A stretch of DNA of 41,903 nt from Phycisphaerae bacterium (GTDB lineage: Bacteria; Planctomycetota; Phycisphaerae; Sedimentisphaerales; Anaerohalosphaeraceae), in assembly GCA_014859965.1 (NCBI GenBank), contig JACZKQ010000165.1, positions 1 to 41,903 on the forward strand, in the 5' to 3' direction. Below, piece by piece: positions 1 through 41,903 of the stretch. The notes under the pieces were generated by a model that had not been told where the DNA came from, searched no databases, and saw only the letters and a list, made by a program, of their open reading frames with translations. A program made the position numbers and the translations under genes. Every line of letters begins with the position of its first letter. Within the stretch, counting starts at the first letter, position 1.

Positions 1-214
1 GCGACAAGCACCCCGTTTTGGAAAAACAAACCCAATTTCAAAACCCACGTGAAATCATAAATAACTGTAAATAAAAGGCTTATGAAAAACAACAAAGGAG
101 GGTGCGAAGAAGCAAACCCAAAAACAAACCCAATCAAACCCAATGTTAACCCAATCACCCCCGGCCGAAACACCCCTCTAACCCCACACGCCAACTCTTG
201 AACTAATCCCTGCT
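1..214. other. Gene-free left edge with CCC-run motif
   Basis: No coding region is supported here. At 113-162 the motif CAAACCCAAT recurs imperfectly: C-runs lie at 117-119, 129-131, 139-141, 150-152 and 158-162, separated by 5-9 bases. On the minus strand these are G-runs just downstream of the mlaF stop codon, so they lie in the 3' region of that transcript. Isolated similar runs occur at 31-33 and 44-46. A G-quadruplex or termination role is only an inference. No gene follows mlaF before the window edge. Confidence 0.5.
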
Positions 215-1048
215 CTACTCGAAATCTTCCGGCCCATACTGCGTCTGAAACCGCGTCCCGCCCAACCGCAAAGCCGCCAAATCCGCCTCCCCAACCTGAC
301 CATGAATAAACTGCTGCACCACCGAATGAGGATGATTCCGAATGTGATCGGCGTCGCCGTCGGCAATCACCTTGCCCTCGTGCAGCATGATAATCCGGTC
401 GCCGATCTTATAAGCACTGTGCATATCGTGAGTTACGACAACACTCGTAATCTTCAGTTCCCGCTGCAGCTTCAAAATCAGCTCATTAATCACATCCGAC
501 CGGATCGGATCCAGCCCCGTCGTAGGTTCATCATACAAAATAACCTCCGGATCCAGCGCAATCGCCCGCGCCAGCGCAACCCGCTTCTGCTGGCCGCCCG
601 AAAGCGATGCCGGAAAATGCTCCTGGTAGCCGTCCATGCCCACCACGGCCAGCTTGCGCTTGACCAGTTCGTCGACTTCTCGCCAGTTGTCGACTTTATG
701 ATGCTGCCGGATCGGGAAAACGATGTTTTCGTACACCGTCAGGCTGTCAAAAAGCGCCCCCATCTGAAAACAAAAGCCGAACTGCGTCCGAATTCGCGAC
801 AGTTCCCGTTCGCTCAGATCGTCGACCCGTTCGCCCTTGAAATAGACCTCGCCGGACGTGGGCCGCTCAAGGACGATCAAGTGCTTCATCAAAACCGTTT
901 TCCCGCATCCGCTGGGACCAATAATTGCAGTCGTCTTGCCCTTTTCGAACGCCAGCGAGATATTCTTGAGCACTTCCTTGCCGTTGAACCTCTTGACAAG
1001 GTTCCGGATCACGATGATGCCGTCATTTTTGTCAACCTGCTTGGCCAA
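215..1048 (-). CDS. mlaF: ABC transporter ATP-binding protein, MlaF-type
   Basis: The 277-residue ATPase would energise a Mla-type phospholipid or retrograde-lipid transporter at the inner membrane. Visible motifs are Walker A GPSGCGKT near residue 42, a Q-loop in FGFCFQMGALFDSLTV (the GALF/DSL signature typical of MlaF/Ttg2A), the ABC signature LSGGQQKRVALARA near 150, Walker B VILYDEPTTGLDP and the switch His in VVTHDM. The length matches the family. It starts 12 bases after the mlaE stop on the same strand, so the two form an operon. No mlaD substrate-binding gene follows in the remaining 214 bases. The subfamily is inferred from the motif set and the MlaE neighbour. Confidence 0.93.
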   Translation of the reverse strand: MAKQVDKNDGIIVIRNLVKRFNGKEVLKNISLAFEKGKTTAIIGPSGCGKTVLMKHLIVLERPTSGEVYFKGERVDDLSERELSRIRTQFGFCFQMGALFDSLTVYENIVFPIRQHHKVDNWREVDELVKRKLAVVGMDGYQEHFPASLSGGQQKRVALARAIALDPEVILYDEPTTGLDPIRSDVINELILKLQRELKITSVVVTHDMHSAYKIGDRIIMLHEGKVIADGDADHIRNHPHSVVQQFIHGQVGEADLAALRLGGTRFQTQYGPEDFE

Positions 1049-1060
1049 GTCGGGTCCTCT

Positions 1061-1870
1061 TTAAAGAAGGGATTGCACCGGCCAGAATGTAGAGTAGATG
1101 GCCTTCATCACGACAGCGAATATGAAATTCAGCGCCAGAATCGTGATAAAACTGCCCACAAATGCCTCGGTGCACGCCTGCCCCACGCCCTGGGCGCCTT
1201 CCCGGCACGTAAAGCCTTTATAGCAACTGATCAACGCGATCGCCCCGCCGAAAAAGAATCCCTTCACCACACCGGTCGAAAGGTCCCACAATTCCACACC
1301 CTGCGCGCTGAAATCCCAGTACGCGCGGCTGTTGATGCCCAACTGGATCACGCTGACAAAATAGCCGCCGAGAATGCCCAGCAGATCCGCGTAGATGATC
1401 AGGAAAGGCGTCAGAATCAAACAGGCCAGGAACCGGGGCGCGACGAGGTATTTGACCGGATCGGTGCCCATGCTCTGGACGGCTGCGATCTGCTCGGTTA
1501 CGTTCATTGTTCCCAACTCGGCGGTCAGTGCGCCGCCGACGCGGCCGGCGAGCATGACGGCGGCGAGAACGGGGCCGAGTTCCTTGACGACCGCTATATT
1601 GATAAGTACGCCAAGCCGTTCTTCCAGGCCCATTCCGGCCAACTGATCGTAGGCCTGAATGGCCAGGACCATGCCTACGAATGCGCCGGTAATCATGATG
1701 ACGGGGACGCTGCGGACTCCGATCGTGAACATCTGGGCCCAGATGAGGCCGTAGGCCCTTGGCTGGCAGCAACTTACGGCGGAACGGTTGAGCGCCCTTG
1801 CGAGGAACTGGGCGAACCGCCCTGTGTTGGCGATGCTCTCTATTGTTTTTTCGCCTAAAGCTGCTATCAT
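1061..1870 (-). CDS. mlaE: ABC transporter permease, MlaE family
   Basis: This membrane permease of a Mla-type lipid transporter would form the channel partner of the adjacent ATPase. The frame stays open upstream to 2140, but the first 90 codons are basic, low in family character and lack a ribosome site. I chose ATG at 1870 (MIAALGEKT), giving 269 residues, the usual MlaE length of about 260. Family features are the conserved stretch GAFVGMVLAIQ, the VVKELGPVLAAVMLAGRVG segment with E-L-G-P, and several hydrophobic helices ending near FIFAVVMKAIYS. No strong Shine-Dalgarno was seen before the chosen start, so the exact start is moderately uncertain. Confidence 0.9.
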   Translation of the reverse strand: MIAALGEKTIESIANTGRFAQFLARALNRSAVSCCQPRAYGLIWAQMFTIGVRSVPVIMITGAFVGMVLAIQAYDQLAGMGLEERLGVLINIAVVKELGPVLAAVMLAGRVGGALTAELGTMNVTEQIAAVQSMGTDPVKYLVAPRFLACLILTPFLIIYADLLGILGGYFVSVIQLGINSRAYWDFSAQGVELWDLSTGVVKGFFFGGAIALISCYKGFTCREGAQGVGQACTEAFVGSFITILALNFIFAVVMKAIYSTFWPVQSLL

Positions 1871-2284
1871 GTGCGCACTCGGCCCGTATTCAAAACGATG
1901 CTTTACGTTCTGATATCGGCGTGAAACAGGACGAATTTCAGCAAAACACGCATTTGGCGCGAACATTCGACACATGAAACCGTCGCCGATGCGACTCAAT
2001 CGCGGTGTCTGTGTTTTGGTTTTCCGCCGCTGGTTTTTACCGGTCCTGAAACCCGGAACGGTCTGGGGGAGTAAGCAGGCCTTTATTCCGGCATTCCAAA
2101 AAGCTCGCACAAAATACCCCGGAACGCCCATCTTGCCCATTTTTACTCAAGTTTTTTTCGCCTCCCTCCCGATACCCATATTATCGAAATTGCCCGTCTT
2201 GCCTGTTTTAACGCAAGGCGACCAGGTCGGATACCGGAAGGCAAACGAAGGACCGCATTGTTATCGAAAGCAGGAAAGAATCTT
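1871..2284. other. Divergent intergenic region mlaE / B12-fold gene
   Basis: About 410 bases separate mlaE (minus) from the next gene (plus). The sequence is pyrimidine-rich on the plus strand around 2140-2215, with the imperfect repeat TTGCCC(A/G)TCTTGCC. It must hold promoters for both directions, but no convincing -35/-10 pair was found. Reading frames crossing it look like extensions of neighbouring genes. Confidence 0.4.
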
Positions 2285-3076
2285 ATGGCAAAGAAGTATG
2301 TCCTCGAACGTTATCTTTCAAGACTCCTGGCAGGCGACAGGGCCGGATGCAGAGCTATTATCGAAGAGACCCTGAAGAGCGGCGTGCCGGCCAACACGGT
2401 TTACATGGACATCATTTGGCCGATCATGGTCGAAGTCGACAGCCTCTATCAGAACGATCAGATTGATTCGGCACAGGAGGCGTTTGCGACGCGCATCAAC
2501 CGCACGATTGTCGATCAGCTTCAGAATAAACTGCCCAGAAAGGCCGGGACAACGAAGAAGATCGTCGTTGCTTCCACGGCCGCCGAACAGGGCGAACTTG
2601 GCGCACAGATGATCACCGATCTGTTCGAGAGCGAGGGCTGGGACGCCCGGTTCCTCGGAAGCAGCGTCAACAACGACGACATCCTTTCGTTTGTGCATTC
2701 GTGGCGGCCTGATATCCTGCTGCTTTACGGGGTGACCGCCAAGGAAGCGCCTGCGGTTCGGTCGCTGGTCGACAAGCTCAAGACCGTAAACGCCTGTCCG
2801 CACATGAAAGTGATGCTCTCGGGCGGCATTTTCGACCGTGCGGCCGGTCTTTGGGAAGAAATCGGGGCCGACATGCACGCGTCGACCGCCGCCGAGGCGG
2901 TGCGTCTGGCGACGGTGCAGGAAACCGAGCTGCCGAAGCCGAAACGCACCATCAAGCGACGCCGGAAAGCCGCCGAGGCGATTGAGACAGGCGAGCCGGT
3001 TGAGATCGTCGAGGTCGAGGCGGTTGAGACAATCGAGACAGTCGATGAGCCGCAACTGGCCGGGGCTTTTTCGTAG
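2285..3076 (+). CDS. B12-binding-fold protein lacking the cobalamin His
   Basis: The 263-residue protein starts at ATG 2285 behind AGGAAAG. Residues about 8-85 form a helical B12-binding_2-type cap, and 90-205 form a Rossmann-like B12-binding domain (KKIVVASTA, DILLLYGVT, KVMLSGG). In related MerR/CarH-type sensors the pattern is E-Q-H-E-L-G; here it reads EQGELG, with Gly at 103 where the axial His should be. The helical cap has AQEAF (Ala66) where CarH-like proteins have Glu-His. A basic KRRRK patch and an acidic Glu/Val-rich tail follow. The fold assignment is fairly secure. Loss of cobalamin ligation is an inference from the sequence. A strong hairpin follows the gene. Function is unknown, possibly a sensory or partner protein. 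Confidence 0.75.
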   Translation: MAKKYVLERYLSRLLAGDRAGCRAIIEETLKSGVPANTVYMDIIWPIMVEVDSLYQNDQIDSAQEAFATRINRTIVDQLQNKLPRKAGTTKKIVVASTAAEQGELGAQMITDLFESEGWDARFLGSSVNNDDILSFVHSWRPDILLLYGVTAKEAPAVRSLVDKLKTVNACPHMKVMLSGGIFDRAAGLWEEIGADMHASTAAEAVRLATVQETELPKPKRTIKRRRKAAEAIETGEPVEIVEVEAVETIETVDEPQLAGAFS

Positions 3077-3118
3077 CCCGGGCCCGGCTGCGGGGGACTG
3101 ATTTTCGGCAGTCAAGCA

Positions 3119-3172
3119 GCATGCCGGCGCGCTTCGCCATGGTTTTTTTGCCGTGGCGGCGCGCCGGGATGC
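3119..3172 (+). terminator. Long hairpin after the B12-fold gene
   Basis: GCATGCCGGCGCGC at 3119-3132 pairs with GCGCGCCGGGATGC at 3159-3172 with one mismatch. An inner CCATGG/CCGTGG stem with a T-run lies between them. It lies 43 bases after the stop codon and before the ptsN promoter, so it is probably a terminator, although no T-tail follows the outer stem. Confidence 0.55.
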
Positions 3173-3239
3173 CGCCTGGCGGCCGGCGGCGGGGAGATTT
3201 GATGTTTGGCGGGGCGGGGGAAAAAGTTCAACTGCGGGG

Positions 3240-3268
3240 TTGCAGAGGCGGGGTTCACCTGCTATACT
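3240..3268 (+). promoter_or_regulatory. Sigma-70-type promoter for ptsN
   Basis: TTGCAG at 3240-3245 and TATACT at 3263-3268 are separated by 17 bases. The expected start of transcription is near 3275, giving a leader of about 45 bases before the ATG at 3321. Confidence 0.6.
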
Positions 3269-3320
3269 CAGGGATTCGTGCAATATTTAGTTTCCGGGTT
3301 CTTATAGACTGGATAGCGCC

Positions 3321-3779
3321 ATGATCCTGACACAGATCTTGCAGCCTACATGTATAAAAGTGCCTCTGGAAGGCAGTGACAAAGAAGCAGTGATTACCGA
3401 GTTGATCGACGTTCTGGCAGCGAATGACTATCTGCTGGACCGCAACGTGGTGCTCGAATCCGTGCTGCTCCGCGAACAGACGCGCAGCACCGGCATCGGG
3501 TCGGGGATCGCCATTCCGCACGGCAAGTGCGGCGGCGTGAAGGAACTGGTGATGGCGATCGGCATCACCGCTCAGCCGATCGACTTCGACAGCATCGACA
3601 ATCGCCCCGTGAAGATCGTGGTGCTGCTCGCCTCGCCGCTGGATCGCACCGGCCCGCACATTCAGGCCCTGGCGCGCATCAGTCGTCTGATGCTGGACGA
3701 CGGCTTCAAGACGAAACTCGAACAGGCCGCCACTGCCGAAGAGGTGTACACCCTCATCAGCAGCAAGGAACACGAGTAG
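3321..3779 (+). CDS. ptsN: PTS EIIA-Ntr-type (PtsN-like) protein
   Basis: This 152-residue single-domain EIIA of the fructose/mannitol/nitrogen type would accept phosphate from NPr/HPr on a His and regulate, rather than transport. The phospho-acceptor is His67 in GSGIAIPHGK, preceded by the characteristic V-L-x-R-E-x-x-x-S-T-G-I-G block (residues 48-60). The C-terminal half contains IVVLLASP and HIQALARISRLM, typical of the family. No transport EIIB/EIIC domains are nearby, which favours a regulatory PtsN role. It has its own promoter, and a palindromic repeat lies downstream. PtsN versus a fructose-specific EIIA cannot be settled from sequence alone. Confidence 0.88.
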   Translation: MILTQILQPTCIKVPLEGSDKEAVITELIDVLAANDYLLDRNVVLESVLLREQTRSTGIGSGIAIPHGKCGGVKELVMAIGITAQPIDFDSIDNRPVKIVVLLASPLDRTGPHIQALARISRLMLDDGFKTKLEQAATAEEVYTLISSKEHE

Positions 3780-3843
3780 CAGCATTACGAGGAATCCCTT
3801 CCGTGGAGGCGAGCCGCTGTTTGCGCGCTTCGCCGCTCCGCAT

Positions 3844-4094
3844 GCAGGGCAAACGCATTCTCCTGATAACTCGCTGCGCAGGCGTCGCTGGAAGGACCGA
3901 GCAAAACCGCTCGGGGCCCCAGTCAATCATGTCCATAACTGGACACCCGGAATAATGAAAAGTGCGTACCGCATGCTATTTTCAGAGCAGAGGCCAAAAT
4001 CCCCCCCCCGGCGAAAAGATGCTCCCAATTTTGGCCTCTGCCCAAACGGTTTTGCTCTCCAAAGTCGCCGCGGGCCGGGTTTTGGGATGCGGAC
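3844..4094. repeat. Palindromic intergenic repeat, copy A (interrupted)
   Basis: This stretch matches the reverse complement of 36537-36716. The core runs from GAGCAAAACCG (3899-3909) to CGGTTTTGCTC (4047-4057). Inner arms AGAGGCCAAAAT and ATTTTGGCCTCT would fold into a hairpin of about 90 bases once the 68-bp insertion at 3923-3990 is removed. A left flanking module begins GCAGGGCAAACGCATT (3844). The right flank ends TTTTGGGATGCGGAC. No coding potential was recognised, and the remaining bases up to fliS at 4198 contain nothing clear. Confidence 0.85.
3923..3990 (+). mobile_element. 68-bp insertion element, copy 1
   Basis: It is identical over 68 bases to 6573-6640, and identity extends to the flanking CCCCAG and AG. 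It interrupts the palindromic repeat. The inverted copy at 36.6 kb reads straight through CCCCAGAG at the matching point, giving an empty site. It has two hairpins, TGTCCA/TGGACA around loop TAAC near the left end and TGAAAA/TTTTCA near the right end. There is no reading frame and no clear target duplication. The mobile nature is inferred from two occupied sites and the empty sites. Confidence 0.7.
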
Positions 4095-4197
4095 GAGCAT
4101 AGAGTGCGACAGCCCTGGCTCCACATGCCCCTTGCAGGAACAATGTCACAGACGCTGTACGGCCGCACTGAGGGGTTTTCGGGGGCATTCAAGAGGA

Positions 4198-4533
4198 CTA
4201 ATCGCCGGCGAGGGTTTTCCAGCTTTGATTGATCTCTTCGAGGAGGGCTACGGCTTCACGGAGCATCTGCGGGTTGTGCTCGGTGTTGGCCTTGGTGAGA
4301 TGGCGGCTGAGGAAATTGTAGATTCGGTTGAGGTTTTTGGCGACGTTTGAGCCGCCTTCGAGGTCGAGCGAGGAGTTCAGTTCGATAATAATGTCCTGTG
4401 CGGCCTTTATGCCGCTGCTGGCGGCCGGGACGTTGTCGGCGTCGAGTTCACGGATCGCCTGTGTGAGATACATCATAGCCTTCTCATACAGTATCGTGAT
4501 GATCTTATCCGTATGTACGCTCAGTCCGGGCAT
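4198..4533 (-). CDS. fliS: Flagellar export chaperone FliS
   Basis: FliS is the cytosolic chaperone that binds flagellin C-termini before export. The 111-residue, almost wholly helical protein shows family landmarks: ITILYEKAMMYLTQAI near the N-terminus (the L-Y-D/E-x-A helix), KAQDIIIELNSSLDLEGGSNVAKNLNRIYNF in the middle and LEEINQSWKTL at the C-terminus. I chose ATG 4533, which sits 9 bases after GGAG. An in-frame TTG at 4539 would be too close to that site. It stands alone, with no flagellin or FliD neighbour in the window. The chemotaxis operon at 17-24 kb suggests a motile organism. Confidence 0.88.
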   Translation of the reverse strand: MPGLSVHTDKIITILYEKAMMYLTQAIRELDADNVPAASSGIKAAQDIIIELNSSLDLEGGSNVAKNLNRIYNFLSRHLTKANTEHNPQMLREAVALLEEINQSWKTLAGD

Positions 4534-5121
4534 TTCCAATTACTCCATGCACACTATCATACTAAACTATACAAAACAATCGACGCGGCGACGGCCAAAG
4601 ACCAGAAAATAATTGTCTTGGCCGCAGACGGGGAGGCGGATACAGGAAAGGCCTATAATACTACTGGCAACGCGATTGTTTTGGCGGGCGGGCGTCACCT
4701 GAAAAAAGGCTGCTGGGGCGCGGCGCGGCCGATTAAAGGAAACGGCGTGTTTGGGCCGATTATAAGGACTGACCTCTTACAGTTTACTGCCCACGACTTT
4801 CGCATTGGGAATTGAATCAACGCCCTGGAGCGCTGATAAACAAAAGCGAACAAAACAAGCGGAAGCGTGGGCGGTTTATGCGCGGGGTGTGCTGGTTCAG
4901 CGAGAATGTGTACAGGTCCGCGGATGTTCAGGGACACGCTGCGGATCAGCAGGAACTTGACTATGCGGAAGCTGCTTACCTTGCTCTAAACCCCTGTGAC
5001 TACGCTTGAGCGGGCAATCAGCGAGCGGCGATCTATGGACAGGCAATGTCTACACAAAAAATAGAGCAGTCCCTTTTTTAATTACCCCCCCGAAATTAGT
5101 GGTTTTTTTGTGGCGGATTTG
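4534..5121. other. Gene-poor stretch upstream of fliS
   Basis: Short open frames here have no family character and no good ribosome sites. Two direct copies of GGCCGATTA lie at 4727-4735 and 4754-4762. The second resembles a sigma-28 -10 (GCCGATTA) with TAAA 17 bases upstream, two more than ideal. A TATAAT at 4653 lacks a good -35. No gene is called. Confidence 0.4.
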
Positions 5122-5149
5122 TTGTGGTGCTGGGGGCGGGTGGTATAAT
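5122..5149 (+). promoter_or_regulatory. Promoter of the membrane-protein cluster
   Basis: TTGTGG at 5122-5127 and TATAAT at 5144-5149 have a 16-base spacer, about 60 bases before the ATG at 5211. It is probably the promoter for the 5.2-7.0 kb genes. Confidence 0.6.
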
Positions 5150-5210
5150 GAAGGCGACGGTGCGGGTCGGGAGCGGATCATAGGCATGCTTGTGGTGAAG
5201 GGGATGTGAA

Positions 5211-6218
5211 ATGGCCGGGAACGCTCAAAGGAGAAGGGGGCAGAAGGTCTGGACGGGGATTGCTGTCTTCTTGACAGTGATCATTCTCACAAGCGTGATC
5301 TGTTTGGGTCTGGTGCGAAGGCCCATACCGCGGGGGACGGCCGCAGGCTTCTGGTACGCTGCAGCGGGTGTGAGGATCGCCCCGTGTCTTGGTTCGGACC
5401 TTGGTGGTCACCCGGCTGTTCACATCGGCGATCAGGAATGCGTTTATGAAGTACGCGGTATTGACTTCTGGGCAACATACTCCGTGCCAACCAGCGAGGT
5501 TAGGGATACTTTCGACAAGGCACGCACAGCCTTGGAAAGACGGGTCGCTGAAGGCGGTTCAGACTGGTGGCCTACCTTGGGATACGTCCTGTGGCTTAAC
5601 GATCCAAATACAGATCGAACGTCGCTGGAAGCGCTGGTCACCAAGATGGAGGAAGGCTTCTGCGAGATGCGTCGTCAGAGGGGCAGCAGCGGGAGCGATG
5701 GCATCGCACTGAGCCAACACGGGCTTGAGTGGCAAATGGCCCAGGCCAAATGGGATTGGGCGAGTTTTGTTTTTGAGTCTCTGTATCTTGGCGGACTCGT
5801 ATGGTTCGCGTTGTGGCCGGGCATAAAAGGCAAAGGTGTCAGGTCATGGGCATGGCGATTGGGGCTGCTGCCGGTCCTGTTGATGCTGCCATGCTGGATG
5901 GGCTACGGTACCCTCGCGGTGGACATGCGTCACCCTATGCCGGGTATGCGGATTTTGTATCCGTGGCTTTTGATCTCGTTGCCGCCCGGACATATGAATG
6001 CGGCCGACATACTGATCGTGCAGCACATCCCGCCGATTCTGGCACCTTTGTCATACGGTGGACAGTGGCATGTCTCGGTGTTGTCGATGTTAGCCGAATA
6101 TGGCGGAGAGCACACGATGTGGGGCCCGACATACATGATTGGCGCTGGTGCAGCACTGGCGGTGTGCGTCCTGGCCGTTGCGACTGTTGGTAGACGATTA
6201 CAGACGCAGTCCCTTTAA
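5211..6218 (+). CDS. Hypothetical multi-pass membrane protein
   Basis: I do not recognise a family for this 335-residue protein. It begins with a positively charged stretch and a hydrophobic helix (about residues 17-37). A soluble extracytoplasmic region of about 150 residues follows, with a helical Glu/Arg-rich part. The C-terminal half holds several hydrophobic segments (about 190-205, 215-235, 245-265, 310-330). The start is supported by AAGGGG before ATG 5211 and an upstream promoter. The next gene begins 4 bases after its stop, so they are probably co-transcribed. The sequence of hydrophobic helices suggests an inner-membrane location. No catalytic motif was seen. Confidence 0.7.
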   Translation: MAGNAQRRRGQKVWTGIAVFLTVIILTSVICLGLVRRPIPRGTAAGFWYAAAGVRIAPCLGSDLGGHPAVHIGDQECVYEVRGIDFWATYSVPTSEVRDTFDKARTALERRVAEGGSDWWPTLGYVLWLNDPNTDRTSLEALVTKMEEGFCEMRRQRGSSGSDGIALSQHGLEWQMAQAKWDWASFVFESLYLGGLVWFALWPGIKGKGVRSWAWRLGLLPVLLMLPCWMGYGTLAVDMRHPMPGMRILYPWLLISLPPGHMNAADILIVQHIPPILAPLSYGGQWHVSVLSMLAEYGGEHTMWGPTYMIGAGAALAVCVLAVATVGRRLQTQSL

Positions 6219-6222
6219 TTAA

Positions 6223-7034
6223 ATGCGCAGAATGAAGAAAACACGTGTAATTCTAATTATATGTGGTGTCAGCTTGGCAATGGCGGTGCTCTGCACAATT
6301 CTTGCATGGACATTACATGTTTGGTTGCGGAAGGAGTCCCCTCCTCCGTATTGGTATGTTATGCCGGAGTCTGAGTACGTGCGGTTTGATGATCGCGGGA
6401 AAGATGCGGCAGCCAGATGGCTGCAGAGCGAGCCAAGCAGAGCATCCTTGATGGAACTTAATGAAAAGAGCCGTTATTCCCATGATGAGTGGCTGGCTCG
6501 GGGGCGAAGGATAAAACATCTTGAGGACTCGTTGATTGAATTGTACGTGGACGCAGATTGCGGCATCCCCAGTCAATCATGTCCATAACTGGACACCCGG
6601 AATAATGAAAAGTGCGTACCGCATGCTATTTTCAGAGCAGAGAAAGTATTCTGGACGCGCTCTTTGCAGTGGGCACGGCTAAGAGCGTCAATGTTTTAGT
6701 AGAGTCATTTCGAGAAGACGAACTGTCTGACGGCCAGAAGAATTGGATAGCGGCAATTATCGGCAAGAATGGCGACACCAGTGTAGGGCCGATCTTGATG
6801 AGCCTGATTGAGGAGATTCAACTTGAAGAAGCTTCGCCTGATTCCGACAGAGTTCTGAAATTGAATCTGCTCAGTGCGTTAATGCCACACGCGCCAGAGA
6901 AGACAAAAGAGTATTTGCTCAGCATGCAGAAGGACCCCGGCATGCAGCGGCATCAAAAGACAATAGAATACTTTTTGGAGACCATTGAAAACGCGAGAAA
7001 AGTGCATGGGGTCAGCGCCGCACCGGCCTCATGA
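6223..7034 (+). pseudogene. Membrane-anchored helical protein broken by 68-bp insertion
   Basis: The frame starting at 6223 has an N-terminal membrane anchor (about residues 9-33) and runs 116 codons before entering the 68-bp element, where TAA at 6586-6588 ends it. Beyond the element the frame resumes, offset by two, and runs to 7034. Deleting exactly 6573-6640 joins them into one uninterrupted 247-codon frame, reading GIP-R-ESILDALFAVG across the junction. The C-terminal part is helical with HEAT-like spacing (VGTAKSVNVLVESF, DTSVGPILMSLIEE), a weak assignment. GTG at 6612 could restart translation, giving a 140-residue soluble fragment. Function is unknown. Confidence 0.8.
6573..6640 (+). 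mobile_element. 68-bp insertion element, copy 2 (inside a gene)
   Basis: It is identical to 3923-3990, in the same orientation and at the same CCCCAG^AG target. Hairpin 1 is TGTCCA 6580-6585 with TGGACA 6590-6595. Hairpin 2 is TGAAAA 6606-6611 with TTTTCA 6629-6634. At 68 bases it shifts the host frame and brings in a TAA. The length and boundaries are fixed by frame restoration here and by the empty site at 36.6 kb. Site preference, lack of target duplication and subterminal hairpins resemble small IS200/IS605-derived elements, but no transposase end was recognised. Confidence 0.7.
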
Positions 7035-7050
7035 GAGATTGGCGTACTTG

Positions 7051-7086
7051 GGGCAAATGACCGTACCAGATACGGTTATTTTGCCC
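7051..7086 (+). terminator. Inverted repeat after the broken gene
   Basis: GGGCAAATGACCGTA pairs with TACGGTTATTTTGCCC around a 5-base loop with small bulges. It lies 17 bases after the stop at 7034. It is a plausible terminator although no T-run follows the stem. Confidence 0.5.
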
Positions 7087-7159
7087 GCGAGCGCAATATG
7101 TATCTTACACACGTTTGGCCACCGGTTTGAGCCGTGGTCCCTTCAGTTTGGAGTTTAAC

Positions 7160-7723
7160 ATGTGGCGAATGGACCGGAAGACTCAGCAGACGATTATTGG
7201 GACGACGCTTGTGGTGGGTTGGGCGGGGTATCTGCTTGGGTGCATAACGAGGTCGGCCGCGCCGCCGTTTCATTTGTTATCCACACAGATCAACGAAGGT
7301 CCATTGCCTATCCTCAGTGTGTATACGTTGCTGCTCTTATTGCTGTTGTCGGCCATTCGCTTCCAGTGGCGTTATTGCCGGGCTTTGGCGCTCGGGCTTA
7401 TAGTCATGTGGTCCTTTGGGGTATTCTTGACGCCGTCCATGTGGCTGCCAACGGAGATTGAAAACGGCATGGACGAACAGATTACGGTGCATGTCATTGC
7501 GCTGCATTCGGGGGCGGAGATGCGGAGGTCGCTGCGGCCGGGCAAGAAGGCGGTGATGGTGCTGGACGAGGTCGACGGGGACTCGCTGATCGAGATGTTC
7601 TACTACATTTTGGCTTATGACTCGCAGGGGGAGGTGCTATACTCTGCGAAGAGGAGCGGGCAGGATCTGCGAAAGAAGACTCTGGTGATTGGCGGTGAGC
7701 GACAAAAGGTTCCTGGTACATGA
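7160..7723 (+). CDS. Hypothetical membrane protein
   Basis: No family is recognised for this 187-residue protein. I chose ATG 7160 (MWRMDRKT) because GGAG lies 6 bases upstream. An earlier in-frame ATG at 7115 lacks such a site. There are three hydrophobic segments at about residues 10-30, 45-63 and 70-90. A soluble domain of about 90 residues follows (QITVHVIALHSGAEMRRSL...KKAVMVLDEVDGDSLIEMFYY), with alternating beta-like pattern. It is the third unrecognised membrane-associated gene in a row, behind a hairpin, and may be a separate transcript. Confidence 0.6.
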   Translation: MWRMDRKTQQTIIGTTLVVGWAGYLLGCITRSAAPPFHLLSTQINEGPLPILSVYTLLLLLLLSAIRFQWRYCRALALGLIVMWSFGVFLTPSMWLPTEIENGMDEQITVHVIALHSGAEMRRSLRPGKKAVMVLDEVDGDSLIEMFYYILAYDSQGEVLYSAKRSGQDLRKKTLVIGGERQKVPGT

Positions 7724-8022
7724 TACCTTTCAGTGTCGTATGATATCCAAAGGAGCTCGTGAATAAGACGGTTTGCGATTACGAGTGTAGATTGGCTGGT
7801 ACTTTTTCGAGCAGGGCGGTTTTTTTGCGGCTTCTAATAAGTCATTACAGCCATAGAATGCACCCCGTCGCCCCGAAAAATGCCCTTGCCAGTCTGAAAA
7901 GCATGCGGTATATTATGGCTGATGGCTGGGCGCCATGAGCGCCGTCGTGAGCCGTGCTCGGTGCTCAGGCCGCTGTGGGTTTTTTGCTCGAAATTTGAGA
8001 ATAAATCCCGAAGGAGTGAGAA
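7724..8022. other. Leader region of the pseudopilin gene
   Basis: No gene is seen here. It contains the strong promoter at 7886-7914. GGCGCC ATGA GCGCC near 7929 can form a small hairpin in the leader. Confidence 0.4.
7886..7914 (+). promoter_or_regulatory. Sigma-70-type promoter of the pseudopilin gene
   Basis: TTGCCA at 7886-7891, 17-base spacer, TATATT at 7909-7914. Transcription should begin near 7921, with a leader of about 100 bases. The spacer resembles one end of the 68-bp element (see findings). Confidence 0.65.
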
Positions 8023-8817
8023 ATGATCCGCAAAGCCTTCACGCTCATCGAATTGCTGGTTGTCATCGCCATTATCGCCCTGCTCCTGGCAATTCTGGTC
8101 CCAGGGCTGCAGGTGGCCAAGGAATACGCCACGGGCGTCGTATGTCTGGCGAACCTGAACAGTCTCTCCAAGGCATGGACACTTTACGCCGAGGAGAACG
8201 ACGGGCGTATCGTGGGCGGAACAACCGGAAGCACTGCAGATCCTTATTACTCTTGGGTTGAATTTCCAAGCGCGTCCGCGGAGCCGGAAATGCAGGAAAA
8301 GGAACGGGCCATCAGGGCGGGCAAGCTATTTCCCTATGTGGATTCCGTTAAGGCGTACCATTGCCCGGGAGACAAGCGTTATCTGTCGCCGAGCAAGAAC
8401 AGCGCAAGCTATGGACTCGAATTAGGCGGCTACAGGAGCTATTCCATCGCCGGCGGGATGAAGGGGGTCGCGGAATCCGGCGGATGGGAGATCATCCCTC
8501 ATGTCAGTACGGCCAGCATGAAGAGCCCCGGCGACAAGTACGTCTTTGTCGAAGAGGCCGACGGCCGGGGCGACAATCACGGATCATGGGTCCTTAACCC
8601 CAGGAGCCGGGGCTGGGTCGATCCGTTTGCGATCTGGCACAACGAGCGGAGCACGCTGGGATTTGGCGATGGCCATGGTGAAAAACGGCGGTGGGTGGAT
8701 CAGAGCACGATCGATATGTCGGAAAACCAGACTTTTTACCAGAACGTGTATGCCACGGACAGCGGTGACGACCTTGCCTACATGATCCGCGCCTACCCTT
8801 ACGTCCGCTTCCAGTAG
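8023..8817 (+). CDS. Pseudopilin-like protein with H-X9-DG motif
   Basis: The 264-residue protein has a type IV prepilin N-terminus: MIRKAFTLIELLVVIAIIAL, with cleavage expected before Phe6 and Glu at mature position 5. Prepilin peptidase should process and methylate it, and the hydrophobic helix anchors it in the inner membrane or a pseudopilus. The C-terminal part has the planctomycetal H-X9-DG signature: WHNERSTLGFGDG. Planctomycetota often carry many such proteins whose export role is unproven. The start is secure, with AAGGAG 8 bases upstream. It is preceded by its own promoter and no other pilin genes are adjacent. This makes a stand-alone accessory pseudopilin more likely than a full type II secretion operon. 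Confidence 0.93.
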   Translation: MIRKAFTLIELLVVIAIIALLLAILVPGLQVAKEYATGVVCLANLNSLSKAWTLYAEENDGRIVGGTTGSTADPYYSWVEFPSASAEPEMQEKERAIRAGKLFPYVDSVKAYHCPGDKRYLSPSKNSASYGLELGGYRSYSIAGGMKGVAESGGWEIIPHVSTASMKSPGDKYVFVEEADGRGDNHGSWVLNPRSRGWVDPFAIWHNERSTLGFGDGHGEKRRWVDQSTIDMSENQTFYQNVYATDSGDDLAYMIRAYPYVRFQ

Positions 8818-8942
8818 TGCGGCCCCTGCTGTGCGCTCCATCGGGGGGATGCCTCTTGATGTTACATACCTGCTTATCGCATCATTTGTGCAGGCAAGGC
8901 GATCGACGGCCTTGCTGATCGTTTGATTCTGTGGAGGTGCTC

Positions 8943-9080
8943 ATGAAGAAAGAGAAACAGCATGCGGCGGTCGCTCGTGGGCCGGCGGCGCAGGCCAGGG
9001 TCGGCGGATCAGTAGCCGGGCGAAGGAGCGGCGGCGCGCCAGTTGGCGGGGTCGCTGCCGGAGGCGGAGGCGGCGGTTGA
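8943..9080 (+). CDS. Possible small basic protein
   Basis: ATG at 8943 follows a near-perfect ribosome site GGAGGTG, 5 bases away. The frame gives 45 residues, with a Lys-rich start (MKKEKQH) and then Ala/Gly/Arg-rich low-complexity sequence ending in a Gly run. Its last 72 bases are antisense to the 3' end of the CotH gene, which may dictate that composition. It could be a real small protein, the remains of a longer gene, or chance. Only the ribosome site argues for it. Confidence 0.25.
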   Translation: MKKEKQHAAVARGPAAQARVGGSVAGRRSGGAPVGGVAAGGGGGG

Positions 9081-12000
9081 GATACGCTGGAGTGCGTCGC
9101 CGTCGCCGTCGGGCGATGCGGGCCAGGGATCGCAGTCGCCGTAAATGACCTCGTCGACGATGATCCACGGCACGTCCGGGTTCGGCAGGTCGGGGGCCTC
9201 GGCTTTTTCGAGGGCGATACGCTCGCCGGCGTTGGACAGATTGCCGTCATAGGGGCCGAAGATGTTTAGGCCCGGCGTTAATCCGGTGACCTCGTAATCG
9301 ACCTTGAACTGCGCCAGGGCGGTGGCATCCGTCGCGGGGTCGAAGGGCACGATGAGGATTTTTTTTCCGGCGGGAATCGCGACCTGCGGCGGGAACCTAT
9401 AGCTTACGCCTCCGGCGAGTCGCCACGGGCCTTCGGTGCTGAAGAGATTCACCGCGAATGCGGCGGGGTTCTGCAGTTCGATGTATTCGTGTTCGTTGCC
9501 GGGCGGATGGTACATGAGTTCGGAGATGACGACGCCGGGGATTGGGCCGGTGTTGGGGGCGCCGGGCGTGGGCGACAACGGGAACCAGAAGGCGGCGCCG
9601 TCGGGATATCGACCGAGCGAGATGAAGTTCTCCTGCCCCTTGAACTTCACGAAGTCCACCACGCGGTCGGTTCCATCGCCCGGCAGGTACGACAGGAAGA
9701 CTTGTTCGCCGGCCTTGTCGAGCCCGAAGCCCGTCGTGACGGGATTGTGGAAGCCGGTGACTTCATCGAAGGTGATATGGCCGTGCGCGGCGAGATTGAC
9801 GTTGGGCAGGGCCCACTTTTTCAGGTTGTCGATTCTGTCGCTGAGATACCAGTCGCCGTCCATCTCGATGGGGGCGCCGCTTGCGTTGTACAGCTCGATC
9901 CAGTCGTTGGAGTCGTACTCGGGGCGGGCGGGGTCGAAGTAGTCGGTGTGGGCCATGACTTCGTTGATGAGGACGCCGAGGGGCGGCGCGGGGTCGTCGG
10001 CGCCGGGCGAACCGTGGATATATGTGCTTGCGCGCCAGTTGCCGCCGTATTTTGCCGAACCGTTGGGCTGGCCCGGGAGGGCCGTGTCGAGCGGGACGAG
10101 CGAATGGCCGGCGCCGTCGGCGGTCAACGGCCAGCCGCGTCCGTCGCTGTACTCAAATTCGGCGATGACGCCGTTCCACGTGTCTTCCAGTCTCAGCGTT
10201 TCGCCTTCGTTGGCGAGTTTGCCGGAGTATTCGCCTGCGATTCGGGCGGTGAGGGCCGTTCCGTAGCGGCTTTCGAAGGCGGCGATGTTCTCCACGACGA
10301 GTACGAACTCGCCGGGGCCGAGCGTGCGGACGCTGCCGGCGGCGAAATCAAAGGTGACGCCGGCGGTGAACGAGACGCCGGAGAGGTCCAGCGGCTGGGG
10401 CTCGTCGCCGATGTTCTTCAACTCGATGAACTCATAAGCACCGCCGGCGGCGTCTTCGACGGGATTATACATGATCTCGGTGATGCGGAGGTCCTGCAAT
10501 ATGCCGGGGCCGAAGGGTTCGCCGGCGACGAATTGTACGGGGGCCGACCAGTGGCTCCATCGGTTGGTGTTGTCCTTCATTCGGACGCGGACGCGGTATG
10601 TTCGCCCGGGGCGAACGGCGTTGACAGGAATGCGCACGTTGTCCTGGAAGGCGGTTATTTCGCCGCTGTCCCAGGCGGCGTCGATTTCGTATTTGCCGGG
10701 CTTGCGGTAGTAATTGGGCGGCACGGGCGGCGGGTCCTGGCCGTCGGCAGGCTCGGCGGTGAGGGCGACGTCGACGAAGCAGTCGCTGCTGTTGCTCAGG
10801 AGGACGTTGAGCACCTGCACGGCGATGACGTTGGTCCCACTGACGAGATAGAGTTTGGGATCGGGCAGAGGGAACTCGATGAAGTTGTTGTTCTCGCGGG
10901 CGGAGAAGCCGTAGGTGCTCAACTGGGCGTTGTATGCGACGTTTTCGGCGGGAACGTTGTCCCAGGCCACGCGGTAACCGTTGATCCAGAGATTGAAGCC
11001 GTCGTCGTATTGGACGGCGGCTTTGAGGGATTTGATCTGGGCGGGGTCGGCGATGTCGAACTCCTTGCGGAGGTAAATCGCGGTGTAATTGCCATTCATG
11101 TCGGACAGACGCGTGCCCATGGAGAGCGACGAATCGTAGCCGACGGGGGCGGCGCCCTGGCGCCAGGAGGTCGTGGCGGGGTTGTCGTTGAAGCCGATCT
11201 GCCGCCACTGCTGCTGGGCCGGCGACGGTTCCTGGAGGCCTTTGAAGTAGCGCCACGTCGATTGCGGCGATACAAGAGAGATGGGGCCGCCGGGCTGGGT
11301 GATCGTGGTGAAGGGGCTTACTTCGGCGATGCGCCATTTCATGGCGGCGAAGGTGTGTGCGCCCTGGGGATCGCTGTAGGGACTGGTGCTGAATCGCAGA
11401 TCGTTGACGGGATAGTTGGGGGCGCCGATGAAGGCGACTTGCGGCGTTCGCGGCATTGCGGGGTCTTCCGAGTAGGTGTTGAAGCCGCGGTAGCCGGTGA
11501 CGTAGTTCTTCATGATCTGAACCATGCCGGGGAAATCCTTGGTTGCGGCCTGCTGATAGAACCGCCCGACGCCGCCTTTGCCGGAGTGGGTCCGCGTCGT
11601 CATGACGGGGTTGTAGTCCCACATGGCGCGGTCGGCATCGACGATGGAGGGGCCTCCGGCGGGATTCTTGACGATCGCGGCGTATTCATCGAGCAACTGA
11701 TTCATCTGGTCGGGATTGTAGAGCAGGTTGTGGAACTCGCGCAGCCGGTTTTCGTAGGCGCGGCGCAGGTTGGCGTTCGAGAAGATGGCTCCCTCCTTCT
11801 TGAACGGATCCTCGCCGTCTCCGTACATGTTGTTGGCCCAGGTCAGGTCGAGGTCCCAGGGCAGTTGAGACCATTTGGCGGTGTCGGGATTGAGGTAGAA
11901 GAAATAGTTCTTGCCGTAGCCTATGTCGCCGTGATGAATGCCTTCGACGACGCAGCGGTAGCCGTAATAGCAGTCGAGATTCACATTGGCATGCCACCAA

Positions 12001-14471
12001 TCCTCGGTGGGGTACGGATAGGAGTAATAGCCTGTTCTGAAGGTGTAGAAATCGGACATGTCGGCGACGGCGGTGAGGCCCTGATTGTTCTTTTCGTTGC
12101 CGTCGACAAGGTGGCCCTCAATTTTGTAGAGATTGCCGTCGGGCAGGTCGTGTTCATCGAGGAAGCGGCCGTCCATCTGTTCGATGGCCATGTACAATCC
12201 CCAGAAGTCGCCGTCGTATTGCGTGGCGCCCTGCTCTGCGGCCTCGTCGATGATCCGGAATTGCAGCCAATGGGTTTTGGGGGCCGGCACATCCATCATG
12301 TTGAACAGCTTGAAGCCGGCGGCCTCGAACATGCCTTGTTCACCGCGGTGCTGGTAATCGCCCTGCTGGATGCAGGCGGAGAAATTCAGCTTGTCCCATT
12401 TGGTGCCGTACTTTTCGCCATAGTCGTTTCTTGCCTGGAAATCGTGCCCGCGATTGAAGTCGAACTTCCACATGTTCTTGCCCATCGCGTATCGCCAGGT
12501 TCCGCCGCGTGCACGGAAGCGGATGTGGTCGTAGACGTCGCCATCGTAGACGAGCGTGCCCTGCCACAAATAATCGCTGCCCATGTATCCGCCCCACGTC
12601 GCGGCCTCGACTTCGGATCGCGGACTGATGAGATGATAGACGGGCAGCGAGCGCATCACCTCGGGGCCGTAGGTGACCACGCGGGCTCTGGCGGGATCGG
12701 TGCTTCCCGGCTGAATGGCGCCGGACCAGGCAGGGACGCCGTTGTAGACGAAATAAGCGAAGTTGGGGCATGGATCGTCGAGGTACGGCGCACGGATGGA
12801 CAGGCCGGTGTTGTCCTCGGCGGTCACACGATAGCGCATAAGACGGCGATGGACCTGCATTGCGGCGGGCATGACGACCGTGTAGACATTATCTCCGGCC
12901 GCGGCGTCGCCGTTTGTTCCGTCGTCGTACATCGGCAGCGATGTCCAGTTCGAGGCGTACAGGGGATCGGTGCGTTTGATATACTGGCCCGGATTCACCG
13001 CCTGGTAGAGAAGAGTGACGGCCTTGACGCCCTCCGGATCGGTGACCTTGATTGTGATGGTGACGGGCTCATTGGCGCGGGGCGATTGAGGCGAATGTTT
13101 GATTTGTCTCATCTGGGGAGGAGCGTTGGCGGCCAGGACGCTGTTCTGTGCTCCCGGCGTGGGGACCCCGCTTCGCCAGTTGCCACCGAGATCGTTGTCC
13201 ATATCCGGATGGATCAATTGAATGGAATGACCTCTGCCGGGCTGGTTTGGTGGAACGGGATCGCCCACCGTGGGCCATGGGAAGCCAAGGCTATAATCCA
13301 CCTCGTCCACGATCCGCCGGTCGGCATTGCGGAGCCGGACGGTCTCGCCGCTGTTGTTCAGTTTGCCCTCGAAAACGGCCCGCGCGTTGAAACCGAACTT
13401 CTTGGCAAACGCCGCGGCATTCTGCGTTATGACCAGATACCCGCCGGGCGGGATCGCTGTTCCGTCGGCAAACCGGAGGGTGATGCCGCTGGAGAAATAC
13501 CAGCCGGAGAGGTCCGCGACCGTGTCGCCGGCGTTGTAGAGTTCGAGAAACTCAACCAGTTCGGTCTTGATGTCCGGGTCGTAGTGAATCTCGTTGATGA
13601 CGATGCGCGGCGCGCCCCGTTTGAGCCAGTCGGCGGCAAGGACGGCCAGATCTCCTGCGTCGACGAGGGCGCTTCCGTCGAGATCCGCCTGCGGGGCGCC
13701 GAGTTGGGCGATTTCAGCGTCGTCCAGGACCCGATCATATATGCGAACGTCATCAATGGCCCCCGAGAAGTACCGGGCCGTCACCAGGTGAACGCCGATT
13801 TTCACCTCATCGGTCTGGGCTGTGTCTATCACCTGCGAGGCATAGTCGCTGATGGGGTCAGGCATGCCGTCGACGTAGATACGTATATTATCCGTCGTCG
13901 TACCGTCGGAGGCCACGGCGATGTGACGCCACCTTCCATTGCATACAGCAGTTGTGCCGATAGCAAAGCCGTCGCCGACTTCGACCCGCACGCGTCCTTC
14001 CTGGACTCGCACGATCCATCGGGCCGTCGGCACACCCACTTGTCCCCACGTCACGATTTCGCCGGAGAGCGCGGTTGTGTTGATCCAGGCTGTTACAGTG
14101 CGGGGCGCGTCGCCCGCAATGCCCATGTAGCCGGTGATTCGCACATAATCGTCGATGCCGTCGAAGTCCAGGCCGCCGCCGAACTTGCCGCTTACCCAGT
14201 CATCGATATCCATATTCATCAGGTCTCCCTGATGATTATTGCCTGTCGCATCCGACACATGAGTGCCCGAGGCGTCGTCCATCGTCCAGTGTGCAACCAG
14301 ACCCAGGTCCGTGTAATTGCGTATGTCCAGCCATTGGGTCGCCAGCACGAACAGATCCTCGAACGTCACGGCGCAATCACCGTCCAGATCGGCACGGGGA
14401 CACTGCGCAAAGGCGGGCGACAGCAGAACAAACAGCAGCAGGACATTCGTGCTTCGTTGCAAGATGGACAA
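9009..14471 (-). CDS. Secreted CotH-kinase / lamin-tail / dockerin-like protein
   Basis: This 1820-residue exported protein starts at TTG 14471 behind GGGAGGA. A signal peptide (to about residue 22, ending PAFAQ) leads to a dockerin-like calcium motif ADLDGDCAVTFEDL. A LamG/concanavalin domain (about 58-256), a second dockerin-like half (DLDGSALVDAGDL, about 265-285) and a first lamin-tail domain (about 290-415) follow. The CotH spore-coat-kinase-like domain spans about 614-870 with RFRARGGTWR and LPWDLDLTW. Further lamin-tail domains begin near 1329 (ITEIMYNP), 1499 (VLINEVMA) and 1646 (VVISELMYHP). CotH proteins are atypical protein kinases; the activity of this one is unknown. It is probably cell-surface or extracellular, monocistronic, with its own consensus promoter. 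Confidence 0.93.
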   Translation of the reverse strand: MSILQRSTNVLLLFVLLSPAFAQCPRADLDGDCAVTFEDLFVLATQWLDIRNYTDLGLVAHWTMDDASGTHVSDATGNNHQGDLMNMDIDDWVSGKFGGGLDFDGIDDYVRITGYMGIAGDAPRTVTAWINTTALSGEIVTWGQVGVPTARWIVRVQEGRVRVEVGDGFAIGTTAVCNGRWRHIAVASDGTTTDNIRIYVDGMPDPISDYASQVIDTAQTDEVKIGVHLVTARYFSGAIDDVRIYDRVLDDAEIAQLGAPQADLDGSALVDAGDLAVLAADWLKRGAPRIVINEIHYDPDIKTELVEFLELYNAGDTVADLSGWYFSSGITLRFADGTAIPPGGYLVITQNAAAFAKKFGFNARAVFEGKLNNSGETVRLRNADRRIVDEVDYSLGFPWPTVGDPVPPNQPGRGHSIQLIHPDMDNDLGGNWRSGVPTPGAQNSVLAANAPPQMRQIKHSPQSPRANEPVTITIKVTDPEGVKAVTLLYQAVNPGQYIKRTDPLYASNWTSLPMYDDGTNGDAAAGDNVYTVVMPAAMQVHRRLMRYRVTAEDNTGLSIRAPYLDDPCPNFAYFVYNGVPAWSGAIQPGSTDPARARVVTYGPEVMRSLPVYHLISPRSEVEAATWGGYMGSDYLWQGTLVYDGDVYDHIRFRARGGTWRYAMGKNMWKFDFNRGHDFQARNDYGEKYGTKWDKLNFSACIQQGDYQHRGEQGMFEAAGFKLFNMMDVPAPKTHWLQFRIIDEAAEQGATQYDGDFWGLYMAIEQMDGRFLDEHDLPDGNLYKIEGHLVDGNEKNNQGLTAVADMSDFYTFRTGYYSYPYPTEDWWHANVNLDCYYGYRCVVEGIHHGDIGYGKNYFFYLNPDTAKWSQLPWDLDLTWANNMYGDGEDPFKKEGAIFSNANLRRAYENRLREFHNLLYNPDQMNQLLDEYAAIVKNPAGGPSIVDADRAMWDYNPVMTTRTHSGKGGVGRFYQQAATKDFPGMVQIMKNYVTGYRGFNTYSEDPAMPRTPQVAFIGAPNYPVNDLRFSTSPYSDPQGAHTFAAMKWRIAEVSPFTTITQPGGPISLVSPQSTWRYFKGLQEPSPAQQQWRQIGFNDNPATTSWRQGAAPVGYDSSLSMGTRLSDMNGNYTAIYLRKEFDIADPAQIKSLKAAVQYDDGFNLWINGYRVAWDNVPAENVAYNAQLSTYGFSARENNNFIEFPLPDPKLYLVSGTNVIAVQVLNVLLSNSSDCFVDVALTAEPADGQDPPPVPPNYYRKPGKYEIDAAWDSGEITAFQDNVRIPVNAVRPGRTYRVRVRMKDNTNRWSHWSAPVQFVAGEPFGPGILQDLRITEIMYNPVEDAAGGAYEFIELKNIGDEPQPLDLSGVSFTAGVTFDFAAGSVRTLGPGEFVLVVENIAAFESRYGTALTARIAGEYSGKLANEGETLRLEDTWNGVIAEFEYSDGRGWPLTADGAGHSLVPLDTALPGQPNGSAKYGGNWRASTYIHGSPGADDPAPPLGVLINEVMAHTDYFDPARPEYDSNDWIELYNASGAPIEMDGDWYLSDRIDNLKKWALPNVNLAAHGHITFDEVTGFHNPVTTGFGLDKAGEQVFLSYLPGDGTDRVVDFVKFKGQENFISLGRYPDGAAFWFPLSPTPGAPNTGPIPGVVISELMYHPPGNEHEYIELQNPAAFAVNLFSTEGPWRLAGGVSYRFPPQVAIPAGKKILIVPFDPATDATALAQFKVDYEVTGLTPGLNIFGPYDGNLSNAGERIALEKAEAPDLPNPDVPWIIVDEVIYGDCDPWPASPDGDGDALQRISTAASASGSDPANWRAAAPSPGY

Positions 14472-14666
14472 TTCCCACGTCCTCCCTCATTCGATTCGGC
14501 GGCCCTATGACCTGACTGACGCGCCCCCTGCTGCGTCAACACACGGCGGCAGTATGGCCGATACCAGCCGGCACGGTTTCTGTTAAGCCGGGCATCCTGG
14601 ACACTTTGCGCCCCGGCCGTGACTGTTGGTTGGCGTTCCATATCCAATAATTGTCACTTAATGCTC

Positions 14667-14695
14667 ATTATACCGCGTTTGGACACCGCTGTCAA
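14667..14695 (-). promoter_or_regulatory. Full-consensus sigma-70 promoter of the CotH gene
   Basis: On the minus strand TTGACA (14690-14695) and TATAAT (14667-14672) match the consensus exactly with a 17-base spacer. Transcription should start near 14660, leaving a leader of nearly 190 bases before the TTG start at 14471. Confidence 0.75.
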
Positions 14696-14951
14696 GGAAC
14701 GACCATTTTGCCATATTCCGGACAGTCAACCGTTTATATCCCTGATTGGCAGGGCCGCGGATCTCAATCCTGATAATTCTGATATGAACTTAAAGGCGGC
14801 TCCGGGGCCGTTGTGGCCTTACGGAAAACACCTACGCCGGCCGGGGCAATCACGCCCTTAGTGGAGGCAAATACCCGTTAACTTTTAAAAATAAACGTCC
14901 GATAGTGATTTCAGACGTGGTTTATTGCAAATCACAACGTGGGGTGTAATA

Positions 14952-14969
14952 CCGGAAATGGATTTCCGG
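14952..14969. promoter_or_regulatory. Perfect palindrome, possible operator
   Basis: CCGGAAAT-GG-ATTTCCGG: two 8-base arms with a 2-base centre, 20 bases upstream of the candidate xer promoter. The very short centre suits a dimeric regulator's binding site better than an RNA hairpin. No regulator is identified. Confidence 0.4.
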
Positions 14970-14988
14970 GCAGCGTAGCTTCTATTGC

Positions 14989-15017
14989 TTGAACTGTGGA
15001 ATGCTTGGTTTTGTATT
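14989..15017 (+). promoter_or_regulatory. Candidate promoter of the xer gene
   Basis: TTGAAC at 14989-14994, 17-base spacer, TGTATT at 15012-15017. The transcript would begin near 15024 and include the hairpin at 15036-15071. Confidence 0.45.
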
Positions 15018-15035
15018 TTGACCTGTGTAAGCCGT

Positions 15036-15071
15036 CCCGAGCGGGTGAGAATGGAAACAAACCCGTTCGGG
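15036..15071 (+). other. Strong leader hairpin before xer
   Basis: CCCGAGCGGGT (15036-15046) pairs with ACCCGTTCGGG (15061-15071), with a single G-U pair and a 14-base loop. It lies in the predicted 5' leader of the recombinase gene. It could be an attenuator, a processing site or a recombination site. No T-run follows, so simple termination is less likely. Confidence 0.45.
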
Positions 15072-15206
15072 AGCCATAGTGAGCCGTGGCTTCGAGACAC
15101 ATTTTTGGGGGCCGCGTATCTTGCAGGGAGGCACAAGGATCCAACGCACGTATACGTTGACGGGCGTTCATGAAGTGTATTCGGGTTCAGAAACGGTGTG
15201 TGCAAG

Positions 15207-16268
15207 ATGAGAAGTGAACTATTACATGAGTTCCTGGAATACCTGCGAGACGTCAAGCGATTCAGCGAAAACACAATCCGCAGCTATGCGCTGGATTTGG
15301 AACACTTCAGTGAGTTCCTGGGCGCGCGGTCTTCCGGAGAGGCGGTTGATACGGGTGAAGCGACTTACTTCCGGGCCGCAGGCACAGCCGTTACAACCGA
15401 AACGCAGGCGACCACTACGCGACTGCTGCTGGAGGTTGACACGCAGGCCATCGAAAGCTTCATGGACTACCTCAATGCGCATGATTACAGCCAGTCCACA
15501 AAGATCCGGCGGCTTTCGACGATTCGGACGTTCTACAAGTTTCTCGTGAATCGCAAACGTTTGGAATACAATCCGGCGGCGGCGACCAAATTACCCAAGA
15601 AGTACAGAGAACTGCCGCGGGTGCTGGATCAGGAGCAGATTCAGCGGCTGCTGGACATGCCGAACACCAGCACACTTTTGGGGGCCAGGGACCGGGCCAT
15701 TCTGGAAATACTGTATTGTACAGGCCTGCGGATCAGTGAACTGGTGGCACTGGACATGGATGACATCGATTTCCTCAGCGACGCCGTACACGTGAAGACC
15801 GCCGGCCGCAAGGAACGGGTGGTCCCGATCTGGTCGTCGGGCATTCAGGCGCTTCAGAAATATATCACGCTGCGCAACAAGCGTGCACAGACGGATCCGG
15901 CCTTCTCCAATCGCATACTGTTCGTCAATAAGAACGGCGAGCGCCTCAGTTCTCGGAGCGTCCGCCGGAAAATGGATAAATACCTGATCAAAGCGGGGCT
16001 TGACCCGGCCATCAGTCCGCGGACGCTGCGGCACAGCTTTGCGGTGAACATGCTGCGCAGCGGCTCCGACATTCACACCGTGCGCGAACTGTTGGGGCAT
16101 CAGTCGCTGTCGACGACACGGGCGTACAAACAGGTGGCCGGCACCAGCGAACAGGAGTCCCACGAGGAAGAGGGTCACAACGTGTCGGCGGAGGCAGATA
16201 CGCTTGAAGAGGCAGACATCGGCGAAGAACCGGACGTCGCCGAAGAATCGGATACCTTGGACGAATAA
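15207..16268 (+). CDS. Tyrosine recombinase, XerC/XerD-like
   Basis: This 353-residue site-specific recombinase has an N-terminal SAM-like core-binding domain (about 1-115, FSENTIRSYALDLEHF) and a catalytic domain (about 135-312). Visible residues are Arg175 in TGLRISEL, Lys202, Arg275 in TLRHSF, His298 in ELLGHQSL and the nucleophile Tyr307 in TTRAYKQV. The His that normally opens the HxxR box is Arg272 (SPRTLRH). An insertion of about 35 residues (43-79) and a Glu/Asp-rich tail (about 318-353) lengthen it beyond the usual 300. I chose ATG 15207 over an in-frame GTG at 15198. It could be the chromosomal Xer protein or an accessory integrase; no dif site was found. The TPR gene follows 45 bases later. 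Confidence 0.88.
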   Translation: MRSELLHEFLEYLRDVKRFSENTIRSYALDLEHFSEFLGARSSGEAVDTGEATYFRAAGTAVTTETQATTTRLLLEVDTQAIESFMDYLNAHDYSQSTKIRRLSTIRTFYKFLVNRKRLEYNPAAATKLPKKYRELPRVLDQEQIQRLLDMPNTSTLLGARDRAILEILYCTGLRISELVALDMDDIDFLSDAVHVKTAGRKERVVPIWSSGIQALQKYITLRNKRAQTDPAFSNRILFVNKNGERLSSRSVRRKMDKYLIKAGLDPAISPRTLRHSFAVNMLRSGSDIHTVRELLGHQSLSTTRAYKQVAGTSEQESHEEEGHNVSAEADTLEEADIGEEPDVAEESDTLDE

Positions 16269-16313
16269 GACACCGGGGAAGCATCGGACAACAGACAATT
16301 GCAGGAGAAAGGC

Positions 16314-16973
16314 ATGGAGGCACACGGAAGGAACCGTGACGGCTGGATGGATCGGCTGGAGGGCGAGTACGAGTTTCTGATGCGGCGGGCCGAATACGGC
16401 GTCGCCGCCGGGCGCTGCGAGCAGGCGCGAAACGATTATCAGGCGGCGGCATCACTGGCGCCCCACAATGCAGCTCCTCTTGTCGGCCTTGGCGTTGTCG
16501 CCCTGCACACCCATCATCTCAAGGAAGCCCAGGCAGCTTTTGAGGCCGCGTGCCGACTGGAAGCGGGCTGCGCGAAAGGCCTCTGCGGCCTGGCCATCGT
16601 ACACCATCGCAACGGCCGATCGGAAGATGCGGTGCGCACCTATTGTCAGTGCCTCGAACAGGACGGCGATAACGTGACGGCGCTGTTGGGCCTGCTGGAC
16701 TTGTCGGGCGAGAAGAAGCGATGGGGTGAGATTCGGTATTTCCTGCAGCAGTATCTCCTGCGTCACTCCGACGACGTCGCTGTCATGCTCTGCCTTGGGG
16801 CGGTTTACCTGAACCAGGAAGAGTTCGCCGCGGCCAGCGACATCCTGTTCGATATCCTGATTCTCGACCCCCGGAACGCGACGGCGGCGGCCCTGGTGGA
16901 AGAACTGGATCACATGAAGGTCAACCGGGAGCTTGAACAGGCCCGGCAGATGTACCTGATGCCGGCGCGCTGA
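16314..16973 (+). CDS. Tetratricopeptide-repeat protein
   Basis: This 219-residue cytoplasmic-looking protein has no signal peptide. It has at least four helix-turn-helix repeats of TPR spacing (ARNDYQAAASLAPHNAAPL, AQAAFEAACRLEAGCAKGL, AVRTYCQCLEQDGDNVTAL, ASDILFDILILDPRNATAA). Such proteins scaffold protein-protein contacts; no enzymatic motif is present. ATG 16314 is chosen because AGGAG lies 6 bases upstream. It probably shares a transcript with the recombinase gene 45 bases upstream, and converges with cheB. Its position beside the chemotaxis operon does not prove a chemotaxis role. Confidence 0.85.
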   Translation: MEAHGRNRDGWMDRLEGEYEFLMRRAEYGVAAGRCEQARNDYQAAASLAPHNAAPLVGLGVVALHTHHLKEAQAAFEAACRLEAGCAKGLCGLAIVHHRNGRSEDAVRTYCQCLEQDGDNVTALLGLLDLSGEKKRWGEIRYFLQQYLLRHSDDVAVMLCLGAVYLNQEEFAAASDILFDILILDPRNATAAALVEELDHMKVNRELEQARQMYLMPAR

Positions 16974-16992
16974 CATTCGAAGCACATGTTCT

Positions 16993-17032
16993 GGGCGCGC
17001 CTTGAGCGGCGATTTGCGGAGTGTCGCGCGCC
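16993..17032. terminator. Inverted repeat between convergent genes
   Basis: GGGCGCGC at 16993-17000 and GCGCGCC at 17026-17032 form a GC-rich stem. It lies between the TPR gene and cheB, whose 3' ends converge, so it could serve as a bidirectional terminator. No T-run is present. Confidence 0.4.
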
Positions 17033-17052
17033 GCCCTTGCCTGGGGCGCATG

Positions 17053-18123
<1,071 letters not shown>

Positions 18124-18207
18124 TTATAGTCAGCAACGAATCGCCCGCGATCAATATGTTCAGGGCCATCGCTTTTCTCCGTGACAGAGGTCCATTGCCG
18201 TTTCTTT

Positions 18208-18693
18208 TTAAAGAAGTTTTTCCACGCCGTTGGCTTTGACGATCACGGCTCCGCTTTCCAGGTCGAGGGACATATTGCGGGGCCAGGACCCTCCGACATC
18301 CTCAGCGTCGATGAACATGCCGTGTTTCCAGAGCACCTTGCGGATCGCCAGGTGGTTGCGTTTGCCGATATCGAATCCCTTGGGGCCCGTATCCATCGCG
18401 GCGCCTCCGGCGATCTTGACGTGCATGCGCTTTTTAACGCCGCCCATGGACACCAGTTTGTCGATCAACAGCTCCATACCGGTGTCGGCAAACATGAACG
18501 GTTTTTCGCTCGCCCGTTCGGGCTCCATACCGGAAGACGGCAACTGGTAATGGAGCATGCCGCCGACGCGCGCCGTCTGGTCATAGAGGGACACGGCGAT
18601 GCACGACCCCAGCGAATACGTCACAATGACGTTTGCCGGGTCGCTGCTGACCTTCGCGTCGGACACGTTGACAATGGTTTTTGTTTTCAGCAT
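18208..18693 (-). CDS. cheD: Chemoreceptor glutamine deamidase CheD
   Basis: CheD deamidates receptor glutamines to glutamates, and in many bacteria is controlled by CheC-type phosphatases. The 161-residue protein carries the catalytic Cys31 in YSLGSCIAVSLYD and His48 in GGMLHYQLP, with the conserved KIAGGAAM block near 95-105. The length is typical. It begins 9 bases after the cheR stop, so the two are probably translationally linked. The presence of CheD together with CheX-type phosphatases in the same operon resembles Bacillus- and Thermotoga-like adaptation systems more than the enteric one. Confidence 0.94.
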   Translation of the reverse strand: MLKTKTIVNVSDAKVSSDPANVIVTYSLGSCIAVSLYDQTARVGGMLHYQLPSSGMEPERASEKPFMFADTGMELLIDKLVSMGGVKKRMHVKIAGGAAMDTGPKGFDIGKRNHLAIRKVLWKHGMFIDAEDVGGSWPRNMSLDLESGAVIVKANGVEKLL

Positions 18694-18702
18694 CTCACGA
18701 TC

Positions 18703-19551
18703 CTACGGTTTCATATATATGGTCGGCTGAATGTATTTGAAGGCGTGATCGATGCCCGTGAGCGACTCGGAGTGTCCCGTGAACAAAACGCCGCCCGAGT
18801 CGAGGAGATCGTAATAGCGGCTGATCAGTCTCTGCTGGGTGGGTTTGTCGAAATAAATCATGACGTTGCGGCAGAATATGAAGTCCAGGGGGCCTTTGAC
18901 GGGCCAGTCGGCCATGAGGTTCAGGTAGCGGAAGACAACGGTGCTCCTGAGCCTGTCGCTGACTTCGAAAACCTTGCGGCCTGCGGCGCGGCGGGCCGTG
19001 AGGAAAGAGGCGCGCTGCATGGCCGACAGCGGCGCGATCCGCTGCTCGTCGTAGAGCCCTTGTTTGGCTTTTTCCAGAATCGCCGTGCTGATATCGGTCG
19101 CCAGCACTTTGGTGTCCCAGCGGCCCTGCCCCTCGACGGCCTCAAGCAGTACAATGGCGATCGTGTACGGCTCTTCTCCCGACGAGCAGCCGGCGCTCCA
19201 GGCGCGGAGGCGGCAGCTTTGCCGGCGTCGCTTGCGCTCCATAAGCTGGGGCAGCAATGTGGTGCGCAGAAAGTCGAAATGCTGTGCTTCGCGGAAGAAA
19301 CTAGTCAGATTGGTGCTGAGACAATCGACAAGGCTGGAGAATTCGCTTCCGCTGGTATCTTTTAATACATAATTGATGTATTCGGCAAACGAGGTGAAAC
19401 CGCACAGGCGAAGACGTTTGGCCAGCCGGGCGCGCACCAGTTCTTTTTTGCCGTCGTGCAGGTTGATGCCGCAGTGCTTGTAAACAAGCCCGCTGATGAG
19501 ACGGAACTCCTTCTCGCTGAGCCCCACCTCGTCCAGAACCGCAGTTTGCAT
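18703..19551 (-). CDS. cheR: Chemoreceptor methyltransferase CheR
   Basis: CheR transfers methyl groups from S-adenosylmethionine to receptor glutamates. The 282-residue protein has the helical N-terminal domain (about 1-75) and the SAM-binding domain. The signature WSAGCSSGEEPYTIA lies near 120, DFIFCRNVMIYFD near 220, and LFTGHSESL close to the end. I chose ATG 19551 (MQTAVLDE), with AAGGTGG just upstream. A GTG three codons earlier is in frame, but would overlap that site. No C-terminal receptor-tethering or TPR extension is present. It follows cheA by about 20 bases. Confidence 0.95.
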   Translation of the reverse strand: MQTAVLDEVGLSEKEFRLISGLVYKHCGINLHDGKKELVRARLAKRLRLCGFTSFAEYINYVLKDTSGSEFSSLVDCLSTNLTSFFREAQHFDFLRTTLLPQLMERKRRRQSCRLRAWSAGCSSGEEPYTIAIVLLEAVEGQGRWDTKVLATDISTAILEKAKQGLYDEQRIAPLSAMQRASFLTARRAAGRKVFEVSDRLRSTVVFRYLNLMADWPVKGPLDFIFCRNVMIYFDKPTQQRLISRYYDLLDSGGVLFTGHSESLTGIDHAFKYIQPTIYMKP

Positions 19552-19572
19552 GCTCGCCACCTTCCCGTCGAT

Positions 19573-21705
19573 TCAGCTCTGCGACATCTCCATCAAGCCC
19601 GGAATGTCGAGGATCAGGCTGATTCGTCCGTCGCCCATGATTGCACCGCCCGAAACGCCTTTGACGCTGTCGAGCGCCTGTCCCAGATTCTTGATCACCA
19701 CCTGCTGCTGGCCGAGCAGTTCGTCGACCATAACGCAGCACTTGCGGCCGTTTTCTTCGACCACCACCAGAAGGCAATCGGTGGGGTCGCGCCTTACCGT
19801 ATCTGTATGGAACAGCTCGTGCAGACGGACCAGCGGCAGGAACTGCCCGCGGACCATAACCATTTCGCCGCGATTCATGACGCTCGTCACCTGATCGGGC
19901 GCGGGCCGCAGGCTCTGCTCGATCGAGTTGATGGGTATGATATAGCGCTGCCCGGCGGCGGCGACAAGCTGGCCGTCGATGATCGCCAGCGTCAGGGGCA
20001 GACGAATGCTGAACGTGGAGCCGGCGCCCAGAACCGTCGCAATGTCGATTCTCCCGCGGAGCGATTCGATGTTCCTTTTGACCACGTCCATACCGACGCC
20101 GCGGCCGGAGACACTGGTGACCTGGCGTGCGGTGGACAAACCGGCATGAAAGATGAGCTTGTAGATCTCCTCATCGGCCGGGGTCTGGCCGGGCGGCACA
20201 AGCCCGTTTTCGACCGCCTTCTTAAGAATGCGGTCTTTGTCGAGTCCCCGTCCGTCGTCCTTGATTTCTATGACGATGCTGCCGGCCTGGTGAAACGCCC
20301 GCAACTCGACTCGGCCGGCGAGATCCTTGCCCGACTGCCGCCGTTCATCGGCCGTCTCGATGCCGTGATCGACGCTGTTTCGCACCATGTGGACCAGCGG
20401 GTCGGCAATCTTGTCGACGATGGTTCTGTCCAGCTCGGTTTCTTCGCCGGACATGCGGAAGTCCACCTTCTTGCCGGCCTTTCGCGACAGGTCTCGCACC
20501 AGCCTGGCCATCTTCTGAAAAACGCCGCTGATGGGGACCATCCGCATAGACATGGACAGTTCCTGAAGCTCCCGCACGAGTTTGCCCTGGTGGGCGACGT
20601 TGCGGGAACACGCATCGACAGACATCGTACCCTTGACCACGCCTTCGGCGACCATCGAGTGGGCAATGACCAGTTCGCCGGTCATATTGATCAGTTCGTC
20701 GAGACGCGCGGTGCTGACTTTGATCTTTTCGTCACCGAGATGGCTCTTGACCGAACCGCCGCCTTCGCGCGGCCCCGACTGGCTGCGTTCCTCAAGCAGA
20801 TCGTCGAGTTTTCCGTCGCTTGCAGCGGCGGCGGCAGTTTCCATGGACTCGGCAAGTTCCTGCTCTTTGGCCAGCACATCCAGTTTGGCCAGCAGCCTGG
20901 GCAGTTTGCCCTGCGGCGGCACAGGCCGGGTGTTCTCTGCGCATTCCTTGAGAATCACGATCATCTTCTTGAGCATGTCCATGGATTCGAGGATCGCATC
21001 GGTATTTTGCCCGGCCAGAACCAGCTCGCCCTTGCGGGCCATGTCCAGCAGATTTTCGGCGGAATGGGCCAGGGAGGAAATCTCGGTCAGATTGAGAAAG
21101 CCGGCCGTCCCCTTGATCGTGTGGAAGGCGCGGAAAATACGATTCAGCGTTTCCTTGTCGTCAGGATTGTTTTCCAACTCAAGGAGACTCGCCTCGGCGG
21201 TTTCCAGATGCTCCTGTGATTCGGCAATGAAGTCCAGGACCAGCGAAACGTCGTCCTCCGGGATAAGTACGCCCCCCGCCGCAACCTCGTCCTCCTGGGC
21301 AGGCATCTCGGCGGGCATCTCGATGGTCCCGTTAACCTCCGCCGCGGCAATCTGAGCGGCCGGCGGTTCCGGAGGGCTTTCAGTGGCGTCTGCGTCGATA
21401 GCGATGATCCTGTTGCAGAGCTGCTGCAGGGAACAGACGGTTTGCGATACGGACGCCAGCGACTCGGCGCTATCGGCCGCTTCCTGCGTCAGGATTTGCT
21501 GGAGGAGCTGATGGGCTCCTTCGGAGCTTTTTTTGGCCTGTTCGAGCAGCTCCGCCGGACCGTTGTCGACCTCTTCGAGAGATTGCTTGATCTGGTTCAG
21601 CAGGTGGTCCAGGCCGTCCAGTTCCGTAAGATCCGCCGGGCCCAGCATCGTGATACTGCACGCGGCCTGTTCGAGCAATTCGGCCAGTTTGCTTGCGTTC
21701 TGCAT
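19573..21705 (-). CDS. cheA: Chemotaxis histidine kinase CheA
   Basis: CheA relays receptor state to CheY and CheB by phosphotransfer. This 710-residue form begins with an unusual helical region of about 110 residues without a phospho-His, then a Pro/Ala linker. The HPt domain follows with His195 in FRAFHTIKGTAGF, then the dimerisation helix (about 328-390). The ATPase has an N-box HMVRNSVDHGIE (439-450), DDGRGLD (483-489) and GRGVGMD (534-540). A CheW-like regulatory domain spans about 575-705. ATG 21705 is preferred over an upstream extension because of the GGGAAG site. No separate cheW or receptor gene is in the operon. Confidence 0.96.
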   Translation of the reverse strand: MQNASKLAELLEQAACSITMLGPADLTELDGLDHLLNQIKQSLEEVDNGPAELLEQAKKSSEGAHQLLQQILTQEAADSAESLASVSQTVCSLQQLCNRIIAIDADATESPPEPPAAQIAAAEVNGTIEMPAEMPAQEDEVAAGGVLIPEDDVSLVLDFIAESQEHLETAEASLLELENNPDDKETLNRIFRAFHTIKGTAGFLNLTEISSLAHSAENLLDMARKGELVLAGQNTDAILESMDMLKKMIVILKECAENTRPVPPQGKLPRLLAKLDVLAKEQELAESMETAAAAASDGKLDDLLEERSQSGPREGGGSVKSHLGDEKIKVSTARLDELINMTGELVIAHSMVAEGVVKGTMSVDACSRNVAHQGKLVRELQELSMSMRMVPISGVFQKMARLVRDLSRKAGKKVDFRMSGEETELDRTIVDKIADPLVHMVRNSVDHGIETADERRQSGKDLAGRVELRAFHQAGSIVIEIKDDGRGLDKDRILKKAVENGLVPPGQTPADEEIYKLIFHAGLSTARQVTSVSGRGVGMDVVKRNIESLRGRIDIATVLGAGSTFSIRLPLTLAIIDGQLVAAAGQRYIIPINSIEQSLRPAPDQVTSVMNRGEMVMVRGQFLPLVRLHELFHTDTVRRDPTDCLLVVVEENGRKCCVMVDELLGQQQVVIKNLGQALDSVKGVSGGAIMGDGRISLILDIPGLMEMSQS

Positions 21706-21769
21706 TTTGCGTTTCTTCCCGGGGCGCCTAAAAAGCTCAGCACCCAAACATACCTTTGCGTCAAGCCGC

Positions 21770-23233
21770 TTACACCAGCGGAATGGCCGTCTGCGGCATC
21801 CGGCCGGTCTGAGATACATCCCGGCTGGTTGTCAGCACCTTGAAAATATCAAACGCTGTCACAATCCCCTGAACGGCGCCGGCCTGGTCGACCACGGGCA
21901 GACACCGGCCGCCGAAATGCAGCATGGTATCCACAATAACATCCAGCGAGGTCTGGGGGGTTATCGTGCGCACGGGCCGCGTCATGATCCACGTCAGCTT
22001 GATCTGCAATGTGGCGTCATCCAGGGGCCTTTTCCACTTGGCAAAGACCGGCCGCAAGTAGGGACTCACCGCGCCGGCGACATCGGACCTGGACACAATG
22101 CCTTGCAGAACGCCGCCGTCGCCGATCATCACATAACCCGTTTCATGCTGCTGCATCTTGTTGATCGCATCCTGTACGGTGTCGGCGGGCGTCAGCCATG
22201 CCGCTTCTTTCTGCATGATCTGTGCAGCCGTCATCGTCAACATCGGGTGAGTAAATCGCGGCTGGGCCGCCGCATCGACGGCGGCTGCCGGTTCGGGCCG
22301 CGGACAGGCGGGCTGTTGCGGTTTTGCAGCGGGCGTTTCGGCAACCACGGCCGGCGCGTTCTCCTCTACGGCCTCGTCATCGGCCGCTTGTTCCTGTGCA
22401 TCGGCCGCCGCCGACTCCTGCTCCATTGTTTCATCTTCGCCTCCAGCCGCCGCAATCGCCGCATCCTCCGTCGCCTCCGGGCCGGGTTCGGCAGCCCGCT
22501 CATCGGGCTCCGGCGCGGCCTCTTCGAGGGCGGCAGGTTCTGTCAACTCGTCATCCCCCTCGACAGGCACAGGCACAACGTCATCCGCCCGCAGAGCTTC
22601 ATCCCCGGCCACATCCTGCTTTTGCTGCGGGCCGTTTTCGGCGGCCGTTTCGAAAATGCTCGACGGAAAGATGACGCCGCAAGTGAAGGCAGGATAGGAG
22701 TCCACGGTCATCGTCGCCGGCATAAACAAAAACTCCTCTTGGGCGCCGACACCCAGCACGCTCTCAGGGTTGTCCCAGGGTTTGCCGATAAAGGTGCCCG
22801 TCTGTTTGAAATGCCGATGTTTCTTGCGCAGGGCTTCGCGAAACACCCGGTCCCACGTCCCCACCATCATGTTGCCTAATTCGGCAATGGCGTCGCTCAT
22901 TCGCTGGGCCTCTTCCTTGGACCCCTGGCGGATCACCTCTTTGATCCTGTTTTCCGGCAGCATGACGACAACGCCGGCTAACGTGAACAGCCCGCCCTGA
23001 TCGAAGACCACGTGGAACGTACCGTTCAGTACGCCTTCGGCACTGACGCTGTTGATGGCGGTGAGCTTCTTGAAACGCTTCTGAAGACCGGAAACGGTCT
23101 CATTGCAGGACGGCTGAATGACGGTTTCCATCTCCACGCCGAACATGCCTGAAATGTCCTCGCAGAAGGCAGGCAGCGCTTCGGCCGACAGTTCAAGAGT
23201 CCGTAATCTTATGTCTTCTTCCAGTTTCAGCAT
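21770..23233 (-). CDS. CheX/CheC-like domain fused to tandem CBS domains
   Basis: Residues 1 to about 200 of this 487-residue protein form a CheC/CheX-type domain. The phosphatase consensus D-x3-E-x2-N is present as Asp114, Glu118 and Asn121 in SDAIAELGNMMVG. An acidic Ala/Glu/Pro-rich linker of about 115 residues follows. Two CBS motifs come next (about 330-385 with ITGYVMIG-like GIVSRSDV, and 408-465 with CLPVVDQAG and GIVTAFDIF), a module that commonly binds adenine nucleotides. The fusion suggests CheY-phosphate removal tuned by nucleotide level; this is inference. It lies 16 bases downstream of the stand-alone cheX and 64 upstream of cheA. Confidence 0.85.
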   Translation of the reverse strand: MLKLEEDIRLRTLELSAEALPAFCEDISGMFGVEMETVIQPSCNETVSGLQKRFKKLTAINSVSAEGVLNGTFHVVFDQGGLFTLAGVVVMLPENRIKEVIRQGSKEEAQRMSDAIAELGNMMVGTWDRVFREALRKKHRHFKQTGTFIGKPWDNPESVLGVGAQEEFLFMPATMTVDSYPAFTCGVIFPSSIFETAAENGPQQKQDVAGDEALRADDVVPVPVEGDDELTEPAALEEAAPEPDERAAEPGPEATEDAAIAAAGGEDETMEQESAAADAQEQAADDEAVEENAPAVVAETPAAKPQQPACPRPEPAAAVDAAAQPRFTHPMLTMTAAQIMQKEAAWLTPADTVQDAINKMQQHETGYVMIGDGGVLQGIVSRSDVAGAVSPYLRPVFAKWKRPLDDATLQIKLTWIMTRPVRTITPQTSLDVIVDTMLHFGGRCLPVVDQAGAVQGIVTAFDIFKVLTTSRDVSQTGRMPQTAIPLV

Positions 23234-23249
23234 GCATCACCCAGCGCGA

Positions 23250-23729
23250 CTACTTGGCGCTCTCCCGGTACAGCAGCGAGATTTCCATTAAATGCGCGTC
23301 TTCGAGGTTCACCTGAACGGATACCCTGCCTGATTTTTCGCCCAGGCTGTTGACAAGTTCCCGTCCTCTTACCACCGAGGGAATCGACACCTGAATGCCT
23401 TCATACGTGTCCGTCAAACGCGACTTGATGCTGCCCATGACCATGTTGGCCACCTCTCCTATCGCGTCGGACACTTCCTCCACGGAAAGATCGGCCCCCG
23501 CCTCCAGCCCCAGCATGTTGATCGCAATGGCTTCGGCGCACGTTGTGTCAGTGCAAACGGCCAGGCATCCCTCGATGCTGTTGCTAAATGTAATGGTCGC
23601 CATCAGCGCCTCGCCGTCGACTCGCCGGCCCGGCTCGCTGCACAGTTGCAAATCCATAAAAATCATGGTCTCGAATACTTCTTTTGCAGCATCCAACAGA
23701 GTATCCGCAAAACACGCGTGTTGAATCAT
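23250..23729 (-). CDS. cheX: CheX-type CheY-phosphate phosphatase
   Basis: This single-domain 159-residue protein is of the CheX/CheC/FliY phosphatase fold. The catalytic consensus is seen as Asp88, Glu92 and Asn95 in SDAIGEVANMVMG. It should dephosphorylate CheY, coded just upstream. I chose ATG 23729 (MIQHACFAD) behind AGGGCGGA. A longer frame back to 23792 is less likely. The second, CBS-fused homolog begins 16 bases after its stop, so the operon codes for two different phosphatase-like proteins. Confidence 0.88.
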   Translation of the reverse strand: MIQHACFADTLLDAAKEVFETMIFMDLQLCSEPGRRVDGEALMATITFSNSIEGCLAVCTDTTCAEAIAINMLGLEAGADLSVEEVSDAIGEVANMVMGSIKSRLTDTYEGIQVSIPSVVRGRELVNSLGEKSGRVSVQVNLEDAHLMEISLLYRESAK

Positions 23730-23816
23730 CTTTTCCGCCCTTCTCAAAATATGCGTTACGGCCCGGTGGACCTGTTCATTCGACGCACGCACAGCATTGC
23801 AGCGACTTGGCGCCGA

Positions 23817-24194
23817 TCAGTTCATAAACGGCGAGAGCTTTTCCTGAAAACGCTCGGGCGTAAACGGCTTTGTGATGTACCCGTTGGCGCCTTCGCGCAG
23901 GATGCTGTCAATAAGGTCCTGCGAGCTTTCCGTGGAGACCATGATGATTTTCGTGTTGGCGCAGGTCGGCAACTCGGCCCGCACCTTCTTGACCATGTCA
24001 ATACCGTTCATCTCGGGCATGTTGACGTCGCAGAGAACGATATCCACCGGAGATTGTTTGAGCTTTTCAATCGCTTCGGCGCCGTTGCCGGCCTCTTCGG
24101 TACGATCAAAATCGAGCCCGGACATCCGAACCGTGCGTATGACAATCTTCCGCATGGTTGCGGAGTCATCCACGATCAACAATGACTTGGCCAT
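23817..24194 (-). CDS. cheY: Chemotaxis response regulator CheY
   Basis: This 125-residue stand-alone receiver carries signals from CheA to the flagellar motor. Acidic pocket Asp9/Asp10, phospho-acceptor Asp56 in LCDVNMPEMNG, Thr/Ser switch in MVSTES (Ser87) and Lys109 in ITKPF are all present. The start ATG 24194 has GGAGAG 6 bases upstream. It is the first gene of the seven-gene chemotaxis cluster, with about 220 bases between it and the upstream ybaK-type gene, where the operon promoter should lie. No output domain is present. Confidence 0.94.
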   Translation of the reverse strand: MAKSLLIVDDSATMRKIVIRTVRMSGLDFDRTEEAGNGAEAIEKLKQSPVDIVLCDVNMPEMNGIDMVKKVRAELPTCANTKIIMVSTESSQDLIDSILREGANGYITKPFTPERFQEKLSPFMN

Positions 24195-24418
24195 AGGATT
24201 CTCTCCATCAATGGGTGTTGCCCTGATTCTCTTTTCTTCCGATAATGTCAAAGGCCGCTATTGACCTTCGGGTGTATCGGCAGGAAACAACACTCAAATA
24301 ACGTAATTCACGGCCGCGCACCAAGACCGAGCAGACCCATCTGCCCGTTTTCAGCACCAGAAACCGCCAAGTCCGCCTTAAATCGGGCCGGTTGCCCGGA
24401 TGAGACGCACACCCCTTG

Positions 24419-24904
24419 CTACCGCCAAGCCATCTCGGTCGCCGCCCCTGCCGGACACGCAAACGAAAAAACCCGCGGGCCGGCCAACCGCTCGTACTCG
24501 GCGAGCCTCATAACGATCGCCGTATCGTAGGTCTCACCTTGAAATGCAATGTACTCGTCGTTCTCCAGCGAAGCGTCCATCAATGTGGGAAACCCGTACA
24601 ATGCACCAAAGGGCGGCTCGGCCCCCGTCTGGCAGTTGGGAAACAGGTCCCTCATCTCACGCTCGTCAACATAGTCCACAGAGCGAGCCCCCAGGTAATT
24701 CCGGACAAGGGTCAAGTCCATTGTGCAGCAGGAAGGTAAAACGCACATGAATTTCTTGCCGTCGGCCCGGATGACAACCGCCTTTGCAATGTCGATGCCC
24801 CCGAGACATCTGTGATTGATCACCTCGCGAGCACGGAACACCGGCCGCCCTTGTTCCAAGGTGTAATCGGCCTCGAACTTTTCAAGAAAATCAACAACTC
24901 TCAT
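24419..24904 (-). CDS. YbaK/EbsC-type aminoacyl-tRNA deacylase domain protein
   Basis: The 161-residue protein is related to YbaK/ProX editing domains, which hydrolyse mischarged aminoacyl-tRNA. Family marks are a conserved Lys in IDIAKAVVIRADG near 37-49, and the block PPFGALYGFPTLMDASL followed by EYIAFQGETYDTAIVMRLAEYERL, with the PPFG and G-x-P motifs. It stands alone on the minus strand upstream of the chemotaxis operon, with which it need not be functionally linked. The substrate is not predictable. A ribosome site (GGGG) lies 6 bases before the ATG. Confidence 0.82.
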   Translation of the reverse strand: MRVVDFLEKFEADYTLEQGRPVFRAREVINHRCLGGIDIAKAVVIRADGKKFMCVLPSCCTMDLTLVRNYLGARSVDYVDEREMRDLFPNCQTGAEPPFGALYGFPTLMDASLENDEYIAFQGETYDTAIVMRLAEYERLAGPRVFSFACPAGAATEMAWR

Positions 24905-25318
24905 GATTACCCCGCTCTCATGTGTTACACGCGTTGCCTGTTACATACTTTCCCCTCATTCTTGTCGTTCATGGCGCCGCCGAACCTTAGGCTCTAACGC
25001 CGTTACTCTTCTTTTTTTATACGTTCTACTCACCACATCGAGCCAAAACACTCTTCCTTTCTTCGGAAAAATATCGGCAGCATGAGTGGGTCACGGCCTC
25101 TGAAAGGCGGCTTGTGCATAAAGCGCCCATCCCCTGTGGTAAATTGCTCGCCTCCTGAAGGAATTTACAGCTTTCATTGAGCCATCCACGATGTTTTTTG
25201 ACCTTGCATTTGGTCGATAATTTAGAGTCCTTCATTTTGGGGACACTCAAACGCATGGGGTGGCAGGCGTTGTTTTAAAAGTCGAGCATCTGACAGCTTC
25301 TTCTTGTGGGGAATCACT
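24905..25318. other. Divergent region ybaK-type gene / glycosyltransferase
   Basis: No gene is supported over about 410 AT-richer bases. Two TGTAAC hexamers occur in direct orientation on the minus strand, in the region just upstream of the deacylase gene (about 24917-24943). No convincing -35/-10 pair was found for the glycosyltransferase. Confidence 0.4.
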
Positions 25319-26515
25319 ATGCACCGGGTACTTTATCTTTCGCGCGGCGGCGACATGGGCGGCAGCCAGCGGCAGCTTCTTCACGTGCTGACTAATCTGG
25401 ATCGGCGCCGGTACGAACCGATCGTCGTCTGCCGCAGCACCGGTGCGTTCGTGGAAGCGCTGCGCCAGGCCGACATCGAAACGCACATTCTGCCGCTGCG
25501 GCCGTGGCGGGCATTTTTGAGCGGCATGTGGCGGTTTGCGGATACACGGCGTCTGACGCGTTTTGCCGTTGCGCATGACGTGTCGCTCATGCACAGCAGC
25601 GATCTGTGGCTGAGCAAATATCTCACGTGCACGGCGCGGCGCATAGGCGTGCCATCCGTGCTTCACGTGCGAACGCCGCTTCCGTCCGCGTGCGTGGCCA
25701 AGCACGGCTGCGGCGAGGCCGATGCGTTAATTGCTATTTCAAGGCGGGTCCGCAACGACCTGCTGCTCGGCGGGATCCGCCATGAAAAGATCGCGCTCAT
25801 CGGCGATTCGGTGGACATTGACCAGTTCCATCCGAGCGTGTCCGCGCGGAATATACTTCGACGGCAGTTTGCCCAAAGCCGGGGTTTGTTGATCGGTCTC
25901 GTGGGACGGATCGAGCCGTTCAAACGCCAACTCGACTTTCTGCGGGCCGCCGCCCACATCGTACGCGCCAACGGGCCCGCCGTCACGTTCTTCCTGGTGG
26001 GCAAGGTGCATTGTCCGCGTTACAATGAGGAAGTGCTCGATTTCATCCGTGATAACGGACTTGCCGATCGCGTGGTTCTCACCGGACCGCGCGACGATAT
26101 GCCGGAGGTGCTCGGATCGCTGGATATCCTGGTGAGCCTGTCCGGCGGATCGGTCATGTTCGAAGCCATGTCGTGCGGCAAGCCCGTGCTCTCGGCCGGG
26201 TTCAGTACAAAGACCAATGCCGTGCATGTGCAGGACGGCCGAACGGGCCTGCTGGTGACCTCTAAGCAAAACGAAGACCTTGTCCAGGCGATGCTGCGAC
26301 TTATAAGCAATGCGGACTTGCGGCGGTATCTTGGACAAACGGCGCGCATCTGGGCCGAAGACAACTTTTCCCATGTCAGCATGGCGATGAAGACGCAGAT
26401 GCTGTACGACAAACTGCTCGCCCACGACGCGACGCAGTATCGCACCGCCTCGGCGGCCGCCGGCAGATCCATGCCCGCGGCCGCTGAAATGGTCTCAGCC
26501 GCATCCGCACGCTGA
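25319..26515 (+). CDS. Glycosyltransferase family 4 (GT-B)
   Basis: The 398-residue cytoplasmic glycosyltransferase would add a sugar from a nucleotide-sugar donor during polysaccharide or glycolipid assembly. The N-terminal GT4 domain begins LYLSRGGDMGGSQRQLLHVL. The C-terminal domain shows GLVGRIEPFKRQ near 195, VVLTGPRDDMPEVL near 245 and LSGGSVMFEAMSCGKPVLS, the donor-phosphate site, though the first Glu of the usual E-x7-E pair is absent. ATG 25319 has GGGGA upstream. It converges with two sugar-transfer-associated ATP-grasp genes with only 11 bases between stops, which suggests a shared cell-surface carbohydrate pathway. The sugar and acceptor are unknown. Confidence 0.88.
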   Translation: MHRVLYLSRGGDMGGSQRQLLHVLTNLDRRRYEPIVVCRSTGAFVEALRQADIETHILPLRPWRAFLSGMWRFADTRRLTRFAVAHDVSLMHSSDLWLSKYLTCTARRIGVPSVLHVRTPLPSACVAKHGCGEADALIAISRRVRNDLLLGGIRHEKIALIGDSVDIDQFHPSVSARNILRRQFAQSRGLLIGLVGRIEPFKRQLDFLRAAAHIVRANGPAVTFFLVGKVHCPRYNEEVLDFIRDNGLADRVVLTGPRDDMPEVLGSLDILVSLSGGSVMFEAMSCGKPVLSAGFSTKTNAVHVQDGRTGLLVTSKQNEDLVQAMLRLISNADLRRYLGQTARIWAEDNFSHVSMAMKTQMLYDKLLAHDATQYRTASAAAGRSMPAAAEMVSAASAR

Positions 26516-26526
26516 AGATACGGACG

Positions 26527-27663
26527 TCACGCGCCGGGGTCCTTCTGCGGCGCCGCCGCTGCAGGACCAGCGTCGTCCGATGCCAAAGCCTCGCGGACTT
26601 TGTCCATGTTGCGGTGCGGGTTGTTCGGACCCCACCAGATGTTGCCCTCGACCACCATCGGGCCCGCCGGCGTAATCGCAACATCCCAGCCGATGGCTCG
26701 GACCGGCAGAAAACGCTGGGCCGCGCGATTGACCATCTCACGGAACTGCGGCCACTGCGGCAGCACAAATGCGTTGAATGCCAGATCCGTCTCCGGATGG
26801 CGGTCCACCAGTTCCAGACCGTTTCCGCAGGACCGCAGCCGCACCGCCGCGTCCGGCACACCGCTGTCCAGATTGATGCAGCACTGCAGATTGCCGCCCG
26901 CACCGACGCCGAAATTGTCCACAGCGACGCCCCTGGCGGTGAGTTTGAGATGCGCATGGAGGAGCCTTGCCCTGCCCGTCGTATCCACAAACGTACAAGC
27001 CCGAACCGTCTGAAGAAACTCAGAGCCCGTCAGCCGAATAAGGGCCTCGTGATTTTGCAGCCTTTCCTGAACAATCAGGCCGGTGGCAAACACATCGCTG
27101 GACATCAACCGCCACATTCCGCCGGCGTCGTATTCGCACCCGGCGGCGTCCCTGAAGGCGGCGCCGCGGCGCTCAATAATGAAAACGCCGTCTCCATTGG
27201 AGCCGCGGGCAGGCTTCAAGACAAACGTTTCGGGCAGTTCCTCGTCCAGGAATTGCCTCCACGCCTCCCCATTTGCCCCCAGCCACCTCCCGCCGGTGAC
27301 CAAACCGCCGTTTTCCCGAAAGAACAGTGCATACAAGCGCGGCGCAGGAATGTCGTTGGCCATGCAGAAGCGATAGAACATTCCCTTGTTCTTGAGCAGG
27401 TCCGCCCACGAAGGCGGATTGACGCGTTCCTGAAGTTTTGTCAGTTCCCGGCGGCTGACGTACCGGTCCAGCGTCGACGGATCGAAGTCCCCGTCGAACA
27501 GGCCCAGGTAATACGCCTCCGACGGCTCGAATCTCCGCTCTCTGCACATCTGAACAGCATTTCTGAATACGGCGGCCCCGCGTCGACCATTGGCCTCCTT
27601 TGCTCTGCGACAGTACCGTGCCGTATCGCACATCAGTTTCAAATCTCGTAAAGTCGTTCGCAT
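26527..27663 (-). CDS. Sugar-transfer-associated ATP-grasp enzyme 1
   Basis: This 378-residue member of the ATP-grasp ligase fold is of the type found beside glycosyltransferases. The N-terminal 80 residues are helical. The grasp core has the nucleotide Lys in FVLKPARGSNGDGVFII near 145 and the metal-binding end VVEGNIWWGPNN near 345 (Glu-x-Asn). GWDVAITPAGP precedes it. Such enzymes are thought to ligate an amino acid or similar carboxylate to a sugar-bearing substrate, but few have been tested. It lies 24 bases downstream of a second paralog on the same strand. Confidence 0.82.
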   Translation of the reverse strand: MRTTLRDLKLMCDTARYCRRAKEANGRRGAAVFRNAVQMCRERRFEPSEAYYLGLFDGDFDPSTLDRYVSRRELTKLQERVNPPSWADLLKNKGMFYRFCMANDIPAPRLYALFFRENGGLVTGGRWLGANGEAWRQFLDEELPETFVLKPARGSNGDGVFIIERRGAAFRDAAGCEYDAGGMWRLMSSDVFATGLIVQERLQNHEALIRLTGSEFLQTVRACTFVDTTGRARLLHAHLKLTARGVAVDNFGVGAGGNLQCCINLDSGVPDAAVRLRSCGNGLELVDRHPETDLAFNAFVLPQWPQFREMVNRAAQRFLPVRAIGWDVAITPAGPMVVEGNIWWGPNNPHRNMDKVREALASDDAGPAAAAPQKDPGA

Positions 27664-27687
27664 TTCGCCCCCTTTCGACCCGTCGGG

Positions 27688-28932
27688 TCATATCCGTATC
27701 GGCAGTTTATAGTTTCGCTTTATCCCGCCATGACCATGACCGTTGCCGTTGCCATTTCCGTTTCCGTTCCCATTGCCGTTGCCGTCTATCGCCGCCAGTC
27801 GCCTCTCATAGAACCGCCGGATCCGTGCATCCTTGAGAAGCGGCGTATGGACCTGAATCAGGTTAATGCCCGGACAATTATTGCCTTCGAGAATCTTGAT
27901 GCCGGCGGTAGTAACCACAATGTCCCAGCCGATGTAAGGCAAAAACGGAAGTGTGCGAGCCATCGCCAGTGTGCGGTTCTTGATGGCGTCCCACCCCGGC
28001 ACGCACGTCCCATCGATCGGCTGCCGCGTTTCAGGGTGCACCGATGAGGTCTCCGTCTGGCCGGCAATGGGATAACTGACCGCCCTTCCGATACGGCCCG
28101 ACTCGACATCGACCCTTGCGCTGAGGCCCCCCGTCGTCCAGTTGTCCAGCGGGGCCGAATGCCGTGTGCCGAACCGGTGTACGGCGGCCGCAACAAACGG
28201 GGCGTCCGCCTCGTCGTCCCACAACGTCAGAATGCGCACGGTGTTCGTCGCATCCGGATAAATCGCAGCCGCATAAGGGTGCTGATGCACGAACTCGGTC
28301 GCAAGGTACCCGTCCATACCCGAGAGGCGCGCGACAAACTGCTTCCGCGACAGGGCCTGACGATTGAGTATATACGCGTCGCCCTCCGTGTGAACAATGC
28401 AGACGCCCTCCCCCCGTGACCCCACGATCGGTTTGATCACCACCGCGCCTTTGTCCCGACACAAATCCGCAACGGACTCCAACGTCTCGTCCGCCCCGCC
28501 GTCCATGCGATACCACTGCCGGTTGCGGATCAGGCCGTACACCCGCGGCAGGTTTTCCACAAACCCGCTCAGCATCTTGGACAGGTAGAGCTTATCATAA
28601 AGCATGATCGCGAAGTAGCCGTTGAATCGGCACGCTTTCCTCAGCCGCACAAGATCGGTCACGTAATCGTCCATCCTGTTGTCACAAAAGGAATGCAGCA
28701 GGTAGGCCTCGCTGACGAACCCCCGTGACCACATCCTGACCTTGTTGAGAAAGCCGATGTCCACGTCCTCTGAATTGGCGCGCAAAAACCGGATGTCGTC
28801 TATCTTAGTCTTGAGTTGCGCATAAATGCCCACATCGAATCCTTTCTGAATTCGCCCCCCGAGGGCGTTGTACAACCAATATCGGCATTTTCCCGCCAAA
28901 AACTTTTGCACCCGCCCCGGCAGCCACCCCAT
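27688..28932 (-). CDS. Sugar-transfer-associated ATP-grasp enzyme 2
   Basis: This 414-residue paralog of the adjacent enzyme has [17 protein letters not shown] near 180 for nucleotide binding, [18 protein letters not shown] near 350-367 and [12 protein letters not shown] for metal binding. Between them a D-x-x-N-T-V-R-I-L-T segment matches the family pattern. The C-terminus carries an Asn-Gly dipeptide run coded by imperfect hexamers, then a basic end. It is first in a two-gene operon. Its predicted promoter lies so close that the leader may be only a few bases, and no clear ribosome site precedes ATG 28932. Confidence 0.82.
27729..27784. repeat. Imperfect hexanucleotide repeat inside ATP-grasp gene
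   Basis: About nine imperfect copies of a CCGTTN/CCATTN-type hexamer code for alternating Asn-Gly and then His-Gly on the minus strand near the C-terminus of the ATP-grasp protein. The repeat keeps frame with any copy-number change, so the tail length may vary between strains. Confidence 0.8.
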
Positions 28933-28942
28933 ATCGCATCAC

Positions 28943-28970
28943 ACTTTAAGCATAACAGCCTCATTGTCAA
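28943..28970 (-). promoter_or_regulatory. Promoter of the ATP-grasp operon
   Basis: On the minus strand TTGACA (28965-28970) is followed after 16 bases by TAAAGT (28943-28948). Expected transcription start is near 28936, only about 4 bases before the ATG at 28932. That would make the message nearly leaderless. Confidence 0.5.
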
Positions 28971-29109
28971 TAGTAAAAATCGAGCAGACGCTTGGGCTAA
29001 TATGCGCATCGAACCGATTCGAGGGAAAAATCCGTTTACAAAACGACGCCGCTCGCCAATAATCAGATGCAATGTAACAAAGAACCGATCATCGGCAAGG
29101 GAGCAGAGC

Positions 29110-30279
29110 ATGGCGGATATTTCAGCGGCGGTTGTGGGTGCAGGCTTCATCGGGCCCGTGCATGTCGAAGGATTGCGGCGGGCCAATGTGCCGGTTGCGG
29201 GCATTATGGGAGTCACGCCGGAGGAGTCGAAATCGGCCGCGGCCGCACTGAAACTGCCCCGGGCCTACACAAGTCTGCAAGAGATCCTTGCCGACGCCTC
29301 GGTCGCGGCCGTGCACATCGCAACGCCGAACCGCCTGCATTTTGAAATGGCCAAAGCCGTTCTGGCAGCAGGCAAACACGTCCTTTGCGAAAAACCGCTG
29401 GCGATGAACTCCACCGAATCGGCCCAGCTTGTGCAGCTTGCCAAACAGGCCGGCGTCGCCGCGGGCGTCAACTACAATATTCGCTACTATCCGCTTTGCC
29501 TTGAGGCCGCCGAACGCGTGCGGCAGGGTCAGGTGGGCGACGTCTTCGCGGTCTGCGGAAGCTATGTGCAGGACTGGCTGTTCCATCCTACGGATTACAA
29601 CTGGCGTTTGCTCGCCGAAGAAGGCGGTCCGCTTCGGGCCATCGCCGACATCGGCACCCACTGGCTCGACCTCGTACAACACGTCACCGGTCTCGAGGCC
29701 GAGGCGGTCTGTGCGGACTTGAAGACGGTGCATCCCGTCAGGCAGCGCCCCAAAGGCGAGGTCAAGACGTTCAAAGGCAAAGCAGAAGCCGAAGCTGAAA
29801 AGGTTCAGACTGAGCCGGTAAACATTACCACGGAAGATTATGGATGCGTCATGATCCGCTTCCGAGGCGGCGCCCGCGGGTGCCTCTGGGTTTCGCAGGT
29901 CACCGCCGGCCGCAAGAACTGCCTGCGGTTCGAGGTCGCCGGCTCAAAATGCGCCCTGTCATGGTGCAGCGAACAGCCGAATGAAATGTGGGTCGGCCGA
30001 CGCGACACACCCAACGAACTGCTCATCCGCGACCCGGCCCTGCTGACAGACGCAGCGGCCCGTTACGCCAATTATCCCGGCGGGCACAACGAGGGCTTCC
30101 CCGACACCTTCAAGCAGTGCTTCCGGTCGTTCTACGATTACCTCCGCGTCGGCGACATGTCCGCGCCGCCGACGTTTCCCACGTTTGCCGACGGGCACCG
30201 CGAAGTCGCCCTGTGCGAAGCGATCCTGAACAGTCATCGACAAAGCAAATGGATTGAAGTGAAAGGAGCAACCACATGA
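29110..30279 (+). CDS. Gfo/Idh/MocA-family oxidoreductase
   Basis: The 389-residue NAD(P)-dependent sugar or inositol dehydrogenase-like protein starts at ATG 29110 behind GGGAG. An upstream extension in frame to 28816 lacks family character. The Rossmann domain opens [16 protein letters not shown]. The conserved LCEKPLA block (Lys of EKP is catalytic in the family) lies near residue 95, and [15 protein letters not shown] near 182 supplies the D-x3-H pair. The C-terminal alpha/beta domain follows, with an inserted Lys/Glu-rich segment near 220-235. Its stop overlaps the start of the sugar isomerase gene by the ATGA arrangement, so they are co-translated and probably act on the same substrate. 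Confidence 0.92.
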
Positions 30280-31193
30280 AACTCGGATTTGTAACCGCCA
30301 TCCTGCCGGATCTGTCTTTGGAAGAAGTCGTCAGCTTTGCCTCGGACGAGGGCTTCAAGTGTATCGAAGTGATGTGCTGGCCCGCCGGCAAGGCCACCCG
30401 CCGCTACGCCGGCATCACGCACATCGACGTCGCCAACATGAAGAAATCCGACGCCGTGCGCATCAACGACATGCTCGCCGCCGCGGGCGTCGAAATCAGC
30501 AGCCTCGGTTACTATCCGAATCCTTTGTCGCCGGACGCCGACGAAGCCAAAACCGCCATCGCCCACATCAAGAAGGTGATCAAGGCCTCCGCCATCCTCG
30601 GCATCAACAAGGCCACCACCTTCATCGGCCGCGACTGGACCAAATCCGTCGACGCCAACTGGCCGCGATTCGTCAAGGTCTGGAAGCCTCTCATCCAGTA
30701 CGCCGAGGACAACGGCGTCTCCGTCGGCATCGAAAACTGCCCCATGTTCTTCTCGAACGACGAATGGCCCGGCGGCAAGAATCTCGCCTCCACCCCCGCC
30801 ATCTGGCGCCGCATGTTCGAAGAAATACCAAGCAAGAACTTCGGCCTCAACTTCGACCCCTCGCACCTCGTCTGGCAGCACATCGACTGCACCAAGGCCG
30901 TCCTCAACTTCGCCCCGCGCTTCGTCCACGTCCACGCCAAGGACGCCCGCATCGACCGCCAGAACCTCGACGAAGTCGGCACGCTCGCCAACCCGCTCAA
31001 ATACCACACCCCCAAACTCCCCGGCCTCGGCGACGTCGACTGGCGCAAGTTCCTCTCCACCCTCTCCGACGCCGGCTACGACGGCCCCGTCTGCATCGAG
31101 GTCGAAGACCGCGCCTACGAAGGCTCCCTCGCCCTGAGAAAAGAAGCCCTGCGCCAAAGCGGGCGATACCTGAGACAATTCATGCCGGCCTGA
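30276..31193 (+). CDS. Sugar phosphate isomerase/epimerase, xylose-isomerase-like TIM barrel
   Basis: This 305-residue TIM-barrel protein is of the AP-endonuclease-2 / xylose-isomerase-like family. Metal- and substrate-site features appear in order: GIENCPM (Glu near 152), [13 protein letters not shown] (Asp and His near 197-205), HVHAKDARI near 222 and [12 protein letters not shown] near 277. Such enzymes interconvert keto and aldo sugars or epimerise them. The gene starts within the stop of the oxidoreductase gene, a pairing common in planctomycetal sugar or inositol catabolism. From about 30380 its codons are strongly C-ending, unlike its first 30 codons. Confidence 0.9.
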
Positions 31194-31216
31194 ACCGGCA
31201 GTAGAGAATTTTGACC

Positions 31217-31855
31217 ATGCCGCGAGATTTGGAAACCATACGGCAGCTATGGCAGAAGGAGCCCGAGTGTTACGTGCGCAAGGCCCTTGCAAGGGATATT
31301 CACGCCTATCCTCCTGAAGTACAGTCGCTCATAATAGAGGTGGCCAAAGAACGTGGAATCCTCGGTACGGATGAAGAATACAACATCCCGCCAGTGCCGG
31401 ACGAACACTCATGGACGGATCAGTCACCCGTCATCTCATCCTCGTTCACCTTCTTCGACAAGTATGTTTTTTCAACGGCATGGATCTGCGGTTTTGGTGC
31501 CGGCGCAATCGAGGCTTTGCTCTATAATGTCGTGGAGGGTCTGGGTTTTCTGGGCGCCTGGTTTATGGGCACTATGCTGATTTATGAGCTTGCCATCAAG
31601 CTGAAGCGAGTTGAAATGCGCGAAGGAAGCATAATTGTGTCGAACTATTTCACAAGAATAGCTATCCCGACAACTGAAATTGCCAAGGTTTCCGAGTCTC
31701 GTTTTCTCAGTACTCATCCCGTCTATATCACGTTCAAACACAAAACAAGATTTGGGCAGACAATTATGTTCATGCCGAAGTTTGCTTTAGGCTCGATGTT
31801 CTTTCTTTCACATCCGGTCGTCAAAACGCTGCGCAGCCTAATAACGGCCGAATGA
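31217..31855 (+). CDS. Hypothetical membrane protein, possible bacterial PH domain
   Basis: I do not firmly recognise a family for this 212-residue protein. An N-terminal soluble helical part precedes two hydrophobic segments at about residues 80-105 and 107-127. A beta-rich C-terminal region (MREGSIIVSNYFTRIAIPTTEIAKVSES, VYITFKHKTRFGQTIMFMP) resembles bacterial PH-like domains in pattern. I chose ATG 31217; an in-frame TTG two codons earlier is less likely. It follows the sugar isomerase by 23 bases and may be in the same transcript, but its codon use is less C-biased and a functional link is doubtful. Confidence 0.6.
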   Translation: MPRDLETIRQLWQKEPECYVRKALARDIHAYPPEVQSLIIEVAKERGILGTDEEYNIPPVPDEHSWTDQSPVISSSFTFFDKYVFSTAWICGFGAGAIEALLYNVVEGLGFLGAWFMGTMLIYELAIKLKRVEMREGSIIVSNYFTRIAIPTTEIAKVSESRFLSTHPVYITFKHKTRFGQTIMFMPKFALGSMFFLSHPVVKTLRSLITAE

Positions 31856-31889
31856 ACTGGACCAAAGCGAGAATGGGGACCGCGCACCG

Positions 31890-31931
31890 ACCCGCTTTTC
31901 CTTTGACGGCGAGCTTTGAGCGGGTTAGCAT
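31890..31931 (+). promoter_or_regulatory. Promoter with flanking inverted repeat
   Basis: TTGACG at 31903-31908 and TAGCAT at 31926-31931 are 17 bases apart. ACCCGCT (31890-31896) and AGCGGGT (31919-31925) form an inverted repeat that brackets the -35. This could be an operator or the terminator of the preceding gene. It would drive the deoC fragment and the beta-propeller gene. Confidence 0.45.
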
Positions 31932-31956
31932 CTGACAATCTGAAATGGAGAACATA

Positions 31957-32079
31957 ATGGACTACACATACGATGAAATCGCCGGGATGATCGACCACTC
32001 GCTGCTGAACCCGACGACCACCGCTGACGCCATGGAAAAGGGCATCGACCTCGCCCTGCAATACAAGACTGCCAGCTAA
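31957..32079 (+). pseudogene. Truncated deoC 5' fragment (40 codons)
   Basis: The 40-codon frame MDYTYDEIAGMIDHSLLNPT... aligns with the start of deoC at 33389. It ends with TAA exactly where deoC continues TASVCI. The first 60 bases differ at a single position; the next 60 are clearly diverged. It keeps a ribosome site (GGAG) and a promoter, and stops 12 bases before the beta-propeller gene. It is either a leftover of duplication or a short leader ORF. The fragment cannot code for an aldolase, since the catalytic barrel is missing. Confidence 0.85.
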
Positions 32080-32091
32080 GACCTGAGAGAG

Positions 32092-33345
32092 ATGATGATG
32101 ATAAGCAAACTCTGCATAGGGGCACTTGTGATGGCGGCATTCGGGTCCGCCTGCACTTGCAGCGCCCAGAATTACTCGACCTACTCCTCCTGGGCCGCCA
32201 TGGATGCCGCCGACGACGCCCGGTACCCTGCCGTCCACCGCATATCAGGAGCCAATGGCTACACGGGCTTCTGGTTCTTCGGAATCGAGCAGTTTGACCC
32301 GACGGATCGCTACGCCCTGGCGATGACGGTCCACTTCAAGGACCGCGCCGTCAGGGAGGACGATGTCGCCGACGTCGGTTTCTTCGATCTGCAGAACGCC
32401 AATAAGTGGACGCAAATCGGCACGACCACCGCCTGGAATTGGCAGCAAGGCTGCCGCCTCCAATGGCGCCCAAACTCGGACGAGATCGCCTGGAACGACC
32501 GCTCCGCCGACAACTCGCACTTCATCACGCAGGTCTACAACTTCAAGACGCGCGCCCGCCGCACGCTTCCCATGCCCGTGTACCATATTTCGCCTGACGG
32601 CCGCACGGCGACCTCGCAGGACTTCCAGCGACTCGTCTGGGGCGGCTGCGAGTACGTGGGCATTGCCGACCCGTGGGCCGATCAGGACGCCCCGGCCTCA
32701 ACGGGCATCTGGACGATGGACATGGACACCGGCCGCACAGCCCTGGTCATGAGTCTCGAACGCATGGCCTCTATCGTCGCGCCGGACGGCTGGCCCGCCT
32801 CCGACGGAAAGCTCTTCATCTTCCGCTCGGACTGGAACGCAACGGGCTCGCGATTCATCACCTACCTGAAATCCACCGGCTCCCGCCGCAGCCTGGCCTA
32901 CACCATGAACCCCGACGGCAGCGACGTCCGCTTCATGTATGAAGAGCCGAGCCACTACGGCTGGCGCGACGGCACGACTCTCGTCGAAGGCAAAGGCTGG
33001 TGCACGGTCAATGACGACGGCAGCGGCAAAAAACACGCCCTCCCCGGCGCCGCGAAGTTCAACCCCGATGTCACGTGGATCGGCAAGGACTGGATCCTCG
33101 CCGACAGCTATGTCACCACCGCAGGGTACCAGCACGTCTACCTCTTCCACGTGCCGACCGGTTCGTTCATCCCGATCGCGAAGATGCGCAATAAAGCAAA
33201 GGGCGGCCCCTACCGCGTCGACCTCCACGTCCGCCCCAGCCGAGACGGCCGCATCGCATGTTGGGATGCCTCCGAATCCGGCGGCCGACAGATGTACTGC
33301 GCCGACATCGGCTTCATTCTCGACAACCCGCCCAAAAAGCAATAA
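32092..33345 (+). CDS. Secreted beta-propeller-like protein
   Basis: The 417-residue protein has an N-terminal signal peptide ([23 protein letters not shown]; a Cys near 21-23 could allow lipoprotein processing, but the lipobox is weak). The rest is beta-rich with repeated W-x-x-D/N-G patterns of a TolB/PD40-like propeller ([60 protein letters not shown]). Oligogalacturonate-lyase-like propellers share this look, but I see no proof of activity. Three consecutive ATGs (32092-32098) leave the start ambiguous by two codons. It sits between the deoC fragment and intact deoC. Confidence 0.75.
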
Positions 33346-33388
33346 GAACTGCCACCAGTTACCATACTGCTGACTTGCGGAGAATACA

Positions 33389-34075
33389 ATGGACTACACA
33401 TACGATGACATCGCCGGGATGATCGACCACTCGCTGCTGAACCCGACGCTCACCACCGATGCCCTGGAACAGGGCATCGCGCTCGCCCTGAAATACCGCA
33501 CCGCCAGCGTCTGCATCATGCCGTATTACCTCAAGCGCTGTGCGCAACTCCTCGCCGGCAGCACCGTCCACCCCAGCACCGTCATCGGCTTTCCCCACGG
33601 CGGCCATACCACCGCCGTCAAACTCGCCGAAGCCCAGCAGGCGATGGACGACGGCGGCCGCGAACTCGACATGGTCGTCAACATCAGCAAAGCCCTCAGC
33701 GGCGACTGGCCGTACGTCCGCGACGACATCAAAGCCGTCGTCGACGCCGCCCACGCCCGCGACTGCAAAGTCAAGGTCATCTTCGAAAACTGCTACCTCA
33801 CCGACGCCCAAAAAATCAAACTCTGCGAAATCTGCGGCGAACTCAACGCCGACTGGGTCAAGACCTCCACAGGTTATGGAACCAGCGGCGCCACAATGGA
33901 AGACCTCGCCCTCATGCGAAAACACGCCCCCGCCCACGTCCAGGTCAAGGCCGCCGGCGGCGTCCGCGATCTCGACAAACTCCTCCAGGTCCGGGCCCTG
34001 GGCGTCACCCGCGCCGGAGCCACCGCAACCGCCGCGATTCTCGACGAATGCAAACGCCGGCTGGCCCGGGTGTAG
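33389..34075 (+). CDS. deoC: Deoxyribose-phosphate aldolase
   Basis: DeoC cleaves 2-deoxyribose 5-phosphate to glyceraldehyde 3-phosphate and acetaldehyde in deoxynucleoside catabolism. The 228-residue length is typical. The Schiff-base Lys lies in WVKTSTGYG near 163. VKVIFENCYL near 132, MIDHSLLNPT near the start and the VKAAGGVRDL phosphate-binding segment near 195 are all present. ATG 33389 has GGAG upstream. Codon use is strongly C-ending. The start of the gene is duplicated 1.4 kb upstream. Confidence 0.95.
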   Translation: MDYTYDDIAGMIDHSLLNPTLTTDALEQGIALALKYRTASVCIMPYYLKRCAQLLAGSTVHPSTVIGFPHGGHTTAVKLAEAQQAMDDGGRELDMVVNISKALSGDWPYVRDDIKAVVDAAHARDCKVKVIFENCYLTDAQKIKLCEICGELNADWVKTSTGYGTSGATMEDLALMRKHAPAHVQVKAAGGVRDLDKLLQVRALGVTRAGATATAAILDECKRRLARV

Positions 34076-34077
34076 GG

Positions 34078-34106
34078 TTGGCGTTCTTCCAGCAATAGGG
34101 TATAAT
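34078..34106 (+). promoter_or_regulatory. Sigma-70-type promoter of the DUF1080 gene
   Basis: TTGGCG at 34078-34083, 17-base spacer, TATAAT at 34101-34106, starting 2 bases after the deoC stop. The leader to ATG 34188 is about 75 bases. Confidence 0.65.
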
Positions 34107-34187
34107 CGTCTTCGTGCTCGCGGCTCCTTGCAAGGGGCCGCCTAAAGGCCGCTGAACGTGAACATCGACATCCTGAAAGGAACTGCC

Positions 34188-34982
34188 ATGAGCCGCCGCG
34201 TTGTTACCGTTGTGATCGCCGTAGGGCTGACCCTGCTGCTGGTCTGTTCGGCTGCCGTGCTGGCCGCCGAGCTGATCAAGGCCAAAGATGGATCCGGGAT
34301 CTTCGGCTACAAAGACACGCCGATACTGCCCTGGTGCGGCTTCCATGTCCACGACCCGGACCGCCCCGCCCCGCCCGTCATCACGCCGGGCACGGCGAAC
34401 GGCCCCCCCTCTGACGCGACCGTTCTGTTCGACGGCAAGGACCTCTCGCAATGGCTCCCTTCGGACTGGAAGATCGACAACGGCGAACTGATCGCCGTCT
34501 CAGGCCACCTCCGCACGAAGGAATCGTTTGGGGATTGCCAGATTTACCTCGAATGGCAGACCCCCAATCCGCCCATCGGCGGCTGGATGGACCGCGGCAA
34601 CAACGGCGTGCTCCTGATGGGCCTTTTCGAGATACAGATATACGACTCGTACAAGACGCATCTTTACCCGGATGGCCAGGCCGCTGCCGTCTACGGGCAG
34701 ACCCCGCCGCTGGTCAATGCGTGCCGCCCGCCAGGCGAGTGGCAGAGTTTCGACATCATCTTTTACGCGCCCGTCTTCAAAGATGGCGCACTCGAGCGTC
34801 CCGCCCGCATCACGATGCTGCACAATGGAGTTCTCGTACACCACAACCAGGAAATCTACGGACGGACCGGCCATCGCAACCTGCCGCACTACGATGGACG
34901 CATCGCGTCCGAGGGGCCCCTGAGCCTGATGAGCCACAACAATCCCGTCCGCTTCCGCAACATCTGGATTCGCCCGCTCTAA
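34188..34982 (+). CDS. Secreted DUF1080 (3-keto-disaccharide hydrolase-like) protein
   Basis: This 264-residue exported protein has a clear signal peptide (residues 1 to about 27, ending VLAAE). A single DUF1080 jelly-roll domain follows: ATVLFDGKDLSQW near 82, WKIDNGELIAVSG, NNGVLLMGLFEIQIYDSY and WQSFDIIFYAPVF, ending RFRNIWIRPL. Characterised relatives hydrolyse 3-keto-glycosides or bind glycans. Planctomycetota carry many. ATG 34188 lies 6 bases after AAGGA. It has its own promoter and converges with the esterase gene. Its role is likely in periplasmic carbohydrate processing, inferred from family and neighbours. Confidence 0.92.
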   Translation: MSRRVVTVVIAVGLTLLLVCSAAVLAAELIKAKDGSGIFGYKDTPILPWCGFHVHDPDRPAPPVITPGTANGPPSDATVLFDGKDLSQWLPSDWKIDNGELIAVSGHLRTKESFGDCQIYLEWQTPNPPIGGWMDRGNNGVLLMGLFEIQIYDSYKTHLYPDGQAAAVYGQTPPLVNACRPPGEWQSFDIIFYAPVFKDGALERPARITMLHNGVLVHHNQEIYGRTGHRNLPHYDGRIASEGPLSLMSHNNPVRFRNIWIRPL

Positions 34983-35028
34983 AAACGGCGTGTACCTTTA
35001 GCCGCAAGAGCAAAGCCGGCTCTGCCGG

Positions 35029-36303
35029 TTATTCCCGGCGCAGGTATTTATCCGCCGCGTCCATATAGCGCTGCCAGTCATACTCCATGACGTCGTGGCC
35101 GCCGGTGCGAATATGGTACGAGATGCGCCCAATGACCGGCGCATCCAAGCCCGGCATCGTGTCCGCATCGAGCCCTTCGTTGGTCAGCAGGCGATACACG
35201 CCATCGGCATGCTTCGCCGAAAGAAACTCGCCCCGCTGATCCGCCCAGTCGTCCTTCTCGGCACTGGCCACGTACACCGGCCGCGGCGCCATCAAGGCGA
35301 TCAACATATGCTGATCGACCGGGCACGCACCCTCATTGTCGTTATACTTCAAAAAATTATCGCAGAACCAGTGCGGAAAGGATGTATTGATCCGCTTGAC
35401 CGTCTCGCCGAACGCCCGCCGCGACAGCGCCGCCCCGCCGCACCCCGAGTTGTTCGAGATCACCATCGCAAAACGTTCATCCGTCGCCCCCGCCCAAAGC
35501 GCCGTCTTGCCAAGTCGCGAATGCCCCATGACCGCGACGCGCCTCTGATCGATGTCGGCGTCGGTCTCAAAATAATCCATCGCCCGGCTCAGGCCCCATG
35601 CCCACGCAGCGATCGAGCCCCACTCCCCTGCCGCCGGCTGCGTCTGCCCGGCCCTGTAAAACAGCGGATGCACGCCGTTCTGAAAACCGTCGTCGAAGTC
35701 CGGATCGATGTCCCCGTAATAAATCGTCGCGACGCCATAACCCCGTTCCAGAATCTTCTCCACCGGCCACCGGCTCGAACGGCCCCGCCCCTCATCCGTG
35801 GCCTTGTTGCCGGCCGCATTGCGCAGCCAGCTCGACGGCAGCCGAATACCCGGATCCGAATGAATCGAGTGGTTGCCCGTGAAATTCGGCCCCACAAAAA
35901 CCGGCGCCGGGCCCGGGCGGTTCTTCGGAAGGTAGATCAGCAGATCCCACGTGACCGACTTGCCATTGTTCGTGATCGTCACGGCGACCTGTTTTCGCGT
36001 CGCCTTGCCGTCGAGCACATTGTCCGCGGCCTGAACGTCATATTTCACCGCCGCCGGCCGACCCGGCGCCTTGCCGTAGACGTGTTCTTCGAACAGCGCC
36101 AGTATCTCCGGCCGCCGCTTCTCCGTCCACACCTTCGCCGTGTCCACCTTCGTCCCGTCCGCACAGACCAGCGGGTCGGGCAGCGTGTACGCCGGCACCT
36201 TCGACTCATCATAATTCGCAGGCTGTGCGCTAACCGGCGCCGCCGCACACAAAACCAGCATCCACGCAGCCGACAGAACGCACATAAATCGTTTGGCAGA
36301 CAT
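35029..36303 (-). CDS. Secreted CE15-like glucuronoyl esterase / alpha-beta hydrolase
   Basis: The 424-residue exported serine esterase has a signal peptide ending near PVSAQ (residue 27). The nucleophile is Ser262 in [15 protein letters not shown], matching the G-x-S-R-x-G-K pattern of family CE15. The likely base is His403 in [24 protein letters not shown] follows the nucleophile strand; some CE15 enzymes place the acid Glu here, and it is absent. Family members cleave ester links between glucuronic acid and lignin or related alcohols. The start has GGAGG 5 bases upstream. Convergent with the DUF1080 gene; a weak hairpin (CCGGC/GCCGG, 35016-35028) lies between. Confidence 0.87.
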
Positions 36304-36457
36304 CAGGGCCTCCTTCGTTAAGTTCCTGAGCCATTTGATCCGGCAGTATCACCCGCCATGAACTCGCACGGTCAAACCCGCTCAGCCACCATCTTACCAT
36401 CCCGGCGGCACCCTTTCAAGGACCCAAACAGCCGCAGCAGCGCTGTCGTATTCTCCC

Positions 36458-36729
36458 GGCGCCGCCTGCCCAGCGAGGTATACAGGAGAATGCGTTTGCC
36501 ATACTCGGCACCTCAGGGCGGCCGCATTCTCCAGATGTCCGCATCCCAAACCCAACCTGCGGCGACAATGGAGAGCAAAACCGGTTGGGCAGAGGCCAAA
36601 ATCAGGAGCATCTGTTCGCCGGGGGGGAATTCTGGGCTCTGGGGCCCCGACCGGTTTTGCTCGGTCCGGCGGCGCCGGCTGCCCAGCGAGTTATGAGGAA
36701 AATGCGTTTGCCCTGCTCGGCACCTCCCC
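36458..36729. repeat. Palindromic intergenic repeat, copy B (uninterrupted)
   Basis: This is the inverted copy of 3844-4094. The core is a 90-base imperfect palindrome from GAGCAAAACCGGT (36573-36585) to ACCGGTTTTGCTC (36650-36662), a perfect 13-base outer stem. Two direct copies of a module of about 55 bases flank it (36458-36512 and 36667-36729), each with TGCCCAGCGAG and AATGCGTTTGCC. Copy B continues directly through CCCCAGAG (minus strand) where copy A holds the 68-bp insertion. The rest of 36304-36733 shows no gene. Confidence 0.85.
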
Positions 36730-36733
36730 CCAC

Positions 36734-36762
36734 TTGACAAAAAAAGGCCATTCTGATACAAT
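36734..36762 (+). promoter_or_regulatory. Promoter of the GLUG-repeat gene
   Basis: TTGACA at 36734-36739, 17-base spacer, TACAAT at 36757-36762. The leader to the TTG start at 36843 is about 75 bases. It begins directly after the repeat copy B. Confidence 0.7.
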
Positions 36763-36842
36763 AGACTTGTTTTTAATCGCGCAGTCAAAAACTCTGGATA
36801 GGGATCGAAACTTTAGATGCCGCCCTGCAGGAGGGTCACCCA

Positions 36843-39218
36843 TTGAAACGCCGTGTCGTCCGCAGCAAAGGTGCATGCACCGTCTGTGTCTTTCTCTCGT
36901 TGCTGTCCTCCCTCTGCCTCGCAGGCGCCTACTCCGGCGGTGACGGCCTTTCGGAAGCAACCGCCTGGCGGATCAGCAAGGTCGCCGACTGGGTCGAACT
37001 GACGAACACGCCCGCCGATTGGACGGGCAGGCATTTCCGGCTGACTGCCGATATTGATCTGTCCGGACTAACGATCTTGCCGGTGGGCAGTTTCAGCACC
37101 CCCTTTTCCGGCATACTGGATGGAAACGGACACGCGATTAACGCACAAATACAGCAGTCCGTCGTGACGCACACGGCCCTGTTCCATTCTTTGAATCATG
37201 GCGGACAAATCAGGAATCTGACGGCCAACGTTCTTGTCACAGGGAATATCTATGTCGCCGGATTGGTGGCTGCAAACAGGGGCACGATCACGTCCTGCAA
37301 TGTGACCGGGCATGTGATTGGATTGTCAAGGGCCGGCGGAGTGGCAGCAGTCAACGAAAGCACTGGCGCAATCGTCGACTGCTCGGCAAACGTGACGGTC
37401 ATTGGAACAGCCCCTTATGTCGAGCCCAGTGCGTTGGGTGTCGGCGGAGTGGTCGCGGTGAACGTCGGAACACTTAAGAACTGCCGCGCAAACTCGAATG
37501 TCAGCGCAACTTACCATGTCGGTGGATTAGCAGGCCTCAATTACGGCGAAGTCACCTCCTGCCATGCCGCGGGGGTGGTCAGCGCAACGATGGAATATGT
37601 CGGTGGATTGGCTGCGTTTAATGATGGCGCGATCCGTGAGTGTTCTGCGACAACTGCCGTCTACGGAACAGCGAATTTCGCCGGCGGTCTGGTCGGAAGC
37701 AACTGCGAGACAATCACTTCTTGCTATGCAACGGGGGCCGTGAACGGCAATTTTGAAGTCGGCGGCCTCGTGGGAATAAACAACGGCGTACTGACCGCAT
37801 GCTACGCAACGGGAGCGGCGACCGGATACACGTATGTCGGCGGACTGCTGGGGCTCAATACGGAGAGCACTCAATACATCGTGACTCACTGTTATTCAAC
37901 AGGTAAGGTCACGAGGACGTACAGTAACGGCAACCGGGGGGGATTGTGCGGAGGGAATTGGGCCTGCGAATATCCTGCGGACATAGGAAATTTCTGGGAC
38001 ACGGAAACATCGGAGATAATGTCGAGTGCAATGGGACAAGGCAAAACCACCGCCGAGATGAAGACACAGTCCACGTTTACCGCTCCCGGTGTCCAGTGGG
38101 ATTTTGAAACCGTCTGGTTCATGCCCGACAACGGCTATCCGCGTTTCCAGTGGGACAAATACTCCGGCGGAAACGGCTTGCCCGCGACCCCCTTTCAGAT
38201 CGCCTGCCTTGACGATTTCTTTATCATGATGGCCGCGCCCGAAGACTGGGACAAACACTTCATCCTCACCGCCGACCTCGACCTCGCCGGCCACTCCTTC
38301 AAGAACGCACCCATCGCCCCGGACACCAACAAATCCATCGCCGGCTTCCAGGGAACCGTCTTCTGCGGCCAGTTCGACGGCGCCGGCCGCGTGATCCGCA
38401 ACCTGACCATTCGCGAAAAGGCGCCGTGGGATTACGTCGGCCTCTTCGGCTTCGTCGGCGAGACCTTGCCGCGCGGCAAGGCCGGCCTCATCAAAAACCT
38501 CGGTCTCGAAAACGTCAGCGTACGAGGCCGCCATTATGTCGCTGCCCTCGTCGGCAAGAACCATCACGGCACGGTCGCCGGCTGCTATGCGACCGGCGAA
38601 GTCGATGCCCTCGGTTCTCACGCCGGCGGCCTCGTCGGCCACCACGGCCCGGGCACGCTCGACTTGTGGGCCTCCGCACTCACCGACAGCTTCTCCCGCT
38701 GCACCGTAGACGGCGACACCGCCGTCGGCGGCCTCATCGGCACAAACCACCGCAGCGAAGTCACCCACTGCTATTCCACCGGCGCACCGACCGGCACATC
38801 CAACGTCGGCGGCCTCTGCGGCGCCGCCACCACCGGCGCGGGCTACGAAGACAACGCCAACTTCTGGGACATCATGACCTCCCAGACAGAAGACAGCCGT
38901 ATGGGCCTCGGCCTCAAAACCAGACCCATGAAGACCCGCGCCACCTTCACCGGCGGCAACTGGAATTTCGACAAGGTCTGGACCATCTGCGAACTCACCA
39001 ACTACCCCCGTCTCCAATGGCAAATCCCCGCCGCCGACTGGGCCTGCCCCGACGGTATAGGTCTCGAAGACCTCGCCCACTTCGCCGCCTGGTGGCTCGC
39101 CACAGACTGCGCCGAGTCTAAGCACTGCGAAGGAACCGACCTCAACGCCTCCGATAACGTCGACCTCCAGGACTACGCCAACTTTGCCGCCCAATACCAA
39201 AACGCAGTCGACCCGTAG
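36843..39218 (+). CDS. Secreted GLUG-repeat protein with dockerin-like end
   Basis: The 791-residue exported protein starts at TTG 36843, 8 bases after GGAGGG. A signal peptide (to about residue 27, CLAGA) precedes two related halves, each opening with a W-x-x-H-F-x-L-T-A-D-I/L-D-L motif (about 62-77 and 468-482). Within them lie many GLUG repeats of the form GGLVGxNxGxIxxCYATGxV, which build beta-helical surface domains. The C-terminus GIGLEDLAHFAAWWL and DLNASDNVDLQDYANFAAQY resembles a dockerin-type pair. The first half (to about 38160) has mixed codons, the second is strongly C-ending. It is probably a surface or extracellular adhesion or scaffold protein; function untested. Confidence 0.9.
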   Translation: MKRRVVRSKGACTVCVFLSLLSSLCLAGAYSGGDGLSEATAWRISKVADWVELTNTPADWTGRHFRLTADIDLSGLTILPVGSFSTPFSGILDGNGHAINAQIQQSVVTHTALFHSLNHGGQIRNLTANVLVTGNIYVAGLVAANRGTITSCNVTGHVIGLSRAGGVAAVNESTGAIVDCSANVTVIGTAPYVEPSALGVGGVVAVNVGTLKNCRANSNVSATYHVGGLAGLNYGEVTSCHAAGVVSATMEYVGGLAAFNDGAIRECSATTAVYGTANFAGGLVGSNCETITSCYATGAVNGNFEVGGLVGINNGVLTACYATGAATGYTYVGGLLGLNTESTQYIVTHCYSTGKVTRTYSNGNRGGLCGGNWACEYPADIGNFWDTETSEIMSSAMGQGKTTAEMKTQSTFTAPGVQWDFETVWFMPDNGYPRFQWDKYSGGNGLPATPFQIACLDDFFIMMAAPEDWDKHFILTADLDLAGHSFKNAPIAPDTNKSIAGFQGTVFCGQFDGAGRVIRNLTIREKAPWDYVGLFGFVGETLPRGKAGLIKNLGLENVSVRGRHYVAALVGKNHHGTVAGCYATGEVDALGSHAGGLVGHHGPGTLDLWASALTDSFSRCTVDGDTAVGGLIGTNHRSEVTHCYSTGAPTGTSNVGGLCGAATTGAGYEDNANFWDIMTSQTEDSRMGLGLKTRPMKTRATFTGGNWNFDKVWTICELTNYPRLQWQIPAADWACPDGIGLEDLAHFAAWWLATDCAESKHCEGTDLNASDNVDLQDYANFAAQYQNAVDP

Positions 39219-39298
39219 AACCGCCGTATCGTCCGTCCACACCACCGGCGCATGCGCATGATGTAACAGTACACGCATGCTCTGGAAGAATTAAAAAA

Positions 39299-39654
39299 GT
39301 TACCCCGGCAGCAGCAGCGGTGAGCTGCCCTGCCGGGATAGTGTGATGGAAAAGAAAGAAAAGAGTCAAATTAAGAAAATAGGTGCGTCCTTGCCCCAGT
39401 CGAATCTTCTTTTCCACATCGCCGCAGCCGGCGAAGAAAGGTTATCCCGGCAGCAGCAGCGGTGAGCTGCCCTGCCGGGACAGTGTGATGGAAAAGAAAG
39501 AAAAGAGTCAATTTGAAAAATCATGTGCATCCCCGCCTCTATCGAATTCTCTTTTCCATACCGCCGCAGCCGGCGAAAAAAAGGTTATCCCGGCAGTAAC
39601 AGCGGTGAGCTGGCTGCCGGGATAGTGTGATGGAAAAGAAAGAAAAGAGTCAAT
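39299..39654. repeat. 142-bp tandem repeat array with conserved hairpins
   Basis: Units begin at 39299, 39441 and 39583, exactly 142 bases apart; the third is cut after about 72 bases. Each opens GTTA(T/C)CCCGGCAG, then a CAGC-GGTGA-GCTG inner stem-loop, then CTGCCGGG closing the outer stem. A purine-rich tract GATGGAAAAGAAAGAAAAG follows, and, in complete units, a second hairpin TCGCCG-CAGC-CGGCGA or close variant. In the third unit the internal loop differs (TAA for CAG) while both stems are kept. Located between convergent genes. Confidence 0.85.
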
Positions 39655-40034
39655 TGTATCCTGCCCCGTATACATCACATGCCGCCCCGCCGACGAACCT
39701 GTCAATCCAGAATCCAATCGGCCAAGAAAGATTTACGTCCACCCCATTACACTGTACGTTTCGCGCCGTTGGACTTCCCGGGATGATTCAATCGGTTCCC
39801 CTCAATCAGAACCCCCCGTGTGCAACAGCCACTTATGTTGTCGGTAGGATGCGCACACAACTTAAAAAAAAGGAGAAAAAACTTGCGTCGATACCCCGCA
39901 ACTTCTGCATCGCCGTTTAGCACAGCGCGCGCACCCATGATCCCCCGCCATGAAACGCCCCCGAAAACGCGTCTGATATCTTTACATCCCATCACACGCA
40001 AAAACACCATCCCCCCGCAAGGGCGCCGCAATCG
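39655..40034. other. Gene-free stretch after the tandem array
   Basis: No coding region, promoter or hairpin of note was found. An A-rich tract with AAGGAG lies at about 39864-39880 but no supported start follows. Confidence 0.4.
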
Positions 40035-40850
40035 CTAACTCGCCGGCGTATTGAACCGCAGGTGCACCACCCTCATGACCTTGCGAAGCGGCGGAATGAA
40101 ACGGAAATACCGCATCCACCGCCATCGCAGCGGATGCCGGTCGAAATAGTTCCACTCCTCGATGAAGTTAATCCCCCCATCCCACTTCTCCAATGACCGC
40201 CCCGTCTTCAGCGACCACTTGAACAGCGACAGCGCCCCCCGCAAATGAGGATTCCGGTGCCACGCCAGGCTCATCAGCGGCGAGAAGATCTCGAACACAA
40301 TCTCCGACCGTGCAAATCGATCCTTTATCGCAAACAGTATCTCCCGCACCTGCGCCTCGGTGAAGTAGCAGAAAAGCCCCTCCGCGATAAAAAGCGTCGG
40401 ACGATCGTTCGGCACGTCGTCCATCCACGTATAATCAAAAACGCTCTTGCCGATGAACCGGTAGCGCCCGTTCTCGGCGAAGAACTGCCTGCGTATCTCG
40501 ATCGCCTCCGGCAGGTCCAGGTCATACCACTCGATGCGCCCGTCGTCCAGCCGGTGCAGCCGCGTATCCAGCCCGCAGCCCAGGTTCACCACCACCCCGT
40601 CCGTATGCGCATTGAAAAATCGATGGATCGCCTCGTCCAGTATCTCCGTCCGCACGCTGATCAGCATCTGGCTGTCCCAGGGCAGCTCACACGTCGCAAA
40701 ATCGTGCTCCAGAGAATCGATGATCTCAATGGATTTCGGGTCGCTCACAATCCCGTTTGCCCGCTTCGTCTCCAGATACCGCCCCCGCAGCGGAATCAAC
40801 AAAGTCTTCGGAATCCCCTTCAGTTTCTCCAGGGAGAGTTTGTACTGCAT
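40035..40850 (-). CDS. LCM-family SAM-dependent O-methyltransferase
   Basis: The 271-residue class I methyltransferase is of the leucine-carboxyl-methyltransferase / TcmP-like family. SAM motif I is VVNLGCGLDTRLHRL near 87-101, followed by WYDLDLPEAIEIRRQF near 108-123 (acidic ribose ligand). LFIAEGLFCYF near 155 is a hallmark of the family. Members methylate carboxyl or hydroxyl groups of small molecules or proteins; the substrate here is unknown. AGGA lies 8 bases before the ATG at 40850, and a TATAAT-like -10 is about 20 bases further upstream (40871-40876) but lacks a good -35. It is divergent from the desaturase-like gene. Confidence 0.85.
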   Translation of the reverse strand: MQYKLSLEKLKGIPKTLLIPLRGRYLETKRANGIVSDPKSIEIIDSLEHDFATCELPWDSQMLISVRTEILDEAIHRFFNAHTDGVVVNLGCGLDTRLHRLDDGRIEWYDLDLPEAIEIRRQFFAENGRYRFIGKSVFDYTWMDDVPNDRPTLFIAEGLFCYFTEAQVREILFAIKDRFARSEIVFEIFSPLMSLAWHRNPHLRGALSLFKWSLKTGRSLEKWDGGINFIEEWNYFDRHPLRWRWMRYFRFIPPLRKVMRVVHLRFNTPAS

Positions 40851-41091
40851 CGTTTTTCCTGCTCTACCTAATTATAAGTTCAAAAAAATTACCAGATGAC
40901 CGCCGCGGCCCTCAACAAAAGCTCCCCCCGAACTCCGAATTGCCTTGCTGGTCGCCAATAACTAATATCCTTATCGGAGTTTTGTTCCTGAAAACTTGCC
41001 GCCGAACCGCATTACAAGACTGTTCGCACACGTCTCATCTTCCGCCGCCGCAAAATCGCCGATGATAGCCTGCATACACAGCGGGGACCGC

Positions 41092-41903
41092 ATGCAGGAA
41101 TACATATCAGACATAGAAATCCGCCGCCAGGCATGGAAATATCTAGCCGCGCCGATTCTCTGGCTCGCCTACGCTTTTCTGCTCCCGTTCCTCTGGGCCA
41201 AACTCGGCCCCTGGTCTCTCCTCGTAATGATCTTTCCCGGCGCCTGGCTCTACAACTGGCTGTCTTACCTCGCGCACGAATCATGGCACCGCTACGTGCC
41301 GAACATCAACAACGACCGCTTCTTCAAACACGCCTTCTGCCTGCTCGGCGCCGACCCGCAGCTTTATCGCCTCGTCCACGGCCGCCACCACTCCCAAATC
41401 CACACTTGGCAGGACACCGAGTTCCACCCCCTCGGCCGCATACGCTCACGACCGCTCCGCGCCCTCTACAATATACTGGAAATCGCCTTCGGTGTCATCT
41501 TCATTTTCGCCCTTCTGTCATGGGTCGTCCCCCGCCACCCCCAATATCGCCACCGATACAGCAAATCCGCCGCCGCCGTCGCCCTCCTCTCCATCGCCGC
41601 CATCTATGGGACCCTCGGCCTCGCCGCCGCCCTCGCCTTCAACCTCTCCGCCGCTCAGGTCCTCATCCCATGGCTCCTCAGCCTCTGGATCTCCGCCGTC
41701 ATCGTCCACCAGGACCAGATGATCCAGCACGCCGGCATCATCCTCGACGGCGACGTCCGCCAGCGCGACCTCGCCACCCGAAACCTCCGCCCCGCCGGCC
41801 CGGCCAGCCGCCTCCTCCTCTTCCTCTTCCACAACGACCCCCGCGAGCACGTCCTCCACCACACCCTGGTCCGCGTATACCACCGCCCCTTCCCAGACCG
41901 CAT
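41092..41903 (+). CDS. Fatty-acid desaturase/hydroxylase-fold membrane protein (partial)
   Basis: The frame from ATG 41092 stays open to the window end (270 codons, no stop), so the C-terminus is missing. It begins MQEYISDIEIRRQAW and shows hydrophobic pairs at about residues 20-40, 42-60, 128-145 and 160-205. Three His clusters typical of membrane di-iron enzymes are visible: HESWH near 63, HGRHHSQIH near 97 and EHVLHH near 252. This matches fatty-acid desaturases, hydroxylases or ketolases; the substrate cannot be told. GGGG lies 6 bases before the start. Codons are strongly C-ending. It is divergent from the methyltransferase gene. Confidence 0.8.
   Translation, partial: MQEYISDIEIRRQAWKYLAAPILWLAYAFLLPFLWAKLGPWSLLVMIFPGAWLYNWLSYLAHESWHRYVPNINNDRFFKHAFCLLGADPQLYRLVHGRHHSQIHTWQDTEFHPLGRIRSRPLRALYNILEIAFGVIFIFALLSWVVPRHPQYRHRYSKSAAAVALLSIAAIYGTLGLAAALAFNLSAAQVLIPWLLSLWISAVIVHQDQMIQHAGIILDGDVRQRDLATRNLRPAGPASRLLLFLFHNDPREHVLHHTLVRVYHRPFPDR

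Follow-up and report, generated by a model that had tools for sequence, protein, structure and literature searches.

The stretch of DNA analysed here (the window) is a contig of 41,903 nucleotides, C48, from the genome of a Phycisphaerae bacterium (G000; 5.28 Mb, 199 contigs). It carries two copies of a 68-bp sequence that can be identified with high confidence as a non-autonomous mini-element of an insertion sequence (IS) of the IS110 family, whose DEDD recombinases are guided by a bridge RNA (seekRNA), and that would be served in trans by the full-length IS. That the element is mobile, site-specific and non-autonomous is confirmed by sequence, RNA-guided trans-mobilisation of the IS110 type is strongly supported, and the mini-element very probably owes its movement to a full-length relative elsewhere in the same genome. 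The genome-wide counts given below rest on searches and fetched stretches.

Stretches of 76 bp at positions 3917-3992 and 6567-6642 of the window are identical and lie on the same strand. The first-pass annotation of this DNA had described two identical 68-bp copies at the same eight-base target in the same orientation, the first within an intergenic palindrome whose inverted sister is empty. Both observations stand: the copies agree letter for letter, each is inserted in CCCCAG^AG, and the sister lies at 36.5-36.7 kb on the minus strand. The two hairpins with 6-bp stems that it had pointed out, TGTCCA/TGGACA (3930-3935/3940-3945) and TGAAAA/TTTTCA (3956-3961/3979-3984), are likewise present. 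The features of the window are as follows.

3894-4061, plus strand: intergenic palindromic repeat (the target), about 90 copies in the genome, split by copy 1
3917-3922, plus strand: left target half CCCC and AG core of copy 1, matching the 3′ target guide GCCCCAG of the IS RNA
3923-3990, plus strand: mini-element copy 1, 68 bp, counting one AG core (right end)
3930-3945, plus strand: left-end hairpin TGTCCA-taac-TGGACA of copy 1, which covaries among mini-elements and full elements
3956-3961, plus strand: left subterminal inverted repeat TGAAAA of copy 1
3979-3984, plus strand: right subterminal inverted repeat TTTTCA of copy 1
3983-3990, plus strand: right donor end CAGAGCAG of copy 1, identical to the 3′ donor guide of the IS RNA
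3989-3994, plus strand: AG core and right target half (AGAGGC) of copy 1, pairing with the 5′ target guide CCTCT
6223-7034, plus strand: reading frame interrupted by copy 2, 247 aa without 6573-6640, stop after 121 aa with the insert
6573-6640, plus strand: mini-element copy 2, 68 bp, inside the reading frame
6580-6595, plus strand: left-end hairpin of copy 2
6633-6640, plus strand: right donor end CAGAGCAG of copy 2
36514-36716, minus strand: inverted sister of the palindromic repeat with an empty target site, AG core at 36640-36639

The 68 bp consist of letters 1-41 of a left end, a joint of about 15 bp, and 12 bp of a right end that include CAGAGCAG; the RNA region and the transposase gene (tnp) are both missing. 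The left end is about 84% identical to that of the resident IS, and the mini-element would stem from a sister IS or have diverged since, rather than being a fresh deletion of the present IS. Twelve full copies are found in the genome, on 11 contigs and with differing flanks (five exact over 76 bp, one exact over 74 bp, three at 97-99% identity and three at 84-88%). These separate locations, together with a reading frame that becomes continuous once copy 2 is removed, counter the assembly artefact that the first-pass annotation had named as a possible source of the two copies. Seven further places in the genome match only the first 49 bp of the mini-element and six only the last 14 bp. Searched against 198 relatives, the 76-bp query gave no convincing match beyond its own genome, so the sequence appears to be lineage-specific. 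Within the window there is no Rfam match at gathering thresholds and no tRNA association.

The matches to one end only belong to a larger element, which is complete on contig C94: a left and a right end stand about 1.5 kb from each other there and delimit a sequence of 1,503 bp (L027:1251-2753 = G000:C94:66250-67752). A larger element sharing the ends and coding for a Y1 transposase had been proposed as the thing to look for; the larger element was found, but its product is not a Y1 enzyme. The protein of 412 aa matches Pfam PF01548 (DEDD_Tnp_IS110, 1.7e-28) and PF02371 (Transposase_20, 6.5e-21), as well as the NCBIfam model ‘IS110 family RNA-guided transposase’ (5.9e-87). D12, E63, D99, D102 and S299 are invariant across six homologues (48-65% identity), so that the DEDD residues and the C-terminal serine are kept; a phmmer search of the PDB by sequence found no relative. 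The genome holds about seven copies of this IS, of which about six besides that on C94 are split at contig ends, as would be expected of repeats unresolved in assembly. The C94 copy, the only one assembled in full, has a left flank that is not the palindrome and may therefore be rearranged or mis-assembled. Subterminal repeats of 7 bp (TGAAAAG/CTTTTCA) are present, the left one 34 bp inside the end. The mini-element shares with this partner IS both ends, the target nucleotide and the orientation.

In the partner IS, tnp is flanked by 249 bp of non-coding DNA upstream and about 15 bp downstream, and the upstream region reads as a putative bridge RNA (seekRNA), predicted to come from about L027:1330-1480. 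The non-coding regions of homologues from several phyla align and fold into a common structure of 24 pairs, 12 of them with two-sided changes, in which 92.6% of cells are paired as against 81.4% when shuffled and at most 57% when slid. The first predicted loop is flanked by CCTCT, which pairs with the right target and core, and by GCCCCAG, which equals the left target and core; the second carries CAGAGCAG, which also forms the right end of the IS and of the mini-element alike. In the element's own DNA the match extends to 7 of 7 positions for the 3′ target guide (GCCCCAG) and 8 of 8 for the 3′ donor guide (CAGAGCAG), and the 5′ target guide matches over only 5 nt.

Among the homologues, permutation tests gave 86 of 91 matches between the 3′ target guide and the left flank (permuted 49.9 ± 4.2, p=1e-5, 13 loci), 74 of 77 between the 3′ donor guide and the right end (permuted 46.3 ± 4.0, p=1e-5, 11 loci), and p=0.0006-0.003 for the 5′ target guide against the right target (11 loci), the guide windows of the 13- and 11-locus tests having been placed by hand after inspection, a weakness offset in part by automatically placed windows (p=5e-5 for target and for donor). 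The guide order in the partner IS is thus a top-strand complement (5′, right target) before a bottom-strand match (3′). An assignment like that of IS621, with the 5′ guide equal to the left target and the 3′ guide pairing with the right target, was set aside as swapped-role controls were not significant, and an antisense RNA was dropped since its guides would carry the core at their 5′ end, unlike IS621. The left hairpin is also conserved in its pairing: 4.37 of 5 positions pair, compared with 3.07 when stems are re-dealt (p=5e-5; 27 different stem pairs from mini-elements and IS). The hairpin therefore probably matters for mobility, even though the guide loops are absent from the mini-element.

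The target sites are highly uniform. Empty palindromes read CGGTCGGGGCCCC-AG-AGGCCAAAAT and filled ones CGGTCGGGGCCCC-AG-[TCAATC...CAGAGC]-AG-AGGCCAAAAT; the sister site in the window reads ...GGGGCCCC-AG-AGCCC... on the minus strand. Among the fetched stretches, 50 palindrome sites are empty, 10 hold the mini-element and 6 the left end of the full IS, and all of these insertions are at one AG dinucleotide, in one orientation and in one arm. The flanks of the other copies thus bear out the shared target that the first-pass annotation had predicted, and its view of the element as site- and orientation-specific, recently active and non-autonomous agrees with the 12 copies, the common AG site and the split reading frame. 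For five IS copies at contig ends, the sequence to the right is again this palindromic repeat. In the same stretches the opposite arm is intact in 65 cases and filled in none; its right half is unchanged, and TTGGGC replaces GGGGCCCC. It follows from the shared AG and orientation, and from an opposite arm that is never filled, that mini-element and full IS read one site and that the left half of this site sets the orientation. The earlier statement that no target duplication is visible holds for an ordinary duplication, but AG (CAG, counting one base more) stands at both ends, as expected of an IS110 core.

Copy 2 occupies a different kind of site. CCCCAGAG is all that this site shares with the canonical target, the match on the right side being weak (AGA), so that the insertion appears to be off-target. 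The identity of this copy with four others suggests that the insertion was recent.

A mechanism can be proposed on this basis. Of an IS, the mini-element has kept about 41 bp at the left (core-proximal bases, hairpin and the subterminal repeat TGAAAAG) and the final 12 bp at the right, and it has lost the recombinase gene and the guide-RNA region. Recombinase and, provided that it is made, guide RNA would both come in trans from the full-length IS, present on C94 and in about six further copies. A circular intermediate would then bring the ends together, with a CAGAGCAG-TCAATCATG junction in the case of the 68-bp circle. The donor loop of the RNA would recognise the abutted ends CAGAGC-AG-TCAAT, the target loop would recognise GCCCC-AG-AGG in one arm of the palindromic repeat, and the recombinase would exchange strands at the AG core. 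Exchange at this position would make the insertion orientation-specific and leave only AG doubled.

Related units were sought in a sample of the phylum, Planctomycetota, with a pattern comprising the left motif, a CATGAAAA-like repeat and a TTTTC-N5-AG end. The pattern retrieved mini-elements in the source genome (nine with its strict form) and in G316, G496, G284 and G466, and a reversed control pattern gave one match in 392 genomes; two of the phylum matches (L261 and L262) were taken as chance because they do not have the left hairpin. A search of genomes with partner elements added G581 (Singulisphaera sp. GP187) and G200. In G316 the sequence GAACCAG is at once the right end of the mini-element, the right end of the resident IS and the donor guide. 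G496 holds three different units in one repeated target and one orientation, and two identical units in G466 share TTCACCGCAG^AGACGC; for G496 and G284 no close tnp homologue was found at 1e-20. Dozens of related units, with several internal sequences among them, are strung head to tail in arrays in two deltaproteobacterial genomes, G198 and G200. The target guide of an IS found there, CAAGACAG, has the same letters as the right end of many of these units, which offers a plausible reason for the arrays.

Taken more broadly, the data lean towards a widespread and overlooked class: RNA-guided, non-autonomous IS110-type units of 68-150 bp that comprise a donor end and a left hairpin whose stem covaries, that would be directed in trans to a repeated target and that could build head-to-tail cassette arrays. 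Their parent IS would form a branch that joins an upstream guide RNA with the guide order of IS1111.

The first-pass annotation had related the element to the IS200/IS605 type, in which subterminal hairpins are read single-stranded by a tyrosine (Y1, HUH) transposase that inserts 3′ of a short target. Two subterminal hairpins, a fixed orientation and the lack of an ordinary target duplication would suit such an element, and the genome does contain one weak Y1_Tnp match. This match, however, is on contig C81 and not on any contig carrying the ends, whereas the ends and the target are those of a larger element whose product is a DEDD protein of the IS110 family; target and donor match IS110-type RNA guides supported by covariation, and AG is present at both ends. 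The hairpins themselves are real, yet the left one is common to IS110-type elements and TGAAAA/TTTTCA is their subterminal inverted repeat, so that a HUH relationship has next to no probability. A cassette of some other site-specific recombinase, integron-like or resolvase-type, that shares only its target with the IS has a very small one. The tandem arrays in the two deltaproteobacterial genomes do look cassette-like, but in G000 the ends too are common to mini-element and IS, in G316 the same is true of a right end that is also the donor guide, and the left hairpin and the CATGAAAA motif recur in mini-elements and IS alike.

It could also be argued that the copies are decayed remnants of an IS with an internal deletion, spread only within the palindromic repeat by gene conversion and not by movement of their own. 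Ten copies do share both the repeat and the nucleotide of insertion, and an occupied site could be passed on when repeats recombine with each other. Against this, copy 2 is in an unrelated reading frame that is restored by removing 68 bp, the palindrome variants that flank the copies differ while the element stays identical, and the mini-elements of other genomes, whose junctions show AG as well, differ in sequence and in target. Gene conversion is accordingly quite improbable as the source of the copies, and movement in trans by the IS110-family partner is the preferred explanation.

This explanation has a laboratory precedent. Mini-IS constructs, with cargo between the ends of ISEc21 (29 and 16 bp) or ISEc11, show that the ends suffice when recombinase and RNA act in trans, and the version with ISEc21 ends proved mobile with transposase and RNA provided from separate sources (PMC11187229), which makes trans-mobilisation of a natural counterpart credible. 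Those were constructs, whereas the mini-element described here occurs naturally and in many copies in its genome. Prokaryotic MITEs (such as MITEPsy1, QMITE1/2 and Correia; PMC10969869) are similarly short and geneless, share their ends with an autonomous IS and are presumed to move in trans. In contrast to these, the 68-bp element has no terminal inverted repeats, only subterminal ones of 6-7 bp, and no ordinary direct repeats, only the AG core being repeated; its site specificity, moreover, would be RNA-guided. QMITE2 of Coxiella is a target of IS1111 and not a derivative of it (PMC5896051). Programs that search for MITEs depend on terminal inverted repeats, which are absent from IS110 elements (PMC3852290), and mini-elements of this type are therefore likely to be missed. 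No IS110-derived mini-element was found in the open-access literature, and to that extent the earlier suggestion of a new family of non-autonomous elements is upheld, novelty being provisional with respect to subscription papers, bioRxiv and ISfinder. If the present reading is correct, the mini-IS engineered for RNA-guided recombination has a natural counterpart, and ends of about 41 bp (including a hairpin) and of 12 bp would be sufficient. Such elements would be a natural source of information on what bridge-RNA recombinases require of a donor, on their off-target insertion (copy 2) and on the order of their guides, and would explain some unannotated bacterial repeats and arrays.

The partner IS combines features of two groups. 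Like IS621/ISEc21 of the IS110 family (PMC11208160, PMC11187229), it has a DEDD/Transposase_20 recombinase, a long non-coding region upstream of tnp, an RNA with a target loop followed by a donor loop, a dinucleotide core and orientation-specific insertion, and IS621 likewise inserts in extragenic palindromes. The 68-bp element differs from these in having neither recombinase nor RNA; the core here is AG instead of CT, and there are 7-bp subterminal repeats. IS621 and its relatives have a 5′-bottom, 3′-top guide order (Durrant et al., PMC11208160), and that of ISEc21 is the reverse of IS1111 (Siddiquee et al., PMC11187229). In the IS110 group the bottom-strand match lies 5′ of the top-strand match; in the partner IS it is the 5′ guide that pairs with the top strand, at the right target, and the 3′ guide that corresponds to the bottom strand. 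This order is that of the IS1111 family (ISEc11, ISKpn4, Coxiella IS1111), which also has a repeated palindrome as target. Subterminal inverted repeats in IS1111 measure at least 7 bp (7-17 bp); the 7-bp repeats of the partner IS may be comparable, the left one lying 34 bp inside. The long non-coding RNA region, however, lies downstream of tnp in IS1111 and upstream in the partner IS. Exceptions in RNA location have been noted, and further families inside IS110 are expected (PMC11187229). The combination of an upstream guide RNA, as in IS110, with the guide order reported for IS1111 thus appears to be a secondary novelty. The two also differ in the length of the transposase, which is 330-350 aa in IS1111 and 412 aa in the partner IS.

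The palindromic repeat that serves as the intergenic target of the mini-elements and of their partner IS is REP-like and about 100 bp long (GGACCGAGCAAAACCGGTCGGGGCCCCAGAGGCCAAAAT...), and is found in the window and at about 90 places in the Phycisphaerae genome (G000), where one weak match to Y1_Tnp was also seen (contig C81, L270). Repeats of the window include the following.

3894-4061, palindromic repeat
36514-36716 (-), palindromic repeat, empty inverted sister
31947-32076 and 33379-33508, direct repeat of 130 bp, 87% identical, spacing 1,432 bp
39295-39655, tandem repeats, three units of 142 bp, at least 86% alike over the compared parts

The right flank of the only completely assembled IS, on contig C94 of G000 (L027, 2754 onward), is the palindrome, and its left flank (L027, 1-1250; TGATACCCCAG) is coding-looking and not palindromic; these mismatched flanks may reflect an IS-mediated rearrangement or an assembly chimera.

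Three different mini-elements of genome G496 (L259, L264, L266) share the repeated target AATATCGAACAAG^GAATAATGAATGTCGAAGGAT, and their hairpin stems are fully compensated (TTGC/GCAA, TCGC/GCGA and CCGC/GCGG); no close homologue of the transposase gene was found in that genome at a threshold of 1e-20. In two deltaproteobacterial genomes (G198 and G200; L220-L239), IS110-type mini-elements of 100-150 bp are arrayed head-to-tail, with several internal sequences that are unrelated to one another, and the target guide of one IS, CAAGACAG, is identical to the right end of many array units.
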